Assembly (NCBI RefSeq): GCF_030055635.1
Contig: NZ_JASFYM010000015.1
Span: 1-47,910, forward strand
Length of the DNA stretch: 47,910 nucleotides
Reading direction: 5' to 3'
Source: Methanothrix sp.
GTDB taxonomy: Archaea > Halobacteriota > Methanosarcinia > Methanotrichales > Methanotrichaceae
This document shows, piece after piece, positions 1 to 47,910 of this stretch. The notes beneath the pieces are model-generated. The model worked only from the letters and a program-made list of their open reading frames with translations. It did not search any database and had not been told where the DNA came from. The translations under genes were made by a program, and so were the position numbers. Position 1 is the first letter of the stretch; the number at the start of each line of letters is the position of its first letter.

Positions 1-281
1 CTGAAGTAGATCCTCATGGCCCTTCCGTCGCCTCTGTGGTAGAACGTGAAGACCTGCTTGCCGTTGTCGATGAACATCAGGTTTCCCTTGCCGAAGGTGC
101 ATCCGAGCATCTGCTGTATCGCATCAACGCTGCATGAGTTGTTCTCGACCACAGCCACGAGCTCCTCGTCCTCGGATCTTCGATAGTGATTCTTCACGTA
201 TTTCGCTACCCTGTAGCCTATCGCCAGACCCGGGCACATATGGCCGTGAAACTCGATCGCTCTTTTTAAATCGTCTTCCAT
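1..281 (-). CDS. FmdE-domain protein (3' end outside window)
   Basis: The reverse strand reads from ATG at 281 to the window edge without a stop, giving 93 residues. The N-terminal stretch contains EFHGHMCPGLAIGYRVAKYV, the HxHxCPG signature of the FmdE domain, a zinc or metal-binding fold first named from formylmethanofuran dehydrogenase operons. Later residues (NSCSVDAIQQMLGCTFGKGN) also fit this family, which is often followed by a C-terminal zinc ribbon that would lie outside the window. FmdE proteins occur beside molybdenum or tungsten enzymes and metal transporters, but their reaction is not established. A secreted relative lies at 30670-31755. The family call is strong; the role is unknown. 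Confidence 0.85.
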   Translation of the reverse strand, partial: MEDDLKRAIEFHGHMCPGLAIGYRVAKYVKNHYRRSEDEELVAVVENNSCSVDAIQQMLGCTFGKGNLMFIDNGKQVFTFYHRGDGRAMRIYF

Positions 282-551
282 GTGTGTTAACTGATCACAT
301 CCAGGACTTCAATCTGGCGATGGTTCCTCAGATCAAGCAGCCTGAGTTCAGCAAAGAACACATGCGGGCTGCCCTGTCAGCATGGGACAAAACCCGGGGC
401 GATCGCATCGGGAGATCACGCTGTGATCGGGACCTCGTACACGGTGGTGTACCTGCAACGGGATCTCATGCAACCCGCGGCTTCCTGACCGGTGAGTTCT
501 GATCTCCGATCTCTTCGTCTATCGTGACTACCACATAACCACAACATATGT

Positions 552-1625
552 TCAGCCATGCCGCTGGATGCTGCTGACGAGCGCATCTCTTCTCTCTTTC
601 AGGGCGCTCATCACTGTGTCTCTCCCTGAGCCGATCGCGAGGATCGAGAGCATGGGCTCACCCATCCCGATCACCGACCCGGGAGCAGGGACATCTGCTA
701 TGCATGAGGTAATCCTCCTTAGATCACAATCCACACGTATGCGCTCGCTGGAGTAGAGGACCGCCCTGCCTGCGAAGCGCGTATTCCTCACATCCTCAGG
801 TAAACGCCCATCGAAGGCGTTGAGGTGCGCCTGGAATACAGAGATCCCTGTGGAGAGCTCCACAGAATCGAGGCTGCCCTGGAAGCGCGGGTTCACCTCA
901 ATGACTACCGGCCCATTTTCTGTCAGAATGAAGTCGACGCCGTTCGAGCCCACGAGCCCGAGCCCTGCGACGATCTCCTCAGCGATGCGGGCGATGCGAT
1001 TTCTCGTATCCTCATCCACGTCGAGTGGCGTTATGTTTCCGCAGTACCTGAACTCATTCGCGTTCAGCCATGCTGTTCCCGAGAGCTGCTCGTTGACCAC
1101 GATGGTTCTGGCATCTGAGCCGTCGCATATCACAGAGGCGCTCGCAGGAATTCCCTCCACGAGCTCCTGGACTATGTATCCAGGGGGAACTTCATCCCCC
1201 TCGAAGATCCTGCATCCGAAACCGCCGGCGCCTCTCCTCGGCTTCAGTATCATCCTGCGATCATTCGGGGGCTCTCTCTCCCAGGTGGCCGGGTGCGGAT
1301 ACCCCCTATCCTCGAGCCATCTGGCGAGCCAGAGCTTGTCCGAGACCTTTAGAATTCGAGAAGGGCTGTTGTTCATCACACTGTATCCGTTTATGCGTAC
1401 AGTCTCAACGCCTGGTCCCAGGACAACTGCATCGGGATCGACGCTCTCAATTATCGCATTTACCCTCTCAGCATTAAACAGATCTTCGATACGGAGCCTG
1501 TGAGCCTCCACAGCCTCGACGAGATCGAGATCGCAGTAGCAGTCCGCAGCGACCACAGTGTGGCCTGCGCTGCGCGCGGAGAGCGCGATATTCCGGACGC
1601 TCTGGCCTATCACCAGGATGCGCAT
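552..1625 (-). CDS. ATP-grasp family carboligase (COG2232-like)
   Basis: This 357-residue protein begins with a Rossmann-like pre-ATP-grasp domain (MRILVIGQSVRNIALSARSA). It continues with an ATP-grasp fold: a lysine-rich ATP-binding segment at about residues 125-137 (MILKPRRGAGGFG) and the metal-binding EVNPRFQGS motif at about 243-251. ATP-grasp enzymes join a carboxylate to an amine or thiol through an acyl-phosphate. The archaeal COG2232 group, which this resembles, has no settled substrate, although related ligases act in methanofuran synthesis. It lies about 90 bases downstream of trm56 on the same strand and may share its transcript. The fold is confident and the substrate is not known. 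Confidence 0.8.
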   Translation of the reverse strand: MRILVIGQSVRNIALSARSAGHTVVAADCYCDLDLVEAVEAHRLRIEDLFNAERVNAIIESVDPDAVVLGPGVETVRINGYSVMNNSPSRILKVSDKLWLARWLEDRGYPHPATWEREPPNDRRMILKPRRGAGGFGCRIFEGDEVPPGYIVQELVEGIPASASVICDGSDARTIVVNEQLSGTAWLNANEFRYCGNITPLDVDEDTRNRIARIAEEIVAGLGLVGSNGVDFILTENGPVVIEVNPRFQGSLDSVELSTGISVFQAHLNAFDGRLPEDVRNTRFAGRAVLYSSERIRVDCDLRRITSCIADVPAPGSVIGMGEPMLSILAIGSGRDTVMSALKERRDALVSSIQRHG

Positions 1626-1714
1626 CAGAATCTCTCCGGTTCCACCTTACACCCGGATCCGGGGTGATGAGGCCTCAGCTCTGAAGCGGGCTGTAGTGCA
1701 AGCCACATGGATCC

Positions 1715-2239
1715 TCACGATCTCCTTTCCAGAACCACCTTTCCTCTGGCAGCGGGTATGACCTCCAGCCTTCCCCCGAAATCCCTGTTCAGCTCCTTGC
1801 CCATGAAGAGACGATCCAGGAATACTGCGAGAGCTGCAACCTCAGAGTGCGGCTGGTTTCCTACTGCCACATTCCAGTCCGCCATGTTGTAAACATCAGG
1901 CGGGACCTTCTCGGCGCCGACCACGACCATTAATCTTTCACAGGATCTTATCTCCCCGATCACATCATCGATCCTGCTCCCGTACATCGTGAGATGCACT
2001 ATCTTTCCCCCTGAATCCCTGAATCTCCTTAGTTCGTCCCTCCAGACGATGCCGTCTGCAACACTGAATGATCCTCCCCACCGGTTCACAACATCTCTGA
2101 GGCTCTCAACAACGCCCTCATCTCTTCCATCGATGAGAATCTCATCGGCTCCGAACGCCCTCGCCACCAGCCCCACATGTGTGGTGATCCTCTTGTCCCG
2201 CTCGGGGCGGTGGCCCAGACGGAGGACGGTTATTCGCAT
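1715..2239 (-). CDS. tRNA (cytidine-56-2'-O)-methyltransferase Trm56
   Basis: This 174-residue SPOUT-class methyltransferase matches archaeal Trm56, which uses S-adenosylmethionine to methylate the 2'-OH of C56 in the tRNA T-loop. Diagnostic stretches are the start [20 protein letters not shown], the central KIVHLTMYG and the C-terminal knot region [20 protein letters not shown] followed by [18 protein letters not shown]. The length is typical of the family. A TATA-like TCTATAAA on the reverse strand near 2260-2270 sits about 20-25 bases ahead of the ATG, suggesting a very short leader. It heads a probable unit with the ATP-grasp gene downstream. Confidence 0.92.
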
Positions 2240-2322
2240 GATTTCAAAATCCGAAGACCGGGTTTATAGAGATTGGGGTATGGGAACTTCTCTTCAGGCT
2301 GTAGAGCAGCCACTCTGTGGAT

Positions 2323-2375
2323 TGACAGAGAATAACAGGGTGCAAGCTCCGGCCTTCTGGCCGGAGAGGAAGTCA
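2323..2375 (+). repeat. solo tnpB 3'-end hairpin (REP-like copy a)
   Basis: The copy has an 8-bp perfect stem, CTCCGGCC, at 2347-2354, a TTCT loop, and GGCCGGAG at 2359-2366. It is flanked by ACAGAGAATAACAGGGTG on the left and AGGAAGTCA on the right. The same arrangement recurs at 9661, 17704, 25080 and 36462 and, degraded, at 47391. Read through, it encodes QAPAFWPERKS, close to the QAPVFRPE tail of the TnpB at 33787-34893, so it is probably a stranded transposon right end. Confidence 0.8.
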
Positions 2376-2445
2376 CAGCCAGGCATTCGCGATGGTTTCC
2401 AGGCGCTCGACAGCTTTAAATGGTCCTCCAGCCAAGTAAACAAAG

Positions 2446-2580
2446 ATGTACGAAGATCTTGATGAGGATTTGCCTGAGATCTACCTGGCCATTCTCGAGG
2501 ACGAGCGGAGGCGCAGGTATCTCAAGGAGATCAGCGAGTGGCTTGTGGAGGAGTACTACACACCTGATCAGGCATCGTGA
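2446..2580 (+). CDS. 44-residue acidic small protein
   Basis: ATG at 2446 opens a 44-codon frame ending in TGA at 2578-2580 (MYEDLDEDLPEIYLAILEDE then a basic stretch and SEWLVEEYYTPDQAS). A TATA-like CTTTAAAT at 2413-2420 lies about 26-33 bases upstream, fitting a nearly leaderless transcript. The peptide is strongly acidic, probably helical, and has no recognised domain. The next small gene starts 8 bases downstream, so the two probably form one unit. It is supported by promoter spacing and the tight coupling to 2589, not by a known family. Confidence 0.55.
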   Translation: MYEDLDEDLPEIYLAILEDERRRRYLKEISEWLVEEYYTPDQAS

Positions 2581-2588
2581 TATGAAGT

Positions 2589-2912
2589 ATGGAGCTTTTT
2601 GGAATATGTGCCGGATGTGGCAGGGCTGCAAAGCTCTACACATGCCAGCTCTGCGGCGGTCTCTTCTGTATTGGCTGTTTCACCCCTGAGCGGGGTGTGT
2701 GTAAGAGGTGCGCCAGAGGAAGACGAACTGGAGAAAACTATTTTTATAGACATTTATCAGCGTGGTTGTCGCGCCTCGGGCGCGCCGCTTCATTTAACAG
2801 CTGCGCGGGTGAATTCACATATCTGTCGCGAAGCCTTCAGGGGGCGAACGTTCGCGAAAACACGTGCATTTCACAGGTGTCGATTCACCTCGTGCTGGGA
2901 GTGAATGGATGA
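2589..2912 (+). CDS. small zinc-finger protein (HIT/B-box-like cysteines)
   Basis: The first 47 residues form a compact zinc-binding unit, MELFGICAGCGRAAKLYTCQ then LCGGLFCIGCFTPERGVCKR and CARGRR. Its eight or more cysteines are spaced like cross-brace zinc fingers of the zf-HIT or B-box kind. No function can be assigned. After about residue 50 the composition changes, and a TATA-like TATTTTTATAG lies inside the frame near 2741-2751. The C-terminal half of this 107-residue frame may therefore be fortuitous read-through or a degraded tail. It is probably cotranscribed with the 44-residue gene before it. Confidence 0.6.
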   Translation: MELFGICAGCGRAAKLYTCQLCGGLFCIGCFTPERGVCKRCARGRRTGENYFYRHLSAWLSRLGRAASFNSCAGEFTYLSRSLQGANVRENTCISQVSIHLVLGVNG

Positions 2913-2930
2913 ATCTACAGTGGATCAGGT

Positions 2931-3047
2931 CTGTGAATACTACTAAGACTACTAATAGGAATTTTAAGGCTCTGAATACAAAAAAGGCAGATTAAAAACT
3001 GTATTTAACCTGTGAATACAGCTTAGCACTCTCGTAAAGTTTATATA
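2931..3047 (+). promoter_or_regulatory. AT-rich promoter with three 39-40-bp-spaced direct repeats
   Basis: CTGTGAATAC occurs at 2931-2940 and 3010-3019, with CTCTGAATAC at 2970-2979, so repeat starts are 39 and 40 bases apart, close to four helical turns. The last copy lies inside an inverted repeat, CTGTATT (2999-3005) and AATACAG (3015-3021). A clear TATA box, TTTATATAC, follows at about 3039-3047. Regular phasing ahead of a TATA box suggests cooperative binding of a regulator. The target transcript would start near 3070 and cover the hairpin-rich region. Confidence 0.55.
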
Positions 3048-3069
3048 CCATCGTGCCATGATGTTTGAG

Positions 3070-3350
3070 TGTTAAGAAGGGACTAAAACACTGCCTGATG
3101 AGCGTGATCGCATTCGATTTGAATGTCATCACCGGGCATAAAAGGGGTAGCAACCTGGGGAGGTGCAGAGTTAATTATTACAGATTGGACTTTCTGGAAG
3201 AAGGGAGCCTGAAGGTCTGCTTTGTATGCGGAAGGGAGTAGCAATGAATGTCCGCTTTGAAGGGGGCGGACAGCGGAAAAGCGACCTCGTGCTGCAGTTA
3301 TACTGCAGCATATCCACAATGGATGTTGAAGGGCATCCACGAGGTACTTC
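3070..3350 (+). ncRNA. candidate structured non-coding RNA or long leader
   Basis: At least five stems occur in order: GC-ACCT/AGGT-GC (3150-3166), GACTTTC/GAAGGTC with one G-U pair (3188-3217) and GTCCGC/GCGGAC (3250-3271). These are followed by a closing stem CCTCGTG/CACGAGG (3285-3291 with 3338-3344). Within it lie two alternative inner hairpins, TGCTGCAGT-TAT-ACTGCAGCA (3290-3310) and TGGATG/CATCCA (3320-3339). A strong TATA box lies about 30 bases ahead of the expected start. I could not match it to RNase P RNA, SRP RNA or a C/D guide. A 47-codon frame (3098-3241) overlaps it, so a coding role cannot be excluded. Confidence 0.4.
3098..3241 (+). CDS. possible 47-residue peptide
   Basis: ATG at 3098 opens MSVIAFDLNVITGHKRGSNL, continuing to FVCGRE and a TAG at 3239-3241. 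It has two cysteines near the end (VCFVCGRE) and no known domain. It lies about 55 bases after the TATA box and overlaps the hairpins at 3150-3217, so it could be a leader peptide or a chance frame. No ribosome binding site is evident. Confidence 0.2.
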   Translation: MSVIAFDLNVITGHKRGSNLGRCRVNYYRLDFLEEGSLKVCFVCGRE

Positions 3351-3427
3351 AGGTCAGTATCTGAGTTAAGATGTGATCTTACGCATGTGTATTTATCAGG
3401 AGAAGATATACAGGGGCTTGGATCTCG

Positions 3428-3583
3428 ATGAGAGGCCGTATCAAGCTGTTCACAATACCAGTCGATCTTGAGAATGCAGCGAAGTATAATATACAGGTTG
3501 GTTCAGATCACATTGTGAGTTGCCGAGGTGTATGTAACAGGGACAAGCCCCGTCAGATACATGCACTCCAGATCCACATGTGA
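3428..3583 (+). CDS. possible 51-residue peptide upstream of the winged-helix gene
   Basis: ATG at 3428 gives MRGRIKLFTIPVDLENAAKY followed by NIQVGSDHIVSCRGVCNRDK and a short tail to TGA at 3581-3583. The stop overlaps the GAGGT ribosome binding site of the gene at 3593, a layout often seen when two small genes are translationally coupled. No domain is recognised. A CRGVC pair could bind metal. The support is positional only. Confidence 0.3.
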   Translation: MRGRIKLFTIPVDLENAAKYNIQVGSDHIVSCRGVCNRDKPRQIHALQIHM

Positions 3584-3592
3584 GGTCTGTCT

Positions 3593-4039
3593 GTGAAAAT
3601 CTCAATAGAGATCGACGATAATGGTCTCAAGGCCAACATGTCGTTTGAGTTCGACAAGAAGTGCATGGATGTAGCGGCATTACGTGAGATGCTGGCGGAC
3701 AAGATTGTGGATATTCTGAATATCTCCGGTGTGATCTCTGGGAGGGCACAGCCGGTTTCGGAGGATCAGCCGAAGACTCTGATGGACAGCCTTGCTGAGT
3801 TCATAAAATATGAGTTCCGTGATCAGTGGTTCACATCCCAGCAGCTCAGGGAGCGGTATGAGACGGTGCGGGATGACATCAAGCTGAGCACGGTCTCGAC
3901 CTACCTCTCCAGGATGCACCAGGATGGGCTCCTAGACAGGAGAGGGAACAGAAACAACAGAGAGTACCGCCTGCTTCCTGCACCATCCATGGAAAGCGTG
4001 GCTTACGGCAGAAAGAAACAATCAGCTTCAAAGCTGTAG
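3593..4039 (+). CDS. winged-helix DNA-binding protein
   Basis: The 148-residue product starts at GTG 3593, six bases after GAGGT (3582-3586). The N-terminal 60 residues form an unclassified acidic domain (MKISIEIDDNGLKANMSFEF). Residues about 62-130 look like a winged helix-turn-helix, with TSQQLRERY as the first helices, KLSTVSTYLSRMHQDGLLDR as the likely recognition helix and NNREYRLL as the wing strand. It is probably a transcription regulator and could act on the repeat-bearing promoter at 2931-3047, although no sequence evidence shows that. A miniature transposon begins 42 bases after its stop. Confidence 0.7.
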   Translation: MKISIEIDDNGLKANMSFEFDKKCMDVAALREMLADKIVDILNISGVISGRAQPVSEDQPKTLMDSLAEFIKYEFRDQWFTSQQLRERYETVRDDIKLSTVSTYLSRMHQDGLLDRRGNRNNREYRLLPAPSMESVAYGRKKQSASKL

Positions 4040-4080
4040 AATTCTCTTCAGCTGTCTCTATTCTCCGTTCAGAGGATTTC

Positions 4081-4271
4081 GGTAGTCCTAAGAAGCGTGG
4101 ATAAGCGCGAAAGCAATAGCTCAAGGCGATTCTTAGCCATCAACCACGCTGCAGGGCGCCGGAGAAGTATTAACAGGTCCCATGATGTCGATTTCCATAC
4201 CGACATTGTTCAAAATAAACACATCTAAGGGAGCCGGTTCATCAAGATCAACTCAACAAAGGTAGACTACC
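4081..4271 (+). mobile_element. miniature inverted-repeat element, copy A (191 bp)
   Basis: The element is bounded by the 8-bp direct repeats AGGATTTC at 4073-4080 and 4272-4279, an exact target duplication. It begins GGTAGTCCTAAG and ends AAAGGTAGACTACC, so the terminal inverted repeats match over 7 bases with a decayed inner left end. It is about 80% identical by eye to copy B at 11561-11752. It has no coding capacity and must be moved by a transposase elsewhere. The 8-bp duplication and inverted ends exclude the IS200/IS605 group. Confidence 0.85.
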
Positions 4272-4347
4272 AGGATTTCGTTTGGCATAAAAAGAGGCTA
4301 TGGACCATTTTCATTCGCATGAGTGAAGTCTGAGCCCTGAGTGTTTC

Positions 4348-4462
4348 GCTCTTGTGTGCTCAGCAACTCAGAGGTCTAGCAAGCAGGCTGCTGGAATCAC
4401 GCATTCATTTTCCAAGAACGCATGGCAGGACCAGTGCCTCTTCTGGCAAGTCATAATATTGA
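4348..4462 (+). repeat. dispersed ~115-bp repeat, copy 1
   Basis: The stretch starting CGCTCTTGTGTGCTCAGCAA and ending GGCAAGTCATAATATTGATA is repeated in inverse orientation at 16800-16914 at roughly 80% identity by eye. Shared blocks include CATTCATTTTC, GACCAGTGCCT and TCTGGCAAGTCAT. No terminal repeats or target duplication are obvious. Both copies lie in short intergenic gaps directly ahead of plus-strand genes. Confidence 0.7.
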
Positions 4463-4513
4463 TAAGAGCGGAGTGTTTTTCTCCAGGAGCTCATCATATC
4501 CGATGGAGAAGGG

Positions 4514-4520
4514 TTTATAC
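4514..4520 (+). promoter_or_regulatory. TATA box of the MCM gene
   Basis: TTTATAC lies 32 bases before the GTG at 4552, so transcription probably starts only a few bases before the coding region. Confidence 0.6.
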
Positions 4521-4551
4521 CATTTCGCCCATCTCTCGTCGGGGGTAGTCT

Positions 4552-7500
4552 GTGTCGTACGATCCGATCTCAAAATGGGAGGAGTTCATCCGCTCCAGGT
4601 ACTGGGACGATCTCCTGAAGCTTGCGGAGTCGTATCCATCGACAAGAAGCCTGATCGTGAATTTTGCGGATCTCGACAGATACGACACGGAGTTCGCGGA
4701 CGACCTTCTCGAGAATCCTGATGTGATGCTGGACGCCGCTCACACCGCCCTTCAGGAGATAGTGCTTCCTGTGGATGTGGATCTGAGCGGTGCGCATGTG
4801 AGGGTTGTGAACCTCCCGCAGCACCTCAAGACGAGGGATCTCAGAAGCGATCACATCGGGAAGCTCATAGCCATCGAGGGCCAGGTAAGGACAGCGACAG
4901 AGGTCAGGCCGAAGATAGTCAGGGCTGCATACGAGTGTCAGCGGTGCGGGCATGTCTTTTATGTTGAGCAGTCAGGGACGAAGTTCACAGAGCCGTATGA
5001 GTGCCCAAACGAGGCCTGCGACAGAAGAGGGCCGTTCAGGTTGCTCCCCAAGAGATCGCAGTTCGTCGACGCGCAGAAGGTTCGCGTTCAGGAATCGCCA
5101 GAGGATCTCAGGGGAGGGGAGCAGCCCCAGACCCTGGACGTGGAGCTCGGCGACGATCTCGTGGGCAGGATCTTCCCGGGAGACAGGGTGATAATCAACG
5201 GGATCCTGAGATCGTATCAGAGGACGACACAGAGCGGGAAGAGCACGTACTTCGATCTCTTTCTCGATGGGATCAGCATCGAGATGATGGAGCAGGAGTT
5301 CGAGGAGATCGAGATATCTCCGGAGGATGAGAAGCGGATTCTGGAGCTGAGCAGGGATCCGGATATCTACGGGAAGATCGTGAGATCGATCGCCCCCTCC
5401 ATATACGGCTACGAGGATGTCAAGGAGGCCCTGGCCCTGCAGCTCGTCTCTGGCTTCTCAAAGCGTCTTCCCGATGGAGCAAGGATCAGGGGCGACATCC
5501 ACATTCTGCTGGTGGGAGATCCGGGGGTTGCAAAATCACAGCTTCTCAGGTACATGGCTAAGCTCTCCCCAAGGGGCATATACACATCTGGAAAGAGCTC
5601 GACATCTGCCGGTCTCACAGCTACTGCGATAAAGGATGAGCTCGGTGATGGAAGGTGGACCATAGAGGCCGGGGCGCTGGTGCTTGCTGATAAGGGCATC
5701 GCAGCGGTGGATGAGATGGACAAGATGAGCCCGGACGACCGCTCAGCTCTCCACGAGGCCATGGAGCAGCAGAGTTACCATCCTCTCACAGAGATACAGC
5801 TTTCCGACGGCCGCAAGGTTCGCATCGGCGAGTTCGTAGATAGCCTGATGAAGTCTCGTCATGATGAAATCATCCGCGGAGTGGATTGCGAGATGCTGCC
5901 TCTGAATGGAGATATCAAAGTATGGAGCACCGATTTAAGTAGGATCTTCGAGCTGCCGGTGGATAGAGTTAGCAGGCATCGTGCTCCAGACCATTTCATC
6001 AAGATAAAGTACTCCAACGGCCGAGAAATCATCGTCACTCCAGAGCACCCTGTGTATATCGCCAGGGACGGCATCGCTTGCATCCCAGCGTGTGAAGTCA
6101 CGAAAGGAAGCTTTGTGCCTGCGCCTAGATCGATTCAATGCAGCACAGACGAACCCGAGCTGAGGGAAGTAGAGAGGCAACATCCAGGTGAAAAGCCTCT
6201 GATATTTCCAAAGAGACTCAACCCTGTACTTTCTAAGATCCTGGGATATCTCACCACTAAGGGCCATTTCTACAAGGGTTCCAGCCATGAAATTGGCTTC
6301 TCAAACAAGGATGTCAAGCTTCTTGATGATATGTCTCACCTCATGGAGGATGCTTTTGGCATCAAAGCATCTCGTAACGAGAGGGCAGACGGTGTAGTAA
6401 CCCTAAGATTCATATCCAGCCAGCTTGTCAGGTGGTTCGAGGCCAACTTCCCTGAGCTAATGAGGACAGGCCGGAACAGAAGAGCACCCGCGATCATCTT
6501 CAAGGGGACAGAGAATTGTATCCAGGATTACCTAATCGCAGCCTTCCTAGGCGATGGGTGCGTGCATTCAACATCAATAGCCTATTCGACAGTGTCCAGG
6601 GGGCTTGCAGAAGACTATCAGGATCTTCTGCTTAAACTAGGTGTGTCATCGAGAATAGTTGAGGATAGAAAAGCGAAAGCGTTCAAGGTCTGCATAATGG
6701 GGGATTCCCATTCCAAGTTTGAGGGACTTTTCTCAAGCTCAGACCATGAGAAGCTTCTGAGGATGAGAAGGATAACGTCCTCATGCAATAGATCCCTCAG
6801 GCATCATGACGTCCTTCCTACAGAGACAGCTCTAAAGATCCTAGAGGCCAAGAAGGCTTTAGGTTTGGTGAATGATGGATACTTCAATGAGCACATTAAC
6901 TGTGGCTATGGACTGAATATCGATACTGTTACTAATTACCTCCAGGAATTAAGACATAGATATGACGAAGTGATGGCTGTTGTGGGCAACGAGACAAAAA
7001 AGGTATCTCTGTCTGAGATGAGATCCGCCCTTGGATGGTCCCAGAATTACCTAGCATCTATAATCGGTACGACCCGGGGCAGTATCGATTACTATGAGCG
7101 GGGCGGATATAGCGAGGCAAGACGCGAAGAGATCGCTGAATATGCCCGGCAACAAATTCAAGCCCATTTAGAGTATATAGATGCTAGAATTTCAGCTATT
7201 GGGCGCATACTTTCCTCTGACATCAGGTATCTAAAGGTCGTGGAAGTAGAAGTCATACCCAACGAGGGAGAGTACTCGGCGGATTACGTTTATGACCTAA
7301 CCGTCGAGCCTACCCACACCTTCATCTCCCATGGTCTCGTGCTTCACAACACGATCAGCGTCGCGAAGGCGGGTGTCATGGCAACTTTGAAATCGAGGTG
7401 CGCGCTGCTCGCAGCGGCGAACCCGAAGATGGGTAGGTTCGATAAGTACGAACCGATAGCGCCGCAGATAAACCTCACCCCAGCCCTGATGTCCAGGTTC

Positions 7501-8202
7501 GACCTGATATTCGTTCTGACAGATGAGCCGAATGCTGAGAGGGATGCGCACATAGCCACGCACATCCTGAGGAGCAACTACGCTGGAGAGCTCTCGAGCC
7601 AGAGGAGCATCAATCCATCAATAAACGATGAGGACATAGAGAGCGCCACCGAGATCATAAAGCCTGAGATAGAGCCGGAGCTGCTCAGGAAGTATGTGGC
7701 CTATGCGAGGAAGAACATATTCCCGACGCTGACTGAGGTGGCGATGGAGCGGTTCAAGGAGTATTACATCAACCTCAGGAGCCAGGGGCAGGATGGAAAC
7801 AAGCCTGTGCCTGTCACGGCGAGACAGCTCGAGGCTCTCATACGTCTCGGGGAGGCCAGCGCCAGGCTGAGGCTCAGCAACCGGATCACTGAAGAGGACG
7901 TCGATCGTGTTATAAGAATCGTTGAGTCCTGCCTGAAGAAGGTGGGAGTCGATCCGGAGACCGGGATGCTGGATGCGGATGTGATCAGCATAGGTATCAG
8001 CAAGAGCACCAGGGACAAGACAAAGCTGATGCTGAACATAGTCAGGGAGCTCGGCGGTAAGGAGGGCGCCCAGATCGATGATGTTCTAGACAGGGCAGAG
8101 GCTGAGGGCATAGACAGGGAGAGGGCTGAGGAGATAATCTCGCGCCTGAGGCAGGAGGGTTCCCTGATACAGACAAGCAGGGGCACCCTGCGGGCTGTGT
8201 GA
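4552..8202 (+). CDS. mcm: replicative DNA helicase MCM with in-frame intein
   Basis: MCM forms the ring helicase that unwinds DNA at the replication fork. The 1216-residue precursor has the N-terminal domain with a zinc finger (C129-x2-C132 and CPNEAC), a Walker A motif GDPGVAKS at 322-329 and a Walker B DEMD at 387-390. These are followed by an intein at residues 408-933. The ATPase then resumes with TISVAKAGVMATLKSRCALL, LAAANPKMGRFDKYEP and the LMSRFDLIF arginine-finger region, ending in a C-terminal winged helix. Removing the intein leaves 690 residues, a normal archaeal MCM length. The GTG start follows a TATA box at the right distance. No frameshift interrupts either host segment. Confidence 0.96.
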   Translation: MSYDPISKWEEFIRSRYWDDLLKLAESYPSTRSLIVNFADLDRYDTEFADDLLENPDVMLDAAHTALQEIVLPVDVDLSGAHVRVVNLPQHLKTRDLRSDHIGKLIAIEGQVRTATEVRPKIVRAAYECQRCGHVFYVEQSGTKFTEPYECPNEACDRRGPFRLLPKRSQFVDAQKVRVQESPEDLRGGEQPQTLDVELGDDLVGRIFPGDRVIINGILRSYQRTTQSGKSTYFDLFLDGISIEMMEQEFEEIEISPEDEKRILELSRDPDIYGKIVRSIAPSIYGYEDVKEALALQLVSGFSKRLPDGARIRGDIHILLVGDPGVAKSQLLRYMAKLSPRGIYTSGKSSTSAGLTATAIKDELGDGRWTIEAGALVLADKGIAAVDEMDKMSPDDRSALHEAMEQQSYHPLTEIQLSDGRKVRIGEFVDSLMKSRHDEIIRGVDCEMLPLNGDIKVWSTDLSRIFELPVDRVSRHRAPDHFIKIKYSNGREIIVTPEHPVYIARDGIACIPACEVTKGSFVPAPRSIQCSTDEPELREVERQHPGEKPLIFPKRLNPVLSKILGYLTTKGHFYKGSSHEIGFSNKDVKLLDDMSHLMEDAFGIKASRNERADGVVTLRFISSQLVRWFEANFPELMRTGRNRRAPAIIFKGTENCIQDYLIAAFLGDGCVHSTSIAYSTVSRGLAEDYQDLLLKLGVSSRIVEDRKAKAFKVCIMGDSHSKFEGLFSSSDHEKLLRMRRITSSCNRSLRHHDVLPTETALKILEAKKALGLVNDGYFNEHINCGYGLNIDTVTNYLQELRHRYDEVMAVVGNETKKVSLSEMRSALGWSQNYLASIIGTTRGSIDYYERGGYSEARREEIAEYARQQIQAHLEYIDARISAIGRILSSDIRYLKVVEVEVIPNEGEYSADYVYDLTVEPTHTFISHGLVLHNTISVAKAGVMATLKSRCALLAAANPKMGRFDKYEPIAPQINLTPALMSRFDLIFVLTDEPNAERDAHIATHILRSNYAGELSSQRSINPSINDEDIESATEIIKPEIEPELLRKYVAYARKNIFPTLTEVAMERFKEYYINLRSQGQDGNKPVPVTARQLEALIRLGEASARLRLSNRITEEDVDRVIRIVESCLKKVGVDPETGMLDADVISIGISKSTRDKTKLMLNIVRELGGKEGAQIDDVLDRAEAEGIDRERAEEIISRLRQEGSLIQTSRGTLRAV
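5773..7350 (+). other. MCM intein with LAGLIDADG endonuclease (526 residues)
   Basis: The host sequence EQQ/TIS is split. The intein begins with Ser (SYHPLTEIQLSDGRKVRI), has a block B TPEH (Thr about residue 496 of the precursor), and ends with YDLTVEPTHTFISHGLVLHN followed by Thr. The terminal His-Asn and the +1 Thr needed for splicing are all present. Two LAGLIDADG-type helices are visible, a degenerate ILGYLTTKGHF and a better YLIAAFLGDGCV, so a homing endonuclease domain is present. Near the C-terminal side lies a helix-turn-helix-like segment, SQNYLASIIGTTRGSIDYYE. Codon use is visibly more A/T-rich than in the flanking helicase. Confidence 0.93.
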
Positions 8203-8256
8203 CGAAGGCTGAGCTGTCTCCCGTCCACTGCAAGCAGATTGCTGAATATTCTTCGG

Positions 8257-9579
8257 ATGGATGAAGCGAGAGATCTGAGCGATAGTCTTAATATTTACGA
8301 AGTGCCACCTGCATTCATGCCACCGCCGGTCATAGCAACAGTCGGCGGAGGGGGCACACGCTTATACCCTCTCACGCTCTGCCAGCCGAAGCCCCTGGTG
8401 GAGGTATGCGACACTGCGATAATAGCAGTCCTCTTCAGAGTTCTCGCCATCCAGGGGTGCAGGAGGTTCATACTGGGCAGCAAGGGATTCGAGAACACGC
8501 TTGCCCTGTCGAACTACTTCAAGGCGGGAGAGGGTTTCTTCAAGCGTCTTGGCATAGACGACCATGAGGAGTTCAGCTACCAGCCGCAGTACGAGGACCA
8601 TGGCAGCGCAGATTCCCTCAGGTACTGCATGCGGTACTTCTCCATCGATGAGGATGTCCTGGTCGTCTCCGGAGATAATCTCATAGATATCGACCTGGAG
8701 GACTTCATAGCATATCACAGGCGCAGGAATCCGATTCTCACCGTCGCGCTGAAGGAGCTTCCCAGCGAGGAGAGCGTCTCACAGTACGGGGTGGCGGAGC
8801 TGGAGAGCGATATGCGCATAAGGCGGTTCATCGAGAAGCCGAAGGCGGGCACGGAGCCGAGCAGGATGATAAACACAGCGTTCTACATATTCTCCCCTGA
8901 GATAAGAGAGGTCCTCGCAGAGATGGGCGACAAGTCCCGCGATATCGGAGGCGATCTCATACCGTATCTCACCGAGAACGGCTACGATGTCTACGGATAT
9001 CCTCTCAGGGGCTACTGGATAGACATCGGCACCCCGGAGAGGCTTCTCCAGGCCACAATGAATGTCCTCTCCGGAAATGTGCGGCATTTCACCTTCCGGC
9101 ACCCGTACAGGGAGAATCAGTGGATACACCCATCGACTCTGAGGCGCATAGGTCGCATGCTTGAGCGCGGCGATATCGAGCTCAGGGGCAGCGTCTTCAT
9201 AGGGAGGGACTGCCGCATCGAGCCCGGGGTCGTCATAGAGAACTCGCATGTTGGCCACACATGCATGATCGAGAGGGATGTTGAGATAAGAAACAGCGCG
9301 GTCATGAGCTTCTCCAACATAATGCATGGAGTTCGGCTGAACCGCGCTGTTGTGGGCAGGTACTCCACGATCGAGGCGCACAGCGTGCTGGACGCGGATC
9401 AGTCCAATGGTCGGAAGGGCATACCTGTGATCGGCGACAATGTCCGGCTGCAGAAAGAATCTGTTGTGGGCCCAGGCACCAGGGTTGCACCTCTGAGGTA
9501 CAGCCACATGATCCTCGCCACCGGCAAGTTCCTCGAGCTCGGCTCGGACGAGAGGAACATCTATTTCACCTCCAGGTGA
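8257..9579 (+). CDS. sugar-1-phosphate nucleotidyltransferase with left-handed beta-helix tail
   Basis: The N-terminal half is a nucleotidyltransferase, with GGGGTRLYPLTLCQPKPLVE as the nucleotide-binding signature, DNLIDIDLEDF as the metal site and FIEKPKAG as the sugar-binding lysine loop. The C-terminal third carries hexapeptide-type repeats (FIGRDCRIEPGVVIENSHVG) of a left-handed beta-helix. Such enzymes make NDP-glucose, NDP-mannose or dTDP-glucose for surface glycans. The exact sugar cannot be told from sequence. I start at ATG 8257. TTG 8239 or ATG 8317, just before the conserved core, are also possible. It follows MCM by about 50 bases. Confidence 0.85.
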   Translation: MDEARDLSDSLNIYEVPPAFMPPPVIATVGGGGTRLYPLTLCQPKPLVEVCDTAIIAVLFRVLAIQGCRRFILGSKGFENTLALSNYFKAGEGFFKRLGIDDHEEFSYQPQYEDHGSADSLRYCMRYFSIDEDVLVVSGDNLIDIDLEDFIAYHRRRNPILTVALKELPSEESVSQYGVAELESDMRIRRFIEKPKAGTEPSRMINTAFYIFSPEIREVLAEMGDKSRDIGGDLIPYLTENGYDVYGYPLRGYWIDIGTPERLLQATMNVLSGNVRHFTFRHPYRENQWIHPSTLRRIGRMLERGDIELRGSVFIGRDCRIEPGVVIENSHVGHTCMIERDVEIRNSAVMSFSNIMHGVRLNRAVVGRYSTIEAHSVLDADQSNGRKGIPVIGDNVRLQKESVVGPGTRVAPLRYSHMILATGKFLELGSDERNIYFTSR

Positions 9580-9660
9580 TCTGCGGTCGAGGGGATTCCT
9601 CACAAGAACTCTTCCGATAAGGCCTTCCGATACGGCCCATTTTGCATACTCGGAGAGGGG

Positions 9661-9705
9661 GACTTCCTCTCAGGCCTGTAGGCCGGGGTTTGCGCCCTAC
9701 TGCTA
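9661..9705 (-). repeat. solo tnpB 3'-end hairpin (REP-like copy b)
   Basis: Reverse-strand copy of the family. It reads GACTTCCTCTCAGGCCTGTA GGCCGGGGTTTGCGCCCTAC on the plus strand and encodes RAQTPAYRPERKS on the reverse strand. It abuts the stop codon of the dCMP deaminase gene and fills most of the gap after the nucleotidyltransferase. In this position it could serve as a transcription boundary for the two converging genes. Confidence 0.75.
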
Positions 9706-10140
9706 TCAGATCCTGACGACCTCTATCCCAGCCTGCTCCAGAAACCGCAGAGCTCCCTCATCGGGGTACTGGTTTCTGTACACAACCTTGCGTATTCTCG
9801 CGTTTATCATCATCTTGGCGCAGAGTATGCATGGCTGGTGTGTGCAGTAGAGCGTCGCGCCCTCGATGCTCACCCCGTGGAGGGCGGCCTGGATTATGGC
9901 GTTCTGCTCCGCATGAACCGCGCGGCAGAGCTCATGCCTGGTCCCGCTCTCCACCTTCTCTCTCAGGCATCCCACAACATCGCAGTGCTCAAGTCCTGTC
10001 GGAGCTCCGTTGTAGCCTGTCGAGAGGATGCGTTTGTCCCGCACAATCACCGCGCCCACCCTGTTTCTGAGACATGTGGATCGCTTTGCCACAACCGATG
10101 CAATCTCCATGAAGTACTCGTCCAGGCCTGGTCTGTCCAT
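9706..10140 (-). CDS. dCMP deaminase
   Basis: This is a zinc-dependent deaminase converting dCMP to dUMP, feeding thymidylate synthesis. The HAEQNAI motif supplies the zinc histidine and catalytic glutamate, and PCILCAKMM supplies the two zinc cysteines. The segment [18 protein letters not shown] is typical of the dCMP deaminase branch, which has extra metal-binding Cys and His residues. I prefer ATG 10140 ([20 protein letters not shown], 144 residues) because the family starts here. An upstream ATG at 10209 would add 23 residues with no family resemblance. It converges on the nucleotidyltransferase gene. Confidence 0.9.
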
Positions 10141-10344
10141 TGGTTTGATATCAAACGGAGAAATTGATATTGCTTCCGGTCGCTGGGATATCTGCGCTAC
10201 AGCTTTCATGAAAAATGTTTGTGGAGCGGATATCAGTTGGCTCTGCGTGGAGGAGAGGACGTGGTTCTCAGAGTCTATTGTGTGAGGCTTGCTGATCTTG
10301 ATCGATGATCTGAAGTCTCTGATCCTTCACCTGGAATCGCACCA

Positions 10345-11241
10345 CTACGCAGCATTCAGCATGTACAGCGCCACACATGCCATCATCCACTCCCCCTCGA
10401 CCAGCAGATCGAGAACAACAGGGTTCCGTCTCCTCCTCAGGTATGCGATGTATGCGTATCCGTAGATGGTGAGCGCCAGGGCGATCTCTCTGCCATCTCC
10501 CGGAAGGAGTAGCGAGACCGGCAGGATCGTTGTGTTCAGGATGAGCAGCAGAAGAACCGTCGGCGTCTCCCCGAGAATCACAGGCATCGTGCGCACGCCG
10601 CTGATCCTGTCGCCAGCGACATCGCGTATGTCGTAGAGAACCGTGTCGATGAACGTCTTGATGAATATGAAGTACAGCACGAGCACGCATGTGGCAGTGT
10701 GGCCGCTGTGGATCACCGGAATCAGCACCGTTACCACTGCCCATGCGGACCCCACCACGATGTTCTTCATCACCGGTATGTCCTTCAGCCTCGGAAGCCA
10801 CGGAAGGAGACGCATACCGTAAAAAGCGTTTGCGATCACCGGCACGAACACAAGAGGCAGAGCTGCAGGTCTCACATAAGCAATTATGATTGCGGCTGCA
10901 AGGTAAGCAGAGAGCGCCAGGATCAGGAATATCCGCCTCCTCGAGTAGAGGAACTGCTTCCTCGCCGGCATGTTAGAGACGTCCCTGTCGAGATCCACGA
11001 GCTTGTCCAGCGTGTAAACACTGAAGGAGACGAGAAATACCGCAAAGCAGATCGCCATGCTCGGCTCGATTCCAAGAAGAACGCTCGCCATGTATGTTTT
11101 GAAGAAGCCTGTTCCCCCGATGAAGAGAGAGGTCACAGCCAGGAAGGCGAGCAGCCTCTCCGCAGCATCTACCGCATCTCTGCACACCAGATAAAAAAAC
11201 TTAAATGGAATTACCTCACGAAACTGGTTGCTCCATGTCAT
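10345..11241 (-). CDS. UbiA-family membrane prenyltransferase
   Basis: The 298-residue integral membrane protein has about eight hydrophobic segments and both aspartate-rich motifs of the UbiA superfamily. The first is DKLVDLDRD at residues 79-87 and the second DIRDVAGDRISG at about 204-215. These bind the magnesium-diphosphate of an isoprenoid donor. Archaeal members make the geranylgeranyl ether lipids (DGGGP synthase), methanophenazine or other quinone-like carriers. The first motif has Asp in place of the usual leading Asn, so this may not be the main lipid enzyme. Its acceptor is unknown. The promoter lies in the AT-rich DNA after 11241. Confidence 0.82.
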   Translation of the reverse strand: MTWSNQFREVIPFKFFYLVCRDAVDAAERLLAFLAVTSLFIGGTGFFKTYMASVLLGIEPSMAICFAVFLVSFSVYTLDKLVDLDRDVSNMPARKQFLYSRRRIFLILALSAYLAAAIIIAYVRPAALPLVFVPVIANAFYGMRLLPWLPRLKDIPVMKNIVVGSAWAVVTVLIPVIHSGHTATCVLVLYFIFIKTFIDTVLYDIRDVAGDRISGVRTMPVILGETPTVLLLLILNTTILPVSLLLPGDGREIALALTIYGYAYIAYLRRRRNPVVLDLLVEGEWMMACVALYMLNAA

Positions 11242-12048
11242 AAACCGATGTGAATTTGGACCGAATTTGAAAATTATCTCTTTTAATCGGTAAATTTTGC
11301 TTGAAAATAGCTAAATTGCGTTATTTGAGCAAAAATCGTCGAGAATTATTGTATTATTCTGGTTGGGATCGAATTTATGTTTGTCTGCATGTTGCCTGTA
11401 CTGTTTGTACTTACGAAAACTGAGAAATTCGCAGCTCATTTCTTGTTATAATTTCACAGAAGTTTGCGATCAGATGCTCTTTCTCTGCGGCTCCTTGCCC
11501 CACAGGAGGTTCGCGAGCCGGTTTGCCTGAGGGTGAAGTTATTTCTAAGTTAGATCTCTGGGTAGTCTACCTACGACGTGTGGATAAGTGCAAAAGCAAT
11601 AGCTTCAGGCGATTCGCAGCCTTCAACCACGCTGTATGGCGCCGGACAATTATTTACAGATCCAATGATGTCGGTTTCCATGCCGACGTTGTTCAGAATA
11701 AACACATCTGAGGAGCCGGCCATCAAGATCAACTCAATGAAGGTAGACTACCGATCTCTGCTAACACATGGCATGTAAAACTGAATTAAGCTCGGCTCAT
11801 CCAGGTGAATTAGCGGAGCAGTGAGAATGACGAAAGAGTATGCTTCATCGATCCCGAAAATCCAGCTCTCCGATAACTCGCAGAGATGAGCCTTCACATC
11901 AAACAGCCGCCCTCGATGGAGTATGTCATGAAAGCAAGAGGTACTCGCTACGCGCAGTCGATTGCTGATGAAGTTCTGATAGACTTCTAAATCACGTGGG
12001 CCCAGGAAGAAGCAGGAGCGTGGGCACATGAAGCGGCAGCTCTTCCTC
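11242..12048. other. 807-bp gap holding a miniature transposon and no clear gene
   Basis: 11242-11480 is strongly AT-rich and probably carries the UbiA promoter. 11561-11752 is miniature element copy B. A reverse-strand frame at 11748-12029 (93 codons) starts inside unique DNA, runs into the element end and resembles nothing known. Short blocks such as ATCTCTGCGAGTTATCG near 11875 recur at 26050-26066, so it may be the remnant of a lost repeated gene. Confidence 0.6.
11561..11752 (+). mobile_element. miniature inverted-repeat element, copy B (192 bp)
   Basis: This copy has perfect 12-bp terminal inverted repeats, GGTAGTCTACCT at 11561-11572 and AGGTAGACTACC at 11741-11752. It is flanked by the 8-bp target duplication GATCTCTG at 11553-11560 and 11753-11760. 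The interior matches copy A at 4081-4271, including the GTGGATAAG, GCAATAGCT, TCAACCACGCTG and AAATAAACACATCTG-type blocks. An internal hairpin GTCGG/CCGAC surrounds TTTCCATG. It has no transposase. Confidence 0.92.
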
Positions 12049-12744
12049 CTACCTCAACCCTCTCCGCATGGCATCAAGCCTTCTGATGCTTGAGTAGTAT
12101 CCCGCAGCCAGGAATAAACCAGCAGCCAGGAGAAGCACAAAGAAGTATCCTAGGATCTGCGGGGCGTCATTCCTGTAGAAGCTGACCTCTACGATTGAGT
12201 CCCTCTCGAGACTCCAGAGAACAACCGTGCGGTTCCCCCTGATGATCTCATACGGTTCCGGTCTGGGAATTCCAAGAGCCCTGGCGCCGGTTGTGTACCC
12301 CTCCGGAATCACGACAGCGACCGTTCCGCTGAGAATTACAGGAGATACGAACTGCTGTCCCTTCAGTGGCGACTCGTATCTCAAAATACCGGACACTGTC
12401 TCTTCAGCTGTGATCCTGTACCTGTAAACGCCCCTCCAGAAGCTCTCGTCCACGCTGCATCTCACAGTGTGTGAGTTGCGAATCACAGATATGTTCTCGA
12501 TCCTGGCTATGGCTGTGATGTTGAAGGTCTTTCCGGACACAGGCTGCTCTATCACAGCTCTGCCTCCGGCCAGATCCACAACCGTAGCGTTGTTCAGCTC
12601 AAGGGATCTGGAGCCTGAGGTGAGGATGAGAAGAGATAGAGCAAGCGCGAAAAGCGCCGTGCGATCGAAGCGGGATGATGAACATCCTCCTGCCCGATTC
12701 TCAGCCTGAGCCGGTGCTGTGTATCCTGAAGACCTCGCCCTCAT
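12049..12744 (-). CDS. membrane-anchored extracellular protein of unknown function
   Basis: The 231-residue protein has an N-terminal hydrophobic stretch ([18 protein letters not shown], about residues 31-48) that looks like a signal peptide. A beta-rich middle region follows, and a C-terminal transmembrane helix ([20 protein letters not shown]) precedes a short basic tail. The topology suggests an extracellular domain tethered at its C terminus. I do not recognise the family with certainty; it resembles small archaeal proteins of the DUF5803 type. It overlaps the end of rtcA by 44 bases and has no other in-frame start before the signal peptide, so it is probably translated by coupling. Confidence 0.7.
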
Positions 12745-13714
12745 CGATATCTATCCTGCACCCCAGGATCCTCTGCGCCGTCCAGATGTTTGTTCTGGTG
12801 TGGCTCGAGATCTCACGTGTAGTGTACTCACCACCGGCGAGCGCTATGTACGGTATGAGCTGATCCGCAAGATGCACGTCCACCGATGCCCCGGCGTTCA
12901 GCTCCTCGATGAGGAAATTCGCGGCCTCTCTCCCGACGTCCTCTGCGCGCACACCCCTCTCGCCGAGGGCGCTTGATCCCCTGAACCCGCACCAGAGCGT
13001 TATCCCGCTGCCAGGAGACGACGAGCTCACGATCTGCACATCTATCCTTGCATCATATCCGTTCTCCCTCAGGAGATCGAGCGCTGCATCAGCCTGACGC
13101 GTTGCCACATGCTCCGGAAGGGAGCCGCAGTGTGATATCCCGCGGATTATCTTATCAACGACATCCACCCTGGCAGGCCTGAGCCTGGACGGCCTTGTGC
13201 TCAGCACCACAACCCCTCCGCCCCTTGGATAGTATCCGCGCCGCTCGCACCTGAAGCTCGCAGTGACACCGAAGAGCCGCATCGCTGGAAGTGCCACATG
13301 CTCCAGATAGTCGACGGTCGGGCTCCACCGGACGTCTGTGCCGCCCCTGACTGTAATTGTGACAGGCCCCTCTGCGGCTGTGAGCGCCGGAAGCACGCAC
13401 TGTATCAGCAGCGTTACGCTCCCAGCGGTGCCTATATCCACATCATAGCTTCCTGCAGAGATCCTGCCGGGGATGAACTCGATCTCTTCAGATTCGAGAT
13501 GCACCCCTCTGGTCTCAGCTCCCGATATCCTTGCCAGGGCCTCGATGGCTCTAACATGCTGCGCCGCAAGCCCGGGCTTCGGCCTGTTCCGGCGGATATT
13601 TTTTAATCTTACTGGGATGCCGGTGAGTGCTGACAGCGCCACAGAGGTTCTCACGATCTGGCCGCCGCCCTCACCGTACGAGCCATCGATCTCTATCATC
13701 TGCGGCTTATTCAT
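12701..13714 (-). CDS. rtcA: RNA 3'-terminal phosphate cyclase
   Basis: RtcA uses ATP to convert an RNA 3'-phosphate into a 2',3'-cyclic phosphate through an enzyme-AMP intermediate. The start [20 protein letters not shown] and the [12 protein letters not shown] segment are hallmarks. The C-terminal [16 protein letters not shown] holds the adenylated histidine. The 337-residue length is normal. The start codon overlaps the rpoL stop as ATGA (13711-13714), so the two are translationally coupled. It belongs to an RNA-metabolism cluster on the minus strand running from 15188 to 12049. Confidence 0.94.
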
Positions 13715-13986
13715 CTCACTGCTTCATCGTACTCTCTTAGAAATTCTTCGCAGAGATCCGCTATCCTGGCGGATGCATCTCTGATCACGTCGAGAGGATC
13801 CGCGCCCCTTGTCTTGAGCCTGAAGACCGGGTTGTCCATTATCGGGAACTTCGCGTCGTAGGTGGCTATCACAACCCTATCATCCTTCAGCAGCTCGCTT
13901 CTCAGGAGGTTGAGCAGCGTGTGCCGCTCCCCCTCGAACTCTATCCTGAGCTCATCCTCTGTCTTCTTCAGAACCTTCAGGTTCAA
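13711..13986 (-). CDS. rpoL: DNA-directed RNA polymerase subunit L
   Basis: This is a small subunit of the archaeal RNA polymerase that pairs with subunit D in the assembly platform. The sequence [32 protein letters not shown] and [20 protein letters not shown] matches the Rpb11/RpoL fold. I start at TTG 13986, which has AGGGGG a few bases before it and gives the family's normal N terminus (91 residues). The longer TTG at 14004 would lie inside the csl4 coding end. It sits between csl4 and rtcA with no gap. Confidence 0.92.
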
Positions 13987-13996
13987 TGCATGCCCC

Positions 13997-14590
13997 CTAA
14001 ACAAGCCCTGTGCCGTAGTAGGTGCTCAGCTTTCTCATCTCCGTGCGCTTGCATTCAGGACACTCCAGGCGGCCGTCTTTTTTTACTAGCGGTGTCGTGC
14101 AGCTGCTGCAGTAAGCCTTTATCACTCCCATGTCCTCCGGCTCGGTCGAGAGCCGCATCTGTCTAGCATCTATGACCTTTGCCCTGACGATATCTCTGAG
14201 GCTGAACATCTGCTTCAGGTCCTTGACATAGGAGCTCTTGACATTTGATATGTGTATGGTTGCGTCCAGCTCTGGAAGCGGCCTGGATTCGTAGCCCTTC
14301 TTGAACGCAAGCGAAAGTATAACAAGATTCTCCTTTATATCAACAACCTCTCCGACGACGATATCCCCGTTCTCCACCCTGGGCAGAGCGTTGCTTCTCG
14401 GTATCACACTCGCAAGGCGGCTCTCGGGATCGATATCGACCACGCCTGTGGTTGATGCGTATATGTTGCCGCCGGAGACGTATGTATCGTGCCCCGGGAC
14501 GAACTCCTCTGCCGAGCCTATCCTGTCGCCCGGCAGGACCAGGGCTCCACCCATCTGCTTATCCTTGACTTCATCGGTTGTGCCTGACAT
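13997..14590 (-). CDS. csl4: exosome subunit Csl4
   Basis: Csl4 is a cap subunit of the archaeal exosome, which degrades and tails RNA from the 3' end. The 197-residue protein has an N-terminal domain (GGALVLPGDRIGSAEEFVPG), a central S1 RNA-binding domain (VVGEVVDIKENLVILSLAF to about residue 150) and a C-terminal zinc ribbon with CSSC and CPEC. ATG at 14590 directly follows the stop of the upstream methylase (TAAGATG), which fixes the start better than the longer frame at 14626. It is clustered with rpoL and rtcA. Confidence 0.93.
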   Translation of the reverse strand: MSGTTDEVKDKQMGGALVLPGDRIGSAEEFVPGHDTYVSGGNIYASTTGVVDIDPESRLASVIPRSNALPRVENGDIVVGEVVDIKENLVILSLAFKKGYESRPLPELDATIHISNVKSSYVKDLKQMFSLRDIVRAKVIDARQMRLSTEPEDMGVIKAYCSSCTTPLVKKDGRLECPECKRTEMRKLSTYYGTGLV

Positions 14591-14591
14591 C

Positions 14592-15188
14592 TTATCGCTG
14601 TTTGCACACAATCCTATATAACTCAACCTCTATCCATTCGACATCTTTCCTGTGGAAATCGAACATCCTTTTAATTGGAATCCTTGCTTTATAGACCTCC
14701 TCGACCCTGCAGGGAGAGACGAAGCTGCGAACGAAGTTCAGGCTTCCTGCATTGTGGATGGTGTATATAACATCCGCGATCTCCACCGCCCTCCTGAGAA
14801 ACGCCCGATCGCCGCGGCTGGCGTGCTGTGCGCCAAATGGTGGATTCATTATTACAGTTTTCACCCTGCGAAACGCGATTCGCTCGATATCCCCCAGGAT
14901 AAAATCCACGTGCACGCCGAGCATCTCAGCATTCTCACGCGCGATCCTCAGCGCCTGGGGATCGATATCCACTCCGTATGCCCTCGCTCCCAGAAGCGCG
15001 GCCCCGATCGCCAGGATGCCTGTGCCACAGCCGAGATCCAGGACCTGGGATAGCTCATCCCTCATGTGAGCGATGTGGAGCAGATCCGATGCGAGCGACG
15101 GCGGGGTCATGTACTGCTCCATCGCTGCAGAGGGGCTCGGGAAGCCCCTCACACGCTGGAGCAGGATCTCAAGCTGTCTCTTTCTCAT
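14592..15188 (-). CDS. METTL5-like RNA methylase (COG2263)
   Basis: This class I methyltransferase of about 198 residues has the SAM-binding [20 protein letters not shown] and the catalytic [17 protein letters not shown] motif of N6-adenine methylases. The short N terminus ([16 protein letters not shown]) and the [20 protein letters not shown] segment fit archaeal relatives of METTL5, which methylates one adenine in small-subunit rRNA in eukaryotes. The rRNA target is an inference here. ATG 15188 is chosen; GTG 15194 is an alternative. It heads the RNA cluster and its stop overlaps the spacer to csl4. Confidence 0.85.
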
Positions 15189-15408
15189 CGCCACGGATGT
15201 TGTCTGAGGCCATATTTATCCGATCCCACGATTTTCATCATGCATCGATGGCAAACAACTGAAGTCCTGGCAGAGTAAATGCATCGATATTTGCCGATAT
15301 CATACACCGGCCAAGTAGCAGCAGGTGATCGTATAGATCTCATATAGATCCGAGATGAACACAAATCTTTTTAATTTATAGGGGTCATCAGGGCATGAGG
15401 TGTTTGGT

Positions 15409-15972
15409 TTGAAACTTGTCTATGCAGCATTGATGCTTTTCCTCCTGCTGGGGTCGGCCTTTGCTGGCACATTCACGGCAGGTCTTGATGCTGATACATA
15501 TGTGGACAGAGAGAATCCGGATGCGACGTTCGGGGATGCGACCACGCTGTGGGTCGCATCAGCTGCAGGTGAGCCGCTGAAGATCGCGTACATCGGATTC
15601 ATCAATGCGTTCGGCAACCAGGGCATCAGCTCTCCAGATCAGATCTCCACGGCAACACTGAAGCTGACGGTCTCTGAGGTGGAGAAACCTGGCATCATAA
15701 AGGTGTACTTCGTCCATGGATATATCAGCCCTGAGATCGCATGGGAGGATGCCCCTGAGGCTGTGGAGAATGTATCTGCAGAGATCGAGATCGACTCCCC
15801 AGGGGAGTACACGCTTGATGCCACCGACATCATCAAGGAGGCTGTGAGGACATGCACTGAGGGCTGTCCGTACGGTCTGAAGATCGTCGCTGAAGGGGAT
15901 GCGTCGATCGGCCTGGCCTCCTCTGAGGCGTCAAAAGACTCAACAGAGCTCAGGTACGTCGGCGGAATGTAG
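15409..15972 (+). CDS. secreted DNRLRE-type domain protein
   Basis: TTG at 15409 lies six bases after GAGGTG (15397-15402) and gives a classic signal peptide, MKLVYAALMLFLLLGSAFA, with cleavage before GTF. The mature domain of about 168 residues begins LDADTYVDRENPDATFGDAT, the signature of DNRLRE/CBM96 beta-sandwich domains seen in methanogen surface proteins and disaggregatase-related proteins. The C-terminal CTEGCPYGLKI could form a disulfide. A TATA-like TTTTTAATTTATA lies at 15367-15379. It is probably a cell-surface or sheath-associated protein. The longer GTG start at 15400 is less likely. Confidence 0.8.
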   Translation: MKLVYAALMLFLLLGSAFAGTFTAGLDADTYVDRENPDATFGDATTLWVASAAGEPLKIAYIGFINAFGNQGISSPDQISTATLKLTVSEVEKPGIIKVYFVHGYISPEIAWEDAPEAVENVSAEIEIDSPGEYTLDATDIIKEAVRTCTEGCPYGLKIVAEGDASIGLASSEASKDSTELRYVGGM

Positions 15973-16115
15973 CTCAGCGAGCTGCACGCCCTCTTTTTTG
16001 AGATATTCGCTACGATCCACAGGCAGGGCATCTGTTGCTCTCAGGTGATGACAGAAACCTCCAAATCCCATACCAATATCATGATCTACTGTGATGTTCA
16101 GCGAGGAGGTTTCCT

Positions 16116-16781
16116 ATGCGGCTGCTCTGCATAGCTGATGTTCATGATGCATCCTGGAGACTGGAGTTTCTGAAAGGATGCCCTGCGGATCTGATGGTGA
16201 TAGCAGGAGATCTTCACGATGATGGGAGACCGGAGGATGCGGTATATGTTCTCGATGAGCTCTCCCGTTTTCCGCAGATGAAGCTCATAGTCCCAGGCAA
16301 CATGGACCCCAGGACATTCGCGGAGGATCTCTGGCGGAGCCACGGTCTCATACCGATCCACAAATCCTCTTTTGTAGTGGGAAACGTGGGGTTTGTGGGC
16401 ATGGGCGGGATGGTGGCGAGGAACCCCAGGAGGATCGGGGATCCGACAAGGTACTACCACAGCGATGAGGATCTCTACAGGACACTGACGGATCTTCTTC
16501 ACTCGATTCGCGATCTCGAGCGTCGGGTGGTGGTGGTCCATCAGCCGCCCAGGGGCGTGAGAGATCGCCTGTACAACGGAGAGCTGTCTGGGAGTGTTGG
16601 CCTGAGGCGGGTGATTGAGGAGCATCAGCCTGATCTGGTGATATGCGGCCACATCCACGAGGATCGGGGCGCCTCTGCTCTCGGGGGCACACTTGTGGTT
16701 AACGTGGGAGAGGCGCGCATGGGGCATGCTGCGCTTATAGATCTTGATGGTCTTGATGTGGAATGGCTGAGGGCAGAATAG
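16116..16781 (+). CDS. metallophosphoesterase (small, YfcE/MJ0936-like)
   Basis: This 221-residue calcineurin-like phosphoesterase shows the metal ligands in order: LCIADVHD, VIAGDLHDDG, VPGNMD, VVVHQPP and CGHIHEDRG. The usual GNHD is GNMD here, so the catalytic histidine of that motif is replaced by Met, as in a subgroup of archaeal members. The substrate is unknown. It stands alone between a secreted-protein gene and a CBS-domain gene. Confidence 0.85.
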   Translation: MRLLCIADVHDASWRLEFLKGCPADLMVIAGDLHDDGRPEDAVYVLDELSRFPQMKLIVPGNMDPRTFAEDLWRSHGLIPIHKSSFVVGNVGFVGMGGMVARNPRRIGDPTRYYHSDEDLYRTLTDLLHSIRDLERRVVVVHQPPRGVRDRLYNGELSGSVGLRRVIEEHQPDLVICGHIHEDRGASALGGTLVVNVGEARMGHAALIDLDGLDVEWLRAE

Positions 16782-16799
16782 ATTCACTATTCGTCCTTT

Positions 16800-16914
16800 C
16801 AGTATGATGACTTGCCAGAAAAGGCACTGGTCCCTGCTATGCGCTCTTGAAAATGAATGTGTGCTTCCTGCGACCTGTTTGCTTGCCCTCTAAGTTGCTG
16901 AACACACAAGAGCG
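16800..16914 (-). repeat. dispersed ~115-bp repeat, copy 2
   Basis: This is the reverse-complement copy of the repeat at 4348-4462, with shared blocks CGCTCTTGTGTG, CAGCAACT, CATTCATTTTC, CCAGTGCCT and CTGGCAAGTCAT. It fills the gap between the phosphoesterase and the CBS gene. Confidence 0.7.
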
Positions 16915-16965
16915 TCAGTATTTATAGGCGTGTTGCCAAAACGAATGCTTGGCGGAAGTGGTGAT

Positions 16966-17352
16966 ATGCCTGCAAGGGTTATGGATTTGATGAGCTATCC
17001 GGTGCTCACAGTGCCGCCGAACGCGAAGGTCATAGATGCGATAAGGCTGATGGCCAGCGGCCCGAAGGGCTGCGTGATCGTCGCAGAGGGGGGCCTTCTC
17101 AAGGAGGTAAAGGGCATCGTCACAACAAGTCGCATATTCAAGAAGGTATTTGCAGCCGGCCTGGACCCTGAGAAGGTCTGCGTAGCGGATATAATGACTC
17201 CAGCTCCGCTTGTCACGATCTCCCCAGAGGCAACCACAAGAGAGGCGGCTGAGCTCATGGTGCGCCACAACATACGCCGTCTTCCGGTGGTACAGGAGGG
17301 GGCGCTTGTTGGCATAATCACAAGCAAGGACCTCCTGCGGTGCGTGAGGTAA
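16966..17352 (+). CDS. two-CBS-domain protein
   Basis: The product, about 128 residues, is a tandem CBS pair. The first starts at VMDLMSYPVLTVPPNAKVID and the second at VADIMTPAPLVTISPEATTR, ending NIRRLPVVQEGALVGIITSK. CBS pairs bind adenine nucleotides and act as energy-state sensors. The partner protein is unknown. ATG 16966 gives a normal family N terminus, and longer starts at 16945 or 16930 are possible. It is the last gene before tRNA-Ser. Confidence 0.85.
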   Translation: MPARVMDLMSYPVLTVPPNAKVIDAIRLMASGPKGCVIVAEGGLLKEVKGIVTTSRIFKKVFAAGLDPEKVCVADIMTPAPLVTISPEATTREAAELMVRHNIRRLPVVQEGALVGIITSKDLLRCVR

Positions 17353-17419
17353 TTAACGATATCTATTTATGGTAAGGTGGAGACGCATACTCTTGCGCTT
17401 CTGTCAAGTACTGGAGGCG

Positions 17420-17465
17420 CATGCCCGTGCGCGAGAAGTGGCGCGAACGGTGCACGGCTGGCATG
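17420..17465 (+). other. long imperfect hairpin ahead of tRNA-Ser
   Basis: CATGCC at 17420-17425 pairs with GGCATG at 17460-17465, then CGTGC with GCACG, with small internal loops and an inner GCG/CGC step. It ends 15 bases before the tRNA. It may be a processing element, a small RNA or a terminator for the CBS gene; no U-tract follows. Confidence 0.4.
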
Positions 17466-17479
17466 ATTTGGTCACAGGT

Positions 17480-17564
17480 GTCGAGGTAGCCTAGCCAGGT
17501 AGGGCGCAGGTTTGCTAAACCTGTTCCCCTTCGGGGATCGAGGGTTCGAATCCCTCCCTCGGCG
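17480..17564 (+). tRNA. tRNA-Ser (GCT)
   Basis: The gene folds as a class II tRNA. The acceptor GTCGAGG pairs with CCTCGGC with one G-U pair. The anticodon arm is CAGGT-TTGCTAA-ACCTG with anticodon GCT. The long variable arm is TTCCCCTTCGGGGA, the T arm is GAGGG-TTCGAAT-CCCTC and the discriminator is G. No CCA is encoded. It reads AGC and AGU codons. Confidence 0.95.
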
Positions 17565-17703
17565 CTCAAATTTAAGGAGGATTCCTAAAAACCAAGTATT
17601 TTGGTATAAAACTCCTTTGATAAAAGCATGCAGCGACATGCCCAGATCATTGAACAGGAGGTTGATAGGAATCCTCTAAGGAATTCAGCTGCTGACTGGT
17701 AGA

Positions 17704-17748
17704 ACACAGCGGGCGCAGACTCCGGCGATCGGACCGATAGGAACTCAC
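17704..17748 (+). repeat. degenerate solo tnpB 3'-end hairpin (REP-like copy c)
   Basis: ACACAGCGGGCGCAGACTCC followed by GGCGATCGGACCGATAGGAA and CTCA aligns with the family consensus and would encode RAQTPAIGPIGTH. The stem is largely lost. The rest of 17565-17844 shows no gene. Confidence 0.5.
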
Positions 17749-17844
17749 GTGAACAGATCGGGACGCATTGAGGGTGTCGTTTTAAACGGCTGTGAGCAGT
17801 TTGACCTAATGACATGGTCTTTGCGTGCAGAACGAAATGGTGTT

Positions 17845-18759
17845 TCACATACACATTCTCATCAGCGGCTCCTGCATGCCGAATCCTCTCAGGCGGATCT
17901 CATCATCTATGATTATTAGGTATGTGTTACCGCCGCCATCCGCGAGCGAGCCCGCATTTGCGATCAGCAGCTCTTCGTCCCTTCTGTAGATCGCGGCCTG
18001 ATGCGTATCGCCGTAGATGAAGCAATCGACCCTGCCCGGGTGTCGCTCTCTTATGAACCTGAGGATGGCGTCGTACTGGGACTCAACAGGGCTGTATCTC
18101 AGCGTCCTGAGCACTCCAGATCTCACCTTTTCAAATATTCCGGTGACCCTCCAGAGCGACTCCTCGATCTCCACAGCCTCCCCCAGGTAGCAGGACCTGT
18201 AGATGCTCTCATAGGCATATGCCATCATCCTCTCGAGATCCGCAGGAAGCACAGGCTCCCCCGAGAGCCTGCGTAAGCCCTCGAATATCTGCGCAGGGAG
18301 TGATTTGATCCCGTCCAGATGGTGTCCGTGTGTGAACAGAAGACGCCTGCCCCCAATCACAATCTCATACGTGGGATAATGGAATGTCATCTTAAGTCCC
18401 GCAAGATTCATCGACCATTTCAGGTTGGGAAGGTAAACTGCGAACGGCTCGCCCCTCGCAGCCCTCTCGAGAAGGGATAGCTCCTGGCGTATGATCGTCA
18501 TGTGGTGATCGTGATTGCCCACCACATAGCTTACCCTCACGCCCAGCTCGTCCAGCCGCCTGAAGAAATAGCTGGCATCACGGATGGCGCTCTCCATCCG
18601 TACCCGCCAGAGATCGAGGATATCGCCGAGAAGCACGACCTCATCGATACCTTCCCCGTACCTCCAGAGCTCCCATATGAGGTAATCGACATTATCGCGC
18701 CTTGAAAGAGCAGAGCACTTTGAGCCGAAATGCGTATCAGAGATCACAGCAATTGACAT
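17845..18759 (-). CDS. metallophosphoesterase (304 residues)
   Basis: This calcineurin-like phosphoesterase shows all metal and catalytic motifs: VISDTHFGSK, LLGDILDLW, VVGNHDHHM, LFTHGHHLDG and IYGDTHQAAI. The overall pattern recalls UDP-diacylglucosamine hydrolase-like enzymes (GDxLDLW and a late GxTH), but archaea lack lipid A, so the substrate differs. A basic central region (residues about 165-215) could form a cap. It is transcribed away from Hel308 but on the same strand, with about 100 AT-rich bases between them. Confidence 0.85.
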   Translation of the reverse strand: MSIAVISDTHFGSKCSALSRRDNVDYLIWELWRYGEGIDEVVLLGDILDLWRVRMESAIRDASYFFRRLDELGVRVSYVVGNHDHHMTIIRQELSLLERAARGEPFAVYLPNLKWSMNLAGLKMTFHYPTYEIVIGGRRLLFTHGHHLDGIKSLPAQIFEGLRRLSGEPVLPADLERMMAYAYESIYRSCYLGEAVEIEESLWRVTGIFEKVRSGVLRTLRYSPVESQYDAILRFIRERHPGRVDCFIYGDTHQAAIYRRDEELLIANAGSLADGGGNTYLIIIDDEIRLRGFGMQEPLMRMCM

Positions 18760-18864
18760 AAGAGCTACACCCCTTCAGCTGCCCCCACTTCAGCACTAAC
18801 ACATAATTAGGATTCAAACTCAGTAATACTTTAACTTGTTGGTGGATGCGGTAGAACCTCCAAA

Positions 18865-20946
18865 TCATGCCTGGACATCAGAATCCCTGAGCTGTGACAT
18901 CACCATCTCCGCTATCTTCGGGCCGAGGATCTCTGAGAGTGCGGATTTATCCGCGGCTCTGAGGCTCTCCAGGCTCCTGTAGCCTGCCTGGTAGAGCTTC
19001 CTGGCCCTGACCCTGCCTATGCCCTTCAGCTCCAGCAGCTGGAGAAGCTCATCGCCTGCGCCGTAGTGTATCCTGAGCGCCAGCCTCTCTGCAAGATATG
19101 TGACCCCGAGATCCATGTGCTTCGATATCCTGTGCAGCGCGCTCATGAGCCATTCCGCGGTCTCCGCTATCCTCATGACATCTCCCGGGCCGATGTTGTA
19201 TTTGTCCGCAATCCTGTCCTCATGAACCTCATTTATCCAGTCCAGGAGCATGGAGGCAGTCTTCACCTCCCTCAGGAGCCAGTCGAGGTTCTCCTCGCTC
19301 CCCAGCTCTGAGGAGTGCTCGGAGATGAAATCCTCGAGCCAGTTATCGCTCTGCTGGACGAAGAGCAGCTCCATATCAGGGGTCATCGTTATCACATGTA
19401 TGAGCGTGAGCTCAGAGGGCCTGCGAACGCCTCTGATCCCATGGATCATCACCACGGCGCTCAGCGGATCGAGATACAGCCTGGATACCAGAGCACCGAG
19501 GGGTGTTGGCTCGAGATCCTCCTCGATCATATCGCTCTTCACAAGGAACTCCAGGACAGCAGCTATTGTCTCTCCCAGGTGCGATGGATCCTGCTGGCGG
19601 GCGTAGAATGTGGATGACATGAGCCTGCTAAGGGACTCGATCGAATCTGCGAATCCGGATGCGATCGCTGCAAGCACATGCGTCCGAAGCGCTCTCTCGC
19701 TCGCAAGCTTCGACCATATCTCCTCAGGCTCGCCCATTATGTAGTGTTCCATGAGCCTCTGCATCTCCTCCTCGCTTCTGGCCATGATGAGCGACTCGCC
19801 GTAGGGATCGAGCCCCGGCCTGCCCGCTCTGCCTGCCATCTGCCTGTACTCCATGACCGGAATCGGGCGGGTTCCAAGACCCGCCTCATATCTCTTGTAG
19901 CTCCTTATGAGGACCCTGCGCGCAGGCAGGTTCAATCCAGCCGCGAGGGTGGGGGTGCATGCTATGACCTTTATGATGTTCTGCCTGAATCCCAGCTCTA
20001 TCAGACGCCTCTGATCAGGGAGAAGGCCTGCATGATGGAACGCAGCTCCATGCCTAAGGCACATTGCAAGCCTCTTCGAGACCTCGCCCTCGCCGCTCAG
20101 CCTCTCAGCAATCTCGATCGTCTCCTCGGATTCCCGGAGAGCTCCGGCGAGCTTCTGAGCCATCGACTCAGCATTCCTCCTGGTGCTCTCGAATATCAGC
20201 ATCTGGCCGCCCTGATCAACTGTATCCATGACCAGGTTCAGCACCTGGTCCCTGCTCTGGTTCTTGAGCTTCAACTCCCCATCCGGGAAGACCAGGCGGT
20301 CCTCAAACAGAACGCCCTCTCTGAGCCTGACAGGCCGCCAGTCGCTCGAGACCAGCTCCCCCTTTATCCAGTCCGCGATCTCCCTTCCATTGGCTATCGT
20401 CGCGCTGAGCCCTATCACCTGCATCTCGGGGTTGAGATGCATCAGCTTAGTCATCGTCATCTCCAGCGTTGGTCCTCTGTTTGTGGAATCCAGGAGGTGA
20501 ATCTCGTCCACGACAAGAACGCCGATCTTATGCACCCACGAGGCCCCGTTTCGTATGAGCGAGTCCGCCTTCTCGGATGTTGCTATGATTATGTCGTTCC
20601 TTCCCAGACGCTCGTCCTTCCTGTCAAAGTCTCCGGTGCTGATGCCTATCCTCAGGCCGAGCTTGGAGAACCTGCTGAAGCTCTCGAACTTCTCCGAGGC
20701 GAGTGCGCGCAGCGGGACTATGTAAAGAGCCCTTTTTCCAGAGAGCGCACCCCTGAGCATCGCAAGCTCCGCAAGAAGTGTTTTTCCCGCGGCAGTCGGC
20801 ACCGATATGATCATGTTCCTGCCGTCGAGAAGCCCGCGCTCTATCGCATCCGCCTGCGGTGGGTACAGCTCGTCTATCCCCAAGGCCTCGTAAAGCTCTA
20901 TGACGCTCTCCGGCAGCCATCGTGTCAGATCTCTTATCGTGAGCAT
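18865..20946 (-). CDS. hel308: ATP-dependent DNA helicase Hel308
   Basis: This Ski2-like superfamily 2 helicase acts on stalled replication forks, unwinding 3'-to-5'. The 693-residue protein has motif I VPTAAGKTLL (about 49-58), motif II DEIH at 147-150, motif III GLSATIANG and motif VI QMAGRAGRPGLDPYGES. A ratchet domain follows, then a C-terminal helix-hairpin-helix (LLELKGIGRVRARKLYQAGY). The start MLTIRDLTRWLPESVIELYE fits the family. A TATA box (TAGTATATAAGG on the reverse strand, about 20961-20972) lies about 20 bases ahead of the ATG, indicating a leaderless or nearly leaderless message. It diverges from dapL. Confidence 0.94.
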   Translation of the reverse strand: MLTIRDLTRWLPESVIELYEALGIDELYPPQADAIERGLLDGRNMIISVPTAAGKTLLAELAMLRGALSGKRALYIVPLRALASEKFESFSRFSKLGLRIGISTGDFDRKDERLGRNDIIIATSEKADSLIRNGASWVHKIGVLVVDEIHLLDSTNRGPTLEMTMTKLMHLNPEMQVIGLSATIANGREIADWIKGELVSSDWRPVRLREGVLFEDRLVFPDGELKLKNQSRDQVLNLVMDTVDQGGQMLIFESTRRNAESMAQKLAGALRESEETIEIAERLSGEGEVSKRLAMCLRHGAAFHHAGLLPDQRRLIELGFRQNIIKVIACTPTLAAGLNLPARRVLIRSYKRYEAGLGTRPIPVMEYRQMAGRAGRPGLDPYGESLIMARSEEEMQRLMEHYIMGEPEEIWSKLASERALRTHVLAAIASGFADSIESLSRLMSSTFYARQQDPSHLGETIAAVLEFLVKSDMIEEDLEPTPLGALVSRLYLDPLSAVVMIHGIRGVRRPSELTLIHVITMTPDMELLFVQQSDNWLEDFISEHSSELGSEENLDWLLREVKTASMLLDWINEVHEDRIADKYNIGPGDVMRIAETAEWLMSALHRISKHMDLGVTYLAERLALRIHYGAGDELLQLLELKGIGRVRARKLYQAGYRSLESLRAADKSALSEILGPKIAEMVMSQLRDSDVQA

Positions 20947-21028
20947 GAATCCCCTTACCCTTATATACTAAACAGCGCTACTAGATGCGGCAGCATCTGG
21001 ATCCTCCAGCATCTTCGGAGAGATATGA

Positions 21029-22183
21029 ATGTACGCTGATCGGATAAAATCCCTTCCTCCCTATCTGTTCGCTGAGATCGATGGAATCAAGAGGAGAGCG
21101 AGAGAAAGGGGCGTTGACGTCATAGATCTGAGCGTGGGCGACCCGGACATCCCGACACCTGAGCATATCATTAAAGAGATGTGCGAGGCTGTGAAGAGGC
21201 CTGCAAACCATCAGTATCCGTCATACGAGGGAAAGATCGAGTTCAGAGAAGCTGTGGCTGAGTGGTATCGCAATATATTCGGTGTAGATCTGGATCCCTC
21301 CACAGAGATACTGACCCTCATAGGATCGAAGGAGGGGCTCGCGCATGCCCCGCTGGCGTTCGTTAACCCCGGTGACAGGGTTCTCGTCCCGGATCCAGCA
21401 TATACGGTTTACAGCACAGCGGTGATGTTTGCTGGTGGCGTCCCTGAGAGGATGCCCCTCCTGAAGAAGAACTCGTTTCTTCCCGATCTCGAGAGCATAA
21501 GGGCGAGGCTGGAGCAGGACCCGAGCTGGAGGCCGAGGCTGATCTTTCTGAACTACCCGAACAATCCGACCGGCGCGGTCGCAGGAATTGATTTCTTCAG
21601 GGAGCTGGTGGATCTCGCCCGTGAGTACGGAATCATGGTGATGCATGATAACCCGTACTCGGAGATATACTTCGACGGGCGACCTCCCAGCATACTCCAG
21701 GTACCCGGAGCGAAGGATGTGGCTGTCGAGTTCCATTCGCTTTCCAAGACGTACAACATGACGGGCTGGCGCATAGGCATGGTCTCAGGGGGCTCCAGGA
21801 TCATCGAGGGCATCGGCAAGGTCAAGTCGAACATAGACTCCGGAAACTTCGGCGCGGTCCAGGACGCAGGTATAGCTGCTCTGAGAAGCCCGCCGGAGAT
21901 CGTTGATGGATTGAGGTCTGTTTACAGGGAGAGGATAGAGATCCTGTACTCAGCGCTCTGCGATATAGGCCTTGAGCTCTCGAAGCCGAAGGCGACGTTC
22001 TACCTCTGGGCATGGACCGGCGGGGACTCCAGGGAGTACGCCAAGATGCTTCTCGAGAGGACTGGGATTGTCGTGACACCAGGCGTCGGATTCGGCGAGC
22101 ATGGCGAAGGTTACATAAGGCTCTCTGTGACCCAGCCCACAGAGAGGATCGAGATGGCGGCTGAAAGGCTGAGGAATCTCTGA
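21029..22183 (+). CDS. dapL: LL-diaminopimelate aminotransferase
   Basis: This fold-type I PLP aminotransferase makes LL-diaminopimelate from tetrahydrodipicolinate in one step of lysine synthesis, bypassing acylated intermediates. The 384-residue protein has the PLP lysine at about residue 240 in FHSLSKTYNMTGWRIGM, the cofactor-binding NYPNNPTGAV and MHDNPYSEIYFDG, and the C-terminal arginine in GYIRLSVTQP. The N terminus LPPYLFAEIDGIKRRARERG is typical of the methanogen DapL group. GGAG at 21017-21020 precedes the ATG. It ends 11 bases before leuS, so the two are probably cotranscribed. Confidence 0.88.
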   Translation: MYADRIKSLPPYLFAEIDGIKRRARERGVDVIDLSVGDPDIPTPEHIIKEMCEAVKRPANHQYPSYEGKIEFREAVAEWYRNIFGVDLDPSTEILTLIGSKEGLAHAPLAFVNPGDRVLVPDPAYTVYSTAVMFAGGVPERMPLLKKNSFLPDLESIRARLEQDPSWRPRLIFLNYPNNPTGAVAGIDFFRELVDLAREYGIMVMHDNPYSEIYFDGRPPSILQVPGAKDVAVEFHSLSKTYNMTGWRIGMVSGGSRIIEGIGKVKSNIDSGNFGAVQDAGIAALRSPPEIVDGLRSVYRERIEILYSALCDIGLELSKPKATFYLWAWTGGDSREYAKMLLERTGIVVTPGVGFGEHGEGYIRLSVTQPTERIEMAAERLRNL

Positions 22184-22194
22184 GAGGAGGGTGC

Positions 22195-25047
22195 ATGTTG
22201 CGTAAAGAGTATTCAGCGCATGAGATCGAGGCGAAGTGGCAGAGGATATGGGAGGAGGAGGGCGTATTTCACGCGGAGCCTGATTCGAGGAAGAAGTTCT
22301 TCCTGACGATACCATACCCGTACCTGAACGGCAACCTTCACGCCGGACATACGCGCACTTTCACGATAGGCGATGCCATAGCTCGGTACCACAGGATGCT
22401 GGGCGAAAACGTTCTCTTCCCGATGGCATTCCACGCGACAGGTACCCCGATAGTCGGGCTCAGCGAGCTGATCGCGAACCGCGATCCTCTGATATGGGAT
22501 GTATACACCAGGCTGCATGGAATACCGGAGGAGGAGCTGAAGCAGCTGACCACTCCTGAGGCCATAGTCGATTACTTCAGGAGGCAGGCGAAGCTCGCCA
22601 TGAGGAGCATAGGCTACTCAATAGACTGGAGGAGGGAGTTCACAACAACAGATCCAGCATACAACAGGTTCATCGAGTGGCAGTTCGGAATACTCAGGGA
22701 GAAGGGATACGTCACAAAGGGCTCGCATCCTGTGAGATGGTGTCCAAACGATCAGAATCCCGTCGAGGATCACGATATACTGAGGGGAGAGGATGCGACG
22801 ATACTGGACTTCACCCTGATAAAGTTCAGGATCGATGACCGGGTGCTTCCATGCGCAACCCTCCGTCCCGAGACTGTCTTCGGCGTTACGAACCTCTGGG
22901 TGAACCCGAATGTTGTCCACTACGTGGCAAGGGTGAATGATGAGGTCTGGATAGTTAGCCCGCAGGCGTACCACAAGCTCACATTCACTGACAGATCCGT
23001 AGAGAAGATCGGCGAGATCTCCGGGGAGGAGCTGATCGGCAAGAAGGCCAGGAACCCTGTGACGGGCGATGAGATCATCATCCTGCCGGCCACGTTCGTC
23101 GATCCGGACAGCGGCTCCGGCATAGTCATGTCCGTGCCTGCGCATGCCCCTCTGGACTACCTCGCGCTCAGGGATCTCTACGATGCGGATCTGAGCAGGT
23201 ACGGCATAAGAGAGGATCTCCGCAGCATAAAATTCATCTCCCTGATATCTGTGCCGGAGTACGGGGAGTTTCCTGCTGTTGATGCCGTGAACGAGCTGGG
23301 TGTTAAGGACCAGAACGATCCGAAAGCAGAGGAGGCGACGAAGCTAGTCTACCGCAGGGAGTTTCACAATGGCGTGCTGAAGGATATCACCGGAAGGTAC
23401 GCCGGAACCCCGGTGCACAGGATAAAGGACATCCTGCTTCAGGACCTCATAGATCAGGGTGTGGCCGAGATATTCTACGAGTTCAGCGAGACTCCGGTGA
23501 TATGCAGATGCGGGACCAGATGTGTCGTCAAGATGGTCCGGGATCAGTGGTTCCTGGAGTACTCAGATCCCGTCTGGAAGTCCAGGGTGCTTGAGTGTCT
23601 CGCTGGCATGAGGATCATACCTGAGGAGATGCGTGCTGAGTTCATCAACAAGATCGACTGGCTCAAGGACAAGGCGTGCGCAAGGCGGAAGGGCCTGGGC
23701 ACAAGGCTTCCCTGGGATAAGGAGTGGCTGATAGAGTCGCTGGCTGACAGCACGATCTACATGGCGTTCTACATCCTGGCGAAGTATGTCAACGCTGGCA
23801 TGAGGATAGACCGGCTGGTCCCACAGTTCTTCGACTACATCTTCCTCGGAAGGGGCACTCCTGAGGAGGTCGCATCCCTGACAGGAGTTGATGTGGAGAC
23901 TGTGAAGCGAATACGCGAGGACTTCGAGTACTGGTATCCCGTGGACCTCAGGACCTCAGGAAAGGATCTGGTGGCGAACCACCTTCTGTTCTTCCTTTAC
24001 CACCACGTGGCGATATTTCCGGAGAGCCTCTGGCCCAGGGCGATAGCCGTTAACGGTTTCGTCTCTCTGGAGGGACAGAAGATGTCGAAGTCCAGAGGGC
24101 CTATACTCACGCTCAAGCAGGCGGTGGCAGAGAACGGCGCTGATGTGACGAGGCTGTACATACTTGCGAACGCAGAGTACACCCAGGATGCGGACTGGAG
24201 AAATGATGGGGCGCAGGCGACACGCGGGCAGGTCGAGAGGTTCTACGCGCTCGCCAGGGAGATCATCGAGAGGAATGACATAGATGAAAGCGCGGAGCTG
24301 ACGCTGATCGACAGGTGGATGTTATCGCGACTCCAGCGCAGGATCATCGAGACGACAGATGCGCTGAACAACATCCAGACCAGAAGGGCGCTTCAGAGCG
24401 CTTTCTACCACATGCTCAACGATCTGAGATGGTACGAGAGGAGAGGTGGTAAAAACCAGCTCCGCAGGATACTGAATGTCTGGGTCAGACTGATGGCTCC
24501 GTTCACCCCGCACATCTGCGAGGAGATCTGGCAGAACATAGGCGAGGGATATGTTTCAAGAGCCACCTGGCCGGTTCCGGAGATGTCGCTCATAGATGAG
24601 CACGCGGAGCGGGCAGAGGCCTACCTGGAGCAGACACAGAGGGATATCGAGGAGATCATAAGGGTGACTAAGACGAAGCCCGGGAGGATCGTGCTTTACA
24701 CAACCCCATCCTGGAAGAAAGAGATGCTCCGACTTGCTCTGGAGGTATCGAATGGCGGGAGGCTTGATATGAGCGCTCTGATGAGATCGGCCATGAGCCA
24801 TCCGGAGATCCAGAGCCACAGGAAGGATGCTCAAAAGTACGGTGGCAGGCTCGCGAAGTCAGCGCATGCTCTGAGCGGGGATGTGCTTGCGCTTGACGAG
24901 TTCGGGATACTCTCCAGGGAGAGGGAGTACCTCTCACAGGCGTTTGGCTGCCCGGTTGAGGTCTACTCCGCTGACAATCCCACATACGATCCGAAGGGCA
25001 GGGCACAGAATGCAGAGCCTGGAAGGCCAGCGATATACATAGAGTGA
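22195..25047 (+). CDS. leuS: leucyl-tRNA synthetase
   Basis: This 950-residue class I synthetase of the archaeal/eukaryotic type has the ATP-binding HAGH at 49-52, an editing domain with TLRPETVFGVTNLWVNP, and KMSKS at 629-633. An anticodon-binding domain (MLNDLRWYERRG) and a C-terminal extension ending at the 2853rd base of the gene follow. All catalytic signatures are intact. GAGGAGG lies directly ahead of the ATG at 22195, overlapping the dapL end. It attaches leucine to tRNA-Leu. Confidence 0.96.
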   Translation: MLRKEYSAHEIEAKWQRIWEEEGVFHAEPDSRKKFFLTIPYPYLNGNLHAGHTRTFTIGDAIARYHRMLGENVLFPMAFHATGTPIVGLSELIANRDPLIWDVYTRLHGIPEEELKQLTTPEAIVDYFRRQAKLAMRSIGYSIDWRREFTTTDPAYNRFIEWQFGILREKGYVTKGSHPVRWCPNDQNPVEDHDILRGEDATILDFTLIKFRIDDRVLPCATLRPETVFGVTNLWVNPNVVHYVARVNDEVWIVSPQAYHKLTFTDRSVEKIGEISGEELIGKKARNPVTGDEIIILPATFVDPDSGSGIVMSVPAHAPLDYLALRDLYDADLSRYGIREDLRSIKFISLISVPEYGEFPAVDAVNELGVKDQNDPKAEEATKLVYRREFHNGVLKDITGRYAGTPVHRIKDILLQDLIDQGVAEIFYEFSETPVICRCGTRCVVKMVRDQWFLEYSDPVWKSRVLECLAGMRIIPEEMRAEFINKIDWLKDKACARRKGLGTRLPWDKEWLIESLADSTIYMAFYILAKYVNAGMRIDRLVPQFFDYIFLGRGTPEEVASLTGVDVETVKRIREDFEYWYPVDLRTSGKDLVANHLLFFLYHHVAIFPESLWPRAIAVNGFVSLEGQKMSKSRGPILTLKQAVAENGADVTRLYILANAEYTQDADWRNDGAQATRGQVERFYALAREIIERNDIDESAELTLIDRWMLSRLQRRIIETTDALNNIQTRRALQSAFYHMLNDLRWYERRGGKNQLRRILNVWVRLMAPFTPHICEEIWQNIGEGYVSRATWPVPEMSLIDEHAERAEAYLEQTQRDIEEIIRVTKTKPGRIVLYTTPSWKKEMLRLALEVSNGGRLDMSALMRSAMSHPEIQSHRKDAQKYGGRLAKSAHALSGDVLALDEFGILSREREYLSQAFGCPVEVYSADNPTYDPKGRAQNAEPGRPAIYIE

Positions 25048-25079
25048 CCGGGCGGGGGAGGCAGTGGCTCTGTTGCGCC

Positions 25080-25125
25080 CCCTCTCAGGCCTGAAGACCG
25101 GAGTTTGCGCCCTGCTGCTCTCCAT
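25080..25125 (-). repeat. solo tnpB 3'-end hairpin (REP-like copy d)
   Basis: CCTCTCAGGCCTGAAGACCG and GAGTTTGCGCCCTGCTGCTC form the reverse-oriented copy, encoding RAQTPVFRPERG on the minus strand. It sits between the converging leuS and DJ-1 genes. The rest of 25048-25223 shows nothing else. Confidence 0.78.
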
Positions 25126-25223
25126 CACCGTCGTGGCTGCTGTGCGATTGCTCCTGAACGCAGACCGAAGCTTCTGCTACCCTTCGCCCCCAAGAAGTAT
25201 AACGATCGCTCAGGCGGATCGTC

Positions 25224-25772
25224 TTACTTCAAAACCAGCGTCTCTCTCCCGACTTTCAGCATTGCCTCCCTGCCGGCGAGGAGCTCGACGAGTTTCAGGG
25301 CGAAGTCCATGGCTGTGCCCGGCCCCTGGCTCGTGACCACATTCCCGTCCACAACGACGCGCTCGTCCATGTACCGCGCGCAGGCAGACACCTCCTCTTT
25401 TCCGGCTGGATGGACCGTGGCCATACGGCCGCTCAGCACGCCGGCCTTCACGAGGACAGAAGGAGCGCCGCATATCGCGGCCACGTACTTGCCAGCAGTT
25501 GACATCCTCCGGACAGCGTCGAGCACGCGTTCATCTTTGCCGAGATTGATGAAACCTGGATTCCCACCTGGTAGCACTATCGCATCCGCCCTGCCGAGAT
25601 CCACATGGTCGAAGGTGGTGTCCGGAATAACCCTGACACCATGTGATCCCTGGATCGGACCGTCCCTGAGGCCGGCGACCTCTACGTCGACTCCGGCGCG
25701 CCTGAGAATATCAACCACTGTCACAAACTCAATCTCCTCAAAGCCCTCAGCAAGCGGCACCACAACCTTCAT
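25224..25772 (-). CDS. DJ-1/PfpI family protein
   Basis: The product, about 182 residues, is a DJ-1/PfpI domain with the nucleophile-elbow cysteine at about residue 101 (VAAICGAPSVLVKAG) and the conserved acidic residue in GFEEIEFVTVVDILRR. The nearest described group is DJ-1 (deglycase or chaperone) rather than the PfpI proteases. Its substrate is unknown. GGAGGTT six bases before ATG 25772 fixes the start, and the frame upstream of it is not conserved. A TATA-like TTAAATATATG on the reverse strand lies near 25806-25816. Confidence 0.87.
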   Translation of the reverse strand: MKVVVPLAEGFEEIEFVTVVDILRRAGVDVEVAGLRDGPIQGSHGVRVIPDTTFDHVDLGRADAIVLPGGNPGFINLGKDERVLDAVRRMSTAGKYVAAICGAPSVLVKAGVLSGRMATVHPAGKEEVSACARYMDERVVVDGNVVTSQGPGTAMDFALKLVELLAGREAMLKVGRETLVLK

Positions 25773-25857
25773 GGCAGAACCTCCAGATCGAATATGATGG
25801 AAGGGCACATATATTTAATGGGCGCATATTTGCAGTTTATTCCTCCCATGGGAAACC

Positions 25858-25866
25858 CTTATATTG
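25858..25866 (+). promoter_or_regulatory. TATA box of tRNA-Pro
   Basis: CTTATATTG lies about 30 bases before the first base of the tRNA gene. Confidence 0.6.
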
Positions 25867-25893
25867 CAGTCAAGCCCAAGCCAGCCTGAGTTT

Positions 25894-25966
25894 GGGGCCA
25901 TAGGGTAGCCTGGTATCCTACAGGACTGGGGGTCCTGTGACTCGCGTTCAAATCGCGATGGCCCCA
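25894..25966 (+). tRNA. tRNA-Pro (GGG)
   Basis: The acceptor GGGGCCA pairs perfectly with TGGCCCC. The anticodon arm CAGGA-CTGGGGG-TCCTG has anticodon GGG, and the T arm is TCGCG-TTCAAAT-CGCGA. The discriminator is A and no CCA is encoded. The gene is 73 bases and has no intron. Confidence 0.95.
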
Positions 25967-26142
25967 TAGGGGGACTGCTTTTTCATATGGGCTCATCGAA
26001 TTAGCGGATTGATCTTCAGAGATCCAAACTCGGCTCAATCCGGATCCACGATAATTCGCAGAGATGGGTCTGCACGGGTTTTTGCCATCAGGGTGATATA
26101 GATGCTCAAGATATCTGCCTCCACAGATGCCGTGGGAGATAC
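25967..26142. other. gap after tRNA-Pro, no gene seen
   Basis: No supported gene. The block ATAATTCGCAGAGATGGG near 26050 resembles a stretch near 11870, possibly the remnant of a repeated gene. Confidence 0.5.
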
Positions 26143-26505
26143 GTCAACTACTCCGGCCTGAAGACCGGAGCTTGTCCCTGGCGCCATGCGGAGAATCCTA
26201 CATGTCCGAGACAATAGGCCGGTTGACATCACAGGATAGAGCTCCGAAGAGCGGCGACCCTGGAGACGCTCCTGGCCTCAAATGCAGGTTTCAGCTTCCG
26301 CATTAGATGCGGATTCGGAGCGTTCCAAAATGCTTGTCATCATTCCGTGCAGGAACCGTTTCTCCGCTAAGGAGTGTCTTGTGGGGTCAGAAGGCATCTC
26401 AGGAGAAAGTAGTAGGAACAGAGATATATCTGTTTCTGGGTGGGGTACGCTCCTCCACGCCCGAATTGCAGGGTTTCCTCTACCCCTTCACCCCAGGAGG
26501 TTCTA
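26143..26505 (-). mobile_element. shortened TnpB element, derivative 1 (~363 bp)
   Basis: The left end in transposon orientation (AGAACCTCCTGGGGTGAAGG at 26504 leftwards) and right end (CAAGCTCCGG hairpin, then GTAGTTGAC) match those of the complete element at 33672-34898. On the reverse strand the part next to the right end still reads SRVAALRSSIL, then a stop, and finally QAPVFRPE and stop, the remains of a tnpB 3' end. About 90% of the element is also found at 35746-36111. It lacks a transposase and directly abuts the start codon at 26505. Confidence 0.85.
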
Positions 26506-27659
26506 TGAAGTTCGACGTTGCTGTTGTCGGTGCCTCGCCAGCAGGGCTCTCCGCTGCAGCAAGCTCTGCCCGCACCGGCGCGAGGACCGTGCTGTTTGAC
26601 AGGAATCTCGCATCGGTGCCGAACGCCAACACTGTATTCGATGGGATGGCAGCTGCTGCATCTCTGAATGTGGATCACTTCTCCATCCACCAGGTCATAG
26701 GCATGCGGCTCGTATCCCCCTCGGGACGCATTCTTGAGATAGATGCGAGAGGCCACTTTCTGGACAGGAAGAGGTTTTACGCTCATCATCTGAACTTCGC
26801 AGCAGACTGCGGAGCTGAGATCGTCGAATCAGAAGTCAGATCTGTTTCGAGATCCGCAGATGGTATGGAGCTTTCGCTCTCCTCCGGAGATGTGATCGAT
26901 GCCATGATCGTCATAGATGCTGGTGGTGTGGATTCCAGGCTTGCATCATCCATGTTCAAAACCATGCGTCATCCCGAGGACGTGGCCTGGGCTGTGGAGG
27001 TCGATGTCCGATATCCGGGCATTGGGGAGGAGTATCGATTCGAGTACTGGGTGGGGAGCATAGCACCTGGATGGAAGGCCACATTCTCTCCGGCAGGCGA
27101 CGACATGGCAACGCTGGGAGTCTTTGTGAGGCGGCATGGTAGAGATGTCCAGAGGTTTCTGGATTTGTTCATAAGGAGGTTCATCAACAGAAGGGCTGGT
27201 TCGTACCCCGGCATCGAGCGAATGGAGATCCTGGAGACCCGGCGTGGAGGAGACCCGATCGCAGCGCTCCCTGGTAGAATTGTGGATAAAGGCATCATGG
27301 TCACGGGCGGGGCTGCAGCCCAGAGCGGGCTTGCGTACTCGATGCGCGCAGGAGAGATATGCGGAGAGGTTGCAGGCAGAGCTGCACTCGCCGGGGATGC
27401 ATCCAGGAAGCGCCTCTCAGAGTACAGCAGGAGATGGTGGCGGGAGCTCGGTCCTCAGTACGTCCTGGGAAGGGCATCGCTTGAGACATTGAGATCGATG
27501 AGCGATGCGGAGATCGACAGGCTCTTTCTAGCCCTCTCCGGCCGCAATCTGCTGGTACCCGGAGGTCTGTGGAAAAAGAGCGCAAACGCATTTCTGAATG
27601 TGACAAGATCCGTGCCGGGCATGCTGCCGCGATTTCTTCTAAATCTGCTGCGCTTTTGA
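26505..27659 (+). CDS. geranylgeranyl reductase-family flavoprotein
   Basis: The 384-residue FAD-dependent oxidoreductase begins MKFDVAVVGASPAGLSAAAS with a dinucleotide-binding loop. It carries the second FAD motif near IDAGGVDSRLASS and the late GGAAAQSGLAYSMRAGEICG that contacts flavin in the GGR/UbiH group. Such enzymes saturate archaeal lipid chains or modify related isoprenoids; which one applies is not clear. The ATG at 26505 uses the last base of the neighbouring miniature element, and AGGAGG at 26494-26500 lies within that element. A frame continuing upstream to 26307 is element sequence, not gene. Confidence 0.82.
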   Translation: MKFDVAVVGASPAGLSAAASSARTGARTVLFDRNLASVPNANTVFDGMAAAASLNVDHFSIHQVIGMRLVSPSGRILEIDARGHFLDRKRFYAHHLNFAADCGAEIVESEVRSVSRSADGMELSLSSGDVIDAMIVIDAGGVDSRLASSMFKTMRHPEDVAWAVEVDVRYPGIGEEYRFEYWVGSIAPGWKATFSPAGDDMATLGVFVRRHGRDVQRFLDLFIRRFINRRAGSYPGIERMEILETRRGGDPIAALPGRIVDKGIMVTGGAAAQSGLAYSMRAGEICGEVAGRAALAGDASRKRLSEYSRRWWRELGPQYVLGRASLETLRSMSDAEIDRLFLALSGRNLLVPGGLWKKSANAFLNVTRSVPGMLPRFLLNLLRF

Positions 27660-27673
27660 GATCTCAGGAGCAC

Positions 27674-28114
27674 TCACTTCCGGCTCTGCTTCTCATCCCA
27701 CCACCCGATCTTCGCATCCGGAACGCAATCAATCCCCGGGGAGTACGGCTTTATATCGATCAGCGGCGTGCCGTTCAGAGCATCCAGACCTCTCACCCGC
27801 AGCCTCCTCCCCTCCACAGATAGCAGCTCTGCGACGCTGAATGCCACCGGATTCGGCCTATCAGGGGATCGAGTTGCGAAGACCCCATGGACACGTCCGT
27901 CATGAGGCGGCACGGCCCTGAGCCTGGTCCTGTCTGCCCTGTCCAGCCAGTACAGAACTATGAGATGCGTGCACTTGTCGAGATCCATGAGCCCCTCCTC
28001 AAACTCGGGGAAGATCTCTATCTCGCAGATCTCTCTTGAGACCCTGCCCTGATGCGGCGCCTCGGCCCTGCTGCTGAAGGGCGTGCGGATCACCCCAATG
28101 GGTCTAAGCACCAT
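27674..28114 (-). CDS. TrmO-family tRNA methyltransferase
   Basis: This small beta-barrel SAM-dependent enzyme of the TrmO (YaeB/VirR) family methylates N6-threonylcarbamoyladenosine at position 37 of some tRNAs in bacteria. Signature stretches are MVLRPIGVIRTPF, the HLIVLYWLDRADR region and HGVFATRSPDRPNPVAFSVA. I use ATG 28114, preceded by GGAGAG, giving 146 residues. Starts at 28126 and 28141 are possible. It lies 51 bases after the CooC-like gene on the same strand. Confidence 0.85.
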   Translation of the reverse strand: MVLRPIGVIRTPFSSRAEAPHQGRVSREICEIEIFPEFEEGLMDLDKCTHLIVLYWLDRADRTRLRAVPPHDGRVHGVFATRSPDRPNPVAFSVAELLSVEGRRLRVRGLDALNGTPLIDIKPYSPGIDCVPDAKIGWWDEKQSRK

Positions 28115-28165
28115 GTTGCTCTCCATCTCTCTGCTTTCCATAGTATTATCCTCACATCCTTCGAT

Positions 28166-28921
28166 TCACATAGGTTTTAACAGCCTGTCGGCGATCTCTT
28201 CCATGATCCCTGCATCTGGCAGTGCCTCGCCGGTAAGGCTTGCTCTGAAGATATCCTTTCTTTTCGGTATCACGCCGATGACTCTGTCCCTGTCGATCAT
28301 ATCCAGGATATCCTCAGAATCCTCATCGATCCTGTTCACTATGAAAAGCACATCTTTTCCAATCTTCCTGCCCATTTCAGCTATCTTCCCAGAAAGCTGT
28401 ACAGATTCGTAGCATGGATCTATGACTGCGACGATCTTATCGCAGCCGGCCTCCACTCCTCTCCCGAAGTGCTCTATTCCGGCATCTGTATCCACGATCA
28501 CATGCTCCCCATCGGTCCTGAGCTTCTCCAGAAACTCCCGGGCGAGGGCGCCCATGGGGCACGCGCACCCCTCGCCGAAGTCGTGGATCTTGCCTATCGC
28601 CACGAGCTTTATCATCTCATCTCCAACCATGACATCAGGTGGTATATCCCCCACCCGAAACTCCTCAGGAATTATGCTGAGCGCCTCTCTCCTCTCAGAT
28701 CTTATGAAACGCATCAGCCTCTCGCTTAGCGCCCTCTTTCCTCCGAGAGATTCCATGAAGTCTCTCGGCTGATCAAAGCCGAGCATCCTGTAGATGCCGA
28801 AGTTCGACTCATCGGCATCGACCACAAGAACCCTTGTGCCCCTCCTGGCAATCTCTCTTGAGAGGAGAGCTGCAACGGTGCTCTTGCCGCTCCCGCCCTT
28901 GCCGCATATCAGTATCTTCAT
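28166..28921 (-). CDS. CooC-like metal-insertion ATPase
   Basis: This 251-residue MinD/CooC-type P-loop ATPase has the deviant Walker A GKGGSGKST (residues 7-15), DADESN, and a CAC pair at residues 119-121 within GEGCACPMGALAREF. That CxC pair is the nickel or zinc site of CooC, which loads nickel into carbon monoxide dehydrogenase. An acetate-using methanogen needs this for CODH/acetyl-CoA synthase. GGAGG five bases before ATG 28921 fixes the start. It follows the substrate-binding protein gene by 19 bases, so the two are almost certainly cotranscribed. Confidence 0.9.
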   Translation of the reverse strand: MKILICGKGGSGKSTVAALLSREIARRGTRVLVVDADESNFGIYRMLGFDQPRDFMESLGGKRALSERLMRFIRSERREALSIIPEEFRVGDIPPDVMVGDEMIKLVAIGKIHDFGEGCACPMGALAREFLEKLRTDGEHVIVDTDAGIEHFGRGVEAGCDKIVAVIDPCYESVQLSGKIAEMGRKIGKDVLFIVNRIDEDSEDILDMIDRDRVIGVIPKRKDIFRASLTGEALPDAGIMEEIADRLLKPM

Positions 28922-28940
28922 ATACACCTCCAAAAAAATT

Positions 28941-30473
28941 TCAGGCCAGGAAGGCCAGCTTGTTCAGCGGGATCGGCACCCCGCTTCCCACGCCGTTCTT
29001 GGTGTAGAAGAGATCGACCTTCCCGTCATGCGCCCAGTATGTTGTTGGATAGTACAGCGGAAGCGCTGGGAGTTTCCGTGCATAGACTTCCTGTATCTCG
29101 TTCACCAGCTCTCTCCTCTTCTCCGGATCCATCTCTGCGATCTCTCTCCTCAGGAGATCACTCAGCTCCGGATCATCGTATCTGGCGCTGTTGAATCCAG
29201 CTCCCGTGATCACCTTGTTCAGTATCGCCGGATCTCCGCCCATCCCGCCATGGCCGCTGAGCGCTAGATCGAATTTCCACTCGTTGACCGCGTTATCAAG
29301 GGTCTTCGAGTCGACGCTGCGCATGTTGACCTTTATGCCCGCTGCCTCCAGGTCGTTCTTTATGAGCTCGCCAGCACGCTCGTTGCTGGATGTGACAAGA
29401 AGCTCCACCTCCAGCGTCTTTCCGTCCTTCTCGAAGAATACTCCCTTCTTCTCATAGCCCATCTCCTTCAGCAGATCTCCCGCCTTCCCCGGATCGTGGG
29501 CGTACTGCTCAACATCAGGATTGTACCACTCGCTGTCAGGCGCGAAGAGGCCGGGACTTGCGGGAACACCGTATCCACGCTGGGCTATCTCGACGAGCTT
29601 CTCCCTGTCTATGGCGTATGCAAGGGCCTGTCTGAACCTCACATCGGAGAAGGGCTCCTTCTTGTGGTTTATCATCAGCTTCGCGAGCCAGTCGTGAGCG
29701 CTCTCGAGAACGACGAAGCTGCTCCTGAGCCCATCAGCGACCTCTGGAGGCACAGAGGCTGCATCGACCTCGCCGCGCCTGAGCGCCGGGCCGGACATCT
29801 CCGCGCTCAGCTTGACAAACTTCAGCTGCTTCACCTTCGGGGCGCCCTGGTAGTAATCATCATTCGCCTCGTATAGGTAGGTTCCCTGAGCCTTGCTGTA
29901 ATCGACAAGCTTGAAGGGACCGGTGCCTGTAAGCGCCTTTGCATCCTGGAAATCCTCCGGATTTGTCACATCACTGTAGATGTGCTCCGGAAGGATCGGC
30001 AGCGTGCCTGCGACCTGGTCCAGGAAGGGCGCATACGGCTTCGTCAGGTAGATCTTCACCGTGTGATCATCGATCTTCTCGGCTCTATCCACACTGCTGC
30101 TGTCGACCCACTGGTACGGATGCTCTTTTATGTAGTTGATTGTGAAGACAACATCGTCCGCTGTGAACGCCTCCCCATCATGCCACTTCGCATTCGGATT
30201 CAGCTTGAAGAGGTACGCGTTCTCATCCTTCAGATACTCCCAGCTCTCTGCAAGCGCAGGCACGAAGCCATTCTGATCCTTCCAGACCAGGGTATCGAAG
30301 ATGAAGCTCATCCGCACGTATCCAGGACCTCTGGAGTAATGGAGATACGGCGATGGGTACCCCCAGTCCCCGGTCGTGTCCGCTATCGTGTATACCGGAA
30401 TATCCTCTGCAACTGCCGGCAGAAGGAGCGATATCAGCACGGCAGTGCAGAGGATCTTTATCCATCTGCTCAT
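28941..30473 (-). CDS. ABC-type peptide/nickel substrate-binding protein
   Basis: The 510-residue secreted protein has a signal peptide (WIKILCTAVLISLLLPAVAE) and the SBP family 5 fold of oligopeptide and nickel binders. Visible features are PALAESWEYLKDENAYLFKL, the KWHDGEAFTADDVVFTINYI signature and DVRFRQALAYAIDREKLVEI. No lipobox cysteine is present. The neighbours (CooC downstream, secreted FmdE protein upstream) suggest a metal chelate as ligand, but the fold also fits peptides. No permease or ATPase genes for it lie in the window, so partners must be encoded elsewhere. Confidence 0.88.
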   Translation of the reverse strand: MSRWIKILCTAVLISLLLPAVAEDIPVYTIADTTGDWGYPSPYLHYSRGPGYVRMSFIFDTLVWKDQNGFVPALAESWEYLKDENAYLFKLNPNAKWHDGEAFTADDVVFTINYIKEHPYQWVDSSSVDRAEKIDDHTVKIYLTKPYAPFLDQVAGTLPILPEHIYSDVTNPEDFQDAKALTGTGPFKLVDYSKAQGTYLYEANDDYYQGAPKVKQLKFVKLSAEMSGPALRRGEVDAASVPPEVADGLRSSFVVLESAHDWLAKLMINHKKEPFSDVRFRQALAYAIDREKLVEIAQRGYGVPASPGLFAPDSEWYNPDVEQYAHDPGKAGDLLKEMGYEKKGVFFEKDGKTLEVELLVTSSNERAGELIKNDLEAAGIKVNMRSVDSKTLDNAVNEWKFDLALSGHGGMGGDPAILNKVITGAGFNSARYDDPELSDLLRREIAEMDPEKRRELVNEIQEVYARKLPALPLYYPTTYWAHDGKVDLFYTKNGVGSGVPIPLNKLAFLA

Positions 30474-30585
30474 ATCCTACATCTCCTTTTTGTCATATTA
30501 GTATGAGAATTTCTCTGCATATATGAAGTCTTGTGTCATTAAATAGTATCTTTGATGCAACATCTTATAATAAATCTGGTTCAGT

Positions 30586-30624
30586 AATTCAATCTGGCGA
30601 ATAAAGTATCCGGGTTATTGAATT
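30586..30624. promoter_or_regulatory. inverted repeat ahead of the substrate-binding protein gene
   Basis: AATTCAAT at 30586-30593 and ATTGAATT at 30617-30624 form 8-bp perfect arms with a 23-base spacer, about 115-150 bases before the start codon. It is a possible operator; the spacing is loose and this may be chance. Confidence 0.3.
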
Positions 30625-30669
30625 GCATCACAAGTTACTAAATAGATGGGAGCGGTGAAGGCCTTCGCC

Positions 30670-31755
30670 TCACATCACTCCTGCAACCTTGAGGGGATGC
30701 ATGCCAGCGTTCTGGAGCTGAGCCAGCCTGTTCTGGTCGACCTGGAACCTCTTTATAACGCTCACCGCGACCTCCGGCTCATCCCAGTAGTCCATCATGC
30801 GAAGATCCATGACAAGCTTCGGCGCCCAGGTGGGTCCCTTCCAGTCCTTAGTCCCTGTGAGCTCATACATCCTGGTCCAGTTGAAGCTCAGAACCAGTGC
30901 ATCTCCCTGCTTCGCGGTATCATTCCATCTCACGAATATCCCCGCGACGTCGCTCTGGTTGTACTTCGCCTTGAGTGCGTTCTTCTCCGTATCAGTAAGA
31001 GCCATGACGAAGATGCCGCTCTTCCCGACTGTTGCATCCCAGAGGATCTGGAGCGCGTCATCCTTGCACCATGGGGGCACTGCTATCACCTTGTAGCTCT
31101 CAGCGCTGCTGTTTATCGGCAGCTCCTTCTCCACGTACTTCGCGATCATGTAACCGCTGGTGACCCCAGGGCAGAGATGATCGTGGAATGACGCAGCCTG
31201 AATGAAGTCAAAGCTGGCGTTCCTCGCCCACACATTTGAGATGCCCACAAGCGAGAACTCGTTTCCGTCGAAGATCCTCTCGTTGAACGTCCTGTTGCCC
31301 TCATCGCTGTTGTTCAGCATGTAATCGAGATCCACGTTTGCCTTTGAGATCCTGGAGAACACAGCGTCATCAGGCGCAGACCTTAGTTCCTCCGGGCGCA
31401 TCGAGAGCGCCTCTGGTTTCACCTGCAGATACAGAGCCTCTCCGTTCTCCCTGTTGAAGAAGTAGAACCAGAGCGGCTTCCAGTGGGGCCTCAGAACCTG
31501 AAAGAGGTTTCCGTCGCCCTGAGAGCATCCTGTGGTCTCTGAGAGGCCCTTCAATGCCTTCTGGGTGGTCATGCCTGAGACGATCGCATAGCCAGCATTC
31601 GTCAGAACAAGTATGTTCCCATCGCCTCTCTCGAAGGATAGCTCGCTCATAGCCTTCTCCGCAGCTTTGACACCAACCCCCTGAATCACGCCATCATCTG
31701 CAAGCGCACACGATATCAGGAGAATGGTGATGCAAATACTGCCCAAAACTCTCAT
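30670..31755 (-). CDS. secreted FmdE-domain protein
   Basis: ATG 31755 gives a 361-residue protein with a signal peptide (MRVLGSICITILLISCALAD). Its first half is an unclassified domain (ILVLTNAGYAIVSGMTTQKA, SQGDGNLFQVLRPHWKPLWF), and its second half an FmdE domain with AASFHDHLCPGVTSGYMIAK and a VPPWCKDDALQI metal cysteine. The HDHLCPG motif corresponds to HGHMCPG in the gene at 1-281. Secretion is unusual for a domain best known from cytoplasmic enzymes and suggests extracellular metal or metal-chelate capture. It precedes the substrate-binding protein gene by about 200 bases. Confidence 0.82.
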   Translation of the reverse strand: MRVLGSICITILLISCALADDGVIQGVGVKAAEKAMSELSFERGDGNILVLTNAGYAIVSGMTTQKALKGLSETTGCSQGDGNLFQVLRPHWKPLWFYFFNRENGEALYLQVKPEALSMRPEELRSAPDDAVFSRISKANVDLDYMLNNSDEGNRTFNERIFDGNEFSLVGISNVWARNASFDFIQAASFHDHLCPGVTSGYMIAKYVEKELPINSSAESYKVIAVPPWCKDDALQILWDATVGKSGIFVMALTDTEKNALKAKYNQSDVAGIFVRWNDTAKQGDALVLSFNWTRMYELTGTKDWKGPTWAPKLVMDLRMMDYWDEPEVAVSVIKRFQVDQNRLAQLQNAGMHPLKVAGVM

Positions 31756-31778
31756 CACATCATCACCGAGTTTCGTAT

Positions 31779-31808
31779 CAATATACTACTATTTAAGATT
31801 AATCTTAA
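31779..31808 (-). promoter_or_regulatory. promoter with 16-bp palindrome ahead of the secreted FmdE gene
   Basis: TTAAGATTAATCTTAA at 31793-31808 is a perfect 16-bp palindrome. A TATA-like TAGTATATTG on the reverse strand (31779-31788) lies just downstream of it, 24-33 bases before the start codon. A dimeric regulator bound at the palindrome would touch the position of the TFB recognition element. Confidence 0.5.
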
Positions 31809-31995
31809 CAATTGTAGCAAGAAATGATTATTTGGTTCTACTTTTCAGATGAAAGCTACCACCTCTGCTGTATACCTTCAATCGGTTTGTGTGCTCAGAT
31901 CATTGAGCCCGGCAGCAGGTGACATCGCAGGATTTGTGATCCTCAAGCAGCATCGATCGCCAAAGCTTTTTATGTTCCCGGAGAGACTCGCTCTC

Positions 31996-33213
31996 ATGGA
32001 GATACTCGCAGATGTTGGCGGCAGGCCCGGCATCGATTGCGGTGGCTTCTGCGCCTACTGCTACTTCAGGGGCGTGAAGCCGGTTCCGCCCTTTGGCTGC
32101 AAGCACTGTCTTCCTTTCAGGAAGGGCTGCGATTACTGCACAAGGGCCATAATCGAGGGTTACCCGGGCTTCAAGCCGCTTGATGCGGTTGTATTCGATG
32201 TCGCCCAGGCCTCTTATGGCGCCAGGCCGGACAAGGTGACCATAAGCGGTGGTGGAGACCTGAGCTGCTACCCGGATCTCCTGAAGCTCGTGAGAATTCT
32301 TGGTCAGAAGAACGTACCGGTGCATCTGGGCTACACCAGCGGCAAGGGCTTCAGGCGGGGAGATGAGGCAGATGAGCTTGTGGACGCAGGCGTCAGAGAG
32401 GTCTCATTCACCGTCTTCGCCACAGATCCCGAGCTGAGGCGCAAATACATGCATGATAAGCATCCTGAAGCAGCACTCTCGAATCTCAGGATATTCTGCG
32501 AGAGGTGTGATGTATACGCGGCAGCTGTCCTGCTGAAGGGTGTGAACGATGGAGAGGTGCTTGAGAGAACATGTCAGGATCTCGAGGATATGGGTGCAAA
32601 GGGACTGATCCTGATGAGGTTCGCAAACCATCCTGAGCAGGGATTGATACTTGGAAACGCGCCCATAATCCCCGGGCAGGATGTCCACACCGTCGAGGAG
32701 TTCAGGGATACCGTCACAGAGATGAACCGGAGGTACAGGATCAGGATAACCGGAACTCCGCTGTGGGATCCGGAGACGAAGGCGCCATTCTCCCTGGCTC
32801 ACAAAACCGATAGACTGAAATCTCTTCCGGAGCTGAGGAGATCTGCGACAATCATCACAGGATCAATAGCTGCTCCGCTGCTGGAGAGGATATTCTCCGC
32901 CCTCGGTGGAGATGTGAATGTCGTCGCCACAAAGAAGGATGTCGCATGCCTCATGACCATAGATGATCTCAAAGACATCGATCTCTCCAGGGTCAAGAGG
33001 ACTGTCGTCATTCCGGGGAGGATGCTTGCACATGAAAGGGAGGTGAAAAAGGAGCTCTCGAGGGATGGTATCGACAGGCTGATCGTGAGAGGGCCGGACA
33101 GGCTCACGGTCGATGGCGAGATGAGCATCTCCATGACAGAGGAGGAGGTCGTGGAGCTCGAGCTCGAGGCCTTCGCCGAGCTGATCGACGAGATCAACGC
33201 TCTCGGCGTGTAA
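31996..33213 (+). CDS. mmp10: methanogenesis marker 10, McrA arginine C-methyltransferase
   Basis: This radical SAM, B12-dependent methylase places the 5-C-methyl group on an arginine of McrA. The first residues MEILADVGGRPGIDCGGFCA carry the radical-SAM cluster cysteines C15, C19 and C22. A cysteine-rich segment follows at C35, C38, C45 and C48, as is typical of the family. The remainder includes a TIM-barrel core (VTISGGGDLSCYPDLLKLVR) and the C-terminal metal and cobalamin region. I start at ATG 31996 (405 residues), about 24 bases after a TATTTTTAT-like box within CAAAGCTTTTTATG. The longer frame to 31849 is not family-like. Confidence 0.93.
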   Translation: MEILADVGGRPGIDCGGFCAYCYFRGVKPVPPFGCKHCLPFRKGCDYCTRAIIEGYPGFKPLDAVVFDVAQASYGARPDKVTISGGGDLSCYPDLLKLVRILGQKNVPVHLGYTSGKGFRRGDEADELVDAGVREVSFTVFATDPELRRKYMHDKHPEAALSNLRIFCERCDVYAAAVLLKGVNDGEVLERTCQDLEDMGAKGLILMRFANHPEQGLILGNAPIIPGQDVHTVEEFRDTVTEMNRRYRIRITGTPLWDPETKAPFSLAHKTDRLKSLPELRRSATIITGSIAAPLLERIFSALGGDVNVVATKKDVACLMTIDDLKDIDLSRVKRTVVIPGRMLAHEREVKKELSRDGIDRLIVRGPDRLTVDGEMSISMTEEEVVELELEAFAELIDEINALGV

Positions 33214-33243
33214 TAAGAATCGCGAATGCGGAGAAGATCGCGG

Positions 33244-33663
33244 ATGCGAGGCATCTACACACTGATACTGGGCCTGGAGCACGGGATCAGAATAAAGGTG
33301 GGCTCGCTCGGCGAGATCATGTTTCCGGAGGGCTGCTACGCGTACACCGGCTCTGCCCGCGGCCCTGGCGGCTTCAGGCGGATAAAACGCCATATTGCCG
33401 TGATGAATGGAGAGAACGCCACGCGCCGCTGGCATATCGATTATCTTCTTCCATACGTCACTCTGAGGGATGTGATCACCACAGCAACTGATATGGATCT
33501 TGAATGTGAGGCTGCCAGGAGGATCGGCGTGAATTGCATCCCTGTGCCGCGTTTCGGATGCACCGATTGCAGATGCACGAGCCACCTGCATTACAGCTCG
33601 AGTTACACAGAGATCGTGTCCGCGTGCAGGGAAGCTCACAGAGATCTGCTTCAGGAGCTCTGA
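33244..33663 (+). CDS. DUF123 (GIY-YIG-like) protein
   Basis: The 139-residue DUF123 domain appears here as a single-domain protein. It begins MRGIYTLILGLEHGIRIKVG and includes GCYAYTGSARGPGGFRRIKR HIAVMNGENATRRWHIDYLL and a CTDCRCTSHL cysteine/histidine cluster near the end. DUF123 is distantly related to GIY-YIG nucleases and is often fused to endonuclease III, so a nucleic-acid role is likely but unproven. It follows mmp10 by about 30 bases. The left end of the TnpB transposon begins 9 bases after its stop. Confidence 0.82.
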   Translation: MRGIYTLILGLEHGIRIKVGSLGEIMFPEGCYAYTGSARGPGGFRRIKRHIAVMNGENATRRWHIDYLLPYVTLRDVITTATDMDLECEAARRIGVNCIPVPRFGCTDCRCTSHLHYSSSYTEIVSACREAHRDLLQEL

Positions 33664-33786
33664 GCCGTTCATAGAACCTCCTGGGGTGTAGGGGTAGCGG
33701 AAACCCCGCTCTTCAGGGCGGGGAGGAGCGTACCCCACCCATATGCATCGGAATATCCAAATAGTGTATGAACGTATTCTTCAATA

Positions 33787-34893
33787 ATGCTTCAGACTCT
33801 GATGGTCAGGCTCGATCCAGACGAGGAGCAGTACAGGATCCTTTTGGAGACGATGCACCGCTTCAATGAGGCATGTAACTACATTGCGGAAGTAGCGTAC
33901 TCCATCGGGAAGGCTAACAAGTACGTGGTCCACAAGGCAGTTTACTACGACGTTAGGAAGCGATTCGGTCTCTCCGCACAGCTCACAGTCAGAGCGATCT
34001 CCAAGGTTGTTGAGGCATACAAGCGAGACCGATCTGTTAAGCCGCATTTCAGGCCTGATGGCGCGGTCGTGTATGATCAGCGCATACTCTCCTGGAAGGG
34101 ACTTGAGGCGGTCTCGCTGACAACACTTGAAGGCAGGCAGCTTATCCCCGTCAGGATCGGTGACTACCAGAAAGCTCGAACGGATCGAGTCCGTGGACAG
34201 GCAGATCTTATACTCAGAAACGGTGTCTTCTATCTCGCTGCTGTCGTTGAAGCTCCAGAGGAGACTCCCTACGAGCCCAGGGGAGTTCTGGGTGTCGATC
34301 TCGGAATCAAGTATATCGCTGTCGATTCTGATGGCGAGATACACAGCGGCGAGAAGCTCTTGGAGACCAGAAAGCGGCTTGATTCGCTCAGAGCTAGACT
34401 CCAGAGCGTGGGTACCAGATCTGCTAAAAGGCATCTCAAGAAGCTCTCCGGCAGGATGAAGCGATTCACCAGGGATGTCAACCATCGCATCTCCAAGCAT
34501 ATAGTCGCGAAGGCCAAAGACACTCTCCGCGCAATCGCTCTTGAGAACCTCAAGGGCATCCGGAGAGCACCGGTTGGAAAGGCTCAGCGTCGCGACAAAC
34601 ACGCCTGGAGTTTTGATATGCTGAAGAGATACATCCCCTACAAGGCGAAACTGCTCGGTGTGCCGGTTGTGTTCGTGGATTCGAAGCATACGTCCCAGAC
34701 ATGTCCCTCCTGCGGACACGTTTCCAAGAGCAACCGCCCTGCCAGAGATTATTTCAGATGTGAGTCGTGCGGCTTCGCTGGGTTCGCAGATCACATCGCT
34801 GCGATCAATATTGCGTCCAGGGCTGCTGTCAACCAGCCTATTGTAGCGGTGCATATGCATCAGTTACAAGCTCCGGTCTTCAGGCCGGAGTAG
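33787..34893 (+). CDS. tnpB: TnpB RNA-guided nuclease
   Basis: The 368-residue RuvC-fold nuclease of the IS200/IS605 group cuts DNA using an RNA guide made from its own 3' end. The RuvC residues are Asp171 (GVDLGIKYIAV), Glu253 (ALENLKGIRR) and Asp335 (FADHIAAINIA). A zinc ribbon sits at C306, C309, C325 and C328 (CPSCGH, CESCGF). The final QAPVFRPE is encoded by the right-end hairpin. The third motif reads DHI where DHN or DLN is usual; the catalytic Asp is kept. The reading frame is intact, so the protein may be active. Confidence 0.92.
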   Translation: MLQTLMVRLDPDEEQYRILLETMHRFNEACNYIAEVAYSIGKANKYVVHKAVYYDVRKRFGLSAQLTVRAISKVVEAYKRDRSVKPHFRPDGAVVYDQRILSWKGLEAVSLTTLEGRQLIPVRIGDYQKARTDRVRGQADLILRNGVFYLAAVVEAPEETPYEPRGVLGVDLGIKYIAVDSDGEIHSGEKLLETRKRLDSLRARLQSVGTRSAKRHLKKLSGRMKRFTRDVNHRISKHIVAKAKDTLRAIALENLKGIRRAPVGKAQRRDKHAWSFDMLKRYIPYKAKLLGVPVVFVDSKHTSQTCPSCGHVSKSNRPARDYFRCESCGFAGFADHIAAINIASRAAVNQPIVAVHMHQLQAPVFRPE

Positions 34894-34898
34894 TTGAC
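34780..34898 (+). ncRNA. predicted omega-RNA scaffold overlapping the tnpB 3' end
   Basis: In this family the guide RNA spans the last ~100 bases of tnpB, ends in the right-end hairpin and continues into flanking DNA as the guide. Here the hairpin is CTCCGG (34871-34876) with CCGGAG (34885-34890), and the predicted guide starts just after 34898 with ATGGCCTCCT. The exact 5' end is not visible. Confidence 0.45.
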
Positions 34899-35110
34899 AT
34901 GGCCTCCTGAATCAACAGCATTTTATTCCCAGCTCATACGACAGGACAAACGCGCATGCAGCCGTTAAACGGGCAGAACCAACTGCAATCGCCTCAGCTC
35001 AGCTACACTGATTGCAGGATGATAGCATTTGGCACAGGCTTTGGTGCCGGATCACCGGCAGCTGCGCCTAGATATCATCCACGAAGACCGGAGCTGCTCC
35101 CGGATTTCCG
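34899..35110. other. gap after the TnpB element, no gene seen
   Basis: No coding frame resembles a known family. A weak GAAGACCGGAGCTG near 35084-35097 may be a further worn copy of the tnpB right-end hairpin. Confidence 0.4.
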
Positions 35111-35443
35111 TCAGGATAGCCTTCTCAGCTCCTCAAGCAGCAGCGCCTCCTCATCGCTGAGCGGCGGCTCATCATCATCCTGGATCGTATCTACGACCTG
35201 ACGTATGGCTATCCCCACCAGGAGCCCTTTGAGGAAAGATACTCGCTCCTCATCAACGATGGATGACACGACCCTGTGGATGTATCTCTCCAAAGTTGTG
35301 CCGGGTATCGTTCTGTACGAGTTCAGCTCGTACACAACGCTGAAGATCTCGTCCTCGAGGAATCCGAGACTTCTGAGGAAATCTGCGATATCCACCTCGT
35401 CCGAGCCCTGCGTGGCCACATAGCCCGTGTAGCCATAGTTCAT
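35111..35443 (-). CDS. hypothetical 110-residue protein, acidic C terminus
   Basis: The reverse-strand frame reads MNYGYTGYVATQGSDEVDIA and ends DDDEPPLSDEEALLLEELRR. Secondary structure looks helical throughout, with a conserved-looking LRSLGFLEDEIFSVVYELNS stretch. No family is recognised. A TATA box (GGTTATATAC on the reverse strand, about 35465-35474) lies about 25 bases ahead of the ATG, giving a nearly leaderless message, and codon use resembles neighbouring real genes. Confidence 0.65.
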   Translation of the reverse strand: MNYGYTGYVATQGSDEVDIADFLRSLGFLEDEIFSVVYELNSYRTIPGTTLERYIHRVVSSIVDEERVSFLKGLLVGIAIRQVVDTIQDDDEPPLSDEEALLLEELRRLS

Positions 35444-35474
35444 GCTTAATCATTAAGTTTTTAATGTATATAAC

Positions 35475-35745
35475 CTTAGCTGAGGCTTGAGGATGTAGGA
35501 GCATTATCTCGCTCAGGGCATGCAGCATATAGAGTTTCTGCTCTCAGGACTTCTGCATGTAGGCGCATGTGCTTCAGCGCAGCTTGTTCTTGTCGCTGCA
35601 GCTCGGTGCCGGATGCGTGCATGTTGATCAGCAGCGCTCATCCTGCACAGGCCATCTAATGCAGCTCTCTCCTGTTCAAGCCCAAGGTGGTGTGCTCGAA
35701 TAACTGAATGATTCTGCTGAAAGCGACAGCTATGGACGAGATGCA
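35475..35745. other. gap ahead of the second shortened element
   Basis: About 270 bases without a convincing gene or signal. Confidence 0.5.
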
Positions 35746-36111
35746 ACGTCAACTACTCCGGCCTGAAGACCGGAGCTTGTCCCTGGCGCCATGCGGAGAA
35801 TCCTACATGTCCGAGACAATAGGCCGGTTGACATCACAGGATAGAGCTCCGAAGAGCGGCGACCCTGGAGACGCTCCTGGCCTCAAATGCAGGTTTCAGC
35901 TTCCGCATTAGATGCGGATTCGGAGCGTTCCAAAATGCCTATCGTCATTCCGTGCTGCAACCGTTTCTCCGCTATGGAGTGTCTTGTGGGGTCAGAAGGC
36001 ATCTCAGGAGAAAGTAGTAGGAACAGAGATATATCTGTTTCTGGGTGGGGTACGCTCCTCCCCGCCATGAATGGCGGGGTTTCCGCTACCCCTACACCCC
36101 GAGAGGTTCTA
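35746..36111 (-). mobile_element. shortened TnpB element, derivative 2 (~366 bp)
   Basis: This is the near-identical partner of derivative 1, in the same orientation. It has the right-end hairpin CTCCGG-CCTGAAGA-CCGGAG at its left edge and the left-end hairpin with CCCCGCC-ATGAAT-GGCGGGG at its right edge. Internally it keeps the same worn tnpB tail. Its left end is followed by AAGACC in place of the TGAAG seen at derivative 1, so the flanking pentamer is not shared here. It needs TnpA in trans. Confidence 0.85.
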
Positions 36112-36618
36112 AGACCGTTCGCGATATCTTCAGCGCTAGGTACATCTCTTCGCGCGCAGCGTTGTTTGAATTCGGATATCATCCGGAAGATTTAAGTAAG
36201 TAAATTTGTCTATACTCAAAATATCTGGATAAAATCCAGATGCCATATAGCACCCGGTGAGAGGGTCTCCTCCCTGGATCTGCGTCCAACCTCTCACCCA
36301 ATTCCAAATATTTTGCGTGAAGCTTGGTGTTCTGCTGAGTGCTTGAATCAACTGATGTTGCAGAAATCAATAGCAGGTGCTGAACTCAAATGCTTCCGAC
36401 GCCATATGCACTACCACCCAGTGCGTATGTGTGAGTGTATCACGAAGGCAGAATGCACTGGTGACTTCCTCTCAGGCCTGAAGACCGGAGCTTGCGCCCT
36501 GTTATTCTCTGTCAGCAGAATACGGTTGCACCGGGCAGCTGGATAAACCGAATGCATCACATGGTTTTCTTGCCATCTCCAACACCTATTTTAATATAGA
36601 TGTTTTAACCGGAATACC
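36112..36618. other. gap ahead of the DUF3467 gene
   Basis: It holds a REP-like hairpin (36462-36515) and an AT-rich stretch with TATTTTAATATAGATG near 36588-36603, a likely promoter about 15-30 bases ahead of ATG 36619. No gene is supported in the rest. Confidence 0.5.
36462..36515 (-). repeat. solo tnpB 3'-end hairpin (REP-like copy e)
   Basis: TGACTTCCTCTCAGGCCTGA and AGACCGGAGCTTGCGCCCTG, then TTATTCTCTGTCAG, form the best-preserved reverse copy. On the minus strand it encodes LTENNRAQAPVFRPERKSP, nearly the same as copy a. Confidence 0.82.
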
Positions 36619-36942
36619 ATGGAAGTCTCTATAGAGGTGACAAGGAGCCCTGCATTCCGGCAGGTCTACGCGATAGGTGCCATTGGCGGTCACAGCCCGT
36701 ATGATTTCAGAATATCCTTCTACAACGATTCGCCGAGAGCTTTCATAGAGGGCGGCAAGCAGCTCAGCGCGGTCGAGAGGAGCATGGAGGTTGAGGTCAT
36801 ACTCTCACCGCTGGCAGCAAAGGAGCTTGCTGAGTGGCTTATGAACCACATAAGGGAGTATGAGATGCTCTTCGGGGAGATCAAGCGCCCCGGGAAGCCG
36901 AAGGAGCCAGAGAGATCATCGCAGCTACAGGGTTACCTGTAG
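36619..36942 (+). CDS. DUF3467 family protein
   Basis: The 107-residue beta-rich small protein includes MEVSIEVTRSPAFRQVYAIG, a GHSPYDFRISFYNDS middle and VEVILSPLAAKELAEWLMNH, which match DUF3467. The family is widespread in archaea and bacteria and its role is unknown. It starts a compact run of four plus-strand genes (DUF3467, TPR, RAM domain, MFS) with gaps of 10, 34 and 0 bases. Confidence 0.82.
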   Translation: MEVSIEVTRSPAFRQVYAIGAIGGHSPYDFRISFYNDSPRAFIEGGKQLSAVERSMEVEVILSPLAAKELAEWLMNHIREYEMLFGEIKRPGKPKEPERSSQLQGYL

Positions 36943-36952
36943 GGGGGAAGGG

Positions 36953-37465
36953 ATGCACACCAAGGAGAAGATCCTCATACACAAGGGCATAGACATGGTG
37001 AAGCGTGGGATGTATGATAAGGCCCTGGAGTACTACGACAGAGCGCTTGAGATCAACCCGAACAGCTCAGATGCCTGGAACAACAAGGGGGTCGCACTCT
37101 ACCGCCTGGACAGGGTCGATGAGGCGCTCCAGTGCTACAGCAGAGCTCTGGAAATCGATCCCGGTAACTTGGATGCGATGAGGAACATCGCGTTCGTTCA
37201 CCGCGCCCTTGGCGACCTGGAGAAAGCCCTGGAGCTCTACGAGACCGTTATGGAGAGGGGCGGGGATGCCTACGACCTGGAGGCAAAGGCCACCATACTT
37301 GTGGCGCTGGGCAGGTTCCAGGAGGCGATCGAATGCATCGGCAGGGCCTATGAGATGACCCCTGACCCCAGGTTCGAGGTCGAGATGGCAGCGATAATCG
37401 GAAAGGTCCAGGCGATGGAGGATCTCGCTCAGGAGAGCAGCGGCTCTGAGCAGAGCGGAGGGTGA
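36953..37465 (+). CDS. tetratricopeptide-repeat protein
   Basis: The 170-residue protein has about four TPR units. The clearest are GMYDKALEYYDRALEINPNS and RVDEALQCYSRALEIDPGN, followed by GDLEKALELYETVMERGG and GRFQEAIECIGRAYEMTPD. TPR solenoids mediate protein contacts. The start ATG 36953 follows GGGGGGAAGGG closely, while an upstream frame to 36860 overlaps DUF3467. The partner is unknown. Confidence 0.88.
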   Translation: MHTKEKILIHKGIDMVKRGMYDKALEYYDRALEINPNSSDAWNNKGVALYRLDRVDEALQCYSRALEIDPGNLDAMRNIAFVHRALGDLEKALELYETVMERGGDAYDLEAKATILVALGRFQEAIECIGRAYEMTPDPRFEVEMAAIIGKVQAMEDLAQESSGSEQSGG

Positions 37466-37499
37466 GATCAGTTCGAAGCTCCGACTATGGAGGGCGCGC

Positions 37500-37733
37500 A
37501 TGAAAGGATTCATAATGATAAATGTCGAGCCAGGCTCTGAGAAGCAGGTTTTCGACTCCCTTCAGAGGATTAGAGACATACGGGAGGTAGTGCCGGTTTA
37601 CGGTGAGTACGACTTCATAGCGATAGCAGATGTCGAGGCGATATCAGATCTCAACAGAATAGTTCTATCGGTTCGCGAGATACCCAGCGTGACGAACACA
37701 AGAACGATTCTCGGCATGGAGCTAAAGTTCTAG
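37500..37733 (+). CDS. stand-alone RAM (Lrp/AsnC ligand-binding) domain
   Basis: The 77-residue protein consists only of the effector-binding RAM domain of Lrp/AsnC regulators (MKGFIMINVEPGSEKQVFDS and GEYDFIAIADVEAISDLNRI). It lacks the helix-turn-helix. Such single-domain proteins assemble as rings that bind amino acids and may modulate full-length Lrp proteins or a transporter. Its stop codon directly abuts the MFS start codon, so the two are coupled and it may sense the exporter's substrate. Confidence 0.88.
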   Translation: MKGFIMINVEPGSEKQVFDSLQRIRDIREVVPVYGEYDFIAIADVEAISDLNRIVLSVREIPSVTNTRTILGMELKF

Positions 37734-38888
37734 ATGGCAGATCTTCCCAGGGGCATATTCCCGCTGTACCTCTCGGTATTCGTCTCAGTTCTTGGATTCT
37801 CGCTGGTGGCGCCGATATTCCCTCTGTATGTCCTGGATCTGGGGGCAACCCACCTCATGCTGGGGATGATCATCTCCGTATACGGCGCGGTTCAGCTGCT
37901 GACGCAGATGCCCGCTGGCAGGCTCTCAGATCTGAGGGGAAGAAAGCCGGTTCTTCTCATCGGGCTCCTGACATTTGCGATAATGCCGCTGCTATACATT
38001 TATGCATCGAATGCGTATCAGCTCCTGCTGATAAGAATCTTCGGCGGCATAGGAGCATCGATGGTCTGGCCGGTCGCCATGGCCCTCATAGTGGACTGTG
38101 TGGATCCATCCCACAGGGGCCTTGCCATGGGCTGGTACAACGCATCATTCTACTCCGCTTTGGCTGTGGGCCCGGTCATCGGTAGTCTTCTATATGGAAG
38201 CTTTGGAATAAAGGCGCCATTCGTCTTCTGGAGCCTGTTCGCAGCCGCGGCCCTTCTCATAGTGATCTTTGTCGTCAGAGAGCCGCCAGTCAGGAGCGGA
38301 GTGCTGTCCACAAATCCACGCAGATCCCGCTTGATCATAGATGGATCCATGATAACTTTCATCATATGCTGCAGTGTGGTGATGCTCCCCGGCCTGATAG
38401 GGGGATTCAACATGACGCTGCTGCCGGAGCTGGCGCTTAGCGTCGGTGTGGGTGTCACTCAGCTGGGCATCCTGTATCTGGCGTATGCGGGCAGCAATGC
38501 CCTATCCAATATATACTTCGGAAGGGCAGCAGATATCGGCCATCGCAGGCTTCTCATAAGCGGTGGCTGTTTCGGATGCGCTCTTGGGTTCGCGGTGCTC
38601 GGCCACGGCCCAGGGCTTCTTCCGCAGCTCTTTGCCATGGCGCTTCTCGGCATGAGCTCCGGAATGTGCACGCCCGCAGCAGCTGTGGTGGTCTCTGATG
38701 TCACAAGCCCTGAAAGGAGGGGAGAGATCTTCGGGATCTTCAACACCTCCAGAATGCTTGGAGTTGTCATCGGACCGATAATAGCCGGCCTCACAGCGGA
38801 TCTCAGCGGCCTGGGAGGATCTCTAATGGCATTCCTTGCTGTAACGCTGATGATCTCAGTCATGACGCTGAGCCTGAGGGATATATGA
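37734..38888 (+). CDS. major facilitator superfamily transporter
   Basis: The 384-residue protein has about 12 transmembrane helices. After helix 2, the loop GRLSDLRGRKPVLLIGLLT shows the GxxxDRxGRR-type MFS motif A, and TSPERRGEIFGIFNTSRMLG lies in the second half. The pattern resembles drug/proton antiporters (DHA1 type). The substrate is unknown. It is translated directly after the RAM-domain gene with no gap. Confidence 0.88.
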   Translation: MADLPRGIFPLYLSVFVSVLGFSLVAPIFPLYVLDLGATHLMLGMIISVYGAVQLLTQMPAGRLSDLRGRKPVLLIGLLTFAIMPLLYIYASNAYQLLLIRIFGGIGASMVWPVAMALIVDCVDPSHRGLAMGWYNASFYSALAVGPVIGSLLYGSFGIKAPFVFWSLFAAAALLIVIFVVREPPVRSGVLSTNPRRSRLIIDGSMITFIICCSVVMLPGLIGGFNMTLLPELALSVGVGVTQLGILYLAYAGSNALSNIYFGRAADIGHRRLLISGGCFGCALGFAVLGHGPGLLPQLFAMALLGMSSGMCTPAAAVVVSDVTSPERRGEIFGIFNTSRMLGVVIGPIIAGLTADLSGLGGSLMAFLAVTLMISVMTLSLRDI

Positions 38889-39247
38889 CATTCAGAGCCG
38901 ATCGGCCTGCGTCTGGTGAGATTCCCTTCAGCACCCCCTGAGGCCTCTTCGGGAGGAAAGCCCGTCCCCTTCAGGAGTTATCTTGCACAGATCGACAGAG
39001 ATAAATTGCGTGAGGATTCATAGCAGTTTAAGAATCTGGTCGTGGGTTTGAATCACCGAAAAGAACTGTCAGGTCAGGAGCTGCCACTGCACGAGTGTGA
39101 TGCAAAATGCTCCGGAACGGCGCTAACGTACACGGTCCGGAATTCATGGTTGGCATAAACCACATAACAGACTAATCAGAGGGAGCATGAAGATCCATTG
39201 GAGTTCAGCTCCCCAAGCCAGACAGCTGATAAAATGAGGTGGATGGC
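38889..39247. other. gap between MFS and UbiX genes
   Basis: No gene is supported. The only structure seen is a compound hairpin at 38936-38978. Confidence 0.5.
38936..38978 (+). repeat. compound hairpin resembling a TnpB-element end
   Basis: An outer stem CCTGAGG/CCTTCAGG (one bulge) encloses CCTC-TTCG-GGAGG. The segment AAAGCCCGTCCCCTTCAGG resembles 3' ends of methanogen tnpB genes of another subgroup. It may instead act as a terminator for the MFS operon. Confidence 0.35.
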
Positions 39248-39838
39248 GTGGAGATCGTTCTGGGGATAAGCGGCGCATCTGGTGTTGTGTATGGAACAAG
39301 GCTGCTTGAGGTTCTGCGTGAGCGCTGCTTCGTCAACCTCATAGTCACCGAGGCTGCAAGAAAGATCCTGGAGATAGAGTGCGATAGATCGTACAAGGAG
39401 ATGGTCTCTCTGGCGGATCGCGTATTCGAGCCGGACGATCTCACATCGCCAATCGCAAGTGGCTCCTATCTTTTCGACGCGATGGTTGTGGCCCCATGCA
39501 GCATGAGAACGATGGCTGCGATAGCCTGCGGCATATCGGACACGCTCATCGCCAGGGTGGCTGATGTCTGTCTGAAGCAGAGGCGACCGCTTGTCCTGGT
39601 GCCGAGGGAGTCTCCGCTGAGCCTCATACACATCAGAAACATGCTCGCAGTCTCAGAGGCCGGGGGCATCGTACTTCCGGCATCGCCATCATTCTACTCC
39701 AGGCCCCGGAGCGTCGGGGATCTGGTGGACACGGTGATCTGCAGGATTCTGGACATTCTGGGGATAGATAACAGCGTATCGCCCAGATGGCGCGGTTCCG
39801 GTGGAAATGCTTATAATGATACGGGTGAAGAGCGGTAG
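39248..39838 (+). CDS. ubiX: UbiX-family flavin prenyltransferase
   Basis: UbiX joins dimethylallyl phosphate to FMN to make the prenyl-FMN cofactor used by UbiD decarboxylases. The protein starts MEIVLGISGASGVVYGTRLL and has the flavin-binding SGSYLFDAMVVAPCSMRTMA and the RPLVLVPRESPLSLIHIRNM signature. GTG 39248 is five bases after GAGGTGG and matches the family N terminus (196 residues). GTG 39239 is an alternative. The C-terminal tail after about residue 180 is not conserved. The zinc-ribbon gene starts 12 bases downstream. Confidence 0.9.
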   Translation: MEIVLGISGASGVVYGTRLLEVLRERCFVNLIVTEAARKILEIECDRSYKEMVSLADRVFEPDDLTSPIASGSYLFDAMVVAPCSMRTMAAIACGISDTLIARVADVCLKQRRPLVLVPRESPLSLIHIRNMLAVSEAGGIVLPASPSFYSRPRSVGDLVDTVICRILDILGIDNSVSPRWRGSGGNAYNDTGEER

Positions 39839-39850
39839 TAGGTGAATTGG

Positions 39851-40036
39851 ATGAAGTGTCAACTCTGTGGGGTGGAGAAGGAGACATTTCCCGTAAAGGC
39901 GAAGCAGGTGACGATCTTTGGTCCCAAGGATACGACGTTCTACATCTGCCAGGAGTGCCTGGAGCTGAGCCATCAGGCGTACCTTGACAAGGAGTTCCTG
40001 CTGGTGAAGGGAGGGACCGGCGGTAAGGGTCACTGA
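39851..40036 (+). CDS. small zinc-ribbon protein
   Basis: The 61-residue protein has one treble-clef or ribbon site, MKCQLCGVEKETFPVKAKQV and TTFYICQECLELSHQAYLDK, with CxxC pairs at residues 2-5 and about 33-36. A TATA-like CTTATAATG at 39810-39818 lies within the end of ubiX. ATG 39851 follows GGTG by six bases; GTG 39842 would add three residues. Function is unknown. It ends about 110 bases before atwA. Confidence 0.75.
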   Translation: MKCQLCGVEKETFPVKAKQVTIFGPKDTTFYICQECLELSHQAYLDKEFLLVKGGTGGKGH

Positions 40037-40149
40037 TGACATGCAGCCCAGCGCCCGCCTCTGGAACCGTGCCATGGAGAATGCAATTGTTAACAATAAA
40101 CTTAAGTAGGATTCAGTCCTGGAGACCGAATGCAATCTTATAAATCACC

Positions 40150-41766
40150 ATGGGGATTGATACTTTGGCACCTTTTATAGAGATCAAGGATCTGACCGTT
40201 CGGTTCGGTGATCTTGAGGTTCTGAGCAATATAAATCTCGAGATCGAGGAGGGTGAGTCTGTAGGGATCCTGGGCAGGAGCGGCGCGGGCAAGAGCGTTC
40301 TGATGCATGTCCTGAGAGGCGTGGAGGTATTTCCAGGCATAAGCGGGAGTGTTGTTTACCACATCGCAATCTGTGACCGCTGCGGCTATGTCGAGCCGCC
40401 GAGCAGGGTGGGCGGGCAGTGCAGATGCGGTGGTACTTTTAAGGCGTCTGAAGCTGATTTCGCAAAGCTTGGAATAAACGATCCTCTCAGGAGGGCGGTC
40501 GCCCGACGAATCGCCATAATGCTCCAGAGGACATTTGCCCTCTACGGCGATGAGAGGGTGATCGTGAACGTCATGAGGGCTGTGGAGGATACCGGTGAGA
40601 CGATAAGCGTTCACAGGGCGGCAGATCTCCTTGACGAGGTCAACCTCTCGCACAGGATGATGCATGTTGCTAGGGAGCTAAGCGGCGGCGAGAAGCAGAG
40701 GGTTGTGCTCGCAAGACAGCTCGCAAAATCGCCGATGCTCCTCCTTGCTGATGAGCCCACAGGAACACTTGATCCGGCGACCGCAGCTCTGGTCCATGAC
40801 TCCATAAAAAGGGCTGTCAGGGACTTCAAGATGACCATGGTAATCACCAGCCACTGGCAGGACGTGATGGTCGATCTGGCAGACAGGGCGATACTTCTCG
40901 ATCACGGGAGGATACAGGCGATAGGCGATCCAAAGAAGATAGCGGACCAGTTCATCGCCATGGCGGGAGAGGTCGGGAAGAGGGAGCCGGTCGCTGTTGG
41001 CGAGCCGATAATCAGGGCCACAAACCTCTCCAAGAGATACATCAGCATAGATCGTGGCGTTGTAAAAGCTGTGGATAACGTATCCTTCGAGGTCTATGAG
41101 AGGGAGATCTTCGGCATAGTGGGCGTCAGCGGCGGCGGAAAGACCACGCTCTCGAAGATAATCAGCGGGCTCATAACCCCAACGAGCGGGTTCGCTTTTG
41201 TCAGGGTCGGAGACGAATGGGTGGATATGACCCTGCTGGGGGCAGATGGCCGCGGCAGGGCCACGAAGTACATCGGTGTGCTGCACCAGGAGTACACGCT
41301 CTACCCGTACAGAACCGTGATAGAGAACCTGACAGAGGCCATAGGGCTCTCGCTTCCATATGAGCTTGGCGAGAGGAAGGCGATTCACACGCTCACAACC
41401 GTCGGGTTCACAGAGGATGAGGCCGAGATGATCCTGAACAAATATCCGGACGAGCTCAGCGAGGGCGAGCGGCACAGGGTCGCCATGGCTCAGGTCCTCA
41501 TAAAGGAGCCCAGGATAGTTGTTCTCGATGAGCCCACCGGCACAATGGATCCGATAACGAAGATAGAGGTGAGCAAGTCGATCCTCAGCGCAAGGGAGGA
41601 GCTGGAGGAGACATTCGTCATAGTGAGCCATGACATGGACTTCGTCAGCAATGTGTGCGATCGCGCTATGCTTATGAGGAATGGAAGAGTGGTATCTATT
41701 GGCGCTCCGGCAGATGTCCTGAAGCTGCTCACAAAGGAGGAGGAGCGCGAGATGCTGGGGAGCTGA
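40150..41766 (+). CDS. atwA: methyl-CoM reductase activation ATPase, component A2
   Basis: AtwA couples ATP hydrolysis to the reduction of the F430 nickel that activates MCR. The 538-residue protein has two ABC-type nucleotide-binding halves, with Walker A GRSGAGKSV (about 42-50) and SGGGKTTLSK in the second half. Signatures LSGGEKQRV and LSEGERHRV and both DEPTGT boxes are present. An insertion in the first half carries a zinc ribbon, CDRCGY (C75, C78) with CRCGG, typical of the family. TTATAAATC at 40137-40145 lies unusually close to the ATG, so the true start could be TTG 40165 (APFIEIKDLTVRF). It heads the MCR-activation cluster. Confidence 0.95.
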   Translation: MGIDTLAPFIEIKDLTVRFGDLEVLSNINLEIEEGESVGILGRSGAGKSVLMHVLRGVEVFPGISGSVVYHIAICDRCGYVEPPSRVGGQCRCGGTFKASEADFAKLGINDPLRRAVARRIAIMLQRTFALYGDERVIVNVMRAVEDTGETISVHRAADLLDEVNLSHRMMHVARELSGGEKQRVVLARQLAKSPMLLLADEPTGTLDPATAALVHDSIKRAVRDFKMTMVITSHWQDVMVDLADRAILLDHGRIQAIGDPKKIADQFIAMAGEVGKREPVAVGEPIIRATNLSKRYISIDRGVVKAVDNVSFEVYEREIFGIVGVSGGGKTTLSKIISGLITPTSGFAFVRVGDEWVDMTLLGADGRGRATKYIGVLHQEYTLYPYRTVIENLTEAIGLSLPYELGERKAIHTLTTVGFTEDEAEMILNKYPDELSEGERHRVAMAQVLIKEPRIVVLDEPTGTMDPITKIEVSKSILSAREELEETFVIVSHDMDFVSNVCDRAMLMRNGRVVSIGAPADVLKLLTKEEEREMLGS

Positions 41767-41807
41767 TCTCCAGCATTATGCCGGAATTCCCGGCGGCAAG
41801 GAGGCGT

Positions 41808-43337
41808 ATGAGGGTCAGAGTAGATGGATCTGAGATATCTCTGAGGGATGGGGCCACTCTGGGGGAGGCACTCGAGGCAGCCAGCTCCACAGTCTCCCCA
41901 GGAGCTGTGATCGGCATAATAAAAGGACGCGGAGAGAAGGCGAGGGTCACAGACTCCTACTGGCTTGTCACAACCAAGGGCAGGATAAGGATAGATCTCC
42001 TGGATACAGGCCTGAAGGACGCATGGCATGAGGCGGTCGAGAGGATTGTGGGTCTGGAGGGGAGATGGTCGGATTCAGGTGCTGTCTCATTCGGGAACTT
42101 TCCATCGTCGATATCTCCGGGAAGGGGTGCCCACGAGTACAGCAGGTTTGATGTGATCCTCGGCGCCAGCGGCTTCGAAAACGAGAAGTCCCAGCTGATC
42201 TTCATCAAGCGCAGGCATTCCGCAGTCTACGGTGTGCCGTCTGAAAGCAAGGGAGTCTTCGCGAGGGTCGTCGGCGGTAAGAACATACTTGACAGGCTGG
42301 AGAAGAGCGACAGCATACTCAAGGTGGAGCCGATCGTCGAGTGGGAGGATCTGACCGAGAAGACTGTCACAACAGACATGTCGTTTCCCCTTGCTGACGG
42401 GATGGAGATCTACTCGAGGTTCGAGGTCGATCTCATCCAGGATGCCCCCAAGGGGGCGGAGTTCTTCCTTGCAGCGACGAAGGATGGAGCTCTGAAGGTG
42501 GATGCTGTCTCGAGCTCCTATATCTCCTCTCATATCCTCAAGGGCGAGCCGATAGAGTTCGAGCACAGGGAGCCGCGGCTTGAGGGTGCTGTTACGGTGA
42601 GGACCTCCGGGCGGGGACTCGGCCACATATTCATCTACAAGGCCGACAGGACATCAAACCCGAATCATTCTGTTGTTGGAAGGGTCACTGCAGGTCTGGA
42701 TCTGCTGAAGCTCGCATCCCCAGGCCAGCGCATCACCGCAAGGGTCAGACCTGAGAGGTTCATGGTGCTGGGCATGCCGCTCAGGGATGCGATGGAGCTT
42801 GCCAGGTCGAGGGGCATAGAGCCATCTTTCGATGGATACTCCGGAGATGACGCGGTCGTCATCGAGCAGAACCCTCCAACGACCATGGAGGTTCTGAAGG
42901 CAGGTAAGGTCTTCCTGAAGGCGATACAGTCCTCCAGGCTGGTCAGGATAGAGCTCTACGACGATCTGGCCCCGAAGACGCTGGACTATTTCAGGCATGT
43001 TGTGGGGCTCAAGGAGCGGCCGGTGGGGCCTCTGCCGGTATTCTTTGTTTACGAGAACACGGTTCTGTTCAAGCCGGTGATCGACGCACTCAGGTACAAG
43101 GAGCTTCTGCCGGAGAACAAGCCCACAGGTCCTGTGCCTGCAGGATCGATAGGTGTCACAAACCAGGTGGCCAAGAGGACAGGGCTGATTGGAGTGAAGT
43201 TCGTCGAGGACAGGAGATACGGCCCCTCCGGCGAGAAGTTCGAGGGCACGAACATCATCGGCAGGGTTATTGATCTTGACAAGCTCAGGGATGTGAAGGA
43301 GGGGGAGATCGTGTACGTCATGGAGGAGAAGAGATGA
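41808..43337 (+). CDS. mmp3: methanogenesis marker 3, MCR activation complex subunit
   Basis: This 509-residue protein is found only in MCR-bearing archaea and is part of the assembly that activates MCR together with AtwA. It begins with a small beta-grasp-like segment (MRVRVDGSEISLRDGATLGE). It continues through SFGNFPSSISPGRGAHEYSR to GTNIIGRVIDLDKLRDVKEG near the end. The FFLAATKDGALKVDAVSS and KRTGLIGVKFVEDRRYGP stretches recall peptidyl-prolyl-isomerase-like beta-barrels. ATG 41808 is preceded by AAGGAGG at a short 3-base gap and fits the family. ATG 41778 would add ten residues. It overlaps mmp6 by four bases. Confidence 0.92.
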   Translation: MRVRVDGSEISLRDGATLGEALEAASSTVSPGAVIGIIKGRGEKARVTDSYWLVTTKGRIRIDLLDTGLKDAWHEAVERIVGLEGRWSDSGAVSFGNFPSSISPGRGAHEYSRFDVILGASGFENEKSQLIFIKRRHSAVYGVPSESKGVFARVVGGKNILDRLEKSDSILKVEPIVEWEDLTEKTVTTDMSFPLADGMEIYSRFEVDLIQDAPKGAEFFLAATKDGALKVDAVSSSYISSHILKGEPIEFEHREPRLEGAVTVRTSGRGLGHIFIYKADRTSNPNHSVVGRVTAGLDLLKLASPGQRITARVRPERFMVLGMPLRDAMELARSRGIEPSFDGYSGDDAVVIEQNPPTTMEVLKAGKVFLKAIQSSRLVRIELYDDLAPKTLDYFRHVVGLKERPVGPLPVFFVYENTVLFKPVIDALRYKELLPENKPTGPVPAGSIGVTNQVAKRTGLIGVKFVEDRRYGPSGEKFEGTNIIGRVIDLDKLRDVKEGEIVYVMEEKR

Positions 43338-43759
43338 GGGTTACGAAGTACGTGATAACATCTCCGGAGTCCGAGATCCTCCCCTCTGACATCGCCATGC
43401 ACATCTACGGATCGAAGCGCGACGTCCATGTGAAGGAGACATGCTTCGGAGTGATCATAAACGGAGAGGAAAAAGAGATCGAGGATCTCGTCAGAGAGAT
43501 AAGAGCCATGGATCCTAACGGGATCTTCATAAAGGACCGTGGGTTTCCCCCGGGAGATCCGAGAAGGTGCCGCGGGCACCGTGGTGGCGGGCCGAGGCCT
43601 GGCTTCTTCATGCTGGAGTGCGAGTCGAAGATGCTTCCCATGATATCAAGAGCACTTGAGGCAGAGAGCAGGAACGAGCCCATCCCAGAGGCTGTTCCTG
43701 AGAAGATGCCCCTGAGCATGGAACGACTTGTAGAGATTATTAAGGATGAGTTTGCCTGA
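43334..43759 (+). CDS. mmp6: methanogenesis marker 6
   Basis: The 141-residue methanogen-specific protein starts at ATG 43334, overlapping the mmp3 stop as ATGA. Recognisable blocks are YVITSPESEILPSDIAMHIY and EDLVREIRAMDPNGIFIKDR GFPPGDPRRCRGHRGGGPRP GFFMLECES. The RCRGHRGGGPR segment is rich in Arg, Gly, His and one Cys, and may bind a cofactor or nucleotide. It is part of the MCR-activation cluster; its biochemical function is not established. Confidence 0.92.
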   Translation: MRVTKYVITSPESEILPSDIAMHIYGSKRDVHVKETCFGVIINGEEKEIEDLVREIRAMDPNGIFIKDRGFPPGDPRRCRGHRGGGPRPGFFMLECESKMLPMISRALEAESRNEPIPEAVPEKMPLSMERLVEIIKDEFA

Positions 43760-43768
43760 GGTATCCTG

Positions 43769-44206
43769 ATGGTCAAAGTCATTGTCTACCCTCCAACAAG
43801 CATGATCCTCGCGGATCTCGTCGACAGGATGGGGCACACGCCCCTGGTCATGGCGAACGAGATCAGAAATAAGATAGACACGCCGAGCCTTGAATCCCCT
43901 CCGCTGAACATCACACCCGAGGACCCGAAGAAGGGTTTGAAATACGCTGCTGTAGATGTGCCCTCAGGTGTTCGCGGGCGGATGTCTCTGATAGGTCCGA
44001 TGATAGATGAGGCAGAGGCTGCGATAATAGTTGAGGACAACAACTGTCTTGTGGGATGCACTGGATGTGCCAGGACGAACGAGCTCACAAGGCTTCTGAT
44101 AAAGATCAAGGGCATCCCGTTCATAGAGCTGAAGTATCCGAGGGACGATGGTGAGGCCAGGCGCTTCGTTCATGAGATCAGGACGTTCCTGGAGGGGCTC
44201 AAATGA
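43769..44206 (+). CDS. mmp5: methanogenesis marker 5
   Basis: The 145-residue methanogen-specific protein begins [35 protein letters not shown] segment ([14 protein letters not shown], three close cysteines) could ligate a metal or cluster. It lies 9 bases after mmp6 and overlaps mmp15 by four bases, so translation is coupled. Its role within MCR maturation is inferred from this arrangement. Confidence 0.92.
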
Positions 44207-45429
44207 TCAGAATCGCTCAGCTTTCGTGTGGCGCTGAGTACAGCGGCATCCAGAGGGAACTCGAGAGGGCAGCTGAGATCGTAGGCGCGAAGATGATCTC
44301 GCCAGAGGTCTCGCTCGAGGATGTGATGGATGTGGAGAAACGCTTCGGCGTATCGGTTCCGAGTGGAGACCTCAACCTGATCATGGCAAGGGCGACCAGG
44401 CTGGTACAGAACCCGGAGCTCGCAGATGCTGTTTTCATCGCGACATGCTTCAGGTGCGCGGAGGGCGCCATCATCCGTGGAGAGGTCAGGCGCTACATCC
44501 ATGAGCATTCGAGACTGCCGGTGCTGAGCTACTCGTTCACGGAGAGGACAACAGCAGAGACCCTGCTGACGAGAATGGAGGCTCTTGTGACGACGGCCAG
44601 GATGAGAGGACTGCTCGCCAGGGAGCGCCAGACAGGGCTCACGGCCGGCATAGACTCAGGCTCGACCACCACAAAGGCCGTGATAATGCGCGACAACCAG
44701 ATCATAGGCACAGGCTGGGTTCCCACCACAGAGGTCATAAAGAGCGCGGAGGAGGCATTCCAGCAGGCCCTCCAGGAGTCGGGGGTGAAGCGCGAGGAGA
44801 TCCAGGGCATAGGCGTCACAGGCTACGGCAGATTCCTCGTCGGCAAGCACTTCGATGCGAAGCTGGTCCAGGAGGAGATCACGGTTAACTCCAAGGGCGC
44901 TGTCTTCCTGGCGAACGCCCAGAAGGGGCCTGCAACTGTGATAGACATAGGCGGGATGGATAACAAGGCGATATCTGTGCAGGACGGCGTGCCCGGAAGC
45001 TTCACGATGGGTGGTATATGCGCAGGCGCCTCCGGAAGGTTCCTTGAGCTCACCGCAAGAAGGCTGGGCGTGAACATAACAGACCTGGGCAAGCTCGCGT
45101 TAAAGGGTTCGTACAAGAACGTGCCGATGAACAGCTACTGCATAGTCTTCGGCACGCAGAGCCTTGTCAACAGCCTCTCGAAGGGCGCGCGGCCGGAGGA
45201 CGTCGCGATGGCTGCCTGCCACAGCGTGGCAGAGCAGGTCTTCGAGCAGCAGCTCCAGGAGGTAGAGGTGAAGCAGCCGGTGATCATGGTCGGCGGCACA
45301 TCCCTCATTGAGGGACTGCCAAGAGCGATGGAGGACCTGCTGGGCATAGATGTCATTGTTCCGAACCACGCCCAGTACATCGGAGCTGTCGGCGCTGCGC
45401 TGCTCGTCTCCGGCATGCTGGAGGTCTGA
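44203..45429 (+). CDS. mmp15: methanogenesis marker 15, BadF/HgdC-type ATPase
   Basis: The 408-residue protein joins an N-terminal domain (residues 1-140) to a C-terminal ASKHA-type ATPase of the 2-hydroxyacyl-CoA dehydratase activator family. The phosphate loop is [13 protein letters not shown] (about 149-161). Two cysteines, [14 protein letters not shown] and [15 protein letters not shown], about 40 residues apart, match the pair that holds a 4Fe-4S cluster between two subunits in HgdC. Such ATPases push electrons to very low potential, consistent with nickel reduction in MCR. It starts inside the mmp5 stop. Confidence 0.93.
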
Positions 45430-45430
45430 G

Positions 45431-46000
45431 ATGGATCCTCTCGAGGTCTACAAGGTGGAGGCTCCTGGAGAGGAGTTCGGCGCTGCGAAGTACCGCGAGA
45501 TCATACTCGACATACTCCAGGATCTCGGCCTGGTCAGATCCATAGGCAGGCTTTACGTTTACATCGATATAGAAAAGCCGTATTTTGCTGTCTACGGCAT
45601 GCTGCGCGGCTCGCTTCCGCCTCTGCGTGTTGGCGATGTTGCTGATGTTGTCAGGACCCAGGAGGGGTACCAGGTAAAGGTGAACGAGGAGGAGCATCTC
45701 GCTGACATGCTCAGGGTCCTCTGGGAGAAGTACGGGCGCGACAAGGTCGAGCAGCCGGACAGGGACCTCCTCACGGTCTCCTCTGATGTGAGCCCGGCTG
45801 ATCTGATCGTGACCGATGTGGATGCTGAGTTCAGAAGAGACCTCACCGATGCCCTGATAAGAATAGCGCCTGAAGGCTTCAGAAACAGAAGGAATGAGAT
45901 GACCGAGGACTCCTTCCTCTTCATCGCCTCTGAGGAGACGATAACACCGGAGCTGATCGAGGAGGTCAGGGATAAGATAAGGGGTATGGAGAATGCTTGA
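45431..46000 (+). CDS. mmp17: methanogenesis marker 17
   Basis: The 189-residue methanogen-specific protein starts MDPLEVYKVEAPGEEFGAAK. The region RLYVYIDIEKPYFAVYGMLR looks like a beta-rich core and PDRDLLTVSSDVSPADLIVT like a second domain. It begins one base after the mmp15 stop and overlaps mmp7 by eight bases. Mmp17 is a component of the MCR activation complex described from a Methanococcus species. The sequence alone does not show its cofactor. Confidence 0.91.
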   Translation: MDPLEVYKVEAPGEEFGAAKYREIILDILQDLGLVRSIGRLYVYIDIEKPYFAVYGMLRGSLPPLRVGDVADVVRTQEGYQVKVNEEEHLADMLRVLWEKYGRDKVEQPDRDLLTVSSDVSPADLIVTDVDAEFRRDLTDALIRIAPEGFRNRRNEMTEDSFLFIASEETITPELIEEVRDKIRGMENA

Positions 46001-46916
46001 GCCTGTGATGTTTACCGGCGGTGTCTACAAGCACGACCTGGTCATAGAGCTCGTCGAGGACCTGGGTGGTTATCTGCTCCAGAAGAATGTGACTCAGAGC
46101 GAGGTGATCCTGCTCTTTCTCGTGCCTGCTGAGGACCTCAGGATCCTGGAGGATCTCACAAAGGAGCTCCGCGGAGAGCTCACCCGGGCGCCGCTTGCCG
46201 GAACAGAGGTCGCTGTGGTGACCCCGACACTGGCGATACACCACCTGCCGCACACAGCATGTGATGTCGCCGAGTATCTGAGGCGGAACGGGGCGAAGAG
46301 CAACATGATCGGCCTGGCCCGCGGAGTCGGGCGCGAGATCGCCCAGATAAACGAGTACGAGACGGCTCTGATAAACGAACATGATGCAGCCGTCTTCCTC
46401 TTCGGGAACTTCGCGAAATGCATAATCAAGAAGGAGGAGCTGTACAAGGGCATAAACATCCCCGTCGTCGTCACGGGCGGTCCGGAGATCCCGAAGGGGG
46501 AGATGCCGTACGCCTTTGAGTACGTATCCTCTGTGGGGAGGATAGCTCACAGATCCAAGAAGGCGAACGAGATCGGGAACCTGGACAGGATTGTCGCAGC
46601 CGTTGGCAGAGCACTCGACAAGATGCGTGCCGATATAGAGAAGGATCCTCTGACGACTTCTCCTCCAAGAGTGATGGACGCGGTTCGTGAGCAGGTTCCT
46701 GATATCGAGAGATCTTACTCGCCGCTCCCGATCGCTCTGAACCTGACGGGATGCAGGATAAAGCTTCCATATGAAGATTATCATGAGGCGATCGGATCTG
46801 TACGGTTTGACGAGGGTGTCAAGCTCAGAGAGATCGCACGAATAATGCCTTCAAGGATGAAGAGCTACACGCTTGTCAGGATACTTCCGGAGTCTGAGAC
46901 AGGGATGGTGTTTTAG
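45993..46916 (+). CDS. mmp7: methanogenesis marker 7
   Basis: The 307-residue protein has two halves: a Rossmann-like N terminus (MFTGGVYKHDLVIELVEDLG) and a central VFLFGNFAKCIIKKEELYKG INIPVVVTGGPEI region. Cysteines near HHLPHTACDVAEYL and GNFAKCII are candidates for metal binding. It is methanogen-specific and belongs to the MCR activation complex together with Mmp17, Mmp3 and AtwA. The start overlaps the mmp17 end, and the AhpD-like gene begins four bases after its stop. Confidence 0.91.
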   Translation: MLEPVMFTGGVYKHDLVIELVEDLGGYLLQKNVTQSEVILLFLVPAEDLRILEDLTKELRGELTRAPLAGTEVAVVTPTLAIHHLPHTACDVAEYLRRNGAKSNMIGLARGVGREIAQINEYETALINEHDAAVFLFGNFAKCIIKKEELYKGINIPVVVTGGPEIPKGEMPYAFEYVSSVGRIAHRSKKANEIGNLDRIVAAVGRALDKMRADIEKDPLTTSPPRVMDAVREQVPDIERSYSPLPIALNLTGCRIKLPYEDYHEAIGSVRFDEGVKLREIARIMPSRMKSYTLVRILPESETGMVF

Positions 46917-46920
46917 GGAT

Positions 46921-47358
46921 ATGCTTGAGGATGAGCTTAAGGGGATACTCGAGAGGGGTGTGGAGAGGTCTGCTGAGGAGATGCTAAAGACCATCGAGGA
47001 GCTCTACGGAGAGGTCCCTTACATATTTCACTTCATGAAGGACAGCCCGGAGCTTCTCGTGACAAAGGTCCTTCACAACAACGCGATCGTGCGCAGCTCA
47101 AAGCTCGACATGAAGACGATCGAGCTGATATCCATCGCTGTCAGCGCTGCCATAAGATGCAGCCACTGCCTGGAGATGCACATCCGTGTCGCGTCGAGGA
47201 TGGGGATAAGCGATGAGGAGATCGCTGCTGCGATGTTCCTCGCGGCGAATCTCGTTAACGCGAGCGTCCTCGCGACCGCCACCCGGGAGCTCGATGAGGA
47301 GAGGGAGATCTGCAGGGCCTGCCAGATCGGAACATGCGAGGTGCATGGGAAGAAGTAA
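46921..47358 (+). CDS. AhpD-like carboxymuconolactone decarboxylase-family protein
   Basis: The 145-residue alpha-helical protein has the AhpD-type CxxC-x3-H redox centre (C80, C83, H87 in AAIRCSHCLEMHIRVASRMG). In addition the C-terminal tail holds CRACQIGTCEVH, with C131, C134, C139 and H142, an arrangement resembling a metal or cluster site and absent from ordinary AhpD proteins. It is cotranscribed with mmp7, so it may supply or protect reducing equivalents for MCR activation. That role is inferred from context. It is the last gene of the cluster. Confidence 0.85.
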   Translation: MLEDELKGILERGVERSAEEMLKTIEELYGEVPYIFHFMKDSPELLVTKVLHNNAIVRSSKLDMKTIELISIAVSAAIRCSHCLEMHIRVASRMGISDEEIAAAMFLAANLVNASVLATATRELDEEREICRACQIGTCEVHGKK

Positions 47359-47390
47359 AGGTCAGAGGCTCTGAAATACGCTTTTTTGAT

Positions 47391-47430
47391 AGAGAACAAA
47401 CAGAGCGCAAACTCCAATCTTTGTAGTAAG
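47391..47430 (+). repeat. worn tnpB 3'-end hairpin (REP-like copy f)
   Basis: AGAGAACAAACAGAGCGCAA then ACTCCAATCTTTGTAGTAAG aligns with the flank and left arm of the family, while the right arm of the stem is lost. It lies about 35 bases ahead of the second tnpB and may be part of that element's left end. Confidence 0.4.
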
Positions 47431-47462
47431 CCCGTACGCAATATGGGGGAGCAACAATCGAG

Positions 47463-47910
47463 ATGAGATCTGCCTACAGGTTCCGGCTGTATCCGACTGA
47501 GGATCAGATCAAAAAGCTAGAGGACACGCTGGAGACATGCAGGCAGCTCTACAACGATGCTCTGGCAGCGAAGAAGGAGGCATGGGAGGATGACCGCTAC
47601 AATCTGACATACTATGAGATGGCGCATCAGATATCAACGAACCGCAAGAAAAATCAAGCTCTCGGAGCTGTATATGCCCATGTTCTCCAGGACGTCCTCA
47701 GACGTGTTGACAAGGCGTTTCAGAACTTCATCAGGCGGGTTAAGAACGGAGAGACACCAGGATATCCACGGTTCAAGGGCAGCGGATGGTACAAGTCGTT
47801 CACATATCCGGATGCCGGTATCGGCTACAAAATCGAAGGATCGAAGCTCATACTCTCCGGTATTGGCGCCATCCGGATATTCAAGCATCGAGAGATCAAA
47901 GGCAAAATCA
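47463..47910 (+). CDS. tnpB: second TnpB nuclease (5' part only)
   Basis: ATG 47463 opens 149 residues to the window edge: MRSAYRFRLYPTEDQIKKLE is the OrfB_IS605 N-terminal domain, followed by LEDTLETCRQLYNDALAAKK and TPGYPRFKGSGWYKSFTYPD. This belongs to a different subgroup from the TnpB at 33787 (different spacing and sequence). The RuvC region and zinc ribbon lie outside the window, so activity cannot be judged. Confidence 0.88.
   Translation, partial: MRSAYRFRLYPTEDQIKKLEDTLETCRQLYNDALAAKKEAWEDDRYNLTYYEMAHQISTNRKKNQALGAVYAHVLQDVLRRVDKAFQNFIRRVKNGETPGYPRFKGSGWYKSFTYPDAGIGYKIEGSKLILSGIGAIRIFKHREIKGKI

Follow-up and report, generated by a model that had tools for sequence, protein, structure and literature searches.

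A predicted omega-RNA scaffold kept by gene-less PATE-type derivatives of a TnpB element in Methanothrix

Palindrome-associated transposable elements (PATEs) of Haloquadratum walsbyi are relatives or derivatives of IS605/IS1341-type elements and include 52-bp forms consisting of the termini only, which arose by repeat-mediated deletion of the core (PMC3119063). A PATE-like element of about 271 nt in Halanaerobium hydrogeniformans joins 28 nt of the left end and the last 58 nt of tnpB to the whole right end, and the ends of IS200/IS605 elements carry subterminal hairpins that are bound by TnpA (PMC7290912). Archaea express IS200/IS605-associated guide RNAs (PMC12558985); the main text of that report contains no mention of PATE, MITE, non-autonomous, in trans, TnpB-less or standalone.

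The complete element and its derivatives

We analyzed a window of 47,910 nucleotides from Methanothrix sp. (contig NZ_JASFYM010000015.1, assembly GCF_030055635.1), in which a complete TnpB element and two short derivatives have both ends in common:

33673..34898, plus strand: complete TnpB element, 1226 bp, AGAACC...GTTGAC
33787..34893, plus strand: tnpB, 368 aa, with RuvC residues D171, E253 and D335 and two CxxC pairs
26143..26504, minus strand: derivative a, PATE-type, 362 bp
35748..36110, minus strand: derivative b, PATE-type, 363 bp, with a degenerate left target (GTCTT)

The sequence-only reading had proposed these common ends, which we confirm with exact bounds one or two bases away from the earlier ones, and had also described a worn tnpB tail ending in QAPVFRPE. 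The tail is present, but its coding frame is lost in the two of seven derivatives that were translated (C15a and C6), where it differs from the frame of the VNRPIV block. Coding thus does not account for the retention of this segment, and the retained RNA fold is more telling.

Seven full-length derivatives were found genome-wide. Their length ranges from 358 to 367 bp, an 85-nt spacing is identical in all seven, and the two in the window are 98% identical across 300 nt. Subterminal palindromes of the IS200/IS605 kind were recognized at both ends by inspection of the sequence, the right end being folded as well. The derivatives are short, non-coding (in the two of seven translated) and bear near-terminal palindromes without inverted terminal repeats or, at the clean sites, target duplication; shortness, absence of coding, palindromes and lack of duplication are also features of the H. 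walsbyi PATEs (PMC3119063). They are gene-less PATE-type deletion forms of an IS200/IS605-type TnpB element, and the internal deletion is of the same kind as in the H. hydrogeniformans element, a bacterial single-copy case for which the consulted part of the source holds no guide-RNA test (PMC7290912). Classification as strict MITEs was rejected because the element ends differ in sequence and clean empty sites lack a target duplication.

A search of the 1.76-Mb genome with the 16-nt right-end hairpin gave 59 sites at no more than one mismatch and none with the reversed control pattern, indicating that the right-end match is not due to chance. Of the 59 sites, 27 (plus 4 partial ones) proved to belong to a second TnpB family and to consist of a left end fused to a right end; about 30 such solo copies of about 50 bp are dispersed across the genome. 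We considered these solo fusions as extra guide loci and set them aside, as they contain the terminal hairpin only and no scaffold. A preference for stop codons was also seen: of 34 solo or left-end copies, 9 terminate a frame of at least 80 codons, compared with 38 of 514 TGAT sites (p 6e-4).

The tnpB frame scored 173 bits against the family profile NF040570 (cut-off 100). In the window copy, D171, E253 and D335 aligned with Cas12f/TnpB-like chains and the zinc ribbon reads CPSC and CESC. A profile search for the Y1 transposase (PF01797) gave no match in the genome itself; among congeners it was matched once in G042 and in none of four others, and 5 of 14 control genomes were positive.

Conservation of the predicted omega-RNA scaffold

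The right ends follow the plan of the ISDra2-type omega-RNA, with stem 1, a pseudoknot, stem 2 and a terminal hairpin adjoining the guide:

34820..34898, plus strand: predicted omega-RNA scaffold of the complete element, with stem 1 GGGCTG/CAGCCT, pseudoknot GTCAAC/GTTGAC, stem 2 and terminal hairpin
26143..26260, minus strand: predicted scaffold of derivative a, including stem 1 GGGTCG/CGGCCT, 27/27 pairs
35748..35865, minus strand: predicted scaffold of derivative b, including stem 1, 27/27 pairs

In common with the ISDra2 omega-RNA are both stems, a pseudoknot using the bases just before the guide, a terminal stem with a tetraloop (UUUA in ISDra2, TTCA/TTTA here), the position of the guide at the right-end boundary and a motif 5' of the target (TAM; TTGAT there, TCAT-type here); in contrast, the element that gives the ISDra2 RNA carries a tnpB gene itself, whereas seven copies here have none (PMC10097598). 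The consulted part of the 2011 description of the H. walsbyi PATEs draws no link to guide RNAs (PMC3119063); here the kept segment was tested as an omega-RNA scaffold.

When right ends were folded singly, 16 of 21 formed one common set of three helices, and for five right ends comparison of folding with shuffled sequences gave z values of -2.6 to -6.1. The scaffold overlaps the 3' end of tnpB at the genome's own tnpB right ends and at seven distant tnpB loci. A model built from 21 copies was given seven further loci from Methanoperedens-like archaea, Methanomassiliicoccus and Freyarchaeota, none of them used in building it, and in every one it recovered the fold at the 3' end of tnpB. Stem 1 and the pseudoknot strand are 2 nt apart in the genome's own tnpB copies; in its own derivatives the gap is 27 or 32 nt. 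Rfam gave no match at gathering score over the elements in the window, and a permissive Rfam search of three loci returned just one tRNA and weak C/D-box matches.

Conservation of the stems between copies, the sequence test set by the earlier reading, was borne out, with compensatory changes between tnpB elements and derivatives. The pair count began from 38 rows, of which 3 belonged to neither class (tnpB or derivative) and were left out; one row from a congener, in which no stem-1 strand could be recognised, was scored on 21 pairs. The predicted pairs were intact in 188/189 cases in the own derivatives and in 244/289 in 11 sister-species copies, ten of which sit in genomes with no tnpB match at E<=1e-25, with stem-1 positions of derivatives taken from an anchor pattern and some distant tnpB offsets set after inspection, both of which favour pairing. 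Stem 1 varies in a compensatory manner (GGGCTG/CAGCCT, GGGCCG/CGGCCT, AGGGCG/CGCCCT and CCGTTG/CAGCGG). For all other helices, 34 distinct right ends were aligned by fitting to the model's own structure, which favours pairing, and 92.0% of cells were paired compared with 28-50% when slid; of the 41 sources for this alignment six (L111, L113, L118, L119, L188 and L190) had no match, and L102-L105 were not included. Across these TnpB elements and derivatives both sides had changed in 15 of 21 pairs, and none of 500 shuffles was equally good. With the 16 distinct derivatives alone, however, the covariation score was equalled in 34 of 500 shuffles and the share of paired cells in 114 of 500, which is not clearly above shuffles and means that the fold may be inherited rather than held by selection on the derivatives.

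The most serious alternative, which we regard as rather unlikely, is accordingly that the derivatives are fossils whose scaffold persists only through youth or inheritance from an intact element, with no guide RNA made or used. Beside the derivative-only covariation, the occurrence of scaffolds in congeners without a comparable tnpB speaks for it: genomes G043, G044 and G045 have scaffolds and no comparable tnpB, and family-wide 8 of 29 scaffold-bearing genomes give no tnpB match at E<=1e-25. The own copies may also seem intact mainly because they are young, and in the one orthologous pair, C2b and its G043 counterpart C58, the scaffold shows no special conservation (83.5% identical, below the 93.3% of one internal stretch); regional identities between species came from 8 of the 11 congener copies, some of which have no left part. 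Against it, C2b, an insertion common to the genome and G043, has 26/27 pairs intact within the nearly complete count of the own copies, the scaffold is the best conserved part of these copies (93.1% versus 75.8-87.7% elsewhere, C2b compared with the other six), and the coding frame has already been lost.

We consider it very unlikely that the conserved fold represents not an RNA but a signal in single-stranded DNA, recognized by a Y1 transposase supplied in trans. TnpA binding to subterminal hairpins (PMC7290912) and insertions that obey IS200/IS605 rules fit such a signal, but stem 1, the pseudoknot and stem 2 extend about 80-118 nt inward on the omega-RNA plan, presumably more than a transposase hairpin needs, and the Y1 profile is unmatched in this genome. 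On balance, and judging from sequence, we favour the reading that the derivatives keep the predicted omega-RNA scaffold and likely give guide RNAs that would be loaded in trans by the genome's full-length TnpB proteins. The earlier proposal of the derivatives as guide-RNA sources is thus supported in part: the stems are conserved and the geometry fits. Covariation among derivatives alone, which is not clearly beyond shuffles, counts against a strong claim of ongoing selection.

Insertion sites, predicted guides and start codons

The right end adjoins the flank from which a guide would be taken, and a TCAT-type target lies at the left end:

33668..33672, plus strand: target/TAM-like TTCAT left of the complete element; TCAT also in the G043 orthologous site, where the right flank has diverged
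34899..34918, plus strand: predicted guide region of the complete element, in the flank; length inferred from ISDra2 (16-nt guide segment)
26505..26509, minus strand: target of derivative a, TTCAT, which on the other strand reads ATGAA at the start codon of a reductase-like gene (26505-27659)
26123..26142, minus strand: predicted guide of derivative a, GTATCTCCCACGGCATCTGT
35728..35747, minus strand: predicted guide of derivative b, GTTGCATCTCGTCCATAGCT
26495..26500, plus strand: AGGAGG, Shine-Dalgarno-like, from the left end of derivative a, 4 nt before the ATG at 26505

Seven of 11 joined sites were queried for empty alleles, and in four the alignment ran cleanly through the junction, C2b having a single extra base of its own. 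These base-exact sites (C2a, C4, C2b and the C5 tnpB) place the insertion directly 3' of TCAT without target duplication, so that a guide taken from the flank of an element would target the empty version of that site, and the earlier suggestion of the flank as guide source fits this geometry. For C4, C2b and C5 the first 16 flank bases are matched 16/16 by an empty allele in one or more sister species; for C2a the best match is 14/16. The empty sites of C22 and C6 aligned in pieces only, and the solo copy S_C4 gave no clean empty site. In G043, TCAT-type motifs occur at the sites of the window tnpB and of derivative a, accompanied by a diverged flank or a 9-base difference; the derivative b site is not a clean one, about 60 additional bases lying next to the right end. 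The degenerate target motif of derivative b counts against the guide-RNA reading, as does the negative Y1 search of this genome.

Left ends often adjoin the ATG of a gene and contribute AGGAGG. They lie at an ATG with an open frame of at least 150 codons in 10 of 27 cases, including the C15 tnpB site (a 269-codon antisense frame with no Pfam match, probably due to chance) and the C6 tnpB site (counted after a one-base boundary shift for a left-end deletion); the corresponding figure for ATGA sites of the window is 61 of 496 (p 9e-4). Among 14 start-abutting frames scanned, 5 have a Pfam domain beginning within the first 9 residues, and 7 have no Pfam match. These counts and an AT-rich block near the left end would suit derivatives kept for their effect on neighbour genes, through a left end at the start codon, AGGAGG and possibly a promoter, but this is barely plausible since tolerated start-codon insertions would explain the pattern too, the conserved right end is left unexplained and half of the frames lack a Pfam match.

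Proposed guide RNAs from elements without a protein gene

If the derivatives do supply guide RNAs, each would take as its guide the 16-20 nt of flanking DNA adjoining the right end. In an element-free allele this stretch follows immediately 3' of the TCAT-type motif, the presumed TAM; where the site is occupied, the element stands between the two, and the copy would be spared from its own cutting. The derivative RNA would be transcribed, processed and loaded by TnpB in trans, TnpB would cleave element-free alleles, and repair from the filled copy would restore the element, allowing short forms to persist at sites without their own tnpB. More tentatively, as a possibility that we hold with less than even confidence, these derivatives may represent a guide-RNA-only family of mobile elements, which has no protein gene, borrows TnpB in trans and has element-free alleles cut for its own retention, its target motif being complementary to start codons of the form ATGAA, while a ribosome-binding sequence in its left end would make insertion at gene starts tolerated.

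PATE-type derivatives are a known kind of element, described since 2011 as IS605-type remnants; what is new is their near-perfect omega-RNA scaffold. With the predicted guides and the matching targets in empty sites, the guide-RNA reading can be tested directly. If PATEs still make working guide RNAs, TnpB-aided retention would reach gene-less copies and a single TnpB could serve many sites; nature would then offer an example of guide loci uncoupled from the gene for the nuclease, which is a step in the direction of CRISPR-Cas12.

Copies of the TnpB element and the tail of its derivatives

The genome hosting the window (1.76 Mb, 33 contigs) contains two complete tnpB frames, in contigs C15 and C5; a third is probably divided between contigs C6 and C20, and further tnpB fragments lie in C17 and C3. 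The ends of C6, C17 and C20 are assembly breaks within tnpB copies. Seven full-length derivatives were counted in the whole genome, and derivatives a and b of the window are 98% identical across 300 nt.

TnpB-related features of the window (contig C15)
33673-34898, + strand, complete TnpB element
26143-26504, - strand, derivative a
35748-36110, - strand, derivative b

The window TnpB (368 aa) scores 173 bits against NF040570 (cut-off 100) and retains D171, E253, D335 and both CxxC pairs in alignments with solved Cas12f/TnpB-like chains. Its closest named relative, from a Methanothrix MAG, is 77% identical. The sequence-only reading had assigned to the derivatives a worn tnpB tail ending in QAPVFRPE. 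This tail is present but its reading frame is broken: the VNRPIV and QAPVFRPE blocks, which share one frame in tnpB, occupy separate frames in both derivatives translated (derivative a and the C6 copy), and an 85-nt spacing is common to all seven derivatives of this genome. Protein is therefore not what keeps the segment. A PATE-like (palindrome-associated transposable) element of ~271 nt containing a tnpB end is described in Halanaerobium (PMC7290912), and we regard the present derivatives as PATE-type deletion forms, a known kind. Among the matches listed, in a search mostly outside the subscription literature, no title or abstract opening linked such short TnpB-related elements to guide RNAs.

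The right-end fold in complete elements and derivatives

When each of the 21 right ends was folded alone, 16 formed the same three helices, namely the closing GTCAAC/GTTGAC, TTGT..C/G..ACAA and the terminal hairpin CTCCGG..TTCA..CCGGAG, and the remaining five, all from congeners (L106, L109, L123, L124 and L137), folded partly differently. Five right ends compared with shuffles gave z of -2.6 to -6.1, with 0, 0, 1, 4 and 0 of 200 shuffles equally stable. The solved omega-RNA of ISDra2 is described as having stems 1 to 4, the fourth capped by a UUUA tetraloop, plus a pseudoknot in which the bases before the guide pair with an upstream strand (PMC10097598). Our first helix is the counterpart of this pseudoknot, the second that of stem 2 and the terminal hairpin that of stem 4. 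On this plan stem 1 was expected around GTCAAC and was then located there, as GGGCTG/CAGCCT in the tnpB copies of this genome, as GGGCCG or GGGTCG paired with CGGCCT in its derivatives, and as AGGGCG/CGCCCT and CCGTTG/CAGCGG in Methanoperedens-like tnpB loci. In another TnpB a pseudoknot is reported to be needed for activity (PMC10711439). As modelled here, the segment retained by the derivatives has the omega-RNA plan.

Across the 21 right ends, of which 18 are distinct, pairing reached 95.5% of cells, versus 23.5-42.8% with the partners slid. A covariance model built from them picked up this fold in all seven further tnpB loci, none used in building it, each time at the 3' end of tnpB (L095-L101; E 7e-14 to 4e-10). 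The model run gave 38 matches from 41 sources, six of which had none. In these 38 rows (34 distinct), an alignment that was fitted to the model structure and leans towards it, 92.0% of cells were paired versus 28-50% slid. Among the 34 distinct sequences both-sided changes affected 15 of 21 pairs (shuffles 6.9) and 62 cells (shuffles 18.8), and none of 500 shuffles was as good. The scaffold stems are conserved between copies, as the sequence-only reading required, with compensatory changes between the tnpB elements and the derivatives. A scaffold match at E<=1e-10 was found in 29 of 50 family genomes; some overlap the tnpB 3' end (e.g. G016 C1:969219-969293, with tnpB at 968175-969242), and eight of the 29 had no tnpB match at E<=1e-25.

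The seven derivatives of this genome keep 188 of 189 pairs (sole break in C2b), versus 244 of 289 in eleven sister-species copies. Ten of the eleven come from genomes where no tnpB match reached E<=1e-25; relaxing the threshold to E<=1e-3 brought up fragments in G043 and a single weak match in G044. The contrast agrees with upkeep in genomes that have TnpB, but age and descent are confounded with it. Also counted for upkeep is the identity of C2b to the other copies of this genome (scaffold 93.1%, left end 81.2%, elsewhere 75.8-87.7%). Two results count against it: in the 16 distinct derivatives alone covariation did not stand out clearly from shuffles (34/500 attained the score, 114/500 the paired cells and 332/500 the both-sided pairs), and the orthologous pair C2b and C58 of G043 shares 83.5% identity in the scaffold versus 93.3% in one internal stretch.

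Upstream of the scaffold, 26261-26350 and its counterpart in other derivatives contain a CCGCA/TGCGG hairpin. This stretch is rather well conserved (74.1% between the copies of this genome and eight congener copies), and repeat comparison showed no second copy inside the complete tnpB element.

Solo ends and left ends

Solo ~50-bp repeats occur at about 30 sites genome-wide, with the layout (T)TGAT-AGAGARTAACAGGGCGCAAA-CTCCGGTCTTCAGGCCGGAG-AGGAAGTCAC.

Solo ~50-bp repeats in the window
2323-2376
~25079-25127
36461-36514

We read their sequence as an end fusion in a second TnpB family, whose left and right ends are joined at the 20-bp palindrome that both contain; such a fusion is comparable to a solo LTR and resembles the 52-bp terminal-only PATEs described in PMC3119063. 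Among 59 hairpin sites 27 were clear and four partial solo fusions. Of 34 solo or left-end copies, nine have a TGAT-like target whose TGA terminates a frame of at least 80 codons, compared with 38 of 514 TGAT sites. L018:1501-1564 (C1, from 6898) looks like a solo fusion between the ends of family A, that of the complete element, joined near the hairpin loop. There the two ends have only the short stretch TTCAGG in common, and a long direct repeat may therefore be dispensable. A ~60-bp repeat at 31882-31941, with copies in C3, C2 and congeners, is possibly a further end-only element. ARAGORN placed a tRNA-Pro (ggg) at 25893-25967, as did Rfam when run on a smaller stretch, but it is missing from the whole-window Rfam gathering run; 35123-35180 (-) weakly matches archaeal C/D-box sRNA families, under the gathering score.

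Reverse-complemented, TTCAT reads ATGAA, and in the outward direction the left end terminates in CCCCAGGAGGTTCT. Ten of 27 left ends (14 from this genome, 13 from relatives) lie directly against an ATG that opens a frame of 150 codons or more; in the window such a frame starts at 61 of 496 ATGA sites (p 9e-4). Among 14 scanned frames a Pfam domain starts at most nine residues in for five (derivative a, C2a, the C6 tnpB, C31, counted with a 4-base offset, and G043 C64) and further in for two; seven have none. Left ends (26495-26509 and others) place AGGAGGTTCT immediately ahead of ATGAA start codons, and those of relatives have AGGTGATTCT, AGGAGATTCT and GGAGG variants there. Derivative a puts AGGAGG, a candidate ribosome-binding sequence, 4 nt ahead of the start codon.

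Insertion sites, predicted guides and a proposed supply in trans

A [T/C/A]TCAT motif precedes 11 of the 14 left ends of this genome; that of derivative b is degenerate (GTCTT). We searched the joined flanks of seven sites across the genus for empty alleles, and four aligned across the junction with no duplication and no loss.

Empty-site junctions
C4: TTCAT then TCAGCC
C2a: TTCAT then GGT
C2b: ATCAT then ATAGAG
C5 tnpB: CTCAT then GAAGGC

These clean junctions set the element start at AGAACC (or a variant) and its end at GTTGAC, and make the flank after GTTGAC the sequence found next to TCAT, on its 3' side, when the element is absent. Over its first 16 bases the flank is identical to the empty allele of G043 at C4, to those of G043, G044 and G045 at C5, and to those of G042, G044 and G045 at C2b. 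At C2a the closest empty allele, that of G043, matches 14 of 16. A guide RNA ending in the flank would match the TAM-adjoining empty site, not the filled site.

Predicted guides
Derivative a: GTATCTCCCACGGCATCTGT
Derivative b: GTTGCATCTCGTCCATAGCT
Window tnpB element: ATGGCCTCCTGAATCAACAG

Beside derivative b, 57 bp (35686-35742) are missing from the G043 site and have a second copy at C5:68179-68235.

The elements (55-58% GC) have an AT-rich block ~70-100 nt from the left end, compatible with a promoter. This genome gave no match to a Y1 transposase, so the past movement shown by the empty sites needs a source not seen in it. TnpB is said to spread or keep elements (Meers 2023). Other members are established as RNA-guided nucleases (PMC8612924, PMC10097598), and such spreading or keeping is reported on plasmids (PMC11870625). 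In the best-supported account, the derivatives remain a source of omega-RNAs, which TnpB from another copy loads: a derivative would be transcribed into an omega-RNA, TnpB encoded elsewhere would load it and cut alleles without the element, and repair would refill the cut alleles.
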